In this document: in pieces, positions 1 through 64,000 of the stretch
Numbering within the stretch: the first letter of the stretch is position 1
Layout: each line of letters starts with the position of its first letter
Origin: Vicingaceae bacterium
GTDB lineage: Bacteria; Bacteroidota; Bacteroidia; Flavobacteriales_E; Vicingaceae
Assembly: GCA_026003395.1 (NCBI GenBank)
Contig: BPHE01000001.1
Coordinates: forward strand, 237,577-301,576
DNA length: 64,000 nt
Direction of reading: 5' to 3'
Notes under the pieces: generated by a model
The model's database searches: none
Told to the model about the DNA's origin: nothing
Seen by the model: the letters and a program-made list of their open reading frames with translations, nothing else
Made by a program: the position numbers and the translations under genes

Positions 1-17
1 TATTTTACAAAATACAA

Positions 18-1433
18 TTATTCGTAATTTTTTTGTTGAGGATTGTATTCTGCCCAAGATGTTGTCCAATCTTGCGATCCAAATGCACCTCTAAAAGAAA
101 CAACTTCGATGTTTGGATTAGTTGCCAATTGGGGATGTGTAAATGAAGCTCCGCTCAACAATGGGGATCCACTTTGAGGAACAAAATTGGGAGAAGACAA
201 ATTCCAGGCATTGCCTACCATTAAAGTACTATTGTCGGATATTACCTGATTTGATTTAGATGGGTCATTAAACCAGGTGTTTATGTCGAACGTGCTACCT
301 GATGCTGTGCTCAATGGTGTGTTACATCCTGATATAATCGTATTGGCTACAACAAGGTCGCCATTGTTGGCATTGGTTTCACAAGCACTACCGTCAATTA
401 ATAATCCGGTGGGGAACCCTGCCAATAGAGAGTTAAAAATTTTCAGCTGCGAATTTCTACGGATATGGGCAGCTCTTTTAAATTGACCATTTATGGTGGT
501 TGAGCCGTCTTTCTTTGGTCCGAAAATGCTCACATTGCAAAATATCCCGGATGTGATGGGAGTGGCTGATGTACCTTGTCCATCATTATCACTTTCAAAC
601 CCATTTGATCCAGATTGATCCGCAATTGCAGGGTCTCTCAATGCTACGGCAAACTGAACTGTTCCCGACCAACCATTGTCTGTATCAAAATCATCATCCC
701 AAGCTTTGTATGATATAAGATATTTTGCATTAACAGTACCGCCAAAAAATTCAAAAGCATCGTCACCCGGGTATGATACCTGAACATGATTAATTTTTGT
801 ACCACGACCAACACCGGCAAGCGTCAAACCATTGATTTCCTGGTTAGGTTGAAAAGCAATTCCGGGATATTCAATTCTAACATATTCCAATATTCCTGAA
901 TTATCTTCCGGATCATTGCCTCCAAAATAAGCATCTACCCCTCCTTCAACCAAACCTTCACCACCGGGCAAGTTTACCGGGGCTTTACCACAAATGATGA
1001 TGCCTCCCCAATCACCATAATCTCTGCTGCCGGCAGGTTGAGAGGATGTAAATATAATCGGCTGGGATGCAGTTCCTTGCGCAATGATTTTGGCGCCTCT
1101 TTTAATGATCAACGAACCTTTGGAATTTTTATCCCCTTTAATGATAGTCCCGGGTTGAATGGTAAGAGTCGCCCCACTTTCCACATAAACAAATCCTTTC
1201 AAAATGTAAATCTTGTCAGACGTCCAGGTTTCATTGGATGTAATTGATCCGCTTTTCTCAACCACTTTTTGGGGTTGTGGTTCAGGTTCCGGATATACAC
1301 AAGACCCGTCATCTTTTTTGGCTTTTTCGTCATAATTTGTTGCCAACGGATCCGTACAACCTTTTTTGCTGCACGATGTCATAAACATCGTCCCCGTGGC
1401 AGCTAACATTAATACTAGCATTGATTTTTTCAT
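18..1433 (-). CDS. Cell-surface lipoprotein with beta-helix-like repeat domain
   Basis: Predicted lipoprotein of 471 aa. A KK n-region and hydrophobic core lead to a lipobox ending at Cys21 (TSC). A short Cys-containing linker follows (CTDPLATNYD to DDGSCVYP), a motif that recurs in secreted Bacteroidota proteins. The rest, about residues 60-465, is rich in Gly, Asn and short hydrophobic strands (GTIIKGD, LEYVRIEYPG, INHVQVSYPG) and looks like a right-handed parallel beta-helix of the pectate-lyase type. No catalytic set can be assigned, so a binding or structural surface role is as likely as polysaccharide cleavage. It stands alone, divergent from the aconitase gene. Related proteins are often annotated as transporters, which nothing here supports. 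Confidence 0.75.
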   Translation of the reverse strand: MKKSMLVLMLAATGTMFMTSCSKKGCTDPLATNYDEKAKKDDGSCVYPEPEPQPQKVVEKSGSITSNETWTSDKIYILKGFVYVESGATLTIQPGTIIKGDKNSKGSLIIKRGAKIIAQGTASQPIIFTSSQPAGSRDYGDWGGIIICGKAPVNLPGGEGLVEGGVDAYFGGNDPEDNSGILEYVRIEYPGIAFQPNQEINGLTLAGVGRGTKINHVQVSYPGDDAFEFFGGTVNAKYLISYKAWDDDFDTDNGWSGTVQFAVALRDPAIADQSGSNGFESDNDGQGTSATPITSGIFCNVSIFGPKKDGSTTINGQFKRAAHIRRNSQLKIFNSLLAGFPTGLLIDGSACETNANNGDLVVANTIISGCNTPLSTASGSTFDINTWFNDPSKSNQVISDNSTLMVGNAWNLSSPNFVPQSGSPLLSGASFTHPQLATNPNIEVVSFRGAFGSQDWTTSWAEYNPQQKNYE

Positions 1434-1796
1434 AATTTTTTGTTTTTTTAAGTTCTGTGCAAAGTTTCATTTCAAAAATTGCAATAAGATTAAACCGACT
1501 TTAAGAAAAGATTAAATAAAATGCCTGTTTATTAAATTAATATGAATAATCCATTGATAAATTTTCTATATAAGCTCTTTGAAGTAGCTATTTAACAGAA
1601 CCTATATTTAAAAATCCGTTCTGATGACAGTTTTTGTGAATATGAAAAAAATGAAACTTAAAAAAAACAGTACAATCTCAACAACCAAAATTTTTCAAAT
1701 ATTAAAAATATTTCTTTTAGACACATCAAACAATTCATCAGAATAGAAAAATTAAATGATTGAAAAATTATTTAAGTTTGCAAAAATTTAAAAGCT
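1434..1796. other. Intergenic region between divergent genes
   Basis: Very AT-rich 363-base gap between the lipoprotein gene (minus) and aconitase (plus). It must hold both promoters; the only clear element is the TAnnTTTG box just before aconitase. I see no RNA gene, repeat or small ORF with a plausible start. Confidence 0.6.
1773..1780 (+). promoter_or_regulatory. Bacteroidota-type -7 box of aconitase
   Basis: TAAGTTTG matches the Bacteroidota primary sigma -7 consensus TAnnTTTG and ends 16 bases before the ATG, so the leader would be very short. No clear -33 TTTG is present at the usual spacing. Confidence 0.5.
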
Positions 1797-4067
1797 ATGG
1801 TATTTGATTTAGACATGATTCAAAGGGTATACGATCAATTGCCTGAAAAAATTAAAAAAACAAAACAAAAATTTGGCAAACCATTGACACTTGCCGAAAA
1901 AATTTTATACAGTCATTTGGCCAACGAGCTGCCAGATAAGCCCTATGAAAGAGGAAAAGATTATGTAGAGTTTTATCCGGACCGTGTAGCCATGCAGGAT
2001 GCAACTGCGCAAATGGCCTTGTTACAATTTATGCAAGCAGGCAGGTCAAAAGTTGCCGTTCCTTCAACAGTTCATTGTGACCATTTGATTGTTGCCAAAT
2101 CAAATTCCAAAGAAGATTTGGAGGCAGCCATTAAAGCCAATCAAGAGGTATATGACTTTTTGTCGAGTGTTTCAAACAAATATGGAATCGGTTTTTGGAA
2201 ACCGGGCGCAGGTATCATTCATCAAGTGATACTTGAAAATTATGCTTTTCCCGGTGGTATGATGATAGGAACCGACTCTCATACGGTAAATGCCGGTGGG
2301 TTAGGCATGGTTGCCATTGGTGTGGGAGGTGCCGATGCTTGTGATGTAATGGCCGGCTTGCCCTGGGAATTGAAAATGCCAAAATTGATCGGAATTAAAC
2401 TAACCGGAAAGCTTAATGGATGGGCCTCTCCCAAAGACATAATTCTGAAAGTAGCCGGTATGCTCACAGTAAAAGGCGGAACAGACAAAATCATCGAATA
2501 CTTCGGTGATGGTGCAAGGTCATTATCCGCTACCGGCAAAGGCACTATCTGTAATATGGGAGCTGAAGTCGGTGCCACCACATCTCTTTTCGGATATGAC
2601 GATAGTATGAAACGTTATCTGGAAGCAACCGGACGTAAAGAAGTGGCCGAGTTGGCAGAAAAAATCAAGGAACATCTCACCGGCGACCCTGAAGTATATG
2701 AAAATCCCGAGAAATATTTTGATGAATTTTATGAAATCAATTTAAATGAGTTGGAACCACATCTCAATGGCCCATTTACGCCCGATTTAGCAACTCCCAT
2801 CAGTAAAATGAAAGAAGTTGCCAAAGCCAATGATTGGCCTTTGAAAGTATCGGTGGGTTTAATTGGTTCATGCACCAATTCATCCTATGAAGATATTTCA
2901 CGATCGATCTCTATCGTAGAAGATGCTCTGAACAAAGGACTGAAAGCCAAAGCCGAATTTACCATTACACCGGGCTCCGAACAAGTACGTCATACTATCG
3001 AACGGGATGGTTTTATTGAAACTTTTGAAAAAATTGGAGCCAAAGTGTTTGCCAATGCTTGCGGGCCATGTATAGGTATGTGGGATCGTCCGGGAGCTGA
3101 TAAAAAAGAAAAAAATACCATCGTACATTCTTTCAACCGTAATTTTAAAGGAAGACAAGATGGCAATCCAAATACTTATGCTTTTGTGGCATCTCCGGAA
3201 CTTGTCACCGCTTTGGCAATAGCCGGAGACCTTACATTTAACCCAATTACCGACACTTTAACCAACGAAAAAGGCGAGCAAGTAAAATTGGCCGAACCCA
3301 AGGGCTATGAATTGCCACCAAAAGGTTTCAGTGTCGATGATCCCGGATATCAGGCGCCTGCCGTCGACGGCAGTAATGTTGAGGTAAAAGTACGTCCGGA
3401 TTCACAACGCCTTCAATTGCTCGATCCGTTCCCTGCATGGGAAGGCACCGACCTCAAAGGTTTAAAATTATTAATCAAAGTCAAAGGAAAATGTACCACC
3501 GATCATATCTCGCCTGCAGGAAAATGGCTGGTTTACCGTGGGCACTTGGACAATATTTCCAATAACTTGTTGACCGGTGCTACCAATGCTTTTACCGGAC
3601 AAGTAAATCAAGCTAAAAACCAACTTACCGGAGAATACGACGAAGTTCCCAAAGTTCAACGTGCATACAAATCTGCCGGCATAGGCAGTGTAATTGTAGG
3701 AGATGAAAACTATGGAGAAGGATCATCCAGAGAACATGCTGCTATGGAACCCCGTTATTTAGGTGTCCGCGCCGTTATCGTCAAATCTTTTGCCCGCATC
3801 CACGAAACCAATTTGAAAAAACAAGGCATGCTGGCCCTTACTTTTGCCAATCCGGATGATTATGAAAAAGTGCAGGAAGATGATAGTATAGACATCTTAG
3901 GACTTACTGATTTTCAACCCGGCAAACCATTAAAAATGATTCTCCATCACAAAGACGGCACAAGCGATGAAATCACACTTAATCACTCCTACAGCAAACA
4001 ACAAATTGAATGGTTTAAAGCCGGTGGCGCATTAAACATCATACGTGCTTCGGTAAATGCCAATTAA
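1797..4067 (+). CDS. acn: Aconitate hydratase
   Basis: Converts citrate to isocitrate through cis-aconitate in the TCA cycle; cytoplasmic 4Fe-4S enzyme. The 756-aa length and single-chain layout match the mitochondrial-type aconitase family rather than AcnB. The cluster ligands are visible as Cys359 (GSCTNSS) and Cys422/Cys425 ([10 protein letters not shown]). Substrate-site motifs include [11 protein letters not shown] and, in the swivel domain near the C-terminus, [11 protein letters not shown]. The ATG sits just downstream of a TAnnTTTG box. The next gene has its own -7 box, so this is probably a monocistronic unit. Full length with no odd features. Confidence 0.97.
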
Positions 4068-4072
4068 GGCAT

Positions 4073-4080
4073 TATATTTG
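4073..4080 (+). promoter_or_regulatory. -7 box upstream of the OmpA-like gene
   Basis: TATATTTG fits TAnnTTTG and begins a few bases after the aconitase stop. It suggests that the following gene has its own start site despite the 36-base gap. Confidence 0.45.
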
Positions 4081-4103
4081 CACGGATTGAAATAAAAACA
4101 ATT

Positions 4104-5243
4104 ATGAAAAACACACAATTTTTGCCGGCAACATGGCTAATATTCATTTTAGGCGTTACACACGCCCAAAATAATCTTGTACCCAATCCGGGTTTTGAAG
4201 AATTAGAGAAAAAAGTAAAAGAACCCGGACAAATTACTCTTGCCGTGCCATGGTCTTCACCCAATCTTGCACCGGCTGATGTCTATTCTTCAAATGCAAA
4301 AGACCCCAGGATTGGTGTTCCTGATAATGCTTACGGAAACGAAAAACCCTTTGAAGGAGAAAATTATGCAGGTTTTCTTGCCTATTCTTATCGGAATGCT
4401 GAGCCAAGAAGATACTTGCAAGTAGAGTTAACACAACCTCTCGAAGCCGGTAAAAAATATTGTGTGAGTTTTAAGATTAGCACTGCCGATGTCTCTAAAT
4501 TTGCCTGTAATGGAATAGGTGTATATTTCTCTAAAGAGAAAATGACTAACGACAATAAAGATCCTATTTTATTCGACAAATACCTTAAACAATCAGGTGA
4601 TCCTGTATTTGATAAACAGTTTTGGTGGACCGATTGGTGCAACACCTATAAAGCTGAAGGTGGTGAATCTCACATGATTATAGGAAATTTTACACCTGAC
4701 GACAAGCTGGAACTAAAAAAATTAAAAAGACCAAGAGACATCAAAGGCCAACAAACCAACGATGCTTATTATTTTATCGATTTAGTCAAAGTAGAAGAAA
4801 TACAAGGAGAAGAGGTATGTGACTGCGGCTTGAGTAGAACCGAAAAAATCACTGTTGTAGAAAGAAATTTCCAAAGCGATCTTAGCGATACAACTTCTAT
4901 TAAAAAACAAATTGCCGCTCAGCAGACAGCCCAAAATGTAATTATCCTGAAATTCGATAAAATGAAATTTGCCTTGACACCCGAACACGAAGAATTGATA
5001 AACCCATTAATTGAAGATCTGAAAAAACCTGCGAATGCAAAAAAAATCATTGAAATTACCGCTCATGCCGATAAATCAGAACCCGAAAATGCCAACCTTT
5101 CCATGAGACGAGCCAATGTTTTATTGAAATATCTTATGAGTAAAGGCATTGCCAAAAACCGGATTAAAGTGATCGACAAAAAAGCTACTGTTGACCCTGC
5201 TGAAGGAATTCCGGGTTCCCGCCTGGAGATCACAGTAAAATAA
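4104..5243 (+). CDS. OmpA-family envelope protein with N-terminal beta-sandwich-like domain
   Basis: Exported protein of 379 aa. The signal peptide runs to about residue 22 (ends THAQ). Residues 25-235 start LVPNPGFEE and resemble the carbohydrate-binding-like beta-sandwich seen in secreted Bacteroidota proteins, with a Trp/Cys-rich stretch (WWTDWC). The last 110 residues form an OmpA-like domain: a strand with LKFDKMKFAL, then ITAHADKSEPENANLSMRRANVLLKYL, which carries the Asp and Arg positions used for peptidoglycan binding in the family. It is probably a periplasmic linker between outer membrane and peptidoglycan. A strong terminator follows 30 bases after the stop. Confidence 0.8.
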   Translation: MKNTQFLPATWLIFILGVTHAQNNLVPNPGFEELEKKVKEPGQITLAVPWSSPNLAPADVYSSNAKDPRIGVPDNAYGNEKPFEGENYAGFLAYSYRNAEPRRYLQVELTQPLEAGKKYCVSFKISTADVSKFACNGIGVYFSKEKMTNDNKDPILFDKYLKQSGDPVFDKQFWWTDWCNTYKAEGGESHMIIGNFTPDDKLELKKLKRPRDIKGQQTNDAYYFIDLVKVEEIQGEEVCDCGLSRTEKITVVERNFQSDLSDTTSIKKQIAAQQTAQNVIILKFDKMKFALTPEHEELINPLIEDLKKPANAKKIIEITAHADKSEPENANLSMRRANVLLKYLMSKGIAKNRIKVIDKKATVDPAEGIPGSRLEITVK

Positions 5244-5273
5244 ATTGGCAAATTGCAATAAAATATTAATTTT

Positions 5274-5298
5274 AAGCACCTGAAACGGTGCTTTTTTT
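5274..5298 (+). terminator. Rho-independent terminator of the OmpA-like gene
   Basis: Perfect 7-bp stem AAGCACC/GGTGCTT with a 6-base loop, followed by a T run. It ends one base before the likely GTG start of the next, broken gene. Confidence 0.85.
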
Positions 5299-7703
5299 GT
5301 GATTAACCTGTCAAGTACATATAACATTTTATTGTTGATTCTGACTTTAATAAGTTTATCTTCTATTAAGGCTCAAAAAGGTAAAAGTTCATCATGATTT
5401 GGACTTTTTCAATGAAAAAGATTTCAAAAAAGAATTAACCAATCAATTTCTCATCGAATGGGAAAAATTATTGGGACACCCCTTAAACAGGCACAATGCG
5501 CTGGATGCCGCAGCTAAAGACCAAGTCGAATATATCAAGGCCACAGGAAGAATCGGCAACATACAAAACAAACCGGGAAAAAGAACTGTCATATGAACGA
5601 GTTAAACACTATAATGGATATTTTTCTTTTGCCGAGGAAATGGAAATTGGCGTGCCTCTCAATAAAAAAACAAAACTTCCGGGACTCAACGAAACGAAAC
5701 TATACACCGGCATAAAAGAACTTGTCAAAGATATTGTGGAATCCTGGAAAAGCGATAAAAACTTTCAATCCGTTCGTAATTTTCCATATTTCTTCAATTT
5801 TGGCCTTGAGGTTAGCTATGATCAAAAGAGAAAAATGATTTATGCTTGTGTGGTTTTGGCTAATAAAGAATATGATTTTTTTGACATACCAACGATTCAA
5901 AAAAACCTGAAGAAGCTAAAACCCTTCGACAAAAAAGAATGTAGTTTGTTGGAAAAAGATTATTCTTACTTGCCGGCTCTTTTGTCAGAAAATATCATTA
6001 TTTCCAATGACAGTATTTACTTCTATTTTCATGACATTCATTTATTGAAAAAAATCTTTGACCACCGAAAAGATGGCATTGCCGCCGAAATCGTGCTCAG
6101 AGATCAGTATAACTGCACGTATGGCATTACCCTGTATCCGGGAGATTTAATCGATGGTTATTTATTGAAACCTATTTTTAAAAAGAAATTGTTTTCAAAA
6201 AACCTATCCGACAATGATCAAGAAATTAAAGTTTTCATTGGAAAAACTCCTGAAAATTTCCGTCCAAAAATTGATGAAGTAAATCTATTTATTCTCAAAA
6301 ATGCCTGTATTTGTCAAACAGTTATTTATAACAATCTGGGCGGAAGGAATCTTCGATTGATGGATCTGGAACTTGCTTTGGATACATTTTCGTTTTCTTC
6401 AACAGCCGATACAACCATCAAACAACTTTCATTTACTATTCCTTTTACAAAAGGCAAATACGAATACACCTCCGAAGATATCAAGCCGTTTTTGGATTCA
6501 TTGCAAATTAACCGTTATTACATCAAGGAAGTGGATATCACTGCCTATTCTTCCATCGAAGGAGATACTTTAATCAACGAAAAGCTTCAAAAAAAACGTG
6601 CCGAAAGCATACTTCAAGTAATGAAAGATTTGAATCTTGACAATGTAAAATACAATGTGTATACAAAAGAAAATTGGGATGGATTTTTTCAGTCGTTGGA
6701 AGGTTCTCCATATGAATCCTTTTTTAAAAAACTATCTCGTCAATCCATAAGAGACATCGTAAACTCAGACACTTTAAAATTTAACCTTGAGCCCTATTTG
6801 GCCGATCAACGTAAAGCCGACATTATATTAAAGATCGAAAAAATCAAATGGGACTCGGCTGTATTAAATAACATACTTCCTGCATATATCCAAGCTATCA
6901 AAAAACAAGACGCCTTTTATGCCAAAGCGCTCCAATCGCTTGTTTATCGTGAAATCGCTCTGGGAAAAATTAGTTACGATTCTCTGGCTAAAATTATTGT
7001 ACCACACACACCCGACATGGCAGGAGTTGCCTGTAATCACTACACTTTAATGTATATTGCAGCCAAACTTCAAGGAAAAAACGTAAAAGATCAATTGTTT
7101 AAATTATTTCTGGCCTTAAAACTAACCAACCCTACTCATCCTTATGTATTGCACAATTATTATTTATTGCAATTGGAAGATTGGTCAAAAAACTATGAGT
7201 CACTCTCCGACCCTGAATCTTTGTTGAAAGACATCAAAAAACTATACAACACACGTATAGAGAACTGGAGGGTCAATCGTTTGGTAATGAATTTCTCTAT
7301 TATTGCCGCTGATTATTATTACGAAAAAAATGACTTTGACAAAAGAGAAAAATATCTCAAAGAAGCAAAAAAATATTTGCTTCAGTCACAATTGGACCGT
7401 GAACAAACTATCATCATAGCCGATTATTTTATTTTTCAAATGCGGACTGATTGGGTTCTCGAAATACTTAAACCCTGGATTGACAATAATCAATATGACC
7501 AACATATTCTTTTCAGATACCTGAAGATGGCTATCTATCACCCCGAAAAGATTTCAACATCTCAAATTTCTGATCTTCTCGAGAAAGCAAAGCAACTAAA
7601 CCTGCAAGAGTATTGTCATTTGTTTGGATATCCTCAAATGAGTTTTCAATTACTTGAAAATTTGTCAATCTTAAAACACTATTGCGAATCATGCAAACCA
7701 TAA
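5299..7703 (+). pseudogene. Secreted CAP-like / OmpA-like / helical-repeat protein gene, broken by two frameshifts
   Basis: Three overlapping reading frames make one protein of about 800 aa. Frame 1 (GTG at 5299) encodes a signal peptide ending IKAQ and stops at 5395. Frame 2 (about 5372-5596) carries a helical segment with NRHNALDAAAKDQVEYI. Frame 3 (about 5575-7703) continues with KELSYERVKHYNGYF and runs 2.1 kb to the stop. Removing one base near 5380 (GG) and one near 5581 (A run) restores a single frame. The first 200 residues then resemble a divergent CAP/SCP domain (VESWKSDKNF followed by the strand GLEVSYDQ). A middle segment with AYSSIEGDTLINEKLQKKRAESI is OmpA-like, and the last 300 residues are helical, TPR-like. 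It is either a recent pseudogene or carries two single-base sequence errors; the long intact third frame favours recent loss or error. Confidence 0.7.
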
Positions 7704-8989
7704 GTGTCAATAAAAAAATAATACGTTCTTGGATTTTTTACGACTGGGCAAATTCTGTATACGCCTTAGTCATTACTACAGCCATTTTTCCGGTTTTTTA
7801 TGAAAATATTACAAGAACAACCCTACCGGATGGGGCAACAAGTGATTTGATTACGTTGTTTGGAATAACTTTTCACAACACCTCTTTGATATCTTATGTA
7901 AGTTCAGCCATTTTTCTGACCGTGGCGTTGTTGATTCCATTGTTATCGGGGATTGCCGATGTATTGGGTAAAAGAAAGTTGTTTCTGCAGTTTTTTTGTT
8001 ATCTGGGTAGCATATCATGTATGGCATTATACTTTTTCAATACTTCACATTTGTTTTGGTCTCTTTTGATTTATTTTTTTGCCGGTATTGGCTTTTGGGG
8101 CAGCTTAGTTTTCTACAATAGTTTTCTTCCATTGATTGTCCCACCAAGGCTACATGACAGGGTAAGCGCCGCAGGATACGCCATGGGTTATGTTGGCAGT
8201 GCTATTTTATTAATTCTTTGTTTGGTTCTAATCAGCGTTTTGGATGTGGATCCGAGATGGTCATTTGTATTGACAGGTCTTTGGTGGATGGCTTTTGCTC
8301 AAATTACTTTCAGAAACTTGCCCCCCGAACCATCTCATAAAACAGATGGAATGAAGCACATACTTGTCAAAGGCTGGAAGGAATTATTGCAGGTATTCCG
8401 AAATATACGTCAATCCATTGAATTCACCCGTTTTCTTTCAGCTTTTTTTGTCTATAGCACAGCCGTACAAACCATCATGTTGCTTGCGGTTTTTTTTGGA
8501 ACCAAAGAAATCGATTGGCCCGATGAAAATGCAGCGCAATCCGGACTTATCATCAGTGTATTGATCATTCAATTTATTGCCATTCCGGGTTCAATTTTGG
8601 CCGGACGCTTGGCCGAAAAAACCGGAAATTATCTGACCATTACCCTCATTTTGGTGCTGTGGTTGATGATTTGCATCTACGCATATTTTATTCATACACC
8701 TCTTCAATTTTATATTACAGCCGCATCTGTGGGATGCGTCATGGGAGCCATACAATCCATGAGCCGCTCTACTTATTCCAAATTAATCCGATCAACCGAC
8801 ACGGCATCATATTTTTCTTTTTATGATATCACCGAAAAAATTGCCATTGTGATAGGTACATTCCTTTTCGGCTGGGTAGAAGACCTAACAGGCAGCATGC
8901 GTCTTTCGGTGATAGTTTTATCCGTTTTATTTTTTATTTCCATATTAATGATGCTTCGATTACTTTTGCACATGAAAAATAAATGCTAA
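7691..8989 (+). CDS. UMF1-family MFS transporter
   Basis: Integral membrane transporter of 432 aa with about 12 hydrophobic segments. The N-terminal signature WIFYDWANSVYALVITTAIFP is typical of the UMF1/Atg22-like branch of the major facilitator superfamily; substrates are mostly unknown. The ATG at 7691 overlaps the end of the upstream broken gene by 13 bases, so the two were probably co-transcribed; a TTG at 7682 is also in frame but less likely. The stop is 3 bases from the lhgO start, so the pair looks like an operon, although a 2-hydroxyglutarate link is only inference. Confidence 0.88.
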   Translation: MQTISVNKKIIRSWIFYDWANSVYALVITTAIFPVFYENITRTTLPDGATSDLITLFGITFHNTSLISYVSSAIFLTVALLIPLLSGIADVLGKRKLFLQFFCYLGSISCMALYFFNTSHLFWSLLIYFFAGIGFWGSLVFYNSFLPLIVPPRLHDRVSAAGYAMGYVGSAILLILCLVLISVLDVDPRWSFVLTGLWWMAFAQITFRNLPPEPSHKTDGMKHILVKGWKELLQVFRNIRQSIEFTRFLSAFFVYSTAVQTIMLLAVFFGTKEIDWPDENAAQSGLIISVLIIQFIAIPGSILAGRLAEKTGNYLTITLILVLWLMICIYAYFIHTPLQFYITAASVGCVMGAIQSMSRSTYSKLIRSTDTASYFSFYDITEKIAIVIGTFLFGWVEDLTGSMRLSVIVLSVLFFISILMMLRLLLHMKNKC

Positions 8990-8992
8990 TCC

Positions 8993-10204
8993 ATGAAATA
9001 CGATATCGGAATCATCGGAGGAGGAATTGTAGGTGTAGCCACCGCATACAAATTCAGTCAAAAATATCCTCATTTGAAAATCATCCTGATCGAGAAAGAA
9101 AAATGCCTTGCCGACCATCAAACGGGCCGTAATTCGGGAGTGTTACATTCAGGTCTTTACTACACACCCGGAAGTTTAAAAGCCAAGAACTGTGTTGAAG
9201 GACGTCACGAGCTAGTAGCATTTGCACAAAAATATGGAGTGAAGCATGATGTATGCGGCAAAGTAGTAGTGGCCGTCGAAGAACGCGAATTGCCTTATTT
9301 GGAAAAAATCTACCAAAATGGCATTGCAAACGGTGTGGAAGGTGTAGAAAAAATTACCAAAGAACAAATAAAAGAAATCGAACCTTTTGCCGAAGGGATT
9401 GCCGGCATTTATGTAGCTTGCACAGGTATAATTGATTACAGAGGGGCTACCGAAAAAATGGGTGAGTTAATGCTTGCGGCTAATCATGACAATAAAATTA
9501 TTTTAGGAGAAAAAGCCATTGGATTTGACCATATCTCCGAGGATGAAATTTTGATAAAAACAGACAAAAATACCTACGCAGTTAAAAACATGATTGTGTG
9601 TGGAGGACTTTTTGCCGATCGTTTGGCCAAAATCGATGGCTTGAAAATAAAAGAAAAAATCGTTGGTTTCCGTGGTGATTATTATGAATTGGAAGAACAT
9701 GCCAAACACAAAGTGAAAAACCTCATCTATCCTGTCCCCGATCCAAAATTTCCGTTTCTCGGAGTGCATTTTACCAGAATGGTTAATGGCGATATTGAAT
9801 GTGGACCAAATGCCGTATTTACATTTAAACGTGAAGGTTACAACAAAACAGATTTTTCTTTAAAAGATACCATTGATGCTTTAAGTTATATTGGCACATG
9901 GAAACTTTTTCTCAACAATATATCATATGGCATCAACGAATACCGTCGTGCTTTCTCTAAACGACTATTTTTGAAAACCTTACAAAGAATCATTCCTTCA
10001 TTAAAAATGGAGGATATAAAACCCGGGCGATCCGGTGTCAGAGCGCTACTTCTCAAGGAAGACGGAGATACAAAGGACGATTTTCGCATTGTTGCTGAAG
10101 GAAACAGAATACATGTATTAAACGCCCCCTCTCCTGCAGCCACTGCTTCATTGGCAATTGGCAGGCAAATAATGGAAATGGCCGAAAAGCAATTTAAATT
10201 TTAA
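8993..10204 (+). CDS. lhgO: L-2-hydroxyglutarate oxidase/dehydrogenase
   Basis: FAD-dependent enzyme of 403 aa in the DAO/GlpD-like fold that oxidises L-2-hydroxyglutarate to 2-oxoglutarate. It feeds electrons to the quinone pool or oxygen and clears a toxic by-product or an intermediate of glutarate breakdown. The N-terminus has the dinucleotide-binding motif GIIGGGIVGVATA. Family motifs include TGRNSGVLHSGLYY near residue 45 and, near the C-terminus, KPGRSGVRALLL and NAPSPAATASLAIG. Length matches the family. It lies directly downstream of the UMF1 transporter. A glutaryl-CoA dehydrogenase gene lies 3.4 kb away on the other strand, which hints at a shared lysine/glutarate context but is not an operon. 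Confidence 0.93.
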   Translation: MKYDIGIIGGGIVGVATAYKFSQKYPHLKIILIEKEKCLADHQTGRNSGVLHSGLYYTPGSLKAKNCVEGRHELVAFAQKYGVKHDVCGKVVVAVEERELPYLEKIYQNGIANGVEGVEKITKEQIKEIEPFAEGIAGIYVACTGIIDYRGATEKMGELMLAANHDNKIILGEKAIGFDHISEDEILIKTDKNTYAVKNMIVCGGLFADRLAKIDGLKIKEKIVGFRGDYYELEEHAKHKVKNLIYPVPDPKFPFLGVHFTRMVNGDIECGPNAVFTFKREGYNKTDFSLKDTIDALSYIGTWKLFLNNISYGINEYRRAFSKRLFLKTLQRIIPSLKMEDIKPGRSGVRALLLKEDGDTKDDFRIVAEGNRIHVLNAPSPAATASLAIGRQIMEMAEKQFKF

Positions 10205-10256
10205 TTTCCGGAAAGCACTCTGATCAAGGAAGAATCTCTCAAGTATTTTTATGATG

Positions 10257-10799
10257 TCATTGTTTTAAACGGTAATTATTCAACAATTCTTCATAATTAA
10301 TTAAGAACAAAGCAAATATCTCATCCAATCTCTTTAACAAAATTGGGTTGGGTACCTGCAAATTTTTAAAATACTCTTCTTGAAATTTGTATAATTGATA
10401 ACGATTGAAAAATGCTTTTGTCAAACCATAAAGTAAATTTTTGGAAGGCAAATTGATTTGTTTGATAAATCCTAACTCATCTTTCAACATTTTTTCCATT
10501 TGTTCAGCTGGTACGTTATAAATTTCACCGAGTTTTTCACACAAATTTTTAGGGCCCGTTTGATGATAAGGAGCCGGTAAATTTTGCTCCATTAATTCCA
10601 TGTGCGCTGCAAACAAAATCAAATATAACATATCTGCCTGCATTGTTTCTACCGGAGGTTGTTGAGTGAATTCCGGCGAGATTTTCAACAATTCTTTTAT
10701 GTCTTCAAAATGATTGTCAACTATATCAAACACAAAATGAATTGTATAATTCACCAAACGGTCTATACTGATTTTTTTCTTGCCAAATAATGTAATCAT
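10257..10799 (-). CDS. Hypothetical soluble protein
   Basis: A 180-aa protein I do not recognise. There is no signal peptide or membrane segment. It is mostly helical and acidic/aromatic, with repeated Leu/Phe/Tyr positions (LLYGLTKAFFNRYQLYKFQEE). A cytoplasmic role is likely. It converges with lhgO across 52 bases and stands alone, with no partner gene. The ATG at 10799 is the natural start. Coding is supported by full use of the frame and codon use like its neighbours. Confidence 0.65.
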   Translation of the reverse strand: MITLFGKKKISIDRLVNYTIHFVFDIVDNHFEDIKELLKISPEFTQQPPVETMQADMLYLILFAAHMELMEQNLPAPYHQTGPKNLCEKLGEIYNVPAEQMEKMLKDELGFIKQINLPSKNLLYGLTKAFFNRYQLYKFQEEYFKNLQVPNPILLKRLDEIFALFLINYEELLNNYRLKQ

Positions 10800-10900
10800 A
10801 ATGTAATGCTTTAACCGAGTTTAAGCAAAAATATGACAATAAACCTTTGGTTATTAACAAGAAATTAAGATGTTATTAACAATGTTATTAACCTCTTAAA

Positions 10901-12034
10901 CTACTTTTTCACAAACTTCAAAATATGCCTTTTATTTTCAGAGGTAAATAATTTGACAAAATAAACTCCCGGAGTTAAATGACTAATATCAATATACCGA
11001 AGATGGTTTCCTTTCATGATTACCTTTCCGGATAGGTCAAAAATTTCAAAATTATTTATATCTGTCTCTCTATTGCGAATAGAAATGAAATCGCCGGAAG
11101 GGTTGGGGTAAATGGTCAAAAAATCATTGCTTCCGGCCAAGTCATTGTTTAATGTTTGAGAAAGTTTATGTTTTAAAAAGAATTTCCAAATTTCAGTCGA
11201 ACCGTCCATATCATAGTTAGTTACATCAATCACTACGGCTCCTCCGGGCCAAGAGTGCCCTCCTCCGTTGATTTTTATCAGAGCCGTTTCTGTGTAGCCA
11301 CTACAAGGAGAATAGTCATGATATTCGGCGGTGCACCCATCAGAAGTATTGATATTCGGAAAAGATGATATCTGAGGGGTAGAATTACAATTATTGTTTT
11401 GTTGCCAAAAGTTCATCAATTGATTCACTGAAACCATATATGCGTTGCCATTATAGGGCACAGTTGCATCCATTGTTCCGTGTATATGCATCACAGGGAC
11501 AACCCTAGACGGGTTGCAACCTGAAGACCAATTCGTAAACATTGTACCGGCCACAGATGCTATTGCGGCAATTTTTTGATTGGAAAAACATGCCATGTAT
11601 TGAGACATAAACCCTCCATTGCTCAAACCCGTCATATAAACTCTTTCAGGATCTATAGAATATTGATTGGAAATTGAATCAATCAATGCATTTAAAAAAG
11701 CGGCATCGTCCACCCCTCCCTGCAATAAACCGGCATTCCAAAAGTTTTTGTTTTGAGGATCTTTCGTTCCTTGCGGATATATCACCAAACATCCGGCCGT
11801 ATCGGCCACCAAATCAAAGCGGGTATACAACTGCTCCTCCAGTGCATTGGAACCATATCCGTGAAGATTCAATACTAATGGCGCAGGTGTGCCGTTGTAT
11901 ATTTGAGGTACATATAAACGGTAAAGACGGTATTGATTGCCAAACCAAATGCTGTCGACAACTGTTATTCCACTTTGCGATTTTACAATTACATTGGATA
12001 AAACAATACTAAAAAACAATAGTTTTTTTATCAT
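10901..12034 (-). CDS. Secreted PHB-depolymerase-like esterase with T9SS type A sorting domain
   Basis: Extracellular alpha/beta-hydrolase of 377 aa. After a signal peptide (to about residue 19) comes an esterase domain of the polyhydroxybutyrate depolymerase/feruloyl esterase family. Visible are the oxyanion region NLHGYGSN, the nucleophile elbow GLSNGGFMSQ, the acid region HIHGTMDATVPYNG and the His in GGGHSWPG. The last 80 residues form a type A C-terminal domain (IYPNPSGDFISI, then FDLSGKVI, then LTPGVYFVKL, ending FVKK), which directs export through the type IX system and surface attachment or release. The real substrate (polyester or feruloylated carbohydrate) cannot be read from sequence. 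Isolated gene. Confidence 0.88.
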   Translation of the reverse strand: MIKKLLFFSIVLSNVIVKSQSGITVVDSIWFGNQYRLYRLYVPQIYNGTPAPLVLNLHGYGSNALEEQLYTRFDLVADTAGCLVIYPQGTKDPQNKNFWNAGLLQGGVDDAAFLNALIDSISNQYSIDPERVYMTGLSNGGFMSQYMACFSNQKIAAIASVAGTMFTNWSSGCNPSRVVPVMHIHGTMDATVPYNGNAYMVSVNQLMNFWQQNNNCNSTPQISSFPNINTSDGCTAEYHDYSPCSGYTETALIKINGGGHSWPGGAVVIDVTNYDMDGSTEIWKFFLKHKLSQTLNNDLAGSNDFLTIYPNPSGDFISIRNRETDINNFEIFDLSGKVIMKGNHLRYIDISHLTPGVYFVKLFTSENKRHILKFVKK

Positions 12035-12199
12035 TTATTAAATTTTATTTAATGTTCCAAATAATTTCTGTACGGTTATTTGCACACATATCTGTTGAGA
12101 AACAGAATGTTTAAACATGGTAAAGTTAATTATTTTTTTTTATGAATTGATTTTCATTTTTCTTAGGTCTTATTTTAGTCCAATATTAAATGAACATTT

Positions 12200-13528
12200 A
12201 TGGCAAAAAAACCAAAAATATTTGTTTTAGACACTTCAGTCATTTTGCATGACCATGGTTCATTGATGAATTTTGAAGAAAATTATGTAGCCATCCCAAT
12301 TACGGTATTAGAAGAACTTGATAATTTCAAACGAGGCAATGACATAAAAAATTATGAAGCCAGGGAATTTATTCGCATGCTTGACAAATTATCTGCAGGT
12401 CATACCTTGCAGAACTGGATATCTCTTGGCGAAGGAAAAGGGAAATTTAAGGTAGTGATTCCTCAGAAACTTGATCCGCAGCACGATGCCGACATTTTAT
12501 TTCAAGAATCAAAACCGGATCATAAAATCTTGAATACTGCCAAAACCTTGCAACTAAAGCATAAAACCCAAAAAGTAATTCTTGTCACCAAAGATATCAA
12601 TTTGCGGCTTAAAGCCAAAGCCATGCAAATTGATGCAGAAGATTACAAAACCGGTAAAATTAAAGATCTTAAAAAGGTTTACACCGGAACAGAAGTCATT
12701 GACAATCTGCCTTCAGATATTATAAAAAAACTCTTTACAGAGGGCTATATCGAAGACCTTTCTTTTATGCCGGCCCCTCCAATTGCCAACAATTATTATA
12801 TCCTGAAAAACGGAAATTCGTCCTCTTTGGCATTTTACAATCCCGAAACCAACCGCATCGAACGAGTGGATAAAACATATGTGTATGGGATTAAACCAAA
12901 AAATGCCGAACAAACCTTTGCGGTACATGCATTAATGCAACCGCACATCAAACTTGTCACCTTGCAGGGTGTTGCAGGAACAGGCAAAACATTACTTGCA
13001 TTGGCTTGTGCTTTAGAACAAAGGAATCAATTTGATCAAATTATTCTTGCCAGACCCATTGTGCCTTTAAGCAATAAGGATATAGGATATTTACCCGGAG
13101 ATGTCAAAGATAAAATAGGCCCCTACATGGAACCTTTATGGGATAATCTCAAATTTATCAAAAGTCAGTTTGGCGAAAATGAAAAAAAATTTCAAGCTAT
13201 CGAGGAGATGCAACGAACAGAAAAAATTGTCATCACTCCCTTGGCCTATATTCGTGGCAGAAGTTTCTCGAATGTGTTTTTTGTGGTAGATGAAGCACAA
13301 AACCTTACGCCTCATGAAGTGAAAACTATTATTACAAGAGCCGGCGAAAATACCAAAATTGTTTTTACAGGAGACATTTACCAAATTGACACTCCTTATT
13401 TGGATGAACATAGCAATGGGCTATCATACATGATAGAGCGCTTAAGAGGGAACAAAATGGTGGCACATGTCACCTTAATGAAAGGAGAAAGAAGCGAATT
13501 GGCCAATCTTGCAAATGAATTATTATAG
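12200..13528 (+). CDS. phoH: PIN domain-PhoH ATPase
   Basis: Cytoplasmic 442-aa fusion of an N-terminal PIN RNase-like domain (residues 5-150; LDTSVILHD holds the first metal-binding Asp) and a C-terminal PhoH P-loop ATPase. The ATPase shows Walker A GVAGTGKT and the Walker B-like FFVVDEAQN. This PhoH2/YlaK architecture has been linked to RNA unwinding and cleavage in other bacteria; the cellular role is not settled. The gene is monocistronic, and a strong bidirectional terminator follows. Confidence 0.92.
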   Translation: MAKKPKIFVLDTSVILHDHGSLMNFEENYVAIPITVLEELDNFKRGNDIKNYEAREFIRMLDKLSAGHTLQNWISLGEGKGKFKVVIPQKLDPQHDADILFQESKPDHKILNTAKTLQLKHKTQKVILVTKDINLRLKAKAMQIDAEDYKTGKIKDLKKVYTGTEVIDNLPSDIIKKLFTEGYIEDLSFMPAPPIANNYYILKNGNSSSLAFYNPETNRIERVDKTYVYGIKPKNAEQTFAVHALMQPHIKLVTLQGVAGTGKTLLALACALEQRNQFDQIILARPIVPLSNKDIGYLPGDVKDKIGPYMEPLWDNLKFIKSQFGENEKKFQAIEEMQRTEKIVITPLAYIRGRSFSNVFFVVDEAQNLTPHEVKTIITRAGENTKIVFTGDIYQIDTPYLDEHSNGLSYMIERLRGNKMVAHVTLMKGERSELANLANELL

Positions 13529-13578
13529 TTTATTTGAAACATTGATTTTAAATTTCCTTAAAAAAAGAATGTAAAATA

Positions 13579-13606
13579 AAAAAGCCCTTCACTTGAAGGG
13601 CTTTTA
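13579..13606. terminator. Bidirectional terminator between phoH and glutaryl-CoA dehydrogenase
   Basis: Perfect 10-bp stem AAAGCCCTTC/GAAGGGCTTT with a 4-base loop. Flanking A and T runs let it serve both convergent transcripts. Confidence 0.88.
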
Positions 13607-13609
13607 CTT

Positions 13610-14818
13610 CTAATTTTTCTTTTCAAACTGACTGCCATCGTTTCTGAATGCCGGTATTCCCGTTATATCATAGCCCGTTATTAACAAATGAATGTCATGT
13701 GTTCCTTCATAAGTTATGACAGATTCGAGATTCATCATGTGACGCATGATTGAATACTCTCCAACAATGCCCATACCTCCCAATATTTGCCGTGCTTCAC
13801 GTGCAATGTTCAATGCTATATACACATTGTTGCGTTTTGCCATGGATATCTGTGCCGAAGTAGCCCGCCCCTCATTGCGCAATACGCCCAGGCGCCATGC
13901 CAACAATTGGGCTTTTGTAATTTCAGTAATCATTTCAGCCAATTTCTTTTGAGTCAATTGAAAAGAAGCTATGGGCACGTCAAACTGTATGCGTTCTTTG
14001 GCATAACGCAAAGCTATGTCGTAACAATCCAATGCCGCTCCTATGGCTCCCCATGCAATACCAAACCGGGCCGAATCAAGACAGGAAAGAGGGGCTCCTA
14101 ATCCGGATTTTCCGGGAAGTAAATTTTCTTTGGGAACTTTCACATTGTTAAACAATAATTCTCCCGTAGCAGAAGCCCTTAATGACCATTTGTTTTTGGT
14201 CTCGGGTGTAGAGAAACCTTCCATTCCTCTTTCTACTATCAATCCGTGAATTCTGCCATTTTCGTCTTTTGCCCATACTACGGCTATATCTGCAATGGGT
14301 GCATTGGTTATCCACATTTTGGCACCATTGAGCAGATAGTAATCCCCTTTATCCTCAAAATGAGTGGTCATGCCGGCAGGATTTGATCCATGATCGGGCT
14401 CCGTAAGACCAAAACATCCTATCATCTCTCCGGACGCCAATCTTGGCAAATATTTTTTTCTTTGTTCTTCTGTGCCATATTTCCAAATAGGATACATCAC
14501 CAATGAGCTTTGCACGGAAGCACAGCTTCTTACTCCCGAATCGACCCGTTCCAATTCTTGCATGATGATCCCGTAAGAAATTTGATCAAGACCGGCACCA
14601 CCATATTCCTGAGGAATATATGGCCCAAACGCTCCCACTTCTGCAAGTCCTTTGATAATTTGACGTGGAAATTCAGCCCTTTGTGCATAATCTTCAATTA
14701 TCGGGCTTACTTCTTTTTTCAGCCAATTCCTGACTGTCTCCCTGATTAATTTCTGCTCCTCGGTCAATAAGTCATCCAACAAATAATAATCATGATGACG
14801 GTATCTGTCTTCTGCCAT
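13610..14818 (-). CDS. gcdH: Acyl-CoA dehydrogenase, glutaryl-CoA dehydrogenase type
   Basis: FAD enzyme of 402 aa in the acyl-CoA dehydrogenase family. The closest recognisable subgroup is glutaryl-CoA dehydrogenase (oxidative decarboxylation to crotonyl-CoA in lysine/tryptophan breakdown). The motif TYEGTHDIHLLITG contains the expected catalytic Glu, and the ending DITGIPAF matches GCDH rather than generic short-chain enzymes. FAD/substrate motifs GCFGLTEPDHGSNP and KMWITNAP are also present. It starts 6 bases after the M3 peptidase gene, so the two are co-transcribed. Straight-chain acyl-CoA activity cannot be excluded. Confidence 0.9.
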   Translation of the reverse strand: MAEDRYRHHDYYLLDDLLTEEQKLIRETVRNWLKKEVSPIIEDYAQRAEFPRQIIKGLAEVGAFGPYIPQEYGGAGLDQISYGIIMQELERVDSGVRSCASVQSSLVMYPIWKYGTEEQRKKYLPRLASGEMIGCFGLTEPDHGSNPAGMTTHFEDKGDYYLLNGAKMWITNAPIADIAVVWAKDENGRIHGLIVERGMEGFSTPETKNKWSLRASATGELLFNNVKVPKENLLPGKSGLGAPLSCLDSARFGIAWGAIGAALDCYDIALRYAKERIQFDVPIASFQLTQKKLAEMITEITKAQLLAWRLGVLRNEGRATSAQISMAKRNNVYIALNIAREARQILGGMGIVGEYSIMRHMMNLESVITYEGTHDIHLLITGYDITGIPAFRNDGSQFEKKN

Positions 14819-14824
14819 AATATT

Positions 14825-16549
14825 TTAATTTAATTGTTCATATTTTTCTTTCACGGCATTGGCAAGTCCTTCCACGTAGGAAGATTTGAAATCAAACCGG
14901 ATTCCTGCAGTATTGTAAATATCGCCGATCGGACGGGTATATCCCAACGACAATGCCTTTTTATATTTTTCAATGGCAAGCGCCGGGTTTTTTAAAAAAT
15001 TTATCCATAGAGCAATAGCGCCCAATTGGGCCATTCCATATTCTATGTAATAAAAAGGCACTTCATAAAGATGTAATTGCTTATGCCAAAGATATTGCAA
15101 GGCCTCGTCATATCCTGTCCAATCCACCTCACTACTGCCAAATCTTTTCATCAATTCTTCCCAATATTTTTTTCTTTCGGTTCTTGTGTGCCCGGGATGG
15201 GTATAGATCCAATGTTGAAAGGCATCTATGGTGGCGACCCATGGCAATGTTTTGATTACTCCTTGAAGTTGGTCTTTTTGGGCTCGTCGATAATCTGATT
15301 TGTCGGGATAAAAAACATCCCAATGACTCATTGACAACATTTCCATTCCCATAGAAGCAAGCTCAGCCACTTCGGAGGGAACACTTTTGAAAAAATTAAC
15401 CGGATAATGTGCCGTCAAAAAAGAATGAACAGCATGCCCTCCTTCATGAACCATAGTTACCAAGTCGCGGTGAGTGCCAACAGCATTCATAAATATAAAG
15501 GGCACACCGGTTTCGTATAATGGATAATTAAACCCGCCGGGGGCTTTCCCTACACGAGATTCGAGGTCAAGATGACCCATTTTGTCCATCGTAGCAATGC
15601 AGTTGGCAAAATATTCATCCAAACGTGAAAAACAACGTATGGTTTTCTCAATCAACTCTTCGGCCGTTTCAAATGGTTTCAACGGTTCCAATCCTTCAGG
15701 ATCCACATCCGTGTCGTAAGGTTTTAAACTTTCATATCCCAACAATCCTTTTCTTTCTTTATCAAAATATTGCACCAATGGTACAATGTGATCTTCAATG
15801 GCTTTGTGAAATAAAAAGCAATCCTGGGGAGTGTAATCAAACCGTCCCATTGCTTTAAACATGTAATCGCGGTAATTGTCAAATCCGGCGTTCAAGGCAA
15901 CACGGTGTCTCAAACCGATGAGCTCGTCAAATAACTCTTCCAACTTCTCTTTGTCTTGCAACCTTCTGTCAACAATTTTTTCGTAAACTGCCTTTCTGAC
16001 ACCCCGGTCAGGAGATTTAAGAAATTTTGCCGCTTGTTGCAGTGTTAAAGTTTTTCCTTCCCACTCTATAGTCATCGCTCCGGTAATGGAACCGTATTCA
16101 CGGCTTTTCTTTGAGATTTCGGTTTGTAGTGGAATATTTTCTTCACGGAAAATTTCTATGTCTTTCTTGATTTCTCTCAGATAAATGTAGTATTTTGACT
16201 GATCCAAACTATTGATGTGAGCGGAATCATACAACTTTAAATTTAATTTGTGTTCGTAAATAGAAGCATTTGGGGAAATATTTTCAATATAAAAATGAAA
16301 ACTTTCTACATATTGTTTATTGGTTGTGTCGATACTCATCTTTATGTATCTCCATGCAAGATCTTCCTGCAATACTGCTTCAAGCTCGTTTCTGTCTAGA
16401 ATCCATTGCTCCAATTCCTTTCCCGATGAGATTTTCCTGTTTAACAACTCTTCATAATAAGGTTTAACTTTTTCCCAACTCTCAACTTTAAAATCCGAAG
16501 GTAAGAAATGACGTTGCCGTTTTGTTTCCAATATATTGACTTCTTCCAT
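14825..16549 (-). CDS. pepF: M3-family oligoendopeptidase (PepF-like)
   Basis: Cytoplasmic zinc metallopeptidase of 574 aa that cleaves oligopeptides. The active site HEGGHAVHSFL (HExxH) lies near residue 370, with the downstream Glu ligand in PSEVAELASMGMEM. Length and the C-terminal helical layout match M3B oligoendopeptidase F. It is the middle gene of a minus-strand run: DUF5606 ends 5 bases upstream and glutaryl-CoA dehydrogenase begins 6 bases downstream. A role in turnover of internal peptides, perhaps feeding amino-acid catabolism by the next gene, is inference. Confidence 0.93.
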   Translation of the reverse strand: MEEVNILETKRQRHFLPSDFKVESWEKVKPYYEELLNRKISSGKELEQWILDRNELEAVLQEDLAWRYIKMSIDTTNKQYVESFHFYIENISPNASIYEHKLNLKLYDSAHINSLDQSKYYIYLREIKKDIEIFREENIPLQTEISKKSREYGSITGAMTIEWEGKTLTLQQAAKFLKSPDRGVRKAVYEKIVDRRLQDKEKLEELFDELIGLRHRVALNAGFDNYRDYMFKAMGRFDYTPQDCFLFHKAIEDHIVPLVQYFDKERKGLLGYESLKPYDTDVDPEGLEPLKPFETAEELIEKTIRCFSRLDEYFANCIATMDKMGHLDLESRVGKAPGGFNYPLYETGVPFIFMNAVGTHRDLVTMVHEGGHAVHSFLTAHYPVNFFKSVPSEVAELASMGMEMLSMSHWDVFYPDKSDYRRAQKDQLQGVIKTLPWVATIDAFQHWIYTHPGHTRTERKKYWEELMKRFGSSEVDWTGYDEALQYLWHKQLHLYEVPFYYIEYGMAQLGAIALWINFLKNPALAIEKYKKALSLGYTRPIGDIYNTAGIRFDFKSSYVEGLANAVKEKYEQLN

Positions 16550-16554
16550 CTATG

Positions 16555-17178
16555 TTATTTTTTTGTTTTAGTAGTTTTTTTTGAATTGTCTTTATTTTCT
16601 TTTTTTTGTCCGGTTTTGTCAGATTTAGATTGTTTTGATTTGTTTTTGGTTTTGGTTTCTTCTCCCTCTTCACTACCTTTTGTCTTAGTTTTTTTGCTTT
16701 TTTTGGTTGCAGATTTTTTTTCAGTGTTCGATGCTTCTTCAGGGGACTCTTGTTCACTTACGCCGGTTGATTCTTCTTGTACTGAGGGTTGTTCAACTTC
16801 TAATAATTTTTTCTCTGTTAAAAGATTAAACCAATTGAAAATTTTTTTCACATCATTATCGCTCACGCGTTCATTATCAAGAGGTATTAACTCGTTTAAC
16901 GCTTTGCGCAACACTGCAGCGTCTTTTTCTTCCGCTAACCATTTATCCCCACCACTTTTTTCCATCATTTTGAAAAACACCTCACCCAAAGGAACATTCT
17001 CTCCGGTGGTGAAAATGGTAATATCTTCCAGAGCACTGACTTTCTGGGAGGCAAAAACCGGAAATCTTTTTTGGTCGATAAGTGATTCTACAATCAAGCC
17101 ATTACGGCCACGGGCAATAATCTTAAACAAGCCGGATTTGCCGGATACGGAAATAATTGCAGTCAATTTCACTGTCAT
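16555..17178 (-). CDS. DUF5606 protein with long lysine-rich tail
   Basis: 207-aa cytoplasmic protein. Residues 1-120 match DUF5606, a small family found mainly in Bacteroidota (AIISVSGKSGLFKII, GLIVESL, RFPVFASQKVSALEDI). From about residue 130 the chain becomes low-complexity: first Glu/Ser-rich, then a Lys/Thr/Ser tail ending KKTTKTKK, strongly basic and likely disordered. Similar basic tails occur on nucleic-acid-binding proteins, but no function is established. First gene of the run with the M3 peptidase and glutaryl-CoA dehydrogenase; divergent from serS. Confidence 0.82.
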   Translation of the reverse strand: MTVKLTAIISVSGKSGLFKIIARGRNGLIVESLIDQKRFPVFASQKVSALEDITIFTTGENVPLGEVFFKMMEKSGGDKWLAEEKDAAVLRKALNELIPLDNERVSDNDVKKIFNWFNLLTEKKLLEVEQPSVQEESTGVSEQESPEEASNTEKKSATKKSKKTKTKGSEEGEETKTKNKSKQSKSDKTGQKKENKDNSKKTTKTKK

Positions 17179-17296
17179 AGGTCAAATTTTTTTGCAAACT
17201 TAATGCTTATTTTTCAATAGCAAGTTTTCTGTTTGTCGAAAGATTAATTTCTCAATAAAAAAGTATAGAATTCGCATAATTTTTCAAATGGTTGAT

Positions 17297-17304
17297 TACT
17301 TTTG
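17297..17304 (+). promoter_or_regulatory. -7 box of serS
   Basis: TACTTTTG fits TAnnTTTG and lies 17 bases before the chosen serS ATG. It also argues against an in-frame upstream TTG start at 17292, which would precede the promoter. Confidence 0.5.
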
Positions 17305-17321
17305 CCGAAAATTTCAACAAT

Positions 17322-18587
17322 ATGCTTGTATTGCAACAAATTAGAAACAATCCCGAAATTGCCATCAATGGATTAAACAAAAGAAATCTCAACGGAAAAA
17401 GTTTGATAGAAAATTTGCTTTCGCTCGATGAAGAAAAACGTCACATTCAACACGAACTTGAAACGTCACAGGCAGAAATAAACCATTTGGCCAAAGAAAT
17501 AGGTCGTTTGATGAAAGAGGGGCAAACCGAACAAGCAGAAATACTTAAAACCCAATCCAACGTCATCAAAGAAAAACTGCATCAAATTAAAATCAACTTA
17601 GAGAATAAGGAAGAACAGCTCAAGCAATTGCTGTATCAAATACCAAATATCCCTCACGAATCTGTGCCTCCCGGCAAAGATTCCGGAGACAACCTGATTG
17701 TATATCAAGAAGGCGAATTAAGAACACGGCCGTCTCGCCCTCATTGGGAATTGGCAAAAGAATACGGTTGGATAGATTTTGAAGCGGGTGCAAAAATCAC
17801 CGGTGCCGGTTTTCCTGTATACAAAGGAAAAGGGGCAAAACTACAAAGGGCTTTAATACAATTTTTCCTTGACGAAGCCATCAAAGCAGGTTTTGAAGAA
17901 GTCATCCCACCGCATTTGGTTAACGAAGATTCGGGCTTTGGCACAGGACAGTTGCCCGATAAAGAAGGGCAAATGTATCATGTGACATTAGACAATTTAT
18001 ATTTAATTCCCACGGCAGAAGTTCCTATCACCAATCTTTACAGAGACACCATTTTACGTCCTGATCAATTCCCGGTGAAAAATGTCGGATACACTCCTTG
18101 TTTCAGACGTGAAGCCGGTTCTTACGGAAAGGATGTCAGGGGGCTCAATCGCTTACATCAATTTGACAAGGTAGAAATAGTCATCATAGAACATCCCGAA
18201 AAATCTTACGATACTCTTGAGTATATGGTTGAATATGTAAAAGGTTTATTGAGAAAATTGGAACTTCCATTCCGTGTTGCATTATTGTGCGGAGGTGACC
18301 TTGGTTTTGCTTCGGCAAAAACTTATGATATGGAGGTACATTCACCTGCCCAGGACAAATGGTTGGAGGTAAGTTCCATTTCTAACTTCGAAACGTTTCA
18401 ATCAAACAGAATGAAACTGCGTTTTAAAGACCTTGATGGTAAAAATAAACTTGCTCACACTCTCAATGGTAGTGCTCTGGCATTGCCAAGAATTGTTGCA
18501 GGTCTTATAGAAAACCATCAAACTCCTGACGGAGTTTTGATTCCCGAAGCATTACGTCCATATACAGGTTTTGACATTTTAAATTAA
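17322..18587 (+). CDS. serS: Seryl-tRNA synthetase
   Basis: Class II aminoacyl-tRNA synthetase of 421 aa that charges tRNA-Ser. The N-terminal long coiled coil (about residues 30-110) grips the tRNA. The catalytic core shows motif 2 (CFRREAGSYG, preceded by VGYTPC) and motif 3 (LNGSALALPRIVAGLIENHQ). The ATG giving MLVLQQIRNNPE is the usual start; a TTG 30 bases upstream lies before the -7 box. A small lipoprotein gene follows after 6 bases, so the two are probably co-transcribed. Confidence 0.98.
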   Translation: MLVLQQIRNNPEIAINGLNKRNLNGKSLIENLLSLDEEKRHIQHELETSQAEINHLAKEIGRLMKEGQTEQAEILKTQSNVIKEKLHQIKINLENKEEQLKQLLYQIPNIPHESVPPGKDSGDNLIVYQEGELRTRPSRPHWELAKEYGWIDFEAGAKITGAGFPVYKGKGAKLQRALIQFFLDEAIKAGFEEVIPPHLVNEDSGFGTGQLPDKEGQMYHVTLDNLYLIPTAEVPITNLYRDTILRPDQFPVKNVGYTPCFRREAGSYGKDVRGLNRLHQFDKVEIVIIEHPEKSYDTLEYMVEYVKGLLRKLELPFRVALLCGGDLGFASAKTYDMEVHSPAQDKWLEVSSISNFETFQSNRMKLRFKDLDGKNKLAHTLNGSALALPRIVAGLIENHQTPDGVLIPEALRPYTGFDILN

Positions 18588-18593
18588 TTCATT

Positions 18594-19136
18594 ATGAGAA
18601 TAACCGTTATCATCGTTTTTCTTTCGATGTTTTTTCAATGTGGAGAAAGAACACAATTCACCAATGAATTGGCCGAAATAGACAACATGTTGCAACGTCT
18701 TGACTCTTTAGAAAAAAATTATCAAAAGATTGATACTGCATTGTTAAAGGAAATTCAAGTAAAAGTAAAATCAGACATCAAAAACATGGAACAACAATTT
18801 GACACACTTCCTCCGGACATCGCTTTTTATTTGTCGGAATATGCTTATCCATTAAAAAAACAATACAAACGTGTTTTGCAGCGATTTCCCGATTGGAAAG
18901 AATCAATAGAATACTCCAGACAACAATTAAATGACTTAAAACATGATCTACAAAAAAACTTGATTGATTCAGCAAAGGCATTTCAGTATCTCAATGATGA
19001 AAAAAACTTTTTGATGTCAATCGAGTCAGAGATCAACGAATTGGGCAATGCTGCCATGAACTATGCCAAAACATTTGACTCAAAACAACAAAGATTATAT
19101 CACCTGGTTGACTCCTTAAAACAAGTCAAAAATTAA
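18594..19136 (+). CDS. Small coiled-coil lipoprotein
   Basis: 180-aa protein of unknown function. A hydrophobic N-terminus ends at Cys16 (FFQCG), a plausible though short lipobox. The mature part is charged and almost wholly helical with heptad-like spacing (DSLEKNYQKID, IEYSRQQLNDLKHDLQKN), so a coiled coil in the periplasm is likely. It follows serS by 6 bases and converges with the exported 170-aa gene across 8 bases. Confidence 0.65.
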   Translation: MRITVIIVFLSMFFQCGERTQFTNELAEIDNMLQRLDSLEKNYQKIDTALLKEIQVKVKSDIKNMEQQFDTLPPDIAFYLSEYAYPLKKQYKRVLQRFPDWKESIEYSRQQLNDLKHDLQKNLIDSAKAFQYLNDEKNFLMSIESEINELGNAAMNYAKTFDSKQQRLYHLVDSLKQVKN

Positions 19137-19144
19137 TCACAGAA

Positions 19145-19657
19145 TCATGGGGCATTGATTTCCTCGATCAACTTTTCTTTTTGCAAATTTACCTTTGTAT
19201 ATTTTTTACAACCGGCCTTGACAACAAGTTGAATATTTTCCGGAAACGGCTGTTGCTCTTTCACTTGCGGCACTACCTCAATAGTATGACCATCGGACAT
19301 AATCATAATTGTCCAACTTTCTTTCGACTCAAATCCTTGATCGGTTTTTTCTTCCCAGATTCTTTTCACAATTTTTATTTTGTATTCTCTACCTTTTTGC
19401 AATAGTAGCGGTTCAAAAAGCAATTCATTATTATAAACAACCATTGATTTTATGGTGAGTTTTTTTTCTGCTTTCACCGTAAATTGCCAATTGATGGTTC
19501 TGCCGGCCATTCGCTGTCCGGCCGTAAAAATCGATTTTTCAGGAACAGAAAAATAACTTTCCAAATTATTTTGGCCACACATCATAAATGGTAAAAATAA
19601 TAAACTCACACTTAGCCACTTTATTGTCAAATTTAAAATATCGGTTTTCACAATCAT
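19145..19657 (-). CDS. Hypothetical exported protein
   Basis: 170-aa protein not recognised. A signal peptide with a long n-region ends near MMCGQN, possibly a lipobox at the Cys. The mature part is beta-rich with charged strands (WQFTVKAEKKLTIKSMVVYNNEL) and a C-terminal Cys-Lys-Lys. The ATG at 19657 overlaps the stop of the upstream 57-aa gene (TGATG), suggesting translational coupling; a GTG one codon earlier is also possible. Third gene of the isoaspartyl peptidase run. Confidence 0.6.
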   Translation of the reverse strand: MIVKTDILNLTIKWLSVSLLFLPFMMCGQNNLESYFSVPEKSIFTAGQRMAGRTINWQFTVKAEKKLTIKSMVVYNNELLFEPLLLQKGREYKIKIVKRIWEEKTDQGFESKESWTIMIMSDGHTIEVVPQVKEQQPFPENIQLVVKAGCKKYTKVNLQKEKLIEEINAP

Positions 19658-19830
19658 CACTTTTCAAATTTATGGTTAATTATCCACATAGCCATTATCC
19701 ATATCAACAATGATGCCGCAGCAGAAAATTTCGTATATAAATGCTTGACACCAAATATCAACATACTCAGAGCCGTTATAATAACCAGAGCTGAGGCAAT
19801 CGAAACTTTCAAAACATCTTTTTGTTTCAT
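19657..19830 (-). CDS. Small two-helix membrane protein
   Basis: 57-aa ORF, MKQKDVLK to NHKFEK. Two hydrophobic stretches (SIASALVIITALSMLIFGV and SAAASLLIWIMAMWII) are separated by a basic loop (KHLYTK), so it is probably a two-pass inner-membrane protein. It begins 5 bases after the isoaspartyl peptidase stop, and its TGA overlaps the ATG of the next gene. That tight packing is the main evidence that it is real. Function unknown. Confidence 0.6.
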   Translation of the reverse strand: MKQKDVLKVSIASALVIITALSMLIFGVKHLYTKFSAAASLLIWIMAMWIINHKFEK

Positions 19831-19835
19831 TCTCA

Positions 19836-20867
19836 CTAATCTTTATAAATTTTCACCCAGCTTTGCCGGCTGTTTTTTGCAGCTCTGTACATTCCCGGCG
19901 TATTAAACACAGCCACCAAATTTCCTTCCGAATCAATACCAATGACACCTCCCTCACCTTTTTGATCTACCAATTTGTGCAAAATAACCTCTTTGGCTGC
20001 TTGTTCGAGAGTCATGTTTTTATATTTAATCAAAGCTGCAATGTCGTAGGCCACAACATTTCTGATAAAAAACTCTCCATGACCGGTGCAAGAGATGGCA
20101 CAAACTCCATTTTCGGCATATGTCCCCGCTCCAATGACCGGAGAATCGCCGACCCTTCCGTATTTTTTATTGGTCATACCTCCGGTCGAGGTAGCTGCTG
20201 CCAAATTACCTTGTTTATCTAATGCAACAGCCCCCACAGTGCCAAATTTCTGAGGATTGGAATGATCCAAGCGTATCTCTCCTCTTGTATGTGCATCCTT
20301 CCAGTGTTTTTCACGTTCAGGTGTGTGAAAATATTTTTCGGGCATCATTTTCATTCCCCGCTCTTTTGCAAACTTTTCTGCTCCTCTTCCAATCAACATC
20401 ACATGATTGCTATGCAACATTACTTCTTTTGCCAGTAATACCGGATTTTTCACATATCTGACACCGGCCACGCTGCCGGCCATTTTGTTGCTTCCATCCA
20501 TTATTGAAGCATCCATTTCCACTTTCCCATCGTTGTTTAATACACTGCCTTTGCCTGCATTAAACAAAGGATTGTCTTCCAACATCACGACGGCTTTGGT
20601 GACCACATCCAAGGCAGAATAACCGTTTGACAACATTTCATAACATGTATCTATCACCTCTTGTAATGATTTTTTAATCATCAATTCCTTACCGGGCAAC
20701 ATATTTTCTTTTAAAATAACGCCTGCACCACCGTGAATCACAATTCCATAAGGCAATCTTTCATCCGCATGTTTTTCCATTCCTGAATTTTTAAAACCAA
20801 ATAAAACAAAAAAATAAAATAACCAGAGGATAATGTTAATTTTAACGCCATTATTTTTGTTTTTCAT
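19836..20867 (-). CDS. Isoaspartyl peptidase / type 2 L-asparaginase
   Basis: N-terminal nucleophile hydrolase of 343 aa that removes isoaspartyl residues or hydrolyses asparagine. The precursor self-cleaves before the Thr of GTVGAVALD (about residue 215) to give alpha and beta chains. Other family motifs are IHGGAG near the start, NAGKGSVLN and the beta-chain GGMTNKKYGRVGDSPVIGAGTYAE. The N-terminus has a hydrophobic segment (INIILWLFYFFVLFGF), so the enzyme is exported or membrane-anchored. The chosen ATG lies 28 bases from the start of the divergent methyltransferase; a longer in-frame form from 20909 would run into that gene. Confidence 0.9.
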   Translation of the reverse strand: MKNKNNGVKINIILWLFYFFVLFGFKNSGMEKHADERLPYGIVIHGGAGVILKENMLPGKELMIKKSLQEVIDTCYEMLSNGYSALDVVTKAVVMLEDNPLFNAGKGSVLNNDGKVEMDASIMDGSNKMAGSVAGVRYVKNPVLLAKEVMLHSNHVMLIGRGAEKFAKERGMKMMPEKYFHTPEREKHWKDAHTRGEIRLDHSNPQKFGTVGAVALDKQGNLAAATSTGGMTNKKYGRVGDSPVIGAGTYAENGVCAISCTGHGEFFIRNVVAYDIAALIKYKNMTLEQAAKEVILHKLVDQKGEGGVIGIDSEGNLVAVFNTPGMYRAAKNSRQSWVKIYKD

Positions 20868-20895
20868 GGACCTTTTATTTAGAAGTTGCCAATTT

Positions 20896-21639
20896 ATGAA
20901 ATTTTTCATACAAAGCCGACGTTTACACGGAATCCACTCCCCATTTGTATATCAATGGATGGAAAAATTACAACAACCTTATCAATACTACGGCCTCGAA
21001 CAAGCATTGAATGTTATTGAGCACCGTTCTTTATCAAACAATACTATACAAAAAAACGACCTTGGCACCGGGCGCAACAAAGGACCATATACGATCAGTG
21101 TCAAAAATATGGCCAGTAGAACCCGCAGACGAAAAATTATTTATCGGATTATTTTTGAACTGACCCAAATGATCAAACCGTCTATAATACTTGAGCTTGG
21201 TACGGGCCTTGGTTTTTCTACTCTGGTGATGGCCCAGGCCTCTCCTTACAGCAAAATTATCTCTGTGGATGGTTGTAAAAACACATTGAAAGAAGCCGGA
21301 ATCACATTGCAGAAGGCACCTCAACCAAAAAACATCCAACTTATCACTGCTTCTTTTGACGACTTTTTACAAACGTTTTCCCTTCCTGTAGATTTGGCTT
21401 TTATCGACGGTAATCATACTTTCGAAGCCACCACTCGTTATGCAGAAAAAATCACCCCTTTGATCTCAATAAATGGGGCTTTAGTTTTGGATGATATTCA
21501 TTGGAGCAAACCCATGTACCTTGCATGGCAACATATCCGGCAAAAACAGGAATATACATTGACATTGGATTTTTTTGATATCGGCATTTTATTTAAAAAC
21601 CCATCTTTCTCAAAAGAAGAATTTAAACTTTTGGTATGA
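20896..21639 (+). CDS. Class I SAM-dependent methyltransferase
   Basis: 247-aa predicted O-methyltransferase-like enzyme. The N-terminal [14 protein letters not shown] is typical of a Bacteroidota subgroup. The SAM-binding motif is [17 protein letters not shown], then SVDGC, and the catalytic-side strand [17 protein letters not shown] with [12 protein letters not shown]. Substrate unknown. The ATG at 20896 matches this subgroup's usual N-terminus; an earlier ATG at 20866 overlaps the start codon of the divergent isoaspartyl peptidase. Its stop overlaps the ABC ATPase start by 4 bases, so the two are co-translated. Confidence 0.85.
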
Positions 21640-22334
21640 ACCCTGAAATAGTTATAGAGCTTAATAAAATACGCAAGTCCTTTAAAATGGGACGTGAATG
21701 GCTTGAGGTGCTTAAAGGCATCGATCTTAAAGTATTCCGCAATGAATATGTGGCATTGATGGGCCCATCCGGATCCGGCAAGTCCACTTTAATGAACATT
21801 CTCGGATGTTTGGATACCCCCACTTCAGGCGAATATTTCTTGAATGGAAAAAATGTCAGCCGACTTGACGATGATCAATTGGCCGCTATTCGAAATAAAG
21901 AAATTGGTTTTATTTTCCAAACGTTTAATTTGATGCCAAGATTAACGGCTCTTGAAAATGTGGCCCTCCCTTTGATTTATGCCGGTATTTCCAAAGAAGA
22001 ACGTACACGTCGTGCACAAGAAATGCTGGAATTGGTAGGACTGGCCGATCGAATGAACCACAAACCCAACGAGCTCTCCGGAGGTCAACGTCAAAGAGTA
22101 GCTATCGCCAGAGCACTGGTCAACAATCCTTCTATATTGTTAGCCGACGAACCCACCGGAAATCTAGACAGCAAAACCTCTTATGAAATTATGGAGCTTT
22201 TTGACGACATACACCTTCAAGGCAATACCATTATTTTGGTCACTCATGAAGAAGATATTGCCGAACATGCCAAAAGAATTATAAAATTAAAAGATGGTGT
22301 TATTTTAGAAGACACAGTCAAAATTAAAAATTAA
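21636..22334 (+). CDS. ABC transporter ATP-binding protein, LolD/MacB type
   Basis: 232-aa ATPase subunit. Walker [11 protein letters not shown]-loop [18 protein letters not shown], signature LSGGQRQR and Walker [13 protein letters not shown] are all present, and the sequence falls in the MacB/LolD/FtsE-like group. These serve lipoprotein release, efflux or envelope stress pumps. No permease gene is adjacent, so the partner is elsewhere. It overlaps the methyltransferase by ATGA and is followed after 4 bases by cobalamin adenosyltransferase. Confidence 0.93.
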
Positions 22335-22338
22335 GCAT

Positions 22339-22896
22339 ATGAAAATATATACCAAAAAAGGCGATCAAGGGCAAACTTCGCTTTTTGGCGGAGAAAGATT
22401 ATCCAAAAATCATATCCGAATCGAAGCATATGGAAGTGTCGATGAACTTAATTCATGGATTGGACTTGTTCGTGATTCAATTGCTCCCATTGAATTAGAA
22501 CAAGAACTTCTGCTGCAAATCCAAGAAGAGTTATTTGTCATTGGTTCTTATTTAGCCACAAAAAACGAAAAATCCAAAAAACACCTGCCGCCTATGAATC
22601 CCGGAATTGTAGAACAAATGGAACAAGCCATAGACCGGATGCAGGAAAGTTTACCCCCTATGAAACACTTCATTCTCCCGGGAGGCCACCCATGGGTGTC
22701 ATTTTGCCACATTGCCAGATGTGTTTGTCGCCGTTCGGAACGTGCTGTGGTTTCTCTAAGCAAACAAGAACCCATAGATGCAGGCATCTTACCATTTCTC
22801 AACCGGCTTTCCGACTATCTGTTTGTCCTGGCCCGCATGATTTCCAATCGTCTAAACGCAAAAGAAAATCCATGGATACCTAAACACAATAAATAA
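22339..22896 (+). CDS. Cob(I)alamin adenosyltransferase, PduO type
   Basis: 185-aa enzyme that transfers adenosyl from ATP to cob(I)alamin to make coenzyme B12, forming a trimer of helical bundles. The N-terminal ATP loop YTKKGDQGQTSLFGGERLSK, then YGSVDELNSWIG and the RRSERAVVSL helix are diagnostic. No B12-dependent mutase lies in the window. Third gene of the run with the methyltransferase and the ABC ATPase. Confidence 0.95.
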   Translation: MKIYTKKGDQGQTSLFGGERLSKNHIRIEAYGSVDELNSWIGLVRDSIAPIELEQELLLQIQEELFVIGSYLATKNEKSKKHLPPMNPGIVEQMEQAIDRMQESLPPMKHFILPGGHPWVSFCHIARCVCRRSERAVVSLSKQEPIDAGILPFLNRLSDYLFVLARMISNRLNAKENPWIPKHNK

Positions 22897-23065
22897 TTTT
22901 CATTTTCTGCCAATATTTTTATTCATAAACTATTCAATATCATTGAAAATTTGACAGTTTTCACTCCATAGGCAGGTTTTTTGCATTCACACAACCGGTT
23001 TTCACTCTAAAACTTATTGATTTTTAAGCCGGATATAATGATTGGGAAGCATAAAAAAAAATTGC

Positions 23066-23095
23066 TTTGAAAATGTAACCTTTTTTATATTTTTG
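23066..23095 (+). promoter_or_regulatory. Promoter of the DUF2795 gene
   Basis: TTTG at 23066-23069, then 18 bases, then TATTTTTG at 23088-23095: both Bacteroidota elements at about the expected spacing, 28 bases before the ATG. One of the two best promoters in the window. Confidence 0.65.
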
Positions 23096-23123
23096 CGTTC
23101 ATTTTTTAAAAAAAATTACAACT

Positions 23124-23345
23124 ATGTATTGGACATTAGAATTGGCATCTTATCTTGAAGACGCACCATGGCCGGCCACTAAAGAAGAATTAATCGATTA
23201 TGCCATCCGTACAGGTGCACCCCTTGAGGTTGTTGAAAATCTGCAAGAAATCGAAGACGATCAGGAGGTTTTTGAAAGCATAGAAGACATTTGGCCGGAT
23301 TATCCTTCAAAAGAGGACTTCTTTTTCAACGAAGATGAATATTGA
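23124..23345 (+). CDS. DUF2795 family small acidic protein
   Basis: 73-aa acidic protein (MYWTLELASYLEDAPWPATKEEL) that is nearly invariant among Bacteroidota relatives in my memory of the family. The pattern WPATKEELIDYAIRTGAP followed by VVENLQ is the DUF2795 core. Function unknown; strong conservation, its own promoter and its own terminator suggest steady expression. Cytoplasmic. Confidence 0.88.
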   Translation: MYWTLELASYLEDAPWPATKEELIDYAIRTGAPLEVVENLQEIEDDQEVFESIEDIWPDYPSKEDFFFNEDEY

Positions 23346-23380
23346 TAAGTTATTGGCCGGTCAACAGTAATTTTTCCTAC

Positions 23381-23402
23381 GGGGCTATTCGCCCCTTTTT
23401 TT
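23381..23402 (+). terminator. Terminator of the DUF2795 gene
   Basis: Stem GGGGC/GCCCC with a 5-base loop followed by eight or more T. It isolates the small gene from secA. Confidence 0.85.
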
Positions 23403-23489
23403 GTTTGTCTTCTTTGATTCTTATTTTATTTGTTATATTTTTTTGACACATTTTGATACAATATCTATAAATCTATGTTTTTTTAAACG

Positions 23490-23497
23490 TACTTTTG
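23490..23497 (+). promoter_or_regulatory. -7 box of secA
   Basis: TACTTTTG fits TAnnTTTG and ends 24 bases before the chosen ATG. The in-frame TTG at 23495 overlaps this box and so is not the start. Confidence 0.5.
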
Positions 23498-23521
23498 CAT
23501 AAATTAAACAAAAGAAAAGCC

Positions 23522-26500
23522 ATGTTAGAATCAATCGGTAAACTGGTAAAAAAAATTTTCGGAAGCAAACAAGAAAGGGATCTAAAAGCCATCATGCCAA
23601 TTGTTGAAAAAATCAACGAAGAATTTTCCAAATTACAAGATATAAGCGACGATGAACTCCGCAAAAAAACAACTGAGTTTAAAAACTATATTCGGTCGAA
23701 GACCAAAGACGTGGTGGATAAAATAGAACAACTTAAAACGCAGGTTGCACAAGAAGAATTGCCTTCTAAAGAAAAAGAAAAAATTTTCAAACAAATAGAA
23801 GAATTAAAAAAACAAGAGCTTGACCTTATCGAAGAGGCGCTCAATGAAATACTTCCTCAGGCATTTGCTGTGGTGAAAGAAACAGCCAGAAGATTGAAAG
23901 AAAAGGGATTTCTCAAAGTGAAAGCTACCGAATTTGACAGAGATTTAGCCGCTTTTAAGCCCAATGTAAAAATAGAAGGCGATTACGCCATCTGGTCTAA
24001 TCGTTGGATTGCCGCAGGAAATGAGGTTGTTTGGGACATGGTTCATTATGATGTGCAATTGATTGGTGGAGTAGTCATTCATCAGGGAAAGATAGCTGAA
24101 ATGGCCACCGGTGAAGGTAAAACACTGGTGAGTACCCTGCCTGTATATTTGAATGCATTGGCAGGAAAAGGTGTGCATCTTGTTACTGTCAACGATTATT
24201 TGGCCAAACGTGACTCCGAGTGGATGGGACCATTGTTTGAATTTCATCAACTCACCGTAGATTGCATTGACAAACATGAACCACATTCTCCGGGAAGAAA
24301 AAAAGCGTATCAAGCCGACATCACATATGGAACCAACAATGAATTCGGTTTTGATTATTTACGTGACAATATGGTTTTTTCTCCTGATGAAATCGTGCAA
24401 AGAGGGCATCATTATGCAATTGTAGACGAGGTTGATTCGGTTCTTATCGATGATGCCAGAACACCATTGATCATCTCAGGACCAACACCGAAAGGAGACA
24501 AGCATGAATATTACCAACTAAAGCCGTTGGTAGAAAAACTTGTCAATGCGCAAAAACGTTATGTCACAACCGCTTTGGCCGATGCGAAAAGATTGTTGGA
24601 AGAATACGAAAATGCTACTGACTCTAAAACAAAAAAACGCTTAAAAGAAGAAGGGGGTCTGGCATTGTTGCGTGTACACAGAGGTATGCCCAAATATAAA
24701 CCATTGATAAAATTCTTAAGCGAGCCCGGAATAAAACAAATTTTAATCGAAACCGAAAATTATTATTTGCAAGATCAAGCCAAAGAAATGCCCAAGGTTG
24801 ATGCCGAACTTTATTTTGTAATCGATGAAAAAACTAATAGTGTGGATCTCACCGACAAAGGTATTGATCTAATTTCACAAGGTGCCGAAGATAAAAATTT
24901 CTTTGTAATTCCTGACATAGCTGCCGAGCTGTCACAAATAGAAAATGCAAATATTTCGGAAGAAGAAAAATTAAAAAGAAAAGAGAAATTGATTCAAGAA
25001 TATCAAGTCAAGGCCGACCGCATTCATACTATCCATCAGCTTCTCAAGGCATACACATTGTTTGAAAGAGATGTGGAATATGTTATCATGGACGGTAAAG
25101 TAAAAATTGTCGATGAGCAAACCGGTCGTATTATGGAAGGCCGCCGTTATTCCGACGGTTTGCATCAAGCCATAGAAGCCAAAGAAAATGTTAAAGTGGA
25201 AGCCGCCACCCAAACCTATGCCACAATTACGTTGCAAAATTATTTCAGAATGTATCACAAACTTGCCGGTATGACCGGTACAGCCGAAACCGAAGCCGGT
25301 GAATTTTGGGAAATATACAAACTTGATGTCGTAGTCATTCCTACCAACAAACCGGTCATTAGAAAAGATTTCGACGATTTGGTATTCAAAACCAAACGCG
25401 AAAAATATAAAGCCGTGATAGATGAGATTGAAAAACTTGTTTCGCAAGGCAGGCCGGTCCTTGTGGGAACAACCTCAGTCGAAATCAGTGAACAATTAAG
25501 CAGAATGCTTAAAATGAAAAACATTAAACATAATGTGCTTAACGCAAAACTACACGCCAAGGAAGCCGAAATTGTAGCCGAAGCAGGCAAAGCCGGAACT
25601 GTTACTATCGCAACAAATATGGCAGGACGTGGTACGGACATCAAACTTGGCCCGGGTGTGAAAGAAGCCGGAGGTCTGGCCATCATTGGCACCGAACGTC
25701 ACGAATCCCGCAGGGTAGACCGTCAGTTAAGGGGACGCGCTGGCCGACAAGGTGATCCGGGTACGTCACAGTTTTTTGTTTCTCTGGAAGACGACCTGAT
25801 GCGTCTTTTCGGTTCGGAACGTATTGCAAAAATGATGGACAGCATGGGGCATAAAGAGGGTGAGGTGATACAACACTCTTTGATTACCAAATCCATTGAA
25901 AGAGCCCAAAAGAAAGTAGAAGAAAACAATTTCGGCATTCGTAAACGTTTGCTTGAATATGACGATGTGATGAATTCACAAAGAACCGTTATATACGAAA
26001 AAAGACGTAATGCCCTGTTTGGTGATAAGATTCAAATTGATATTGAAAACATGATCAATGACCTTGCTGAGGTGATTGTGGATGAATATAAATCTGCCAA
26101 CGATTACGATGGCTTTAAACTGGATGTACTCAAAACATTTTCTATTGACCCTAATATCACACCACAAGAATTCAGCTCTATGACTTATGAGGAGATTCAT
26201 GAAAAACTCACCCGTCAAATTTTTGACACTTTAAAACGTAAAGGACAAATCATTGCCGAAAAAGCATATCCTGTTTTAAAACATATTTATGAAACACAAG
26301 GCACACATGTAAACAACGTGATTATTCCGTTTACTGATGGTGTAAAAACCATCAATACCATAGTTCCTTTAAAAGAAACAATAGAAAAAGAAGGACGTAA
26401 TTTATTGTTGCTTTTTGAAAAAAGTGTTGCTTTAGGAATGATTGACCTGCACTGGAAAGAACATTTAAGAGAACTAGACGATTTGAAGCAATCGGTACAG

Positions 26501-26872
26501 AGTGCAGTATATGAACAAAAAGACCCCTTATTGGTTTATAAATTCGAAGCGTTTGAGTTGTTTAAACAATTGCTCAACAACATTAACAGAGATGTAGTTT
26601 CGTTTATTATGCGTGCCCAACTACCCGACCCATCTGAAAATGAAAAAGAAACTCCTGTCAAAAGTGCACCTGAAAAAAGCATTTCACAACCTAGATTAGA
26701 AACAGGCCGGGGAAACAACGTACCTCCTCCTCCCTTACAAGGTCAGGAAAGAGCACACCAACCAACGCAGACTCAGGTAAAAGAACCAATCATTGCCGAA
26801 AAAAAAGTTGGCCGCAACGAACCATGCCCATGCGGAAGTGGTAAAAAATTCAAACATTGCCATGGTAAATAA
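23522..26872 (+). CDS. secA: Preprotein translocase ATPase SecA
   Basis: Motor ATPase that drives preproteins through SecYEG; peripheral inner-membrane protein. It is long (1116 aa), as usual in Bacteroidota. NBD1 has Walker A-like [14 protein letters not shown] and the [14 protein letters not shown] motif. NBD2 has [13 protein letters not shown] and [13 protein letters not shown] Glu/Lys-rich insert lies at about residues 330-480. The C-terminus is a proline-rich linker and the zinc-binding [14 protein letters not shown] tail used for SecB/ribosome contact. Start chosen at [14 protein letters not shown], after the -7 box. Confidence 0.98.
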
Positions 26873-26927
26873 ACTGAGTACTCTAAGATAGATGTAAATT
26901 TTTTATTTATTCACTGAAAAAGAAAAT

Positions 26928-28463
26928 TTATTTCCCCCAGTTTTCTCTATCCAAGCTTCTGTATTGAATAGCTTCGGCAATATGATGCGGACGTATACTT
27001 TCAGATTGATCCAAATCTGCAATGGTTCTTGCCACGCGTAATATACGGTCGTATGCCCTGGCAGACAAATCGAGTTTTTCCATAGCATTTTTCAGGAGTG
27101 ATTTCCCGGTTTCATCCAATTGACAATATTGACGAATCATCCGGGTAGTCATTTGAGCATTGCAAAAAATTCCGGCATGGGATCGAAATCGAGTCAGTTG
27201 AATCTCGCGTGCTTTTATGACACGTGTGCGTATGGAAGCACTGCTTTCACCGGGTTGAGAACTGCTTAATTCGTCAAACTTCACGGGCGTCACTTCAATA
27301 TGTAAATCGATACGGTCAAGCAAAGGCCCCGAAATCTTACTCAAATAACGTTGAACAGCCTGTGGAGAACATATACATTCTTTTTCGGGATGATTTAGAT
27401 AGCCACATGGACATGGATTCATTGAAGCAACCAATGAAAAACCGGCAGGATATTCCACTGCAAATTTTGCTCTGGAGATCGTAACCTTCCTTTCTTCCAG
27501 GGGCTGACGCAACACCTCCAGAACAGTTCTTTTAAATTCAGGTAATTCATCTAGAAATAAAATGCCGTTATGAGCAAGGGAAATCTCTCCGGGCTGAGGT
27601 ACAGCCCCTCCGCCAACCAAAGCCACATCGCTAATCGTATGATGGGGGCTCCTGAAAGGACGACGGGTAATCAAGGACACTTCTTTTAACTTTCCACTCA
27701 CCGAATGAATTTTTGTGGTTTCCAATGCTTCTTCAAGAGTCATGGGAGGTAAAATAGAAGTAAGGCGTTTTGCCAACATAGTTTTACCAGCCCCGGGTGG
27801 GCCGATCAAAATAATATTATGTCCCCCGGCAGCGGCTATTTCAAAAGCACGTTTGACATTTTCTTGTCCTCTCACATCAGAAAAATCAACATCATAAACA
27901 CCGGCATTTTTTTCAAACTCATCTTGAACATTGAATACTGTAGGCGGTATGTCTGTACGATCCTCCAGAAAATCTAACACTTCAGGTAAATGATCCACAC
28001 CTATCACCTCCAATCCCTCCACGATTGCTGCCTCCTTAGCATTTACAGACGGAAGTATAAAACCTTTGAAACCTTGCTTCTTTGCTTCAATGGCAATTGG
28101 CAATGCTCCTTTGATGGGTCGTAAACTTCCGTCCAATGAAAGCTCGCCCATGATTAGATAATCATTCAACTTATCGGTGGATATTTGATCTGAAGCAGCC
28201 AAAATTCCCACAGCCAACGGAAGATCATATGCGCTCCCTTCTTTTTTTATATCGGCGGGAGCCATATTGATGACAATTTTCTTTGCGGGCAACTTATAAC
28301 CAGTATTTTTCAAAGCTGCCTCTATGCGTTGTTGGCTTTCTTTCACCGCATTATCCGGCAGACCAACTAAAAAAAATTTTACTCCGGGGTCGATATTAAC
28401 TTCAATGGTAATCAAAAAGGCATTTATGCCATAAACAGCACAGCCATAAGTTTTAACGAGCAT
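26928..28463 (-). CDS. comM: YifB/ComM family AAA+ ATPase (Mg-chelatase-like)
   Basis: 511-aa cytoplasmic hexameric helicase-type ATPase. In naturally competent bacteria ComM drives branch migration during integration of DNA. The N-terminal Lon-like domain (residues 1-170) is followed by the AAA core with Walker [14 protein letters not shown] and Walker [11 protein letters not shown], a zinc-like Cys group ([17 protein letters not shown]) and a C-terminal helical lid. Full family length. It overlaps gmhA by 11 bases and converges with secA. Confidence 0.94.
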
Positions 28464-29022
28464 AACCTAATTGTTTTTCGATATAATCAATCAACGTATG
28501 AATTACTTTGATATGTATTTCTTGAGCTCTATCGGCATATTTGCTAAATGGTGCCCTTATTTCGACATCACACATATTGGCAAGCATGCCACCGTCTTTC
28601 CCTGTCAATGCAACGACCTTCATCTTCTTTTCACGGGAAATTTTAGCTGCTTTGATTACATTTTTAGAGTTTCCACTGGTGCTAATTGCCAGCAATACAT
28701 CTCCTTCTTTGCCCATTGATTCGATAAACCTGGAAAAAACCTCATCATATCCGTAATCGTTGGCCACACATGAAAGATATCCGGGGTCGGATATTGCTAT
28801 GGCGGCGATTGGTGGACGGTTGTTCCTGAATCTTCCTGTGAGCTCTTCGGCAAAATGCATGGCATCGCACATAGATCCTCCATTGCCGCAGCTAATGATC
28901 TTTCCTCCCCGCAAAATTGCTTCTACCATTATATTTCCGGCTTCACGGATCTTTTTAAAATTATCTTTATTCTTCAAAAATGATTGAAGAACCTCAAGGG
29001 CTTCTATAAAATTTTCTTCCAT
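28453..29022 (-). CDS. gmhA: Phosphoheptose isomerase
   Basis: 189-aa SIS-domain enzyme that converts sedoheptulose 7-phosphate to D-glycero-D-manno-heptose 7-phosphate for LPS inner core. Motifs [33 protein letters not shown] and the C-terminal [12 protein letters not shown] match GmhA; the length equals that of E. coli GmhA within a few residues. No other heptose genes lie nearby. First gene of a pair with comM, overlapping it by 11 bases. Confidence 0.94.
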
Positions 29023-29143
29023 ACAAATTGCTGATATTTGAACGTAAAACTACAAGAAAATTCCAAAATATCCACAAAACGGCTTTATTTTGACAAAAAC
29101 CGAAAACTCAACAGATAATAGCGAAAACAAATAAAACTTTTGT

Positions 29144-31258
29144 TTATTTGTTTTTAAACACCTTTTGATAATCTTGTGAGATAGGTTTAAATGCCGTACG
29201 GCGATTTCTCTGATGTGCTTCTTCTTTTTCTTGTTCGGTAGCCATTTTTTCAATCTCACTATCCGGAATCAATGGTTCTGATTCTCCCAACCCAATAGGA
29301 TACAGTCGATCTCTGGGAATACCATGTGCTACCAGATAATCAACAACTGACTTCGCACGAGCGTTTGACAATCGCAAGTTGTATGATTCGCTACCCCGAC
29401 TGTCGGTGTGTGAACGTATCTCAATTACCAGGTTATCATTTAGTTTTAAAAACTCGATCAAATCATCCAGTATTTTTTTGGACTCGGGTCGCAAAGTAGC
29501 CTTGTCGAAGTCGTATTCTATACCCGGCAATTCGATTTCACCGGCAGGAATGGGTGAAAGATAGAAATCTTGAATAAAATGCTGGGATTCAGTAAGTCCT
29601 TTGGTGGATACGGCAGCTGCATCTCCAAAGAACTTTTTCTTTTGAGCTTTGATAAACAGCTCCCAATTGTGGCCCAATTCGGCCCTATATTCTCCATTTT
29701 CGTCGGTGGTAATAAAGAACGGTTCTAAATTGCCATCAACATCTTTGAAAGTAACCAACGCATTGGGTATGGGATCATTGGTTTCGGCATTGTAAACAAC
29801 TCCGCTAATACTAAATTTTAATTCCGGTTTGGTAAAACCATATATACGATAACAAAAATTGGTGCCCAGATAATTTTCATCACAGTTTTCACAAGGGTTT
29901 CTATCAGAAGTCAAGAAACCAAATTTTTGATCTTTGCTTAAAATAAAATAAAGGTCTTCTTTTGGCGAATTATAAGGTTTCCCAATGTTTTGAGGCAATG
30001 ACCAAACACTGTCTTCTTCGCTAAACATAGATCTGAAAATATCCTTGTTGCCATAGGATGGATGACCGTCAGAACTGAAAAACAAAGTTTTTGTATTATA
30101 GTGGAAAAAAGGAGCTACTTCATCTCCCGGAGTATTCACGGGTGGCCCTAAATTTACCGGATCGCTTAAGGACCCATATTCTCCAATTTTGCAATACCAA
30201 ATATCCATCCCTCCCATTCCTCCGGGCCGGTTGGACGAAAAAAACAACCATTCTCCATCTAACGAAACATAAGGATATGCAGAAACAAATCCTTCCACAT
30301 TTACTTTATTGCCCAATTTCATGGGTTGAAGCCATTTATCGGCAAAAAACTTGCTTGCATAGATGGCAATTTCTCCGGTCAAAGGATCTTTTCTAGAGAA
30401 AAATATCACCGATCTGTCAGCAGGCATAGAGGCACTACCTTCTATTTGATCGGAATTGATAGGTAAACCTAAATTTTCAATGTTCGATAGGCGGAATTTA
30501 TCATTGATCTCAATTTTGTATAGATCTGATAAAAAAACAGGATTTTGTTTCTTGGGATCATTTATTGTATTTTCTTTTCGTCCCGAACTGAAAATATATT
30601 CTTTTTCGTTGCCGTAAAACTGTAAAGCAAATGAAGATGTTCCGGCATTAATCAGACTGTCTAACATCCTTAACCCCACTTCAGTGTGATTTAATTCCGA
30701 ATTTTTATTTAAATAGCAGCCACCCATCAGGAGGTTGGCAAAACGGTCGGTCTCTTCATCTGTCTGAGTGGAGTTTTTACGAAAAATATCGATTTGTTCT
30801 AAAGCTTGATCGTATTTTCCATTTTGCATTAATGTTGCTGCATAATATAGGCGGGCTTTGGGGAATTGGGGGTCGTTCATTTGAACAGCTTTTTCATACC
30901 ATAATTCTGCTTTGATATAATCATTATTTCTCCGGTAAGATTCGGCCAGCATATTAACCACATAAGCATCGGTCGATTTTAAATTGTTTATGTTGTTTTG
31001 AGAATTAAAATTTGAACCGTCAACTTCTTTTTTTGAAAATTTGCCTTTGCCATATTTTACTTCATATGGAAAAACTGTTTCTTCATTTTTAAATTTTGAC
31101 GATTCGATGATTCTGGAGTAAAAATAAGCTGCAGAAGCATAATTACCATTTTTAAATGCAAGATCCCCTAATTCTATCAATTCTTTCTTGTTTTGGGACA
31201 ACAAAATATTGTTTAAAGCAACTAAAATTACTATAATGACAAACCTTCTGACGCTCAT
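29144..31258 (-). CDS. PorE-like OmpA-family protein with TPR and PD40 repeats
   Basis: Exported 704-aa envelope protein. Order of parts: signal peptide (to about residue 22), N-terminal TPR-like helices (to 210), a beta-propeller of PD40/WD40-like blades (ISSFFSRKDP-like and YVSLDGEWLFFSSNRPGGMGGMDIWYC, about 230-450), a carboxypeptidase-regulatory-like sandwich (ISGVVYNAETNDPIPNALVTF) and a C-terminal OmpA domain (EIRSHTDSRGSESYNLRLSNARAKSVVDYL). This is the PorE architecture that anchors the T9SS to peptidoglycan, also found on PorP/SprF-linked proteins. It follows the PorP/SprF gene by 2 bases. The ATG at 31258 is preferred to an in-frame TTG that overlaps the PorP/SprF stop. Confidence 0.87.
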   Translation of the reverse strand: MSVRRFVIIVILVALNNILLSQNKKELIELGDLAFKNGNYASAAYFYSRIIESSKFKNEETVFPYEVKYGKGKFSKKEVDGSNFNSQNNINNLKSTDAYVVNMLAESYRRNNDYIKAELWYEKAVQMNDPQFPKARLYYAATLMQNGKYDQALEQIDIFRKNSTQTDEETDRFANLLMGGCYLNKNSELNHTEVGLRMLDSLINAGTSSFALQFYGNEKEYIFSSGRKENTINDPKKQNPVFLSDLYKIEINDKFRLSNIENLGLPINSDQIEGSASMPADRSVIFFSRKDPLTGEIAIYASKFFADKWLQPMKLGNKVNVEGFVSAYPYVSLDGEWLFFSSNRPGGMGGMDIWYCKIGEYGSLSDPVNLGPPVNTPGDEVAPFFHYNTKTLFFSSDGHPSYGNKDIFRSMFSEEDSVWSLPQNIGKPYNSPKEDLYFILSKDQKFGFLTSDRNPCENCDENYLGTNFCYRIYGFTKPELKFSISGVVYNAETNDPIPNALVTFKDVDGNLEPFFITTDENGEYRAELGHNWELFIKAQKKKFFGDAAAVSTKGLTESQHFIQDFYLSPIPAGEIELPGIEYDFDKATLRPESKKILDDLIEFLKLNDNLVIEIRSHTDSRGSESYNLRLSNARAKSVVDYLVAHGIPRDRLYPIGLGESEPLIPDSEIEKMATEQEKEEAHQRNRRTAFKPISQDYQKVFKNK

Positions 31259-31260
31259 GT

Positions 31261-32253
31261 TTATAATTTTGGACAATTAATAACCGGATTTGGATTAAAT
31301 TTTCTTGGAATATAAGTTAATGAAACTTCAAAGCCACCTCTGGAATTTGTATAAGGCTGCAAAGAAGATGTATTAAAATCATAGCTCAGTCGCAAGGTGT
31401 AAGGGCCGTATTTGGCACCTATTTCCATGATTGCAGCATCTTTATTGCGATATGTAGGTCCGGCCAATAAATACAAATCGGCATTTTTGAAATAATATTG
31501 GAAAATAAGCGATGTGGTCAATTCAGAGTTGTTTTTTTGATACATATTTAAAAATTTTGGTAATATCTGTAAACGGTCAGTAATATTGGCTTTTACTCCA
31601 CCGTGAATGATATGTCGCATGGGCAATTTGTTGGAATTGCTGAAAAAAGTTTCTTTTGGCTCTGTAATATGATATGTCGTTATTCCAATGAACGGCAAAA
31701 GAAAAGCATCATTATTTCCAAAGAAATAAAGCAACCCGGCGCCTAAATCATAATTCATAAAAGCCGAGGAAGCAACATTTTCACCGGAAGAAACAGCTTG
31801 ATCAAAAGTGCCGCCATTGATGGGAACATATTGTGATTGGAAATACAACTTACCCATGTCTATGCTTTTTTGAAAACCTCCGGCCATTAAGCCGGGAGAA
31901 ATAAAATGCTTGCCCTCTTTGTCAAGCGTAAATGTGTAAGAAGCCGTGAAATATGCTGCCAACACATTATAATACCCTGCACCTGCATTTTGATTAAATA
32001 TCATCCCTCCAAATCCCCATTTCTTCACGGGCTTATCAAAGCTTAAAGCAAAGGTTGTGAAAGGACGTGTGGCTATTGCCCCCCATTGCGAGCGATAGTG
32101 TGCATGGAGACGATAATTTCCATTAAATTTTCCGGTAAGTGCAGGATTATGATATTGAGCTGCTGCATCATACTGTGATAAATGAAAATCTTGCGCATTT
32201 AAGTGAAAAGCCCCCAATATCAAAACAGGCAATAATAAGTACTTTTTTACCAT
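31261..32253 (-). CDS. PorP/SprF family type IX secretion membrane protein
   Basis: 330-aa outer-membrane beta-barrel. The signal peptide ends LNAQ, followed by DFHLSQYDAAAQYHNPALTGKF, the hallmark of the PorP/SprF family. Alternating aromatic strands run to the end. In this phylum such proteins pair with type B CTD cargo and are needed for its secretion or surface attachment (SprF with SprB is the known case). Here the cargo gene is immediately upstream (11-base gap) and the PorE-like gene immediately downstream, so this is a three-gene cargo-receptor-anchor unit. Confidence 0.93.
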   Translation of the reverse strand: MVKKYLLLPVLILGAFHLNAQDFHLSQYDAAAQYHNPALTGKFNGNYRLHAHYRSQWGAIATRPFTTFALSFDKPVKKWGFGGMIFNQNAGAGYYNVLAAYFTASYTFTLDKEGKHFISPGLMAGGFQKSIDMGKLYFQSQYVPINGGTFDQAVSSGENVASSAFMNYDLGAGLLYFFGNNDAFLLPFIGITTYHITEPKETFFSNSNKLPMRHIIHGGVKANITDRLQILPKFLNMYQKNNSELTTSLIFQYYFKNADLYLLAGPTYRNKDAAIMEIGAKYGPYTLRLSYDFNTSSLQPYTNSRGGFEVSLTYIPRKFNPNPVINCPKL

Positions 32254-32264
32254 AACAAATTAGT

Positions 32265-35200
32265 TTATCTTAATAATGTGACATCTCCTTTTAGTTCATA
32301 TTGTGAATCATCTAAAGTAACTGCTTTGATCGTATAAACATATACCCCCAATGGTTGTTCTATACCATCTTTTGTTCCATCCCATCCTTTTTTCTGTTCA
32401 TTACTTTCAAATATCAATAATCCCCAGTTATTGTAGATTTTAAATTCAAGTTGCTTGAAAGGTCCACCCAATACATATAAAACATCATTCAGTCCGTCTC
32501 CATTTGGAGAAAATGCATTTGGCAATTGAGGAGGCATATTGACAATAATCTCTTTACAAATACTGTCTTTACAGCCATAAATATCGGTTACTTCCAGACA
32601 AACGTCAAAATACCCGGTGGAGGTCCATTGATGGCTTGTGTTTTGGGTTTGAGAAGAATTACCGTCTCCAAAGGTCCAATACCATGAATATAATTCATCA
32701 TACGAAAGGTCGGTAAAATTCATGTCTTGCCCTATCTGAACAGACAAAGGGGTAAAGTTAAAATCGGCTACAGGAGGAGGCTGAATGCTAACGGTTTTGG
32801 TGACCGTATCTTTGCAGCCCTTGTCAGATGTAACAATTAAGGTAATTTGATACGCTGTATCCTGACCATAAGTATGTACAGGATTTTGTTGTGTAGAGCT
32901 ATTGCCATCTCCAAGATTCCAATACCAAGCAACAATTGAACCTGCTGCTATGGTTGTGGAATCCATTAAATGACTTTCCACATGCACACAAACACCATCA
33001 ACCGTGAAATTAGCAACAGGTTTCGGATACACTTGAACACTTTTTGTCACCGTATCGGAACAACCATTTGCAGAATTTACGACTAAGGATACGTTATAAT
33101 ATCCTTCGGTTGAATATACATGTGTAGTATTTGGACCCATGGCAGAACTGTTGTCACCAAAATTCCATTGCCAGGACACCAAAGGTGAGAATGATTGCGA
33201 AGCATCGTTAAAGGTCAAAGTATCTCCCGGACAAGCTTCTGTAAAAATAAAGTCAGCGTTTGGCGGAGGAATCAAGGTAATTTTGATGGTATCGATTTGT
33301 GTTTTACAACCACCATTATTTAATGATTGAAAAATTAATGTTACTTGCCCGTTATTATTATCATTGCTACCTGCTACATAAAATACATTTAAACCTGTGT
33401 CGGATGGCGTAAAATAACCATCACCCAATGTTTGCCAATATCCGTCTCCTGTTGTGGAATATGCATTCAATGCAATAAATTGATCACCGGCACAAGCAGT
33501 ATCGTTTGTGGTAATATATGCCACAGGCGGGTCAGAGAAATATATTTGAATTGTATCGTAATCTGCAGCGCAATTACCATTTCCAACAGAAGTTAAGATA
33601 ATGGTCACTTGTCCGGCTGCTGTGTCTTGTGAGCCCGGAATATATGTGGCATTTAAATCAAAAGAATTCGGATAAAAAATCCCATTACCCGATGTTGACC
33701 ACTGACCTCCGTATGCAGTCACCACAGTTCCGTTCAGCTGCACCCCGGAAGTATCTTTACAAACATAAATATCGTTTCCTGCATCAACCGATACACCATT
33801 GGTATATTGTATGATTAAAGTATCAAAATCTGCAGGACACAAACCATTTTGTGTCGTAGTCAATATCAATTGGGCAAAACCGTTTGATAATTGCGTAGGC
33901 GTTGGTGTGTAAGCTGCGTTTAAGGTAGATGAATTTGGCGAAAAGGTTCCGCTTCCAATCCATGTTCCACCACCGGCATTTAATACACTTCCATTTAAAT
34001 TGATCGTAGGATTGCTTATACAAGCAAAAGTATCTGCACCGGCATTGGCCACCGGCATACTTTGCACATACATGGTTTTGTATATAGTATCCGTACATCC
34101 TTGATTATTTTGAGCAACCAACATAACCTGGTAGGTTCCACCGGTGTTGTATGCATAAGTGGGATTCTGATTCAAAGACGTATTGCCATCACCAAAATCC
34201 CAATACCAACCGGTTACAGTGGAGTTAGGAGATGACGTGGAGTTATCAGTAAAAGTGACAGGTGTATTCACACAAACACTGTCATTGTATGAATAATCGG
34301 CATTGACATAAGATAAAGTTATCGTTTGATAAACAGTATCGGCGCAAGGTGTGCCATATTGAGCGATTAACATCACTGTGTATGTACCTAAAGAAGGGTA
34401 TGTATATGTAGGATTGACCTGGGTTGAATTGTCCGTAGTGGTATTAGGATCACCAAAATCCCAATAAAAAGAGTTGTTATTGATCGGAGTACTACAGTTA
34501 TTAAATTGCACAGCCATGCCTGCACAGGCATTTACCGGACAAATGGCTGCCTGTGGTATGGGGGGGCAGTTTAATACGTTAAATTGAAAGTCCCGGAGTA
34601 TTTCTCCAATTTTTACTCCATTTCTATATTCTTCACACTTTACGCCAACCACAAATTGCCCCAAAGTGGGAGGCACACCGGTTATCACTCCGGTTTGGGG
34701 ATTAATAGTAATTGCTCCGGGGCCTAGCGGATTATTGGCATTATATCCGGCTGCATAAGTTACAGGAGTAAACACGGGAGTGTTTCCTGACCATGTTGGT
34801 GCATTGTCATCATAAGGATTGTAAAAAGAATACACCAATGAGTCACCGTCGGCGTCAATGGCTCCATGGTCATATACCAAAGGCTGCCCTTGGCAAATAA
34901 AAACAGGAGGGAAATTTTTCCATGTCGGACTGCTATTGGTCAAGTAGATATTATTGTCAGGTATGTAAGTGTAAAAAGCATCACCTTGACTTCCGGGATA
35001 GGTCTAAGATTGACAATGACCAGCTTTCTACAACAATATGTATAATACAAATGATAACCCCCATTGTTGGGCGGAAGGTTATTAACAATTTTGGTATAAA
35101 TTGCTTCCTCTACACACACTCCCGGATTATAGGCGCAGGTATCTATAGGAGGATCCAAAATTTGCGTGGTTGTTAGTGGAATTGTGATATTTTTACTAGG

Positions 35201-35446
35201 GTTGAACGTAGCTCCATTTAACCCTCTTACTTGAATAGTGACAGAGCCCGGGAAATTGGCATTACCCGGCCCACAATCTCTGTAAAATTTAAAAGTTATT
35301 CGATAAGTGGCTCCCCCTAAATGTTCATAAGTCAACGATCCGCTTACTATGTGCGTGGCTCGAATGTTTAATGTAATTAAAATGAATGCGATTAAAGCTC
35401 CAGTTTTTTGCATTAAATTGGACAACATTTTATGATTTTTTAACAT
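32265..35446 (-). pseudogene. Large PKD-repeat surface protein with T9SS type B sorting domain, frameshifted
   Basis: Two adjacent minus-strand frames form one protein of about 1060 aa. The first (35446-34940) has a signal peptide and a conserved N-terminal domain (HIVSGSLTYEHLGGATY, CCRKLVIVNL). Near 34995, at a CCC run on the coding strand, the frame must shift by one base (one base missing) to continue into the second frame with GDAFYTYIPDNNIYLTNSSPTW. Beyond lie five PKD domains (WDFGDGNTS-type) and three Ig-like repeats, then the gliding-motility-associated type B domain (NAFSPNGDGLNDVLYV to PLGVYVYTIKA). An adhesin role is likely. Either a recent null allele or a base error. Confidence 0.75.
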
Positions 35447-35447
35447 T

Positions 35448-35455
35448 CAAAGATA
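35448..35455 (-). promoter_or_regulatory. -7 box of the type B cargo operon
   Basis: TATCTTTG on the minus strand fits TAnnTTTG, directly upstream of the first ATG of the three-gene T9SS unit. Confidence 0.4.
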
Positions 35456-35527
35456 ATATGTTTTTTTAAAAACAGGCATCAAAAATTATTTTTTTTAATT
35501 TTTATTTTTTTTGTTGTGAATGTTTTT

Positions 35528-35535
35528 TATTTTTG
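35528..35535 (+). promoter_or_regulatory. -7 box of the SBBP cargo gene
   Basis: TATTTTTG fits TAnnTTTG and ends 21 bases before the start codon. The surroundings are T-rich, so chance matches are easier here. Confidence 0.35.
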
Positions 35536-35556
35536 AAAAACTAATTTAATGTAAAT

Positions 35557-38109
35557 ATGATGAGTAAATTTATCGCTAGATTTTATATCTTATTTATAAT
35601 TGTTTCTTTTTCTAAACTTAATGCCCAAGTTAATTTCCTTTGGGAAAAGCGATATACTAGCAGCGGAAACAATCAAGATTACGGTAAAGCCATAGCAGTG
35701 GATGCTTCCGGCAATGTATATGTGACCGGTACGGCTTGGGACAATTCATCAAGTAGCTATAACATTGTTACCATCAAATACAATGCTTTGGGTGTACAAC
35801 AATGGATACATTCATATAACGGCACGGCAAATGGCATTGACGAAGGAAGAGATATTGTGGTGGATGCCAATGGATTTGTTTATGTGACCGGCTACACCAC
35901 CAACACTTCAAGTTCTGCGGATTTTATCACATTAAAATTAGATAATAACGGCAACCTGGTATGGTCAAAAACGTATAATGGTTCCGGGAATCAATTTGAT
36001 GAAGCTTATGCCCTTTTTGTGGATGGAGCCGGAAATGTGTATGTTACCGGAACCGCATATATGGGCAGTACACCTCAAAACGATATTGTTACCATTAAAT
36101 ACAACTCATCGGGAAATGTATTGTGGACGGCTACGCATAATGGTAATAACGGCAATGATGCCGGGTTGGATATCACGGTCGATGCCAGTGGCAATGTTTA
36201 TGTTTGTGGCTACAGATTTACAAGCGGCCAGGACCTTAATATGGTAACCATAAAGTATAACTCTTCAGGATCCCAACAATGGATGGCACAATATAATTCT
36301 GCTGCCAATCTTTTTGATATTGCCAAAAAAATTACTTTAGATGCGTCAGGCAATGTTTATGTTACCGGGTCGGGATATGGCGGATTGTTATATGATAATG
36401 ACGTAGTAACCATTAAATACAGCAATAGCGGAACACAATTATGGGCAAAAAGATATGATGGCCCCGCCAATGAAGAAGACAATGGCTATGACCTTAAAGT
36501 AGATGCAAATGGCAACGTATATGTAGCCGGAAGAAGTTTTGGAATAAACAATGAAGGATACAATTGGCTGGTTATTCGCTATGATCCCAATGGAAATATT
36601 GTTTGGAAAGATGAATATAATGGTCCCGGAGGGGCTTATGACGAAGCCAATAGCCTGGAGTTATCGTCAACGGGCTTTTTATATGTCACCGGTTACAGTG
36701 TAGGAAATGGTACTAATAATGATTATCTGACTATTAAATATGACACAAGCTCAAATATTCATCTTTGGGAAGCACGTTTTAATGGTCCTGCCAATAACAG
36801 TGACCAGGCCTATGCCATGGCTATCGACAACAACGAATATATTTATGTAACCGGAACATCAAAAGATCCTTCCTCCGGGCAAGATTATTCTACCATTAAA
36901 TGGTGCCAATTTGAGGTGGACGCAGGCCCATCAACATTGGCAATTTGTGCCGGAGACAGCATTCAATTAAATGCTCAATCAACAGGTGGCTTGTCTTACA
37001 GCTGGTCTCCGGCAACAGGTCTTAGTAATCCCAATATAGCCAATCCATGGGCAAAACCTCTCACTACCACAACTTATGTAGTCACCTCTCTTAATTCTGC
37101 CGGCTGCCAAGATGTCGATAGCATCACCATCATTGTCAATTCTTTACCCAATGGGTCTATTAATACCTCAGGCCCAACATCATTTTGCCAGGGAGATTCT
37201 GTAGTTCTATATACCAATGCTACAGGCACCATTACATGGCTTCCGGGTAACCAAAATACTACAAGTATCACTGTATACAACAGTGGCACATATACTTTAA
37301 TGGTTACCGATAGCAACAATTGTTCTGCTTCTTCCCAAATTCAGGTCACTGTATATCCTTTACCGAATGTTAATGCCGGATCCGACACTTCTGTTTGCAA
37401 AGGATATCAAGTACAACTCAATGCTTCAGGTGCTGTAAATTATAGTTGGAACAATTCCTCCACATTATCCAATCCCAATATTCCCAATCCATTTGCTTTT
37501 CCCAGCACCACAACCACTTATGTTGTAACCGGTACCGATGCCAATGGCTGCAGCAACTCCGATACGGTAAAAGTTACTGTGAACCCAACTCCTAAATCAC
37601 ATTTTCTTATCACCGACGATACTGTCATTATCAGCATTAACCCAAATGTAGGATTCCTTAACATGAGTTCCGGATATACCTCATTCCTATGGAATTTTGG
37701 CGATGGAAATACTTCCACCCAGATGAATCCTAATCATCCTTACACATCTCCTGGCATTTATACGGCACAACTAATAACTTATAACAACAATTGCACAGAC
37801 ACTGCCGACACAATAATTTATGTTTTTCAGTATCCTCTTTCAGTCAATAATTTACAAAACAATATGTCTTTCAATCTATTTCCCGTACCGGTCAATGACA
37901 TATTGAATATAGAACTTCCATATAACTTGCCAAATAATGCTACTATTCGTATATACTCTATGGATGGCAAATTAACGAAATCGTTCAATCTCTTACCTTC
38001 AAATACAAAAACATTCCCAATTGAATTAAATGATATGCCACCCGGTTTATATTTATTAGAGTTTACCGATAAGGAAACGCTATATAGAAAATCATTTTTA
38101 AAACAATAA
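35557..38109 (+). CDS. SBBP beta-propeller surface protein with T9SS type A sorting domain
   Basis: 850-aa secreted protein. After the signal peptide (ends LNAQ) come eight SBBP repeats of about 50 residues with the core DASGNVYVTGT, likely folding as a beta-propeller (to about residue 450). Two or three Ig-like repeats follow, starting CAGDSIQLNAQ, CQGDSVVL and CKGYQVQLNAS, then one PKD domain (FLWNFGDGNTSTQMNP) and a type A C-terminal domain (LFPVPVNDILNIEL, PPGLYLLEF, FLKQ). It is exported by the type IX system. Ligand unknown; adhesion or substrate binding is plausible. Divergent from the type B cargo operon. Confidence 0.88.
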   Translation: MMSKFIARFYILFIIVSFSKLNAQVNFLWEKRYTSSGNNQDYGKAIAVDASGNVYVTGTAWDNSSSSYNIVTIKYNALGVQQWIHSYNGTANGIDEGRDIVVDANGFVYVTGYTTNTSSSADFITLKLDNNGNLVWSKTYNGSGNQFDEAYALFVDGAGNVYVTGTAYMGSTPQNDIVTIKYNSSGNVLWTATHNGNNGNDAGLDITVDASGNVYVCGYRFTSGQDLNMVTIKYNSSGSQQWMAQYNSAANLFDIAKKITLDASGNVYVTGSGYGGLLYDNDVVTIKYSNSGTQLWAKRYDGPANEEDNGYDLKVDANGNVYVAGRSFGINNEGYNWLVIRYDPNGNIVWKDEYNGPGGAYDEANSLELSSTGFLYVTGYSVGNGTNNDYLTIKYDTSSNIHLWEARFNGPANNSDQAYAMAIDNNEYIYVTGTSKDPSSGQDYSTIKWCQFEVDAGPSTLAICAGDSIQLNAQSTGGLSYSWSPATGLSNPNIANPWAKPLTTTTYVVTSLNSAGCQDVDSITIIVNSLPNGSINTSGPTSFCQGDSVVLYTNATGTITWLPGNQNTTSITVYNSGTYTLMVTDSNNCSASSQIQVTVYPLPNVNAGSDTSVCKGYQVQLNASGAVNYSWNNSSTLSNPNIPNPFAFPSTTTTYVVTGTDANGCSNSDTVKVTVNPTPKSHFLITDDTVIISINPNVGFLNMSSGYTSFLWNFGDGNTSTQMNPNHPYTSPGIYTAQLITYNNNCTDTADTIIYVFQYPLSVNNLQNNMSFNLFPVPVNDILNIELPYNLPNNATIRIYSMDGKLTKSFNLLPSNTKTFPIELNDMPPGLYLLEFTDKETLYRKSFLKQ

Positions 38110-38115
38110 GAGCCG

Positions 38116-38490
38116 GTGTTAACCCCCAGAAATAGTAAAGTGCTGATATTAGGTGCCTCTCCAAACCCTTCACGTTATGCCAACCGCGCCATGAAACAAT
38201 TATTGTATCATGGCTACGATGTTTACGGCATTGCCAAAAAGGAGTTTCATATTGAAAAGGTTACCATATTTTCAAAACCCCAGAAAATAGACAATGTACA
38301 CACCATAACAATATACTTATCTCCCGTGAATCAAGCAGAATATTTTGATTATATCAAACAAATTAAACCCCAACGTGTAATTTTTAATCCGGGAACGGAA
38401 AACGTAAAACTTGAGCAAGAACTACAAAAAGAAGAAATACCATACATCCGGGCTTGCACCCTGGTATTGTTATCCACCGGACAGTTTTAA
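38116..38490 (+). CDS. CoA-binding domain protein
   Basis: 124-aa single-domain Rossmann-like protein of the CoA-binding (YccU-like) family. VLILGASPNPSRYANRAMKQLLYHGYDVYGI is the nucleotide-binding segment, followed by FNPGTENVKLEQELQKEEIPYIRACTLVLL, whose NPG..N and late Cys are family features. The GTG at 38116 is the best start, since no in-frame ATG precedes the glycine-rich motif. It begins 6 bases after the SBBP cargo gene. Molecular role not known. Confidence 0.85.
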   Translation: MLTPRNSKVLILGASPNPSRYANRAMKQLLYHGYDVYGIAKKEFHIEKVTIFSKPQKIDNVHTITIYLSPVNQAEYFDYIKQIKPQRVIFNPGTENVKLEQELQKEEIPYIRACTLVLLSTGQF

Positions 38491-38510
38491 AACTATTTGA
38501 TAAGGAGTAG

Positions 38511-38584
38511 TCGGGATGACTGGACTCGAACCAGCGACCCCCACGTCCCGAACGTGGTGCGCTACCAACTGCGCTACATCCCGA
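38511..38584 (-). tRNA. tRNA-Pro (anticodon CGG)
   Basis: 74-nt cloverleaf on the minus strand. Acceptor TCGGGAT/ATCCCGA, D arm GCGC..GCGC, anticodon stem CCACG/CGTGG with loop TTCGGGA, T arm CTGG/CCAG with TTCGAGT. The CCA end is not encoded (CTA follows). It lies between murB and the CoA-binding gene. Confidence 0.95.
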
Positions 38585-38595
38585 TGGTTGCAAAA

Positions 38596-39612
38596 TTAAT
38601 CAATCACATTCACTTCACGCTCCAAAATTATTCCAAATTTTTCTTTTACCGAATCAATAATTTGTTGTGAAAGCCCAAAAATTTCTTCACCGGTTGCTCC
38701 TCCGTAATTTACCAATACAAGAGCCTGTTTGGGATAAACTCCAAATTTATTTTCAAAGATTTTGCCTTTCCATCCACATTGTTCGATAAGCCAGGCAGCA
38801 GGAATTTTGATTTGATGTTCCATTTCAAAATATGGCATTTCAGGATATGTTTGAGATAATCTTTGGAAAGTATTTTTATCTACAACAGGATTTTTAAAAA
38901 AACTACCGGCATTCCCTATTTGCCCCGGATCAGGTAATTTGGATTGTCTGATGGATATTATGGTTTTGGCTACATCGGCAGGTGTGATATTTTGATTGGG
39001 CTTTACCAATTCGGATAAGTTTCCATAATGTAAAACCGGTTTTGGATTTTTGCTTAAAACTACAGTAATTGCAGTAATAAATGCTCTGTTTTTCAATTGA
39101 TGTTTAAATATACTGTCTCTATAAGCAAGTTGACATTTACTTGCCGGCCATTGAATTAATTGGCCGGTTATTAGGTCAACAAATTCTACGGATTTTAAAA
39201 TGTCTTTTATCTCAACTCCATAGGCCCCAATGTTTTGCATAGGTGCCGCCCCTGCCTTTCCGGGAATCAATGCAAGATTTTCCATTCCCCACCAATTGTT
39301 ATCCACACTCCACATAACTGCCTCATGCCAGTTTGTGCCTCCCATAATTTTAATTTCTACCGAAGATGAATCTTCATGAATAATTTCAATTCCATTTATT
39401 GAGTTTTCTATCACTAAACCTTGAAAATCTCTTAAAAACAACACATTGCTTCCCCCTCCCAATATCAAATACTTATTTTTTTGGAAAATTTCATGACCGG
39501 TAAGTTCTTGAAGGTCTTCGATGGTTAGTATTTCGACAAAATAGCGTGCTTTTGCTTTTACACCGAAAGTGTTTTTGGATTGCAAATCAAAATTTTCAAT
39601 AATATTCAGCAT
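38596..39612 (-). CDS. murB: UDP-N-acetylenolpyruvoylglucosamine reductase
   Basis: 338-aa FAD enzyme that reduces UDP-GlcNAc-enolpyruvate to UDP-MurNAc, an early cytoplasmic step of peptidoglycan synthesis. Motifs NTFGVKAKARYFVEI at the start, LGGGSNVLF (FAD loop), IPGKAGAAPMQNIGAYG and PGQIGNAGSFFKNP (catalytic Ser region) place it in the type I MurB group. The ATG giving MLNIIENF is preferred; an in-frame upstream start adds 8 unsupported residues. tRNA-Pro lies 11 bases downstream on the same strand. Confidence 0.97.
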   Translation of the reverse strand: MLNIIENFDLQSKNTFGVKAKARYFVEILTIEDLQELTGHEIFQKNKYLILGGGSNVLFLRDFQGLVIENSINGIEIIHEDSSSVEIKIMGGTNWHEAVMWSVDNNWWGMENLALIPGKAGAAPMQNIGAYGVEIKDILKSVEFVDLITGQLIQWPASKCQLAYRDSIFKHQLKNRAFITAITVVLSKNPKPVLHYGNLSELVKPNQNITPADVAKTIISIRQSKLPDPGQIGNAGSFFKNPVVDKNTFQRLSQTYPEMPYFEMEHQIKIPAAWLIEQCGWKGKIFENKFGVYPKQALVLVNYGGATGEEIFGLSQQIIDSVKEKFGIILEREVNVID

Positions 39613-39775
39613 GAAAGTGTATTTACATTTTGGCAATTTTAGGCATTTTATAAATAAGTAAAGAATCTAATGGAAACAAGACACAAATAAATATGAAAAA
39701 CCGTCGGTATACTAAAGAAAATATTTTAATTTTACAGGCATAAATTTTGTGGAATTATTAAATAAATTTAAGAAA

Positions 39776-40213
39776 ATGAGAATAATACTATCTTTTATTT
39801 TGTTTATATCATTTTATCATGTTTTTTCACAAGAAGAAGCCGAACCGACATGCTATCAGAAATACGCGTTGGTTTTTGAAAAACGTGGCGCATTTCCTGT
39901 AAAAGACGGCACTTACGATGATGTTATTATTACCTTCCGCAGGGGTAGTTCTGCCGATTGTTTTTTAGGCAAAGCTACCGTGAAAGATGGCAGAATTATA
40001 CTCGATGAATTGTACATAAAATTTGAAGACGGCACTTATGAAAAGATCGAAAGAAAGTTTAAATACCCCGAAGAACCAATAAAAATCGTCAATGGCATCT
40101 CCAACTCCATTGTTTGTCATGACGATGAATTAATCAACGTAATGTTTGTCAAACATATCAAACCCAAGAAAAAGAATTACAAAAAAGCTCCTGAACCTGA
40201 ATTTGATTTATAA
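39776..40213 (+). CDS. Small exported hypothetical protein
   Basis: 145-aa protein not recognised. Signal peptide MRIILSFILFISFYHVFSQ, then a beta-rich mature domain with two Cys (CYQKY and DCFLG), a third Cys in VCHDDE, and a basic tail (KPKKKNYKKAP). The ATG at 39776 gives the clean signal peptide; an in-frame GTG at 39749 adds nine residues. It converges with the DUF4286 gene across 14 bases. Likely periplasmic. Confidence 0.65.
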   Translation: MRIILSFILFISFYHVFSQEEAEPTCYQKYALVFEKRGAFPVKDGTYDDVIITFRRGSSADCFLGKATVKDGRIILDELYIKFEDGTYEKIERKFKYPEEPIKIVNGISNSIVCHDDELINVMFVKHIKPKKKNYKKAPEPEFDL

Positions 40214-40227
40214 TAAAATTTCATTGG

Positions 40228-40533
40228 TCAAACTGTTTCCAACAAGGTTCTAAAGGCATAAAATTTTCCTTCAAACTTTTCGGCATGTTCCTTTTGCAAT
40301 GCCGGGGCATATTGTTGGCGATAACGGTCGTAGTCGTCCCAGCTATCGGCTTCATACTGAATGGCATAGGTAATGCCGGTTTCTCCCTGTTGCCGTGTAA
40401 TCAATCGAAACATACGGTATGTTTTAAAACAACCGGTATTCATGACATCAGGGATATGTTTTGTTTTCATCCATTCAATCCATTCATCATGAATATCTTC
40501 TTCTACATTTACGGTTACATTATAAATTATCAT
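40228..40533 (-). CDS. DUF4286 family protein
   Basis: 101-aa cytoplasmic protein. The pattern MIIYNVTVNVEEDIHDEWIEWMKTKHIPDV followed by ITYAIQYEADSWDDYDRYRQQYAP is the DUF4286 family, a dimeric ferredoxin-like fold common in Bacteroidota. Function unknown. Last gene of the yidC-TPR-DUF4286 run, 6 bases after the TPR gene. Confidence 0.88.
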   Translation of the reverse strand: MIIYNVTVNVEEDIHDEWIEWMKTKHIPDVMNTGCFKTYRMFRLITRQQGETGITYAIQYEADSWDDYDRYRQQYAPALQKEHAEKFEGKFYAFRTLLETV

Positions 40534-40539
40534 ACACCT

Positions 40540-42456
40540 CTAATTTTGTTGTAATTGTTTGTTCATTTCATCAAAAACTTTATCACCCCGCAAAATCCGG
40601 AAACGTTCACGGGCCTCAGGAACAAATACAGACATCGGATACTCCGAAAATAATTTTTTGTAAAACTCCATTGCCTTTTCTGTATTGCCCAGTTTTTCAT
40701 ACAAACGGGCGATCTCCCACACAGCATTATCTGCCGTAATTTCATAAGGATATAATGTTATAACCTTTTGATAATAGTGCAAAGCACTGTCTACCAGATT
40801 CATTTGGCTATATATACGGGCTTTTTCAAGATAAGCTTCATCAGTTAAAATATGTCCCATATAATTTTCCAGTATTGTATCAAGCATGGCTAAACTTTCC
40901 CTGTATTTGAGTTTATTTTTCAGAAAAAGTGACTGCGCATAAATAAATAAAGGCGTGGTATTCGAATCAAGCGATAAATTTTCTTGAATCAACATAGACA
41001 ATTCCATGGCATCATTGCTAATTAATTCCGAAGTGGCTGCTTTTAAAACATCCAATTGGGTTTTGGCCCAAATAAAATCACCGGCATAAAATGCAATCAT
41101 GGCATTTTTAAATTTGGCTTCATCTGCCAGCGATTCTTGTTTGAAATCCTTTTCTATCTGCGAATATAGCAGTGATGCCTCCCACATATCGTCAAAATAT
41201 AGATATATATCGGCCAAATACATTTTTACGGTTGCTTTGGCAAAAGGATTGATAAACGCTTTTTTCATGTATTCTTGTAGAAAAGCAATAGCTTCTTTGG
41301 GTTGTCCGGAATAAAAAGCCAAAAATTCCGCATATTTTATGGCGAATTCTGCCGGCAAACGTTCATATCCTGTCTCTTGCATCAACTGCCTGAAATCTTC
41401 TTTGAGTTCGGCAATGGGCTGATTTGAAATATTGCCAGAATGCTTCAATTGCTCAAATGATGCCTGAATCAATAAAAACCGGGCCGAAATGTAATTTGGG
41501 TTATCCGAACCTTTATTAACGACATATCGGAATGCATCTTTGGCAATTTCAAAACGATTGTTCTCTATGGCTATTTGTCCGATTGACATAATGCGGTTGC
41601 CGGGTTCTTTCAATCTCTTGTCAAGTGCTTTGGCTTGTAATAGGGCCATATCATATTTACCTGTTTGTAAATAATTCCAAATCAGCATTTCGGAAAAAAC
41701 TGTCAAATCAGGATATTTCTGAATATAATCTATCAACGATGATTCAATGGCTTGTTGCACTTGTCCGGCGTCATTTGATATTATTACGGCATTTTCCAGC
41801 TGACTTTGAACTGACTGAGCGAAACTTTCGTGAATCAACAGAAGGTCCAGATATTCCTTGACCATAGCCGGATAATTTTTTTGATAGAAATAAAGTTGGG
41901 CAAAATAGTTATTCAGCAGATATTGGTCTTTTCCCAGTATTTTCCTTCCTTTTTCCAGAGTTTTCAAGGCATAATCAAACTCTTTTATATTAACAAATTC
42001 CTGGTAGAGTTTAATCACTTCTTGTTGTAATGGCAGCATTTTTTTAATGGCCTCTTCAAAAAATTCTTTTGATTTCTCGTGTTTTTCACTGTTCAACCAA
42101 GCTTTCCCGGCTTCAACCAAATAGGTGGTTTCACCGGTCAATTTATACTGCTTTAAAGCAAGTTTTTCGGCATTTTGACGTTTATCCAAACCAATATAAC
42201 AATCAAACAATAGTTTAAAATAGGTATGTACAGGATTTTTTTGATATAATTTTTCACAATAATCCAGGGCTTTTTCAAATTCTCCTTGTTTTATGTATTC
42301 GCGCGCCAATTGTTCTTCTTGTGTCTGGGCAAATACAGACCTAATAGTCAAGAAAAATATCGGGATAATCAAAAACTTAATCCAATATGTGAATGACTGC
42401 TTCAATGAAAATGGAAAATAAGATAATCTAAGCGAATTTAAACAATTTATCAGCAA
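40540..42456 (-). CDS. Exported TPR-repeat protein
   Basis: Up to 638 aa, almost entirely tetratricopeptide repeats (for example EYIKQGEFEKALDYCEKLYQKNP near residue 50 and EIARLYEKLGNTEKAMEFYKKLFSEYP near the end). The hydrophobic stretch FLIIPIFFLTIRSVFA is a signal peptide ending before QTQEE. No ATG precedes it: TTG at 42456 gives the longest form and TTG at 42405 gives a more compact signal peptide, so the start is uncertain. It is probably a periplasmic scaffold. Encoded 38 bases after yidC, it may share its transcript and perhaps an envelope-assembly role. Confidence 0.85.
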   Translation of the reverse strand: MLINCLNSLRLSYFPFSLKQSFTYWIKFLIIPIFFLTIRSVFAQTQEEQLAREYIKQGEFEKALDYCEKLYQKNPVHTYFKLLFDCYIGLDKRQNAEKLALKQYKLTGETTYLVEAGKAWLNSEKHEKSKEFFEEAIKKMLPLQQEVIKLYQEFVNIKEFDYALKTLEKGRKILGKDQYLLNNYFAQLYFYQKNYPAMVKEYLDLLLIHESFAQSVQSQLENAVIISNDAGQVQQAIESSLIDYIQKYPDLTVFSEMLIWNYLQTGKYDMALLQAKALDKRLKEPGNRIMSIGQIAIENNRFEIAKDAFRYVVNKGSDNPNYISARFLLIQASFEQLKHSGNISNQPIAELKEDFRQLMQETGYERLPAEFAIKYAEFLAFYSGQPKEAIAFLQEYMKKAFINPFAKATVKMYLADIYLYFDDMWEASLLYSQIEKDFKQESLADEAKFKNAMIAFYAGDFIWAKTQLDVLKAATSELISNDAMELSMLIQENLSLDSNTTPLFIYAQSLFLKNKLKYRESLAMLDTILENYMGHILTDEAYLEKARIYSQMNLVDSALHYYQKVITLYPYEITADNAVWEIARLYEKLGNTEKAMEFYKKLFSEYPMSVFVPEARERFRILRGDKVFDEMNKQLQQN

Positions 42457-42494
42457 GTTGTTCTATGTAGCAATAAAAGAAAGTTAAACAAATT

Positions 42495-44420
42495 TTATTT
42501 TTTTCGTTGTTGTTCTCTTTGTTTAGCCAATTCTTCCAAGCGTTTTTGCCAGGAAGATTTTTTGACCGGACGTTTTTTATTTTCTTCAATTTTCCGCCGG
42601 ATGGATTCTTCATTCACGACCCATTTTCTAATTATCACTGTTTGCAAGATAGAAGTTACGTTGGCAATAAAGTAATAGTAATTTAATCCGGCCGGAAAAT
42701 TGTTAAAGAAAAACAACATCATCACGGGCATGATATACATCATAATTTTCATTTGTTGGGCCATGATATCGTTGGTGCCGGTATCCATCTGTGATGAATT
42801 TACTTTGGTATAAAAATAAATGGATAATGCCATCAAAATCGTAAACAAGCTGATATGATCTCCATAAAATGGTATATTAAATGGCAAATCATATATCGAG
42901 TCATAGGTAGAAAGGTCATCTGCCCATAAGAATTTTTCTTGCCTCAACTCGATGGAAGCAGGGAAAAAGCGGAACATCGCATACAAAATGGGCAATTGAA
43001 GCAGCATAGGAATACATCCGGCAAAGGGGTTTACTCCTGTTCTTCTATATAACTCCATAATGGCCTGTTGTTTTTTCATCGGGTCTTTTTCATATTTTTG
43101 ATTAATTTCTTGAATTTCCGGTTTAATAACCCTCATTTTCGCTGCGGACACATAATTACGGTAAGTGATAGGAAATAAGATGGTTTTAATGATTAGCGTC
43201 AGGATTAAAATAATAATTCCGTAATTAAGATGAAATGATTCCAAAAAATTAAAAATGGGAATCACCAGGAATCTGTTTACCCACCCGATAATTGCCCAAC
43301 CTAAAGGAATAATTCTTTCAAACTCATAACCATATTTTTTTAATGTTTGAAAATGATTAGGACCGAAATAAATTTTGGTTTCAAATACATCTTGGGCATT
43401 TTTTATCTCTTTTGTAAGTTGAAAACCCATTTTTTTTGCATAAATTGAATTTTCTTCGTGAATCACAAACAACCGGCTGTCATATTTGTCAAAATAATTT
43501 TCGTCTAAAAAAATTACAGAAAAAAACTGGTCTTTAATTGCCACCCATTGAACCGAAGCATCAGGGCTTTCGTCTTCTGAAGATGTTTCGGATAAATAAT
43601 CCACATCTTCTCCTTTATATTTAAAATAGATGGTAGAAGCCATTTGTTGATTTTTCAGATATTTTTCCTTGGGAGTAATCGCCGAATAGTTGGTCAAGTA
43701 TATATAGGGTGCGCGGCTATCAAGCAGTTTTTGCCAGTCGGATGTTTTCACACGGCTTTCGATCATATAGTCATTCCCTTTGATCGTGTATGTCCATTCA
43801 AGGGTTTCGCCTTTAGCATTTTTTGCTTTGAAAGTAATATCTTTTTGCATATTGCCTGACAACAAGATGCTGTCAACCGATGGTTCAAAATACAAATCGG
43901 CCGTGTGAATTTCTTTGCCTTCGGACGTGAAAAAATACATTTCGGTGAGCGAAGAATCGGGATCATAAATGACCAGCGGATCGCCATAATAGGTCTGATA
44001 CTCTTTCAAAATGACTTTTTTAGGATAAGCGCCCTTTGTTGTGAAATAAATTATCATTTTGTCATTTTCGACCTTAATCAGACGTTCCTGCCCTTCGACA
44101 AGATTATAGAAAGCACCCCAAATTGTCTTTTTTCTTGTCAATTCTTGCAACATTACCAAAGAATCGGCCTGTTTGACACTGTCAGATTCAACGGTCAATT
44201 GAGCAAGAGAATCGATGGATTGCTGAAGTTCTGTGGCAGAAACAACAGGTTTGATTGTGTCGCGAGACAATGTGTCGACGATCGGTGGCGTAATTGCGGC
44301 AATACTGTCTTGAATGGCTTTTTGGCGTCTAATTTCTTCTTGAGTAGGTGCATTGATAATGCTAAAAACCATCACAATAGCCATAATCAAGATTAACCCT
44401 ATAACAGAATTTCTGTCCAT
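42495..44420 (-). CDS. yidC: Membrane protein insertase YidC
   Basis: Inner-membrane insertase of 641 aa for proteins entering with or without SecYEG. N-terminal membrane segment (SVIGLILIMAIVMVFSI), a large periplasmic beta domain to about residue 360, then the conserved five-segment insertase core. The core includes LNYGIIILILTLIIKTILFPITYR with the hydrophilic-groove Arg, GVNPFAGCIPMLLQLPILYAMF, and NNFPAGLNYYYF. The C-terminus is a basic tail (RKIEENKKRPVKKS to QREQQRKK), as in ribosome-binding forms. First gene of a three-gene run. Confidence 0.97.
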   Translation of the reverse strand: MDRNSVIGLILIMAIVMVFSIINAPTQEEIRRQKAIQDSIAAITPPIVDTLSRDTIKPVVSATELQQSIDSLAQLTVESDSVKQADSLVMLQELTRKKTIWGAFYNLVEGQERLIKVENDKMIIYFTTKGAYPKKVILKEYQTYYGDPLVIYDPDSSLTEMYFFTSEGKEIHTADLYFEPSVDSILLSGNMQKDITFKAKNAKGETLEWTYTIKGNDYMIESRVKTSDWQKLLDSRAPYIYLTNYSAITPKEKYLKNQQMASTIYFKYKGEDVDYLSETSSEDESPDASVQWVAIKDQFFSVIFLDENYFDKYDSRLFVIHEENSIYAKKMGFQLTKEIKNAQDVFETKIYFGPNHFQTLKKYGYEFERIIPLGWAIIGWVNRFLVIPIFNFLESFHLNYGIIILILTLIIKTILFPITYRNYVSAAKMRVIKPEIQEINQKYEKDPMKKQQAIMELYRRTGVNPFAGCIPMLLQLPILYAMFRFFPASIELRQEKFLWADDLSTYDSIYDLPFNIPFYGDHISLFTILMALSIYFYTKVNSSQMDTGTNDIMAQQMKIMMYIMPVMMLFFFNNFPAGLNYYYFIANVTSILQTVIIRKWVVNEESIRRKIEENKKRPVKKSSWQKRLEELAKQREQQRKK

Positions 44421-44731
44421 ATCTTCTCATAAATTTTCAAGCGGCAAAGAAAAGGAATTTTAAAGGATTATTAAAAAAGTATAGAAAGGAATTTGAAAAT
44501 CGGTGGAAATATTTTATCTTTTTTCACAATGTTTGGTTCAAAACACCGGAAGATTTAAAATAAAGATTTTATACTTCACAACTATTTACACTTCTATGCA
44601 AGTGCAATTATTAACAGAATTGAGCAAAAAAGAAATATTATAAGAAATTATAAAGAAGATTGACTTTACTAAGTAAATTGGGGAATCAAAGAAAATACTT
44701 CTCCTCAGTATCGAATCTTAAATACTAATAG
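44421..44731. other. Intergenic region between yidC and tRNA-Leu
   Basis: 311 AT-rich bases. It should hold the yidC promoter. I see no convincing ORF, RNA gene or terminator; short A-rich stretches only. Confidence 0.5.
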
Positions 44732-44818
44732 TACCCGGGGCGGGACTTGAACCCGCACGGCATTTTAATTGCCACAGGATTTTAAGTCCTGCGTGTCTAC
44801 CAATTCCACCACCCGGGC
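44732..44818 (-). tRNA. tRNA-Leu (anticodon TAA)
   Basis: 87-nt class II tRNA. Acceptor GCCCGGG pairs with CCCGGGT (one G-T pair). The anticodon stem CAGGA/TCCTG has loop CTTAAAA, and there is a long variable arm (TGGCA/TGCCG-type) and a T arm with GGGTTCAAGTCCC. CCA is not encoded. It lies downstream of tRNA-Gly on the same strand. Confidence 0.95.
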
Positions 44819-44840
44819 AACCACTTATCAACAAATAAAG

Positions 44841-44865
44841 AACAAGGCAGGTCGCCCTGCCTGTT
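44841..44865 (-). other. Hairpin between tRNA-Gly and tRNA-Leu
   Basis: AGGCAGG and CCTGCCT form a 7-bp stem around a 4-base loop, extended by three more pairs past a bulged A. It starts right after the tRNA-Gly CCA end and is followed on the minus strand by a T-rich stretch. It could be a weak terminator or a processing signal in a two-tRNA transcript. Confidence 0.55.
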
Positions 44866-44940
44866 GGAGCGGAAGACGGGACTCGAACCCGCGACCCTCA
44901 CCTTGGCAAGGTGATGCTCTACCAACTGAGCTACTTCCGC
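44865..44940 (-). tRNA. tRNA-Gly (anticodon GCC)
   Basis: 76 nt including an encoded CCA end. Acceptor GCGGAAG/CTTCCGC with discriminator T, anticodon stem TCACC/GGTGA with loop TTGCCAA, T arm CGGG/CCCG with TTCGAGT. The CCA overlaps the start of the following hairpin. Confidence 0.95.
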
Positions 44941-44986
44941 AAAAGTGTGGGCAAATTTATAAAAAATTTTTTTTCTGCTGCAAAAT

Positions 44987-47608
44987 TTAATTTTTTATTC
45001 CTACTTTATTTTTTATGTTGTTGAGAATGAGAAGTGCTTCAACAGGTGTCAGTGTGTTGATGTCGATTTTCATAAGCTCTTCCTTTATATCTTCCAACAC
45101 AGGATCATTCAATTGAAAAATACTTAACTGAAAATTTCCTGACGTCTCGACGCCTGAGCGGTCTTTGCCCGCATGCTTTTGCTCAAGTTCGTTTAAAATT
45201 TCATTGGCCCTGCGTACAACTGCTGCCGGTATTCCGGCCATTTTTGCCACGTGTATACCAAAACTATGCTCACTACCTCCGGGTTTAATTTTATGCAGAA
45301 AAATCACTTTAGCGTTCTCTTCTTTTATGGCAATCGAATAATTTTTGATTCGTTCGAATGATTTCTCCAGCTCATTGAGCTCATGATAATGAGTGGCAAA
45401 CAGCGTTTTGGCCTGTTTTCCGGGAGTATTGTGCAGATACTCGGCGATGGCACGGGCTATGCTGATACCATCAAAAGTGCTGGTACCCCTTCCAATTTCA
45501 TCTAAAATAACCAAACTACGTTGTGTTACATTATTTAAAATTCCCGCTGTTTCGATCATTTCGACCATAAATGTGGATTCACCTTTGGCAAGATTATCAG
45601 AAGCCCCAACTCTTGTAAACAATTTGTCAATTACGCCGATTTTAGCCATCGAAGCAGGTACATAACACCCCATCTGAGCCATCAAAACTATCAGAGCATT
45701 TTGTCTGAGATATGCCGATTTACCGGACATATTTGGGCCGGTGATAATGAGAATCTGTTGTTGTTTATTATCCAGACAAGTATCATTTGGAATGTAAGGA
45801 TGTTCGATAAATTGCTCGATTACAGGATGACGTCCGTCTTTGATATAAATTTCATACCCGTCATTCACTTCAGGTTTTACATATTTCTTATCCAATGCCA
45901 GCCATGCCGTTGATTGCGCCACATCCAGACGGGCGATTATTTGAGCATTGTTTAAAATCGCAGAAGTATAATTTTGCAGATATTCAACGAGTTGTTGATA
46001 GATTTCTTGTTCTAATAACAAAATTTTTTCTTCTGCACCCAATATTTTCGCTTCCCATTCTTTCAGCTCAGGAGTAATGTATCTTTCTGCCTGGGTTAGC
46101 GTTTGCTTTCGTTCCCAATCTGCAGGTACTTTATCTTTATGTGTATTACGGACTTCTATGTAATATCCAAACACATTGTTAAATGAAATTTTCAAATTCG
46201 GTATACCCGTACGTTTAATTTCATTTTGTTGTAATTCCGACAATTTTTGATGACTATTGCTAAGCAGCTCTCTCAATTCATCCAAACCTGCATTTACTCC
46301 TTTTGCAATAATTCCCGGCTTGTTGGTTACCGCCGGAGCATCTTCATCTATGGTCTGCAGTATTTTCCCGGCCACATCATCCAGAGGTATGATTTGTTTT
46401 AAAAGAGATTGAATACTTTCATCCGGTTGATTGTCTTGAATGAGCTGAATTATTTCTGGAATAATATTCAAGCTATTGGCAAGTATCAATAAATCTCTTG
46501 GATTGGCTTTTTGCACGGCTACCTTTGAAGTAATCCTCTCAATATCGGCTATGCGCGATAACATCTGTCGAATTTGATTCAACATGTCAATGTTATTGTA
46601 AAAGAAAGCGACCTGATTGAGGCGTTGATTGATTCTTTTCACATCTTTCAAAGGCAATAAGATTCTTTTCTTCAATAAACGGCTTCCCATGGGTGTCAAA
46701 GTATTGTCCATCACCGAAAATAACGAAGGACCATTGTTGAAATTGGATTGAACCAATTCAAGATTTCTTATTGTAAAATCGTCTAACCAAACATATTCCG
46801 AATGAGGTATGATTTGCAATTGGGAAATGTGTTTCAATGAATTTTGTTGCATCATTTTCACATAATGCAGAGCAGAACCGGCCGCCATGATCATAAGAGT
46901 GTCCTCTTCTATGCCGAAACCCTTTAGAGAAGCAGTTTCAAAGTGTTTTGTCAACAAATCATAAGTATAATCATGAGTATAAATCCATTCATCTTGAAAA
47001 TAGCAATAGTATTGGTCTCCAAACAACTGGTACCATTGTTGCTTAATATCTTTGCAAAGCAAAATTTCTTTAGGTTGGTAAACTGATAGCAAATGTTTCA
47101 AGTAATCCAACGATCCGGAAGCAGTTAAAAATTCTCCGGTAGAAACATCCAATAGGGCGATGCCGGCTGATTTTCTATCAAATACCACAGATGCAAGGAA
47201 ATTGTTGGATTTGTTTTCCAAAATTTGATCGGTAAATGCCACTCCCGGAGACACCAACTCGGTGACTCCACGTTTCACAATTTTTTTGGCCATTTTCGGG
47301 TCTTCCAATTGCTCGCAAATAGCCACTCTTTGACCTGCCTTGACTAACTTAGGCAGGTAATTGTCTAATGCATGATAAGGAAATCCTGCCAGCTCAACTT
47401 CTCCGGCAGAGCCGTTATGACGTTTGGTCAACACTATACCGAGAATTTTGGCCGTTTTAATGGCATCTTCTCCAAAAGTTTCATAAAAATCCCCTACTCT
47501 AAACAGTAAAATTGCTTCGGGATGTTTGGCCTTGATTGCAGCATATTGTTTCATTAAAGGTGTGTCGGCATTTTTTCCCGCATTTGTATGAGTATTTTTT
47601 TTGGCCAT
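44987..47608 (-). CDS. mutS: DNA mismatch repair protein MutS
   Basis: 873-aa mismatch sensor that recruits MutL. The mismatch-binding loop is visible (FRVGDFYETFGEDA, the FxE motif). The lever and clamp helices lie in the middle, and the ATPase has Walker A GPNMSGKSAYLRQ, Walker B LVILDEIGRGTSTFDG and the signature LAKGESTFMVEM. The C-terminal helix-turn-helix ends IKNKVGIKN. The ATG giving MAKKNTHT is preferred over an in-frame start 15 codons upstream. Monocistronic. Confidence 0.98.
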   Translation of the reverse strand: MAKKNTHTNAGKNADTPLMKQYAAIKAKHPEAILLFRVGDFYETFGEDAIKTAKILGIVLTKRHNGSAGEVELAGFPYHALDNYLPKLVKAGQRVAICEQLEDPKMAKKIVKRGVTELVSPGVAFTDQILENKSNNFLASVVFDRKSAGIALLDVSTGEFLTASGSLDYLKHLLSVYQPKEILLCKDIKQQWYQLFGDQYYCYFQDEWIYTHDYTYDLLTKHFETASLKGFGIEEDTLMIMAAGSALHYVKMMQQNSLKHISQLQIIPHSEYVWLDDFTIRNLELVQSNFNNGPSLFSVMDNTLTPMGSRLLKKRILLPLKDVKRINQRLNQVAFFYNNIDMLNQIRQMLSRIADIERITSKVAVQKANPRDLLILANSLNIIPEIIQLIQDNQPDESIQSLLKQIIPLDDVAGKILQTIDEDAPAVTNKPGIIAKGVNAGLDELRELLSNSHQKLSELQQNEIKRTGIPNLKISFNNVFGYYIEVRNTHKDKVPADWERKQTLTQAERYITPELKEWEAKILGAEEKILLLEQEIYQQLVEYLQNYTSAILNNAQIIARLDVAQSTAWLALDKKYVKPEVNDGYEIYIKDGRHPVIEQFIEHPYIPNDTCLDNKQQQILIITGPNMSGKSAYLRQNALIVLMAQMGCYVPASMAKIGVIDKLFTRVGASDNLAKGESTFMVEMIETAGILNNVTQRSLVILDEIGRGTSTFDGISIARAIAEYLHNTPGKQAKTLFATHYHELNELEKSFERIKNYSIAIKEENAKVIFLHKIKPGGSEHSFGIHVAKMAGIPAAVVRRANEILNELEQKHAGKDRSGVETSGNFQLSIFQLNDPVLEDIKEELMKIDINTLTPVEALLILNNIKNKVGIKN

Positions 47609-47727
47609 ATTTGTTGAACAGATTTTACCAGTGGTTAAAATTACAAAATTCACACTCTACCGTTTCATCTTTTCAAAACTTTATAGAAAGATCCGGTAAA
47701 TCAAGCATGAAAATACATGGTTTCCAT

Positions 47728-47735
47728 TAACTTTG
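47728..47735 (+). promoter_or_regulatory. -7 box of the SpoU methyltransferase
   Basis: TAACTTTG fits TAnnTTTG, ending 16 bases before the ATG at 47752. Confidence 0.45.
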
Positions 47736-47751
47736 CAAAACATTGAACAAA

Positions 47752-48303
47752 ATGATTATGATTAGGAAACTCAAATTAGAGGAATTGAACAGAATTGATG
47801 TGGCAACCTTTAAGAAATCATCAAAAATTCCCGTCAAAATAATTTTAGAGAACATTCGCAGTCATCATAATGTGGGCTCTTTTTTTCGCACTGCCGATGC
47901 TTTCCGTATAGATGAGATAATCCTAACGGGCTTCACACCTGCGCCTCCCCACAGGGAAATCAATAAAACAGCCCTGGGATCAACAGATTCGGTTAAATGG
48001 AGGTATGTAAAGGCCCTTTCTGATATTTTATCAGAATTCAAACCATCTGATGTAATTATAGGCATCGAACAGACCAATAAAAGCATTTCTTTAGGTGATG
48101 TTGATATAGATCAAAAGAAAACTTATTGGTTGATATTTGGCAATGAAGTGGAAGGATTGTCGGAGGTATCTTTACATCATTGCCATCAATTCATTGAAAT
48201 ACCGCAATTTGGCACGAAACATTCATTAAATGTTTCGGTGTGTGGAGGAATAGTTATGTGGGAGTTTTTTAAGTTCTTTTCAAATAAAATCAATCTATCT
48301 TAA
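47752..48303 (+). CDS. SpoU/TrmH family RNA 2'-O-methyltransferase
   Basis: 183-aa SPOUT enzyme that methylates ribose 2'-OH in tRNA or rRNA; the target is not decided by sequence. The three SpoU motifs are present: NIRSHHNVGSFFRTADAF with the catalytic-type Asn/Arg, LIFGNEVEGLS, and IPQFGTKHSLNVSVCGGIVMWEF. It is shorter than TrmH proper and lacks an extra N-terminal RNA-binding domain. ATG at 47752 or 47758 is likely; a TTG at 47743 is less so. Convergent with the Cys-rich lipoprotein gene. Confidence 0.92.
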   Translation: MIMIRKLKLEELNRIDVATFKKSSKIPVKIILENIRSHHNVGSFFRTADAFRIDEIILTGFTPAPPHREINKTALGSTDSVKWRYVKALSDILSEFKPSDVIIGIEQTNKSISLGDVDIDQKKTYWLIFGNEVEGLSEVSLHHCHQFIEIPQFGTKHSLNVSVCGGIVMWEFFKFFSNKINLS

Positions 48304-48330
48304 ATTTATTTAAGAAATAAAATTTAACAA

Positions 48331-48361
48331 AAAAAAACCATCAAAGCAAAAACCTTGATGG
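48331..48361 (-). terminator. Terminator of the 77-aa lipoprotein gene
   Basis: CCATCAA and TTGATGG form a 7-bp stem (extendable past a mismatch). On the minus strand it is followed by an eight-T run. Confidence 0.75.
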
Positions 48362-48454
48362 ATAACGATAAAATCAATTGGCTTAAAAATTTTATACGGA
48401 AAGTTCACATTTACTATACAACCATCCTCTTTTGCAAAAACCGGACAAATTTAA

Positions 48455-48688
48455 TCAGGAAGTTGTGCAAGCACAATTTGCGCCATATTGCTTGGCTGTC
48501 TGGTCACAATTTTTCTCATAATTATCAATATCATCCGGAGTACCGCAAGCTTCACCAAAACTTTCGGTAGTGTCTTGTTGCGAAGTAGAACTTTTGTAAG
48601 TATACTGACAAGACGTACATTTTTTACATGCTTGTGAAAGCACCATGATTAAGGTCAATACAAATAAAAGTTTTGCTATAGTTTTCAT
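48455..48688 (-). CDS. Small Cys-rich lipoprotein (77 aa)
   Basis: 77-aa lipoprotein with lipobox Cys21 (SQAC). The mature part has seven Cys counting the lipidated one, beginning CKKCTSC and ending with CAC before TTS, separated by a Ser/Thr/Gln-rich loop. It resembles the 70-aa lipoprotein at 49.7 kb in order (CKK, clustered Cys, acidic middle, late Cys pair), although direct similarity is low. Disulfide or metal binding in the periplasm or at the surface is inferred. A terminator follows; it lies 54 bases downstream of the MauE/thioredoxin gene. Confidence 0.7.
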   Translation of the reverse strand: MKTIAKLLFVLTLIMVLSQACKKCTSCQYTYKSSTSQQDTTESFGEACGTPDDIDNYEKNCDQTAKQYGANCACTTS

Positions 48689-48742
48689 AATTTATGGATT
48701 TTGTGGTTTAGATTTATTCAAAACAAAAATAATACCAAATTT

Positions 48743-49651
48743 TCAATGTTCCGAAAGAAATTCTTTAATTCTTTTTTCATCCAAAGTTCGATAACTATGT
48801 TTTGCCACAATTACTCCTTCATTCAAAAAGTAAATGGCGGGTAGTTGATTCCCTCCTAAAGGGAAAAAAATATCCGGAGGAACTACTTGATAAGGATATT
48901 TGTTCGATTGAGTTTCTTCCCAAAATTCATTTAACTTACCTGATGCGTCCCAAAAAATATAATAAACCGGTAATTGCAAACCACTATTTTTTTGAAACAA
49001 CGTTATTTTTTTGGCTGCCATACGGCAAAACTTACATGAAGTACTGAAAAAACAAACGATTTTTTTTCCGCTTTTCAACACTTCAGGGGTTTCTCCATTA
49101 GAAAAATTTTCAAGAATATTCACCTGCATTGGTTGATTTAATTGTGCAGGAGGAAGCTCATACATCCTGTCGGGAGCAGCATAAATCCATGGAATTGAAA
49201 AACTTAAAAAAATTAATACAACTGTAACGTATTTAAATGCATTGTTAAGTTTAATTTCGTTTGAATTTCTTAACACAAAAAAAGTAAGAGCCATTAGGGC
49301 AATATTTTTCAATATACTTTCTAATGGTGAAAGTTTTACATATTCTCCCAAACATCCGCAATCGGCATTATTGCCCTTTGACATGAGCAAATAGAATAAA
49401 AAAATGGTCATTACCAATAAAAATGACTGGGTAAGATTATAGGTAAATTTATGAAAGAACGGTATCATAATTAAAAATCCAATACATAACTCGACAGAAA
49501 TGACCAATCTCGAAATGATCTCAACCGTATTCCACGATTCTAAATGAAAATAATCTAAAATCAAGATTTTAAAACTGTCCAAACTTTCGAGTTTCAACCA
49601 TGCGGATACAATAAAAAACAAGCCCAACAAAATTCTGACAATCTTTTTCAT
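48743..49651 (-). CDS. MauE/DoxX-like membrane protein fused to a thioredoxin-like domain
   Basis: 302-aa inner-membrane protein. The first 160 residues hold about five hydrophobic segments in the MauE/DoxX layout (MKKIVRILLGLFFIVSAWLKLESLD; the loop motif NADCGCLGEYV is typical of MauE-like redox proteins). Residues 170-302 are a periplasmic thioredoxin-like domain with CFFSTSCKFCRMAAKK (CxxC) and the cis-Pro region LPAIYFL. It probably passes electrons or disulfides across the membrane. Flanked on both sides by Cys-rich lipoprotein genes, which could be clients. Preceded by a terminator, so it needs its own promoter. Confidence 0.82.
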   Translation of the reverse strand: MKKIVRILLGLFFIVSAWLKLESLDSFKILILDYFHLESWNTVEIISRLVISVELCIGFLIMIPFFHKFTYNLTQSFLLVMTIFLFYLLMSKGNNADCGCLGEYVKLSPLESILKNIALMALTFFVLRNSNEIKLNNAFKYVTVVLIFLSFSIPWIYAAPDRMYELPPAQLNQPMQVNILENFSNGETPEVLKSGKKIVCFFSTSCKFCRMAAKKITLFQKNSGLQLPVYYIFWDASGKLNEFWEETQSNKYPYQVVPPDIFFPLGGNQLPAIYFLNEGVIVAKHSYRTLDEKRIKEFLSEH

Positions 49652-49670
49652 CTTCCTAAATTATAGATAA

Positions 49671-49700
49671 AAAAAGGGGAGATAAATCTCCCCTTTTTTT
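49671..49700. terminator. Strong bidirectional terminator
   Basis: GGGGAGA/TCTCCCC stem with a 4-base loop, flanked by A5 and T7 runs. It ends the transcript of the 70-aa lipoprotein gene on the minus strand. Confidence 0.88.
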
Positions 49701-49716
49701 CAAGTTTATCAAAAAA

Positions 49717-49929
49717 TTATTTCAACTCACAAGAGGTAGTACAACCTCCACTTGAGGTTTGTGATTCATCACAACGCTCTTGAGCATCTTTTTTTGTTTC
49801 TTTTTTAGTTTCTTGCACACATACCTTTCCTCCTCCACAATCAGCACAACATTCACATGTCCATTCTTTCTTGCAAGAAGTTAAAGTTGCAACAAAAGCA
49901 ACTGCTGCGATAATAAATAATTTTTTCAT
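49717..49929 (-). CDS. Small Cys-rich lipoprotein (70 aa)
   Basis: 70-aa lipoprotein with lipobox Cys19 (LTSC). Nine Cys in the mature protein: lipid Cys, then CECCADC, VC, RC and the late GGC and TSC. A Lys/Glu stretch (ETKKETKKDAQERC) lies in the middle. The cluster CECCADCGGG looks able to bind a metal or form several disulfides; that is inference. Start at MKKLFII; an upstream extension has no support. It has its own two-element promoter and its own terminator. Confidence 0.75.
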   Translation of the reverse strand: MKKLFIIAAVAFVATLTSCKKEWTCECCADCGGGKVCVQETKKETKKDAQERCDESQTSSGGCTTSCELK

Positions 49930-49963
49930 AGTTTTAAAATTTAACAGGTTAAACAATAATTTT

Positions 49964-49993
49964 CAAATATAAAATAACTTTTTTAAATACAAA
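49964..49993 (-). promoter_or_regulatory. Promoter of the 70-aa Cys-rich lipoprotein
   Basis: On the minus strand TTTG (49993-49990), 18 bases, then TATATTTG (49971-49964). Spacing is identical to that of the DUF2795 promoter. It falls in the gap after the 167-aa lipoprotein gene. Confidence 0.65.
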
Positions 49994-49996
49994 AAA

Positions 49997-50500
49997 TTAT
50001 TTTTCTAAACTTATTACAATAGTTTTCCCATCTGCAGTAGTATATTCCAAAACAAATTTATTTTTTTTCTTTTCTTTTACATTTACTTCAAATTCTTTTT
50101 CAACTTTTGAAGAAATATTGGGTAATGTTCCATAATCGACTTTAAACAATATTTTACCACCTTTCTTTACTTCATAAACAAATGGAAAAACTATACCACT
50201 GGCAACATTGTTTTTTTCATATTGATCATAGGTAAAATACATTCCTCTCATATGCCCATAACAATATTTTTGGTCGTTTAATTCATATTTGTCACAACCG
50301 TTAAAAGTAATTTGACGAATAGAAGTAATATCTAAAGAGTCGGTATTTCTTAAAGTATCATCTAAATTAATCGGGTTTCCATCAACTGTCATTTCTTTTA
50401 CCGTCCATTCACCAACGATTCTTTTATTGATTGTAGTCTTTTTACAAGAAAACACAAAAAAAGCAAAAGCAGATAAAGCAATAAATACAATTTTTTTCAT
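49997..50500 (-). CDS. Lipocalin-like lipoprotein
   Basis: 167-aa lipoprotein with lipobox Cys19 (VFSC). The mature start TINKRIVGEWTVKEMTVDG is typical of small lipocalin-like Bacteroidota lipoproteins, followed by alternating strands (QITFNGCDKYEL, KKGGKILFKVDYG, KFVLEYTTADGK). Two further Cys (NGCDKY and KYCYGH) could form a disulfide. Function unknown. First of four small envelope genes on this strand. Confidence 0.7.
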   Translation of the reverse strand: MKKIVFIALSAFAFFVFSCKKTTINKRIVGEWTVKEMTVDGNPINLDDTLRNTDSLDITSIRQITFNGCDKYELNDQKYCYGHMRGMYFTYDQYEKNNVASGIVFPFVYEVKKGGKILFKVDYGTLPNISSKVEKEFEVNVKEKKKNKFVLEYTTADGKTIVISLEK

Positions 50501-50517
50501 ATTTATAAAATTTTAAG

Positions 50518-50525
50518 CAAAAATA
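50518..50525 (-). promoter_or_regulatory. -7 box of the 167-aa lipoprotein
   Basis: TATTTTTG on the minus strand fits TAnnTTTG, 17 bases before the ATG. No -33 match at the usual distance. Confidence 0.4.
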
Positions 50526-50553
50526 TAAAAATTTCAATATCTGAGAAATTAAA

Positions 50554-50588
50554 TAAAAAAAGAGCCACATTAAATGGCTCTTTTTTTA
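50554..50588 (-). terminator. Terminator of the OmpA-like/TPR lipoprotein gene
   Basis: AGAGCCA/TGGCTCT stem with a 7-base loop and long A and T runs on both sides. Confidence 0.85.
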
Positions 50589-50606
50589 AATTAAAGTATC
50601 TGACAA

Positions 50607-52334
50607 TTAATTTACAGCTGCTTGAAACTCAGAATTATTTCTGAATTTGATAAATTCGGCGTCGTCTTTAGCTTTTGCTTTCAAGGATGGATCTTTAGAA
50701 ACTGCATTTTTAAGATTGCTTACCAACATATCTGCATTATTCATTCTGGCAGCAGCAATTGCTTTTAAATAATAACCCATTGCAGAATCTTTATCGGGAG
50801 AGTTGTCTATAGTTTTAACAGCGCCATCCGGGTTACCATTGAGAAGTTGAGCCAATGCGGCATTGAAAGATGAACTACCGGAAAAACTGCTTACAGCTGA
50901 AGCATAATCCCCCCAGATGATATAAATAATTCCTTTGTTATAATTTACTTCCGGACCGGCACCTGCGGCTGCATCATAATATTCCATGGCTTTTTTCAAA
51001 TTGCCTGATTTTCTTTCACAAACTCCTAAATTGTTTTTCACAATAGGATTATTGGGCTTCAAAGTATTGGCTTTTTCAAATTGGGCTTTTGCATCATTTA
51101 TTTTGTTTTGCATCACATATACATAACCTAAATTGTTGGGGCCTCTCCAATCATTTGGATACACTTCAATTACTTTTTTATAGATTCTTTCTTTTTCATT
51201 TAAGTCATTGGTCACATAAGCAATGTGAAGTAATTCGTCTATAGTCAATGCATTGGGATTGGTTTTGCTTAATTCCATGATTTCGTTATCAGGACGGCTT
51301 AAGCTATCAGCCAAAATCCAAATTTCACTTCTACGAAGTTGGGGAAGAATTTTATCTTTCAACTCTTTGAAAGTTTCTGCCATGTTGCGAATTTCTTCTT
51401 CGCGTTTATTTACATCAGAATACATTTCCAGAACACGAATAATTAAATCTTTGTCTTTGATGTTTGAGGCTTGCATAAGTTTTTTGAAACCTTCCCAATC
51501 TTCACCTTTACCGGTTGCAGTGTAGAATCCGGGCTCAGTTGCTTTGGCAACTTTTTCTTTCTTCAAAACATCCACGGCAAATTTGGCTCCATGTTCGGCA
51601 CGTTGATTTGCAAGATTCTCGTTTCTTGACAATTCCCCTTCAGGCGATGCATATGCCTCTGTTTTCACTCCTTTTATCGTGGTTCTGGTTTGAGTAGCCA
51701 ATCTTTTGGCATTTTCTTTCATGGACTTGATATCCGGTTTATTCAAATCACCACTTACGGGAGTGGTTGTATTAACAATATAATGAATATCGGCATAAAT
51801 ACTGATTTGATGGGAAGGTTTGAACTCATCTTTCCCCAAAATAGGTTTATCATCTGATTTTACCAATTTGGGTGTGATAATAGTTCCATCTGCAACTTTC
51901 ACAGGATCAAACTTCTTGCTTTTGGATTTGTAGAATCCTTCAAGATTTAGAAACAACTCGGCTTTTTCCATTCCGGGTTGGTAAGGAATTTTTGCTGTAT
52001 GTGAAAATTTGCCCCCTTCGGCATATTTAATCACAATCCCTTCTCCTTCAACAGATTCTCCTTTCAAAGTTACCGGCGCAAAATTGGTTTCCCCACCATT
52101 GTATTTTAAGGTAGGTGTAATTACTCCTTTCACTTTTTTATGAAAATACTTTGTAGGAAAACTTCCGGAAAGATTCATGACGATAGTATCCCCGTGCATC
52201 TCCAAGGGATTTGGCGTCACAGTATAATTAACCTCATTGGCTCTTTTAGCCATTTTCTTGAGTGCATTACATGCCACAAGGCTTCCGGCCGCCAACACAA
52301 TTAAAGAAGCATTTCGTAAATTTCTATAGTTCAT
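50607..52334 (-). CDS. Lipoprotein with internal OmpA-like segment and C-terminal TPRs
   Basis: 575-aa lipoprotein, lipobox Cys22 (LVAC). Residues 30-180 are beta-rich. Residues 180-290 hold an OmpA-like pattern (ISIYADIHYIV, then EAYASPEGELSRNENLANQRAEHGAKFAVDVL). Residues 370-575 are TPR-like helices (RGPNNLGYVYVMQNKINDAKAQFEKANTLKPNNP). An outer-membrane-attached scaffold that also touches peptidoglycan is plausible. Placing the OmpA part in the middle is unusual and is shared with the broken gene at 5.3-7.7 kb. Own terminator; single gene. Confidence 0.82.
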   Translation of the reverse strand: MNYRNLRNASLIVLAAGSLVACNALKKMAKRANEVNYTVTPNPLEMHGDTIVMNLSGSFPTKYFHKKVKGVITPTLKYNGGETNFAPVTLKGESVEGEGIVIKYAEGGKFSHTAKIPYQPGMEKAELFLNLEGFYKSKSKKFDPVKVADGTIITPKLVKSDDKPILGKDEFKPSHQISIYADIHYIVNTTTPVSGDLNKPDIKSMKENAKRLATQTRTTIKGVKTEAYASPEGELSRNENLANQRAEHGAKFAVDVLKKEKVAKATEPGFYTATGKGEDWEGFKKLMQASNIKDKDLIIRVLEMYSDVNKREEEIRNMAETFKELKDKILPQLRRSEIWILADSLSRPDNEIMELSKTNPNALTIDELLHIAYVTNDLNEKERIYKKVIEVYPNDWRGPNNLGYVYVMQNKINDAKAQFEKANTLKPNNPIVKNNLGVCERKSGNLKKAMEYYDAAAGAGPEVNYNKGIIYIIWGDYASAVSSFSGSSSFNAALAQLLNGNPDGAVKTIDNSPDKDSAMGYYLKAIAAARMNNADMLVSNLKNAVSKDPSLKAKAKDDAEFIKFRNNSEFQAAVN

Positions 52335-52402
52335 AGTTTTTTGGATTAAATTTTGGGCAATATTAAAAAATGTTTTTCAATTAAAAAAATCTATTTATGG
52401 TA

Positions 52403-52912
52403 TTAAAACTTTTTAACTGTACTAAAATCATCGCATTCCTGTAAAATTTGAAAAATTTTTTTGCCATCAACAGGATCAATTTTTTCCGGCACGATTTCTA
52501 ACATCGGCAGTATTACAAATTTTCTTTTGCGATATAAAATATGTGGTATTTTAAGAAAATCGGTTATCACCACCTGATTGCCATAAAATATTATGTCAAT
52601 ATCTATTATTCTGTCTTTGTATAAGTTTGATACACTTTTATCTCTCCCGAGCTTTTTTTCTATGTCCTTTATTTGTTTCAATAATTCAATCGGATTTAAT
52701 GAAGTCAACACTTCAACGGCACAATTAATAAATAAATTGTTGGATTCATAGCCCCAGGCCTCACTTTCATAATATGAAGATTGTTTTAAAATTTTCCCTA
52801 CAGCTTCTTCCAACATTTCTGTTGCATGCCGACAATTTTGCAATTTATCACCCAAATTACTGCCAATTGACAATATCACCTTTTCCAACCTTTTGTTTTC
52901 GTTTTTGACCAT
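52403..52912 (-). CDS. folK: 2-amino-4-hydroxy-6-hydroxymethyldihydropteridine pyrophosphokinase
   Basis: 169-aa HPPK that moves pyrophosphate from ATP to the pterin in folate synthesis; cytoplasmic. Motifs ILSIGSNLGDK at the start, ESEAWGYES, the ATP loop LGRDKSVSNLYKDRIIDIDIIFYG and IPHILYRKRKFVILPMLEI are all in place. Length is normal. Divergent from sppA, as often seen in this phylum. Confidence 0.96.
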   Translation of the reverse strand: MVKNENKRLEKVILSIGSNLGDKLQNCRHATEMLEEAVGKILKQSSYYESEAWGYESNNLFINCAVEVLTSLNPIELLKQIKDIEKKLGRDKSVSNLYKDRIIDIDIIFYGNQVVITDFLKIPHILYRKRKFVILPMLEIVPEKIDPVDGKKIFQILQECDDFSTVKKF

Positions 52913-52950
52913 TTATCTATTTTTTCAGGCATTAATATATGTAAATGATG

Positions 52951-52958
52951 TATATTTG
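52951..52958 (+). promoter_or_regulatory. -7 box of sppA
   Basis: TATATTTG fits TAnnTTTG and ends 24 bases before the ATG. Confidence 0.5.
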
Positions 52959-52982
52959 GCAAAATTTTCCAAAAATTAATTT

Positions 52983-54785
52983 ATGGCTTCTTTTTTTAAA
53001 ACTTTTTTTGCAGCATTGTTGGCTATTTTGGTTGCTCTTTTCATTGTAGTATTAATAATTTTTGGTGTTATTGCTTCTTCAGTGTCAAATATCAAAACTG
53101 AAATTGACAAAAAGGAATCCGCTTTGTCTACACCCAAAATTTTACACTTGAAAATCGATAATGAAATAAAGGATTATCAAGCCAACCCTTTCGAAAGTTT
53201 TGACTTTTTTCAAATGGATTTAGAAAAATCGGGGCTAACACTTTATCAATACATTCAAATTATTGATAACGCAAAATATGATGAAAACATCAAAGGTATA
53301 TATCTTGAAATTTCTCCTTTTTTCCGTTCGGGCTCTTCCAATTTATTTGAATTAAGACAAGCCCTCGAAGATTTTAGAACCTCAGGAAAACCTGTTTATG
53401 CATATTCTGAAGTATATTCGCAAGGTGCATATTTCCTTGCTTCTGTGGCTGACAGCATTTTTCTGAACCCGGCGGGTATGATGGAATGGAAAGGTATCTC
53501 TTATGAAGTTGCTTTTCTGAAAGGATTGCTAAATAAACTGGAAATCGACCCGCAAATCATCCGTCATGGCAAATTTAAAAGTGCCGTCGAGCCTTTTATT
53601 CTTGAAAAAATGAGTGATGAAAATCGTTTGCAGATCAAGCAATTAGTTAACAGCATCTGGAATGAGATTGTAGAACATGTTTCTAAATCAAGAAAAATTT
53701 CTAAAGATTCTCTCAATCTGATTGCCAACGAAATTCTTGTTCGCACCCCTGAAAACGCCATTGCAATGAAAATGGTAGATATGCTCGCCTACAAAGATCA
53801 AGTTGATTCTATTTTTAATGTAAAATTAAACATCCCTGCCGAATCCAAAACAGGGAAAAAAGCCGTTGTTAAAGACAAATTTATATCTGCTTCAAAATAC
53901 TTCAAAACAATCAAAAAAACATACGGAAATGATCGCATTGCTATTTTGTATGCTTCCGGTGATATTGTTGACGGAAAAGGTGAACCAAATGAAATATCAC
54001 CGGAAAGGTTGGTAAAATATATCAAAAAACTAAAAGATGACGAAAAAATAAAAGCCGTAATTTTAAGGGTAAATTCTCCCGGGGGAAGCGCACTTGCTTC
54101 GGATATCATTTGGAGGGAATTGATATTATTAAAAAAAGAAAAACCTTTGATTGTCTCTATGGGTAATGTGGCTGCTTCCGGTGGTTATTATATTTCATGC
54201 ATGGCCGACGAACTATTGGCCACACCACTGACTATCACCGGTTCTATTGGTGTTTTTGGTATCATCCCCAACATGAAACAATTTTACAATAATAAATTAG
54301 GTATAACCTTTGACACAGTAAAAACAAATCTCCATTCCGATTTAATGACTGTCAACCGTCCATTGACCGACTTTGAAAAACAAGTAATTCAAGACGGCAT
54401 TGAAAAAATCTATGATGATTTTATTTCAAAAGTGGCTCAAGGTAGAAATTTAAAAAAATCAACTGTCGACAGCGTTGGTCAAGGAAGAGTTTGGGCAGGA
54501 GTCGATGCAAAACACATTGGGCTTGTCGATCAGTTAGGCGGATTGAAAATGGCAATAGACATAGCAAAAGAAAAAGCAGGTTTAGATAAAAAAGATATTC
54601 AGGTTGTCACATACCCCAAAACGGACAATGTATGGTTTGAATTTTTTTCATCCCTGAATGAAAACGTTAAGGAAACTTTGGCCAAACATTTCTTTGAAGA
54701 AGAATATAAAACATTCCGTAAAATTCAAAATGTAAAAAAAATTCAGGGAATACAGGCAAGATGTCTGATTTGCCCGGAGTTTTAA
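52983..54785 (+). CDS. sppA: Signal peptide peptidase SppA, 67K type
   Basis: 600-aa inner-membrane serine protease that degrades cleaved signal peptides. One N-terminal membrane anchor (LLAILVALFIVVLIIFGVIA), then two tandem crotonase-like domains. The catalytic dyad is split between them: general-base Lys199 in GKFKSAVEPF and nucleophile Ser399 in GNVAASGGYYIS, equivalent to the E. coli pair. SPGGSALASD marks the oxyanion region. The C-terminal 20 residues include two Cys (RCLICPEF). Single gene, divergent from folK. Confidence 0.96.
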   Translation: MASFFKTFFAALLAILVALFIVVLIIFGVIASSVSNIKTEIDKKESALSTPKILHLKIDNEIKDYQANPFESFDFFQMDLEKSGLTLYQYIQIIDNAKYDENIKGIYLEISPFFRSGSSNLFELRQALEDFRTSGKPVYAYSEVYSQGAYFLASVADSIFLNPAGMMEWKGISYEVAFLKGLLNKLEIDPQIIRHGKFKSAVEPFILEKMSDENRLQIKQLVNSIWNEIVEHVSKSRKISKDSLNLIANEILVRTPENAIAMKMVDMLAYKDQVDSIFNVKLNIPAESKTGKKAVVKDKFISASKYFKTIKKTYGNDRIAILYASGDIVDGKGEPNEISPERLVKYIKKLKDDEKIKAVILRVNSPGGSALASDIIWRELILLKKEKPLIVSMGNVAASGGYYISCMADELLATPLTITGSIGVFGIIPNMKQFYNNKLGITFDTVKTNLHSDLMTVNRPLTDFEKQVIQDGIEKIYDDFISKVAQGRNLKKSTVDSVGQGRVWAGVDAKHIGLVDQLGGLKMAIDIAKEKAGLDKKDIQVVTYPKTDNVWFEFFSSLNENVKETLAKHFFEEEYKTFRKIQNVKKIQGIQARCLICPEF

Positions 54786-55095
54786 TTTCATATTGAATTT
54801 AGCATTCAGCCTTTAAATTGTAAATTTAAACCTTGCAGGGTATTGTGTTGCTCATTTAATGAAATAGTTCATCTCTGCATTTTTTTCAACAACTACCAAA
54901 ACATCTCTTTGTTATAGACCGGAATCTAACATAAATGAATTTTTCATAAATATTTTACCACAATTTTTCTTTACCCCCCCCCCATGAAGAAAGAGGCCTT
55001 TTTAGAAAAATTATATTTTTTCAAAATACACCCCCCATTTTTTTAGGGTATATTTTATTTTTTTATACTTTTGCCGTGAATTTAAAACTAAAAAT
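54786..55095. other. Intergenic region upstream of glnN with a C10 tract
   Basis: 310 AT-rich bases with an out-of-character run of ten C at 54974-54983 and a run of six C at 55031-55036. An ATG directly after the C10 run opens only a 20-codon frame (54984-55046). The glnN -7 box lies at the far end. I see no terminator for sppA and no RNA gene. Confidence 0.6.
55066..55073 (+). promoter_or_regulatory. -7 box of glnN
   Basis: TACTTTTG fits TAnnTTTG, ending 22 bases before the ATG. No -33 TTTG is at the usual spacing, which would fit an activated promoter but does not prove it. Confidence 0.5.
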
Positions 55096-57282
55096 ATGAT
55101 AACAAAAAGATTGAAATCCATAGAAAAACTGCTTGAAAGAAATATCAGAGAATTTCAACAAGAAGAGAAAAAAATCTCTGAAATTTACGGAAGTCAGGTT
55201 TTTAATGAAATGGTCATGCGTTCATATTTATCAAGAGATGCCTATAAAAAACTCAGGAATATCATTGAACATGGCGGACAAATTGATAAAGAATTGGCCG
55301 ACGTAGTAGCTTCGGCTATGAAAGATTGGGCCATCAGTAAAGGAGCGACACATTATACCCATTGGTTTCAACCCCTTAATGGACTGACTGCCGAAAAGCA
55401 TGACGCTTTTTTTGAACCAACAGCAGAAGGTTTGGCAATAGAAACTTTTGACGGAGACAAACTAACCCAACAAGAACCGGACGCCTCCAGTTTTCCCAGT
55501 GGAGGTATAAGAAACACCTTTGAAGCAAGAGGTTATACTGCTTGGGACCCTACCTCACCGGCATTTATTCTCGGTGGGACCTTATGTATTCCTACCATTT
55601 TTGTCTCTTATACGGGCGAAGCGTTGGATTATAAAACTCCTTTATTACGATCGCTTCATGCAATTGACAAAGCAGCCACAGAAGTTTGCCAATATTTTGA
55701 CAAGAATATTACAAAAGTTTATCCTACATTGGGTTGGGAGCAAGAATATTTTTTAATCGACAAAGCATTTTATTATTCTCGTCCCGACATTATGCTCACA
55801 GGCCGTGCATTGATTGGATATGGTCCGGCAAAAGGGCAACAATTGGAGGATCATTATTTTGGCAGCATTCCGTCAAGGGTAAGTGCATTTATGAGAGAAT
55901 TGGAATATGAGGCACACCGTTTGGGAATACCTATAAAAACAAGACACAACGAAGTGGCTCCCAACCAATTTGAATGCGCCCCAATATACGAAGAGGTCAA
56001 TTTGGCCGTAGACCATAACCAGCTGTTGATGGATCTAATGCCGCGTGTTGCTGCCAAACATAACTTTGTTGTTTTACTTCACGAAAAACCATTCAAAGGC
56101 CTCAATGGATCGGGTAAACATAACAATTGGTCATTGGCTACCAATACAGGCGTTAATTTATTAAGCCCCGGGAAAAACCCAAAAAGCAATCTGCAATTTT
56201 TGACTTTTTTTATCAACACAATCAAAGCCATACATGACAATGCGGATATACTCAGAGCTAGTATTGCATCAGCATCAAACGATCATAGATTAGGTGCAAA
56301 TGAGGCGCCACCTGCCATTATTTCGGTATTTATAGGAAGCTACCTGACCGGTCTGCTTGATGATTTGGAACAAAGTGTCAAAACCGGAAAAATGACCCCG
56401 GAAGAAAAAACCGTATTAAAACTTAACATTGGTAAAATACCTCAAATTTTGCGTGACAATACCGACAGAAACAGAACATCACCATTTGCATTTACAGGCA
56501 ACAAATTTGAGTTCAGGGCAGTTGGTTCCAGTGCAAACTGCGCATCGGCAATGACGGTTTTAAATTCCATTGTAGCCAACCAATTGATAGAATTTAAAGC
56601 CAACGTAGATAAATTAATCGCGAAAGGACTTAGCAAAGATGAAGCCATTTTTAACGAACTTAAACGTTGTATCAAGGTATCCAAAAAAATTCGATTCGAG
56701 GGTAATGGATATAGTGAAGAATGGGTTAAAGAAGCGAAAAAAAGAGGATTGTCAAATATTAAAGATACACCCAGAGCACTTGACATTTTTGACAAAAAAG
56801 AAACCAAAAAACTATTTTCCGATTTAGGGGTTTTGACTGAAAAAGAATTAGAAGCCCGTCATGAAATAGAATTGGATAAATATACCTTAAAGGTACAAAT
56901 TGAATCGAGAGTGCTTGGCGATATAGTTTTGACGCACATCATTCCTTCGGCAATAAAATATCAAAACGAATTGATCAAAAACCTGGAAGGGCTTTACAAT
57001 GTTTATGGCAAAAAAGCAGATGAATTAACCACTACGACCAAAAAACTAGTAGAAGAAATATCTAGCCATATCAACAAACTTTACCAACTTACAGAGTCGA
57101 TGGTCGATGCCCGAAAGAAAGCAAATAAAATAGAAAGTTCCAGGGAAAAGGCCATTGCCTATTGTGACGAGGTGCTCCCTCATTTTGACCAAATCAAATA
57201 CCATTGCGACAAATTAGAACTTTTAGTAGACGACAACTTATGGCCCATGCCTAAAATGAAAGAGATTTTATTTACACGTTAA
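55096..57282 (+). CDS. glnN: Glutamine synthetase type III
   Basis: 728-aa glutamine synthetase that makes glutamine from glutamate, ammonia and ATP. The large type III size and the motifs THWFQPLNG, GWEQEYFLID (metal site), ETRHNEVAPNQFECAP-like KTRHNEVAPNQFE, LNGSGKHNNWS and NRTSPFAFTGNKFEFRAVGSS identify the GSIII group common in Bacteroidota. The C-terminal 150 residues form a GSIII-specific helical region. Single gene with its own -7 box and the C10 tract upstream. Confidence 0.97.
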   Translation: MITKRLKSIEKLLERNIREFQQEEKKISEIYGSQVFNEMVMRSYLSRDAYKKLRNIIEHGGQIDKELADVVASAMKDWAISKGATHYTHWFQPLNGLTAEKHDAFFEPTAEGLAIETFDGDKLTQQEPDASSFPSGGIRNTFEARGYTAWDPTSPAFILGGTLCIPTIFVSYTGEALDYKTPLLRSLHAIDKAATEVCQYFDKNITKVYPTLGWEQEYFLIDKAFYYSRPDIMLTGRALIGYGPAKGQQLEDHYFGSIPSRVSAFMRELEYEAHRLGIPIKTRHNEVAPNQFECAPIYEEVNLAVDHNQLLMDLMPRVAAKHNFVVLLHEKPFKGLNGSGKHNNWSLATNTGVNLLSPGKNPKSNLQFLTFFINTIKAIHDNADILRASIASASNDHRLGANEAPPAIISVFIGSYLTGLLDDLEQSVKTGKMTPEEKTVLKLNIGKIPQILRDNTDRNRTSPFAFTGNKFEFRAVGSSANCASAMTVLNSIVANQLIEFKANVDKLIAKGLSKDEAIFNELKRCIKVSKKIRFEGNGYSEEWVKEAKKRGLSNIKDTPRALDIFDKKETKKLFSDLGVLTEKELEARHEIELDKYTLKVQIESRVLGDIVLTHIIPSAIKYQNELIKNLEGLYNVYGKKADELTTTTKKLVEEISSHINKLYQLTESMVDARKKANKIESSREKAIAYCDEVLPHFDQIKYHCDKLELLVDDNLWPMPKMKEILFTR

Positions 57283-57432
57283 ATAATTTTTATTTAATTC
57301 TATATTAATAATAGAAAAAAAAGTTTTTTTGCTTTCATCCAAAACACATAACGAAAGGCAATGTTGATTAAATTTTGCTATTTAAAAAATATCCACTAAA
57401 TTAGTGCCCGTTTTTAGAATAAAAAAATAAGT

Positions 57433-59460
57433 ATGAAATCAAAAATTATCGGATTATTATTCTTATTGGTGACCATACCGGCATTGGCACAAAAGAATTA
57501 TAAAAAAGAAGCTGATGTTGCGTTTGAAGGAGAGAAATACTACAAATGTATTGAGCTCTATAAAAAAGCCTATGAAAAAGAAAGAAAAGCATCGGTTAAA
57601 GCCGAGATATTATTTAAAATAGGAGAGGCCTACAGGTTGAGTGATAATTGTGGTGATGCCATTGTATGGTATGATAAGGCCATCAAAGCGCAATACAGCG
57701 ACCCTATTGTATATTTACACATTGCAGATTGTTACAGGTTACAAGGCAAATATGACGAAGCCATTGTAAATTATAACAAATACAAAGCAGCCAATCCACA
57801 AGATAAAAGAGGAGAAGAAGGAATAAAAGCTTGTGAACAGGCCCAACAATGGATAGAAAAACCCACTCGCTATGTAATCACCCCCATGCCCTTTATCAAT
57901 TCCGAACAATATGATTTTTCTCCCACATTTGCCGACAAAAAAAATCAACTAATTTACTTTACTTCTACAAGAATAGGATCCACAGGAGAAGGCGTATCAG
58001 ATGTCACTGGGCAAAGTTTTGCTGATATTTACGAAGTTAAAAGAGACAAGAATGGCAAATGGAGTGAACCCACATTGCTTGGCCCGGAGATCAACTCTGA
58101 ATTTGAGGAAGGTGCTGCATGCGTCAACTCTAAAGCTAATCAGCTATTTTTTACCCGCTGCAAATTTGACAAATTTGGAGTTTTTGGATGTCAGATTTTG
58201 GTAAGCCGTAAGAAGGGAACCTCCTGGGGGGAAGCAGAAGTCATTCCAATAGCACCCGATACTATCACTGTCGGTCATCCTGCTATATCTCCCGATGATC
58301 AGACTTTGGTTTTTGCATCGGATATGCCGGGAGGATTTGGTGGTAAAGACCTTTGGTATGTGACTTATGATAAAAGATCACGTTCATGGAGCCAACCTAT
58401 CAATTTAGGCCCTGAAATCAACACCCCCGGAAATGAAATGTTTCCGTTTATCAGAGATGACAATGTTCTATATTTTGCTTCGGATGGACATCCAGGTATG
58501 GGAGGACTTGATATCTTCAAAGCAGAACCCATCGGGCCGAATCAATGGGGAAAGGTAACAAACATGCAATACCCTATCAATTCGCCTTACAACGATTTTG
58601 GTATTACGTTTGAAGGTACTGAAGAAAAAGGTTTTTTTACATCAAGCCGGGAAGGAGGAAAAGGAGCTGACGATATCTGGGAATTTTACCTACCTCCTCT
58701 TCAATTTGCTTTAGTAGGTACCGTTGTTGATTTGGAAACTAAAAAACCTTTGGCCGGCGCCAAAGTAAAACTCATTGGCAGCGATGGTACAACTCACGAA
58801 ATCACCACTGATGACAATGGATTTTTTGCATTCGAAACCAACGGTAATGAACGATACATTAAACCAAATACCTCCTATCAAATCATTGTTTCAAAAGATG
58901 GATATTTGAATGCAAAAGGTAAAGAATCAACCATTGGATACAATGAATCCAAAAAATTTCAACATATCTATGAATTGCAACCAATTGCCAAACCTATAGT
59001 TCTACCTGAAATTGTATATGAATACAACAAAGCTACTCTTACCGACCAGGCAAAAGATTCGCTTGAATACCTCTACAAAATTATGATTGACAACCCGAAC
59101 ATTGTAATCGAACTTCGTTCACATACTGACTTTAGAGGTAGCGACAATTACAATTTAAAACTCTCTCAAAAACGTGCCGAATCGGCTGTGAATTTCTTGA
59201 TAGAAAAAGGTATTGAACCCGACAGAATGGTGGCAAAAGGTTACGGAGAAAAAATGCCGCGCGTTTTAGACAGGGATATGGGACCATTCAAAAAAGGGAC
59301 CGTTTTATCCGAGTCATTTATCAAAAGCTTAAAAGATCCCGAACAAATCGAATATGCACACCAACTCAATCGTCGCACTGAGTTTACTGTACTTCGCACA
59401 GATTATGTACCCAAAAAACAACCCGAAAATAGCGGCAATCAAGAGCAAAACCAACAGTAG
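57433..59460 (+). CDS. PorE-like OmpA-family protein with TPR and PD40 repeats
   Basis: 675-aa exported envelope protein with the same layout as the protein at 29.1-31.3 kb: signal peptide ending ALAQ, TPR-like helices (YKCIELYKKAYEKER to about residue 145), PD40 propeller blades (AISPDDQTLVFASDMPGGFGGKDLW, about 150-420), a regulatory sandwich (LVGTVVDLETKKPLAGAKV) and a C-terminal OmpA domain (ELRSHTDFRGSDNYNLKLSQKRAESAVNFL). It ends in a Gln/Asn-rich tail. As a stand-alone gene it could be the PorE equivalent that ties the T9SS ring to peptidoglycan, while the other copy serves the PorP/SprF unit; this division is inference. Confidence 0.87.
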   Translation: MKSKIIGLLFLLVTIPALAQKNYKKEADVAFEGEKYYKCIELYKKAYEKERKASVKAEILFKIGEAYRLSDNCGDAIVWYDKAIKAQYSDPIVYLHIADCYRLQGKYDEAIVNYNKYKAANPQDKRGEEGIKACEQAQQWIEKPTRYVITPMPFINSEQYDFSPTFADKKNQLIYFTSTRIGSTGEGVSDVTGQSFADIYEVKRDKNGKWSEPTLLGPEINSEFEEGAACVNSKANQLFFTRCKFDKFGVFGCQILVSRKKGTSWGEAEVIPIAPDTITVGHPAISPDDQTLVFASDMPGGFGGKDLWYVTYDKRSRSWSQPINLGPEINTPGNEMFPFIRDDNVLYFASDGHPGMGGLDIFKAEPIGPNQWGKVTNMQYPINSPYNDFGITFEGTEEKGFFTSSREGGKGADDIWEFYLPPLQFALVGTVVDLETKKPLAGAKVKLIGSDGTTHEITTDDNGFFAFETNGNERYIKPNTSYQIIVSKDGYLNAKGKESTIGYNESKKFQHIYELQPIAKPIVLPEIVYEYNKATLTDQAKDSLEYLYKIMIDNPNIVIELRSHTDFRGSDNYNLKLSQKRAESAVNFLIEKGIEPDRMVAKGYGEKMPRVLDRDMGPFKKGTVLSESFIKSLKDPEQIEYAHQLNRRTEFTVLRTDYVPKKQPENSGNQEQNQQ

Positions 59461-59480
59461 ATTTAATATAACAATTCATT

Positions 59481-59516
59481 AAGGGCATTCCTTTAGGGGG
59501 ATGTCCTTTTTATTTT
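59481..59516 (+). terminator. Terminator (or leader hairpin) between the PorE-like gene and purM
   Basis: AAGGGCAT/ATGTCCTT stem with one G-T pair and a 12-base loop, then a T-rich tail. It ends only 7 bases before the purM ATG. Confidence 0.65.
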
Positions 59517-59523
59517 TAATTTT

Positions 59524-60690
59524 ATGAGAAACAATAAATACAACCAACGTGGCGTATCGGCCGATAAAGAAGACGTACACAATGCCATTAAAAACATTGA
59601 CAAAGGAATTTTTCCAAAGGCATTCTGTAAAATTACTCAGGATGTTTATTCTTCGAACCATGTATCCATCATGCATGCAGATGGTGCAGGCACCAAGTCG
59701 TCGTTGGCATATGCTTATTGGAAAGAAACCGGGAACCTTGACGTTTGGAAAGGTATAGCGCAAGATGCTTTGGTGATGAATACAGATGACCTTTTATGTG
59801 TCGGATTTACCGGGCCCGTATACTTCTCTTCTACCATCGGAAGAAATAAATGGAGAATTCCCGGTGAAGTAATTGCCACTATCATTCAAGCATTCGAAGA
59901 GTTGAAAGATACATTTGCGAAGTTTGGATACCAAATCATTACTACCGGAGGCGAAACCGCCGATGTAGGAGATCTTGTACAAACCATCATTGTAGATTCT
60001 ACCGTATTTGGACGTATGCATAAAGATAAGGTCATCCACAATGAACGTATTAAACCGGGTGATGTGATTGTTGGTCTGGCATCTTCAGGAAAGGCCTCTT
60101 ATGAATACTCTTACAACAGTGGTATAGGTAGCAACGGACTCACTTCAGCAAGACATGATTTACTTAACAAAAAAGTTGCTGCTAAATTTCCGGAAACATA
60201 CGATCACCAATTAGACGATTCTGTAGCTTATACAGGCCCATACTATTTGACTGATTACATTCCTGAACTTAATTCTGATATTGGAAGTGCAATACTTTCT
60301 CCCACGAGAACTTACGTGCCTGTTATGATGGAAGTTTTCAATCAATGCAGAAATAAAATCAACGGAATGATTCATTGTACCGGAGGTGGTCAAACAAAAA
60401 TTTTACATTTTCTGGACAAATATCATGTCATTAAAAACAACCTATTACCCATTCCTCCATTATTCCGTATCATACAAAACACCACCAAAACTCCTTGGAG
60501 GGAAATGTATAAGGTTTTTAATATGGGACATAGAATGGAAATTTATACAGACCTGAAGACAGCCGAAAATATTATCACTATTGCAAAGGATTTTAATATT
60601 GAAGCTCAAATCATCGGTCATGTAGAAGATTCCCCAAAACCTTTATTAACCATAGATAATGGAATTGAAAAACTTACCTATCAAAAATAA
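59524..60690 (+). CDS. purM: Phosphoribosylformylglycinamidine cyclo-ligase (AIR synthetase)
   Basis: 388-aa ATP-dependent ring-closing enzyme, step 5 of purine synthesis. YNQRGVSADKEDVHNAI, HADGAGTKSSLAY, AQDALVMNTDDLLCVG and ETADVGDLVQTIIVDSTV are PurM motifs in the divergent, slightly longer form found in Bacteroidota. The C-terminal domain has HCTGGGQTKILHFL and VFNMGHRMEIY. It starts just after a hairpin and is followed after 6 bases by prfA, leading a run of at least five genes. Confidence 0.93.
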   Translation: MRNNKYNQRGVSADKEDVHNAIKNIDKGIFPKAFCKITQDVYSSNHVSIMHADGAGTKSSLAYAYWKETGNLDVWKGIAQDALVMNTDDLLCVGFTGPVYFSSTIGRNKWRIPGEVIATIIQAFEELKDTFAKFGYQIITTGGETADVGDLVQTIIVDSTVFGRMHKDKVIHNERIKPGDVIVGLASSGKASYEYSYNSGIGSNGLTSARHDLLNKKVAAKFPETYDHQLDDSVAYTGPYYLTDYIPELNSDIGSAILSPTRTYVPVMMEVFNQCRNKINGMIHCTGGGQTKILHFLDKYHVIKNNLLPIPPLFRIIQNTTKTPWREMYKVFNMGHRMEIYTDLKTAENIITIAKDFNIEAQIIGHVEDSPKPLLTIDNGIEKLTYQK

Positions 60691-60696
60691 AGTTAT

Positions 60697-61776
60697 ATGG
60701 AGATCCTTAAGAAAATAGAACCTTTGGAATATAAATTCAAGGAACTTTCAAATAAATTATCTGATCCGCAATTTATCAACGACCCTGTGAAATTTGCCAA
60801 ACTGAATAAAGAATACAAAGAACTCGAAGAAATTTTAAACATTGCGGAGCAAATGAAACAAATGATCAACAATCTTCAACAAGCCAAAGATATAATTGAA
60901 AACGAAAAAGATGCCGAATTGATAGAGATGGCAAAAGAAGAAGCCGAACTTGCCGAAAAAAATATTGCCAACCTCGAAGAACAACTAAAATGGAAATTAA
61001 TTCCCAAAGATCCTGAAGACAGCAAAGATGCCATAATGGAAATCAGAGCCGGTACCGGAGGAGATGAAGCGGCAATATTTGCCGGAGATTTGTTTCGAAT
61101 GTATACCAAGTTTTTTGAAAAAAAGGGTTGGAAATACGAAATTTTAAATGTGAACGAAGGTACCATGGGAGGTTTTAAAGAGATTCAATTATCTGTTTCG
61201 GGTGATGAAGTTTTTGGAATTTTAAAATTTGAGTCAGGTGTGCACCGTGTTCAACGTGTGCCTCAAACCGAATCCCAAGGAAGAGTGCACACATCTGCCG
61301 CAACCGTAGCTGTCCTGCCTCAAGCCGAAGAGGTGGATGTTGTGTTAAATGAAAAGGATATCAAGAAAGACACTTTCAGGGCCAGTGGTGCAGGAGGACA
61401 ACATGTTAACAAAACCGAATCGGCCATTAGATTAACCCATATTCCCACAGGCATAGTTGTGGAATGTCAGGACGAACGTTCTCAAATAAAAAATTATGAA
61501 AAAGCACTCAAATTATTGAGAACAAAAATTTATGAAATTGAATATGAAAAACGCATGAAGGAAAGAGCCGCTCTAAGAAAATCACAAGTTTCAACCGGTG
61601 ACCGTTCAGCCAAAATTCGTACCTATAACTTCCCACAAAATCGTGTAACAGATCATAGGATAGGCTTAACCCTTTATAACCTTGACAGTTTTATGGAAGG
61701 TGATATCGACGAATTGATTGAAGCTTTGAGAATTGCCGAAAACACCGAAAAGTTACAACAACAAAACATTATTTGA
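60697..61776 (+). CDS. prfA: Peptide chain release factor 1
   Basis: 359-aa class I release factor for UAA and UAG stops. The catalytic GGQ is in [19 protein letters not shown]; the codon-recognition region includes the [18 protein letters not shown] segment; the N-terminal helices form the coiled domain 1. Normal length. Its TGA stop is directly followed by the ATG of pyrF. Confidence 0.97.
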
Positions 61777-62586
61777 ATGAAACGCTGTGATTTAATAAAA
61801 AATATTTTTCAGAAAAAAAGTGTGCTTTGTGTTGGGCTCGATACGGATATAAACCAACTTCCCAAAGGTTTTTCAAAACGTCCGGAAGACATATTGCGAT
61901 TTAATCAAACAATTATTGATGCTACTAAAGATTTTGCCGTTGCTTATAAAATAAATACGGCTTTCTATGAATCTTTAGGCCATAAGGGCTGGAAAATCAT
62001 GGAAGAAACACTAAACTACATTCCTTCCGGTATCTTTACGATAGCCGACGCAAAAAGAGGAGATATAGGGAATACATCAAGAAAATATGCCGAAGCTTTT
62101 TTTCATCAATTATCTTTTGATGCCATTACCGTAAATCCGTATATGGGTAAGGACAGCATTACTCCCTATCTGGAATTCGATAATAAATGGATAATTATTT
62201 TGGGACTCACCTCTAATGCCGGGGCCGAAGATTTTCAATTATTACCCACACAACTTGGAAATAAAAAGGTATATGAAATTGTAATGGAAAAAACATCTGC
62301 ATGGGGCACTTCAGAAAACACCATGTTTGTTGTGGGAGCGACAAGACCAACTTTCATAAGAGAAATAAGAAACAAATTTCCTCAACACTTTTTTTTAATT
62401 CCCGGTATTGGGAAACAAGGAGGTGATTTGTCCTCGACCATCAAAGCTGCAAGCAATCATGATATGACTTTTTTGATAAATGCTTCGAGATCTATCATTT
62501 TTGCTTCGCAAGATGAAGATTTTGCCGAATGTGCGGCCAATGAAGCAAAAAAGATGCAAAATGTCATGTCAAATTATTTTTCATGA
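61777..62586 (+). CDS. pyrF: Orotidine 5'-phosphate decarboxylase
   Basis: 269-aa enzyme that makes UMP, last step of de novo pyrimidine synthesis. It is the longer type 2 form. LCVGLDTDINQLP at the start, the catalytic FTIADAKRGDIGNTSRKYAEAFF, VNPYMGKDSITPYL and the C-terminal phosphate loop FLIPGIGKQGGDL are visible. No spacing from prfA; a 4-base overlap with the DUF2851 gene. Co-transcribed with purM upstream, so purine and pyrimidine steps share a transcript. Confidence 0.96.
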   Translation: MKRCDLIKNIFQKKSVLCVGLDTDINQLPKGFSKRPEDILRFNQTIIDATKDFAVAYKINTAFYESLGHKGWKIMEETLNYIPSGIFTIADAKRGDIGNTSRKYAEAFFHQLSFDAITVNPYMGKDSITPYLEFDNKWIIILGLTSNAGAEDFQLLPTQLGNKKVYEIVMEKTSAWGTSENTMFVVGATRPTFIREIRNKFPQHFFLIPGIGKQGGDLSSTIKAASNHDMTFLINASRSIIFASQDEDFAECAANEAKKMQNVMSNYFS

Positions 62587-63869
62587 TAACAAATGAAGAT
62601 ATTTTGCACTTTGTCTGGAAAACCAGACAATTTAACCAAAATAATTTAACCACTACCCACAACGAAACCATTCGTATTATTTCACCTGGTTGGCACAACC
62701 ATGATCAAGGACCGGATTTTATCAATGCAAAAATTGCGATTGGCAACACTATTTGGGCAGGAAATGTAGAAATTCATATTAAAAGCTCAGATTGGTTACA
62801 TCATGGGCATCAACATGATCCGAATTACCGGAATGTTATTTTGCATGTGGTTTATGAACACGATCAGGAGATAGAACATCTGATAGGATGTCCCACATTG
62901 CAACTGAAAGGTCGCATACCAAGAATGGTCCTTCAAAAATATGCCTGTTTACAAGAATCATCCAACGATATTGTCTGTGGGCCTTATTTAAACAGAGAAA
63001 TACGTTCTTACTTCTCTCTTTTCTGGGATAGCTGGATTATAGAAAGATGGCAAAGAAAAATCAAAGAAAAACAAAAATTCAACGACATTATCAAAAACGA
63101 TTGGCAACATTTATTTCAAATCTTTCTTTTTGATTCTTTCGGCTTCGGAATACATAAATCAAACATGGAACTGTTGGGTCTGTCCATACCTCCAAAAGTA
63201 TTGTCAAATCACAAAGACAACCTGTTGCAACTGGAAGCTATTTTGTTTGGCATGGCCGGTTTTTTGAACGAAGATGCCGTAGATTCTTATCAACTTCGGT
63301 TGATAAAAGAATTTGAATTTCTAAAGTCAAAATGGAAATTGAACCCACCCACCATACAATGGAAATTTTCCCGAACCAGACCTGCCAATTTTCCAACTAT
63401 ACGTTTGGCCCAACTTGCAGCATTATATCACTCCAGTCAAGGATTATTATCCATTGTCAACAATCCGGACAAAATATACAAAAATATCTTTGAACTATTT
63501 TCTTTCAAAGTTTCTGAATATTGGCAACAACATTATCATTTTGGAAAAAAATTTGGTCAAAACAAAAATTTTCAATTCAAATTGAGTGCCGACTCGGCAG
63601 GTAAAATCATATCCAATGCACTTTTGCCTTTTTTGTTTTATTATGCCGACCAATTAAATATGCCGGAATTAAAAGAATCTATATTGACAATCCCTGAAAA
63701 AATTAAACCCGAAAAAAATAAAATTACGGCAAAATGGTTATCTTTGGGTGTTGCGAATCAAAACCAACTCCATTCGCAAGCGCTAATGGAATTATACAAT
63801 AATTATTGTGTTCATAAAAAATGTACGTCATGCAAGATAGGAAACAAAATACTCTCATCAACAACATAA
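62583..63869 (+). CDS. DUF2851 family protein
   Basis: 428-aa cytoplasmic protein of the DUF2851 family, seen widely in Bacteroidota. The start EDILHFVWKTRQFNQNNL, then PGWHNHDQGPDFINAKI, GNVEIHIKSSDWLHHGHQHDPNYRNVILHVVYEHD and a C-terminal Cys set (CVHKKCTSCKIG) are typical. The His/Asp/Glu-rich N-terminal block recalls a metal-dependent nuclease-like fold, but no activity is known. It overlaps pyrF by 4 bases and the next gene by 40. Confidence 0.88.
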   Translation: MITNEDILHFVWKTRQFNQNNLTTTHNETIRIISPGWHNHDQGPDFINAKIAIGNTIWAGNVEIHIKSSDWLHHGHQHDPNYRNVILHVVYEHDQEIEHLIGCPTLQLKGRIPRMVLQKYACLQESSNDIVCGPYLNREIRSYFSLFWDSWIIERWQRKIKEKQKFNDIIKNDWQHLFQIFLFDSFGFGIHKSNMELLGLSIPPKVLSNHKDNLLQLEAILFGMAGFLNEDAVDSYQLRLIKEFEFLKSKWKLNPPTIQWKFSRTRPANFPTIRLAQLAALYHSSQGLLSIVNNPDKIYKNIFELFSFKVSEYWQQHYHFGKKFGQNKNFQFKLSADSAGKIISNALLPFLFYYADQLNMPELKESILTIPEKIKPEKNKITAKWLSLGVANQNQLHSQALMELYNNYCVHKKCTSCKIGNKILSSTT

Positions 63870-64000
63870 GCAATCATGTGCTGGCCTTTTTTGGCAAACA
63901 AGCATTTGGTGTATGTGAATGGTGGGCTGAAAAATTAAATATTCCCACCCATAAACTCCGCCTTCTATTCATCTATGCATCCTTTCTCACATTGGGGTCT
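63830..64000 (+). CDS. PspC-domain protein, N-terminal part
   Basis: The frame from ATG 63830 runs off the window edge after 57 codons. FGVCEWWAEKLNIPTHKLRLLFIYASFLTLGS is the start of a PspC domain, a small membrane segment family tied to envelope stress. Start uncertain: ATG 63830 overlaps the DUF2851 gene by 40 bases, and a GTG at 63878 would avoid the overlap. Confidence 0.8.
   Translation, partial: MQDRKQNTLINNISNHVLAFFGKQAFGVCEWWAEKLNIPTHKLRLLFIYASFLTLGS

Follow-up and report, generated by a model that had tools for sequence, protein, structure and literature searches.

Within a 64,000-nucleotide stretch of a Vicingaceae genome (contig BPHE01000001.1; hereafter the window), four consecutive minus-strand genes encode a lipocalin-like lipoprotein, two very small cysteine-rich lipoproteins (type A and type B) and, between these two, a MauE-like membrane protein fused to a thioredoxin domain (MauE-Trx). 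The locus raises the question of whether the fusion protein serves the cysteines of its small neighbors, as proposed in the initial annotation, which had it handle the disulfides of the lipoproteins or a metal site in them. All four open reading frames were found at 48455–50500, where that annotation had placed them, and the cysteine counts, the lipoboxes and the CGC and CxxC motifs were as it described. The features of the locus, all on the minus strand, are as follows:

49997..50500, minus strand: 167-aa lipocalin-like lipoprotein
49964..49993, minus strand: possible promoter of the Bacteroidetes type (TTTG-N18-TATATTTG) in front of the type A gene
49717..49929, minus strand: type A Cys-rich lipoprotein, 70 aa, nine Cys; C19 (lipid), C25, C27, C53 and C67 invariant, extra pairs C28+C37 and C31+C63
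49676..49693, minus strand: terminator-like hairpin GGGGAGA-TTTA-TCTCCCC then T7, in the gap between type A and MauE-Trx
48743..49651, minus strand: MauE-Trx, 302 aa; MauE part with CGC at 98–100, then a ResA/TlpA-like thioredoxin domain with CKFC at 206–209 and P271
48455..48688, minus strand: type B Cys-rich lipoprotein, 77 aa, seven Cys, with a CKKCxxC start; immediately downstream of MauE-Trx
48338..48361, minus strand: terminator-like hairpin downstream of the type B gene

Both small lipoproteins start with a signal peptide and a lipobox (LTSC and SQAC), the lipobox Cys being invariant. The lipocalin-like label of the 167-aa protein found weak support (Lipocalin_4, E=0.019, below the cut-off); outside the window, the protein adjoins the cassette in genus g12 alone (loci L055 and L056). 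It was not retained as a component and is judged a bystander. The 575-aa TPR/OmpA-like lipoprotein encoded at 50607–52334 was also rejected as a component: it is syntenic in the window’s family and some others, and elsewhere it does not stand beside the cassette. Its synteny with the cassette extends to families f25 and f31, and it has a weak match to DUF3868. Elsewhere in the window, two tRNA genes (Leu, Gly) at 44731–44940 on the minus strand overlap a listed ORF (44769–44990), which is spurious because the tRNA genes underlie it.

The reading of the three core genes that we consider probable is a dedicated envelope disulfide module, in which MauE-Trx would be a one-chain oxidase of the MauE/MauD or DsbB/DsbA kind for the lipoproteins. 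The membrane part of the fusion is indeed MauE-like, as initially annotated: PF07291 covers residues 4–127 with 64.9 bits against a cut-off of 27, and it matches all 52 of 52 relatives. In the AlphaFold model (mean pLDDT 91.7), membrane helices are followed by a thioredoxin domain, whose best structural matches in the PDB are ResA, TlpA and DsbE-type proteins; this part of the annotation is supported by structure, a Pfam hit for thioredoxin being absent from the window protein. Read by the positive-inside rule, the helices would place both the CGC pair and the thioredoxin domain in the periplasm. An alignment of 52 diverse relatives has C98, C100, C206, C209 and P271 invariant, the last presumably at the cis-Pro position. 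CGC and CxxC occur in 80 of 80 MauE-Trx loci, although the CGC count is shaped partly by the search design, with CGC in one search pattern. The thioredoxin motif is mostly CPHC, as in DsbA, whereas the window’s own is CKFC, which counts against a disulfide oxidase. So does the nearness of the fold to ResA and TlpA, proteins that are mostly reductants.

The grouping of the genes is not a matter of chance: the neighborhood recurs in many other genomes. Scanning bacterial genomes for MauE-Trx gave 80 loci, all from Bacteroidota wherever the phylum or a lower group was named. One to five co-oriented small lipoproteins lay directly upstream in about 67 of the 80, as found without a family model, by searching for all small ORFs that have a lipobox and four or more Cys; several of the remaining loci end at contig edges. 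Elsewhere within the 80 loci, no further member of the family was found. The type A pattern reads lipid Cys-KK-x-x-x-C-x-C...C...C. Neighbors of the pair fall into 31 upstream and 28 downstream clusters, a few of the upstream ones being long lipoproteins themselves; the flanking genes thus differ widely, and the pair is kept while its neighborhood changes. As a control, BT_3928-type MauE proteins (354–423 aa, nearly all without CxxC in the C-terminal part) had lipoprotein neighbors in 0 of 15 loci. Both MauE-Trx and the lipoproteins occur in genus g56, mostly unlinked, which counts against the disulfide module.

At the level of genomes, full-length MauE-Trx was found in 75 of 395 Bacteroidia genomes. 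Type A lipoproteins (E≤1e-6) occur in 69 of these 75 versus 30 of the 320 without the fusion (Fisher p about 1e-45, which overstates independence because the genomes are related), which answers the co-occurrence test proposed in the initial annotation; at E≤1e-3, 74 of the 75 Bacteroidia genomes with MauE-Trx have one. The dependence within Bacteroidia is one-sided, in that MauE-Trx genomes nearly all carry a type A lipoprotein, and this pattern fits a redox enzyme with these lipoproteins among its clients. The same annotation had held that lipoproteins common without the fusion would speak against the link, and this is partly so: the 70-aa family in the 30 genomes without MauE-Trx counts against the disulfide module, and genomes with MauE-Trx have dispersed copies as well. 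On the gene level, among the 150 type A genes with the strongest matches, 61 have MauE-Trx no more than 2.5 kb away, and 59 of them stand upstream of it on the same strand; such proximity counts are biased because most of the sequences behind the type A model were themselves MauE-Trx neighbors, the genome-level counts being less affected. In four genomes of another class, MauE-Trx is present and type A lipoproteins were not found, another point against the disulfide module; as a partnership, the pair is thus a feature of Bacteroidia, and the fusion itself is older or more widespread. The fusion at loci L238, L239 and L240, from another class of the phylum and without type A lipoproteins, is about 295 aa long. 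Type A genes, often in tandem arrays, also stand far from any MauE-Trx gene at loci L186, L187 and L188 of genome G338 and L194 of G329; copies reach up to 12 per genome there, and their neighbors give no clear functional hint.

If the fusion acts on the lipoproteins, their cysteines should be conserved, as the initial annotation had also expected. In 82 aligned type A relatives, a set gathered with a Cys-pattern filter, the lipid Cys and four others are invariant. The mature chains of both types have an odd number of cysteines in 209 of 212 distinct cases (184 with five, 24 with seven, one with nine), that is, the lipidated Cys plus an even remainder; by inspection, the three even chains were a spurious ORF, a MauE-Trx fragment and a chain with a mis-set lipobox. 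Moreover, C28+C37 occurs without C31+C63 in genus g12, and C31+C63 without C28+C37 in genome G060. Since the extra cysteines are gained and lost in separable pairs, disulfides are expected and not one metal site. The predicted type A fold is beta-beta-alpha-beta (pLDDT of the mature part about 90), and by strand register residues 28 and 37 lie opposite each other across its first hairpin. Overall, the sequence pattern points to disulfides rather than metal sites in the lipoproteins.

The two small lipoproteins had been viewed as alike because of a shared order of cysteines. They are better treated as separate: alignment of the type A profile with that of type B is limited to the signal peptide and CKK-x-x-C, and a single family was given up in favor of two. 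Of 71 genes found with the type B profile (E≤1e-8), 26 are no more than 3 kb from MauE-Trx; they belong to 13 genomes from families f1, f3 and f5, and eight of these genomes were absent from the query alignment. The strongest relatives are directly downstream of MauE-Trx in five family-f5 genomes, as in the window, and in family f3 type B stands upstream of MauE-Trx on the opposite strand. Type B also occurs alone, without MauE-Trx. At locus L226 (1621–2745), the TPR/OmpA lipoprotein and TrmH flank four tandem seven-Cys type B genes, with MauE-Trx absent from this interval; the array sits at the syntenic site of MauE-Trx and counts against the disulfide module, the presumed clients here occurring naturally in the enzyme’s absence.

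Neither the window lipoproteins nor typical members matched a Pfam or NCBIfam model over the cut-off, and scans of both collections with the lipoprotein alignments gave weak or sporadic matches only. The predicted type A fold had no significant match and no relative in the PDB. Identity with the PG1828 family (NF050142), another small Bacteroidota lipoprotein with a similar signal peptide and lipobox, was rejected, the likeness lying mainly in the signal peptide; the match, which does not exceed 28 bits (cut-off 50), is confined to the N-terminal part. By eye, the surface-export signal K-(D/E)2 (PMC5080379) fits the CSKEEC and CSKDEC members of the window’s family, but not the common CKKDxxC.

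The type A and MauE-Trx genes are separated by 65 nt, and the T-tract of the hairpin in this gap ends 11 nt before the MauE-Trx start, probably too near for a separate promoter in between. A hairpin of this kind occupies the junction in 59 of 65 loci, where 15 would be expected from shuffles; among control gaps it was seen in 32 of 110, and among the gaps that separate tandem lipoproteins in 14 of 48. Across many families, it sits at nearly the same place, mostly 15–25 nt past the stop codon of the last lipoprotein gene, with varying sequence. Because it is kept at the same junction, it is read as an attenuator, by which less enzyme than lipoprotein would be made, and not as proof of separate units. 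The internal terminators from which it had been concluded that the genes are not one operon come down, inside the three-gene core, to this single terminator-like hairpin. For the core genes that conclusion is probably wrong, and the conserved hairpin suggests one attenuated operon, in which MauE-Trx would be transcribed by read-through. The hairpin past the type B gene is likely the end of the transcription unit. The putative promoter upstream of the type A gene is suggestive only, the Bacteroidetes-type motif having 16 matches in the window versus 9.7 expected.

Searches of the window genome (97.7% complete) gave no match to DsbB (PF02600), DsbA (PF01323) or VKOR (PF07884), control genomes being matched in these searches, and the fusion itself matches MauE; unrecognized oxidases in this genome are possible. 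VKOR occurs in 27 of the 395 Bacteroidia genomes, only one of which has MauE-Trx (1/75; Fisher p 0.04). A search of the window genome for the methylamine dehydrogenase light chain gave no match, and the control set gave none either.

Several known systems resemble the cassette in part. In the maturation of methylamine dehydrogenase in Paracoccus, a MauE-family membrane protein is needed together with MauD, which is thioredoxin-like, whereas here MauE and thioredoxin form one chain and the partners are lipoproteins of other families. With DsbB/DsbA and the VKOR-Trx fusions, the cassette shares a membrane Cys-pair relay and a periplasmic thioredoxin-fold CxxC, joined in one chain in VKOR-Trx and with CPHC as in DsbA, but its membrane part is MauE and not DsbB or VKOR. 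The BT_3928 family (NF045576) shares the N-terminal MauE region (75.7 bits over residues 3–152 of the fusion), but this score lies below the 250-bit cut-off and the fusion falls outside that family. The closest published idea concerns the candidate RiPP clusters detected by decRiPPter in Streptomyces, where mauE lies beside a gene for a small Cys-rich precursor with at least eight Cys (PMC7794033); the adjacency is the same, but the products here are lipoproteins with four, six or eight non-lipid Cys from another phylum, Bacteroidota. With reference to van der Palen 1997, the same paper mentions a speculation in favor of a disulfide module, namely that MauE makes the disulfides of the small Cys-rich beta-subunit of methylamine dehydrogenase (PMC7794033). 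A pairing of MauE-Trx with Cys-rich lipoproteins in Bacteroidota was not found in the mainly open-licence literature searched.

Taken as a disulfide module, the cassette would work as follows. Type A and type B would be exported as small disulfide-bonded domains with one lipidated Cys and at least two intramolecular disulfides. For the type A protein of the window, the predicted bonds are C28–C37 and C31–C63, and C25, C27, C53 and C67 would pair with one another. The periplasmic thioredoxin domain (CxxC, usually CPHC) would take electrons from the lipoprotein cysteines, forming or correcting their disulfides, and would hand them on, by way of the CGC in the MauE part, to a membrane acceptor, probably quinone, a route also suggested for MauE together with MauD. 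With the type A gene placed first and the attenuator-like hairpin after it, the client would be made in excess over the enzyme. Of the initial proposal, the presumed handling of lipoprotein disulfides is the part best supported, on the basis of sequence and models, and the lipocalin-like gene falls outside it.

Electrons might also flow the other way. MauE-Trx would then send them outward like TlpA or ResA, keeping or making the lipoprotein cysteines reduced so that a metal (Cu, Zn or Fe-S) can be loaded, and the lipoproteins would be metal carriers. The thioredoxin domain is closest to ResA/TlpA, and the four invariant non-lipid cysteines, with their C-x-C, could bind a metal. However, extra cysteines always come by twos as separable pairs, the motif is mostly CPHC, and no metal transporter or metalloenzyme stood consistently beside the cassette in the loci inspected, which makes this reductive role unlikely. 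We give somewhat less credence still to the lipoproteins as redox carriers that relay electrons from the inner-membrane MauE-Trx to outer-membrane or surface targets: the tight linkage, the lipid anchor and the many copies per genome would suit such a relay, but type A has no conserved CxxC, its loops are long and variable, and orphan copies exist in enzyme-less genomes.

The tandem, divergent arrays recall bacteriocin- or RiPP-like precursors, from which secreted Cys-rich peptides would be matured by MauE-Trx, with the Streptomyces clusters as a precedent (PMC7794033). Every member retained in the set nevertheless has the lipobox (partly a search criterion), a C-terminal C-x-[LIVM]-[KNEDQ] is largely conserved, and no exporter, protease or immunity gene was noticed beside the arrays, so such peptides seem very improbable. 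Least credible is a locus shared by descent with no functional link. The stretch SppA-HPPK-TPR lipoprotein-cassette-TrmH-MutS is syntenic throughout the window’s family, as descent would have it, but the pair is kept in many unrelated neighborhoods and the genome-level association persists even when the genes are unlinked, which largely refutes this explanation.

The disulfide module itself can be taken further, to a tentative and rather doubtful extension, in which MauE-Trx would serve much of the VKOR-less Bacteroidia as their general disulfide-forming enzyme, with both lipoprotein families as its most abundant dedicated clients and with its own attenuated client–enzyme operon.

Overall, the cassette is real and conserved, and it is undescribed in the sources searched: a common Bacteroidota arrangement of one to five tiny Cys-rich lipoproteins with a membrane protein resembling a disulfide-bond maker. 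It defines two families of small Cys-rich lipoproteins that many Bacteroidia carry and that no Pfam or NCBIfam model covers, together with a conserved attenuator-like element. With DsbA, DsbB and VKOR missing from the matches in the window genome and VKOR sparse among Bacteroidia, the question raised is by which route envelope disulfides are formed in many of these bacteria. By pointing to a candidate enzyme and, with it, the likely substrates, the cassette makes this question directly testable.
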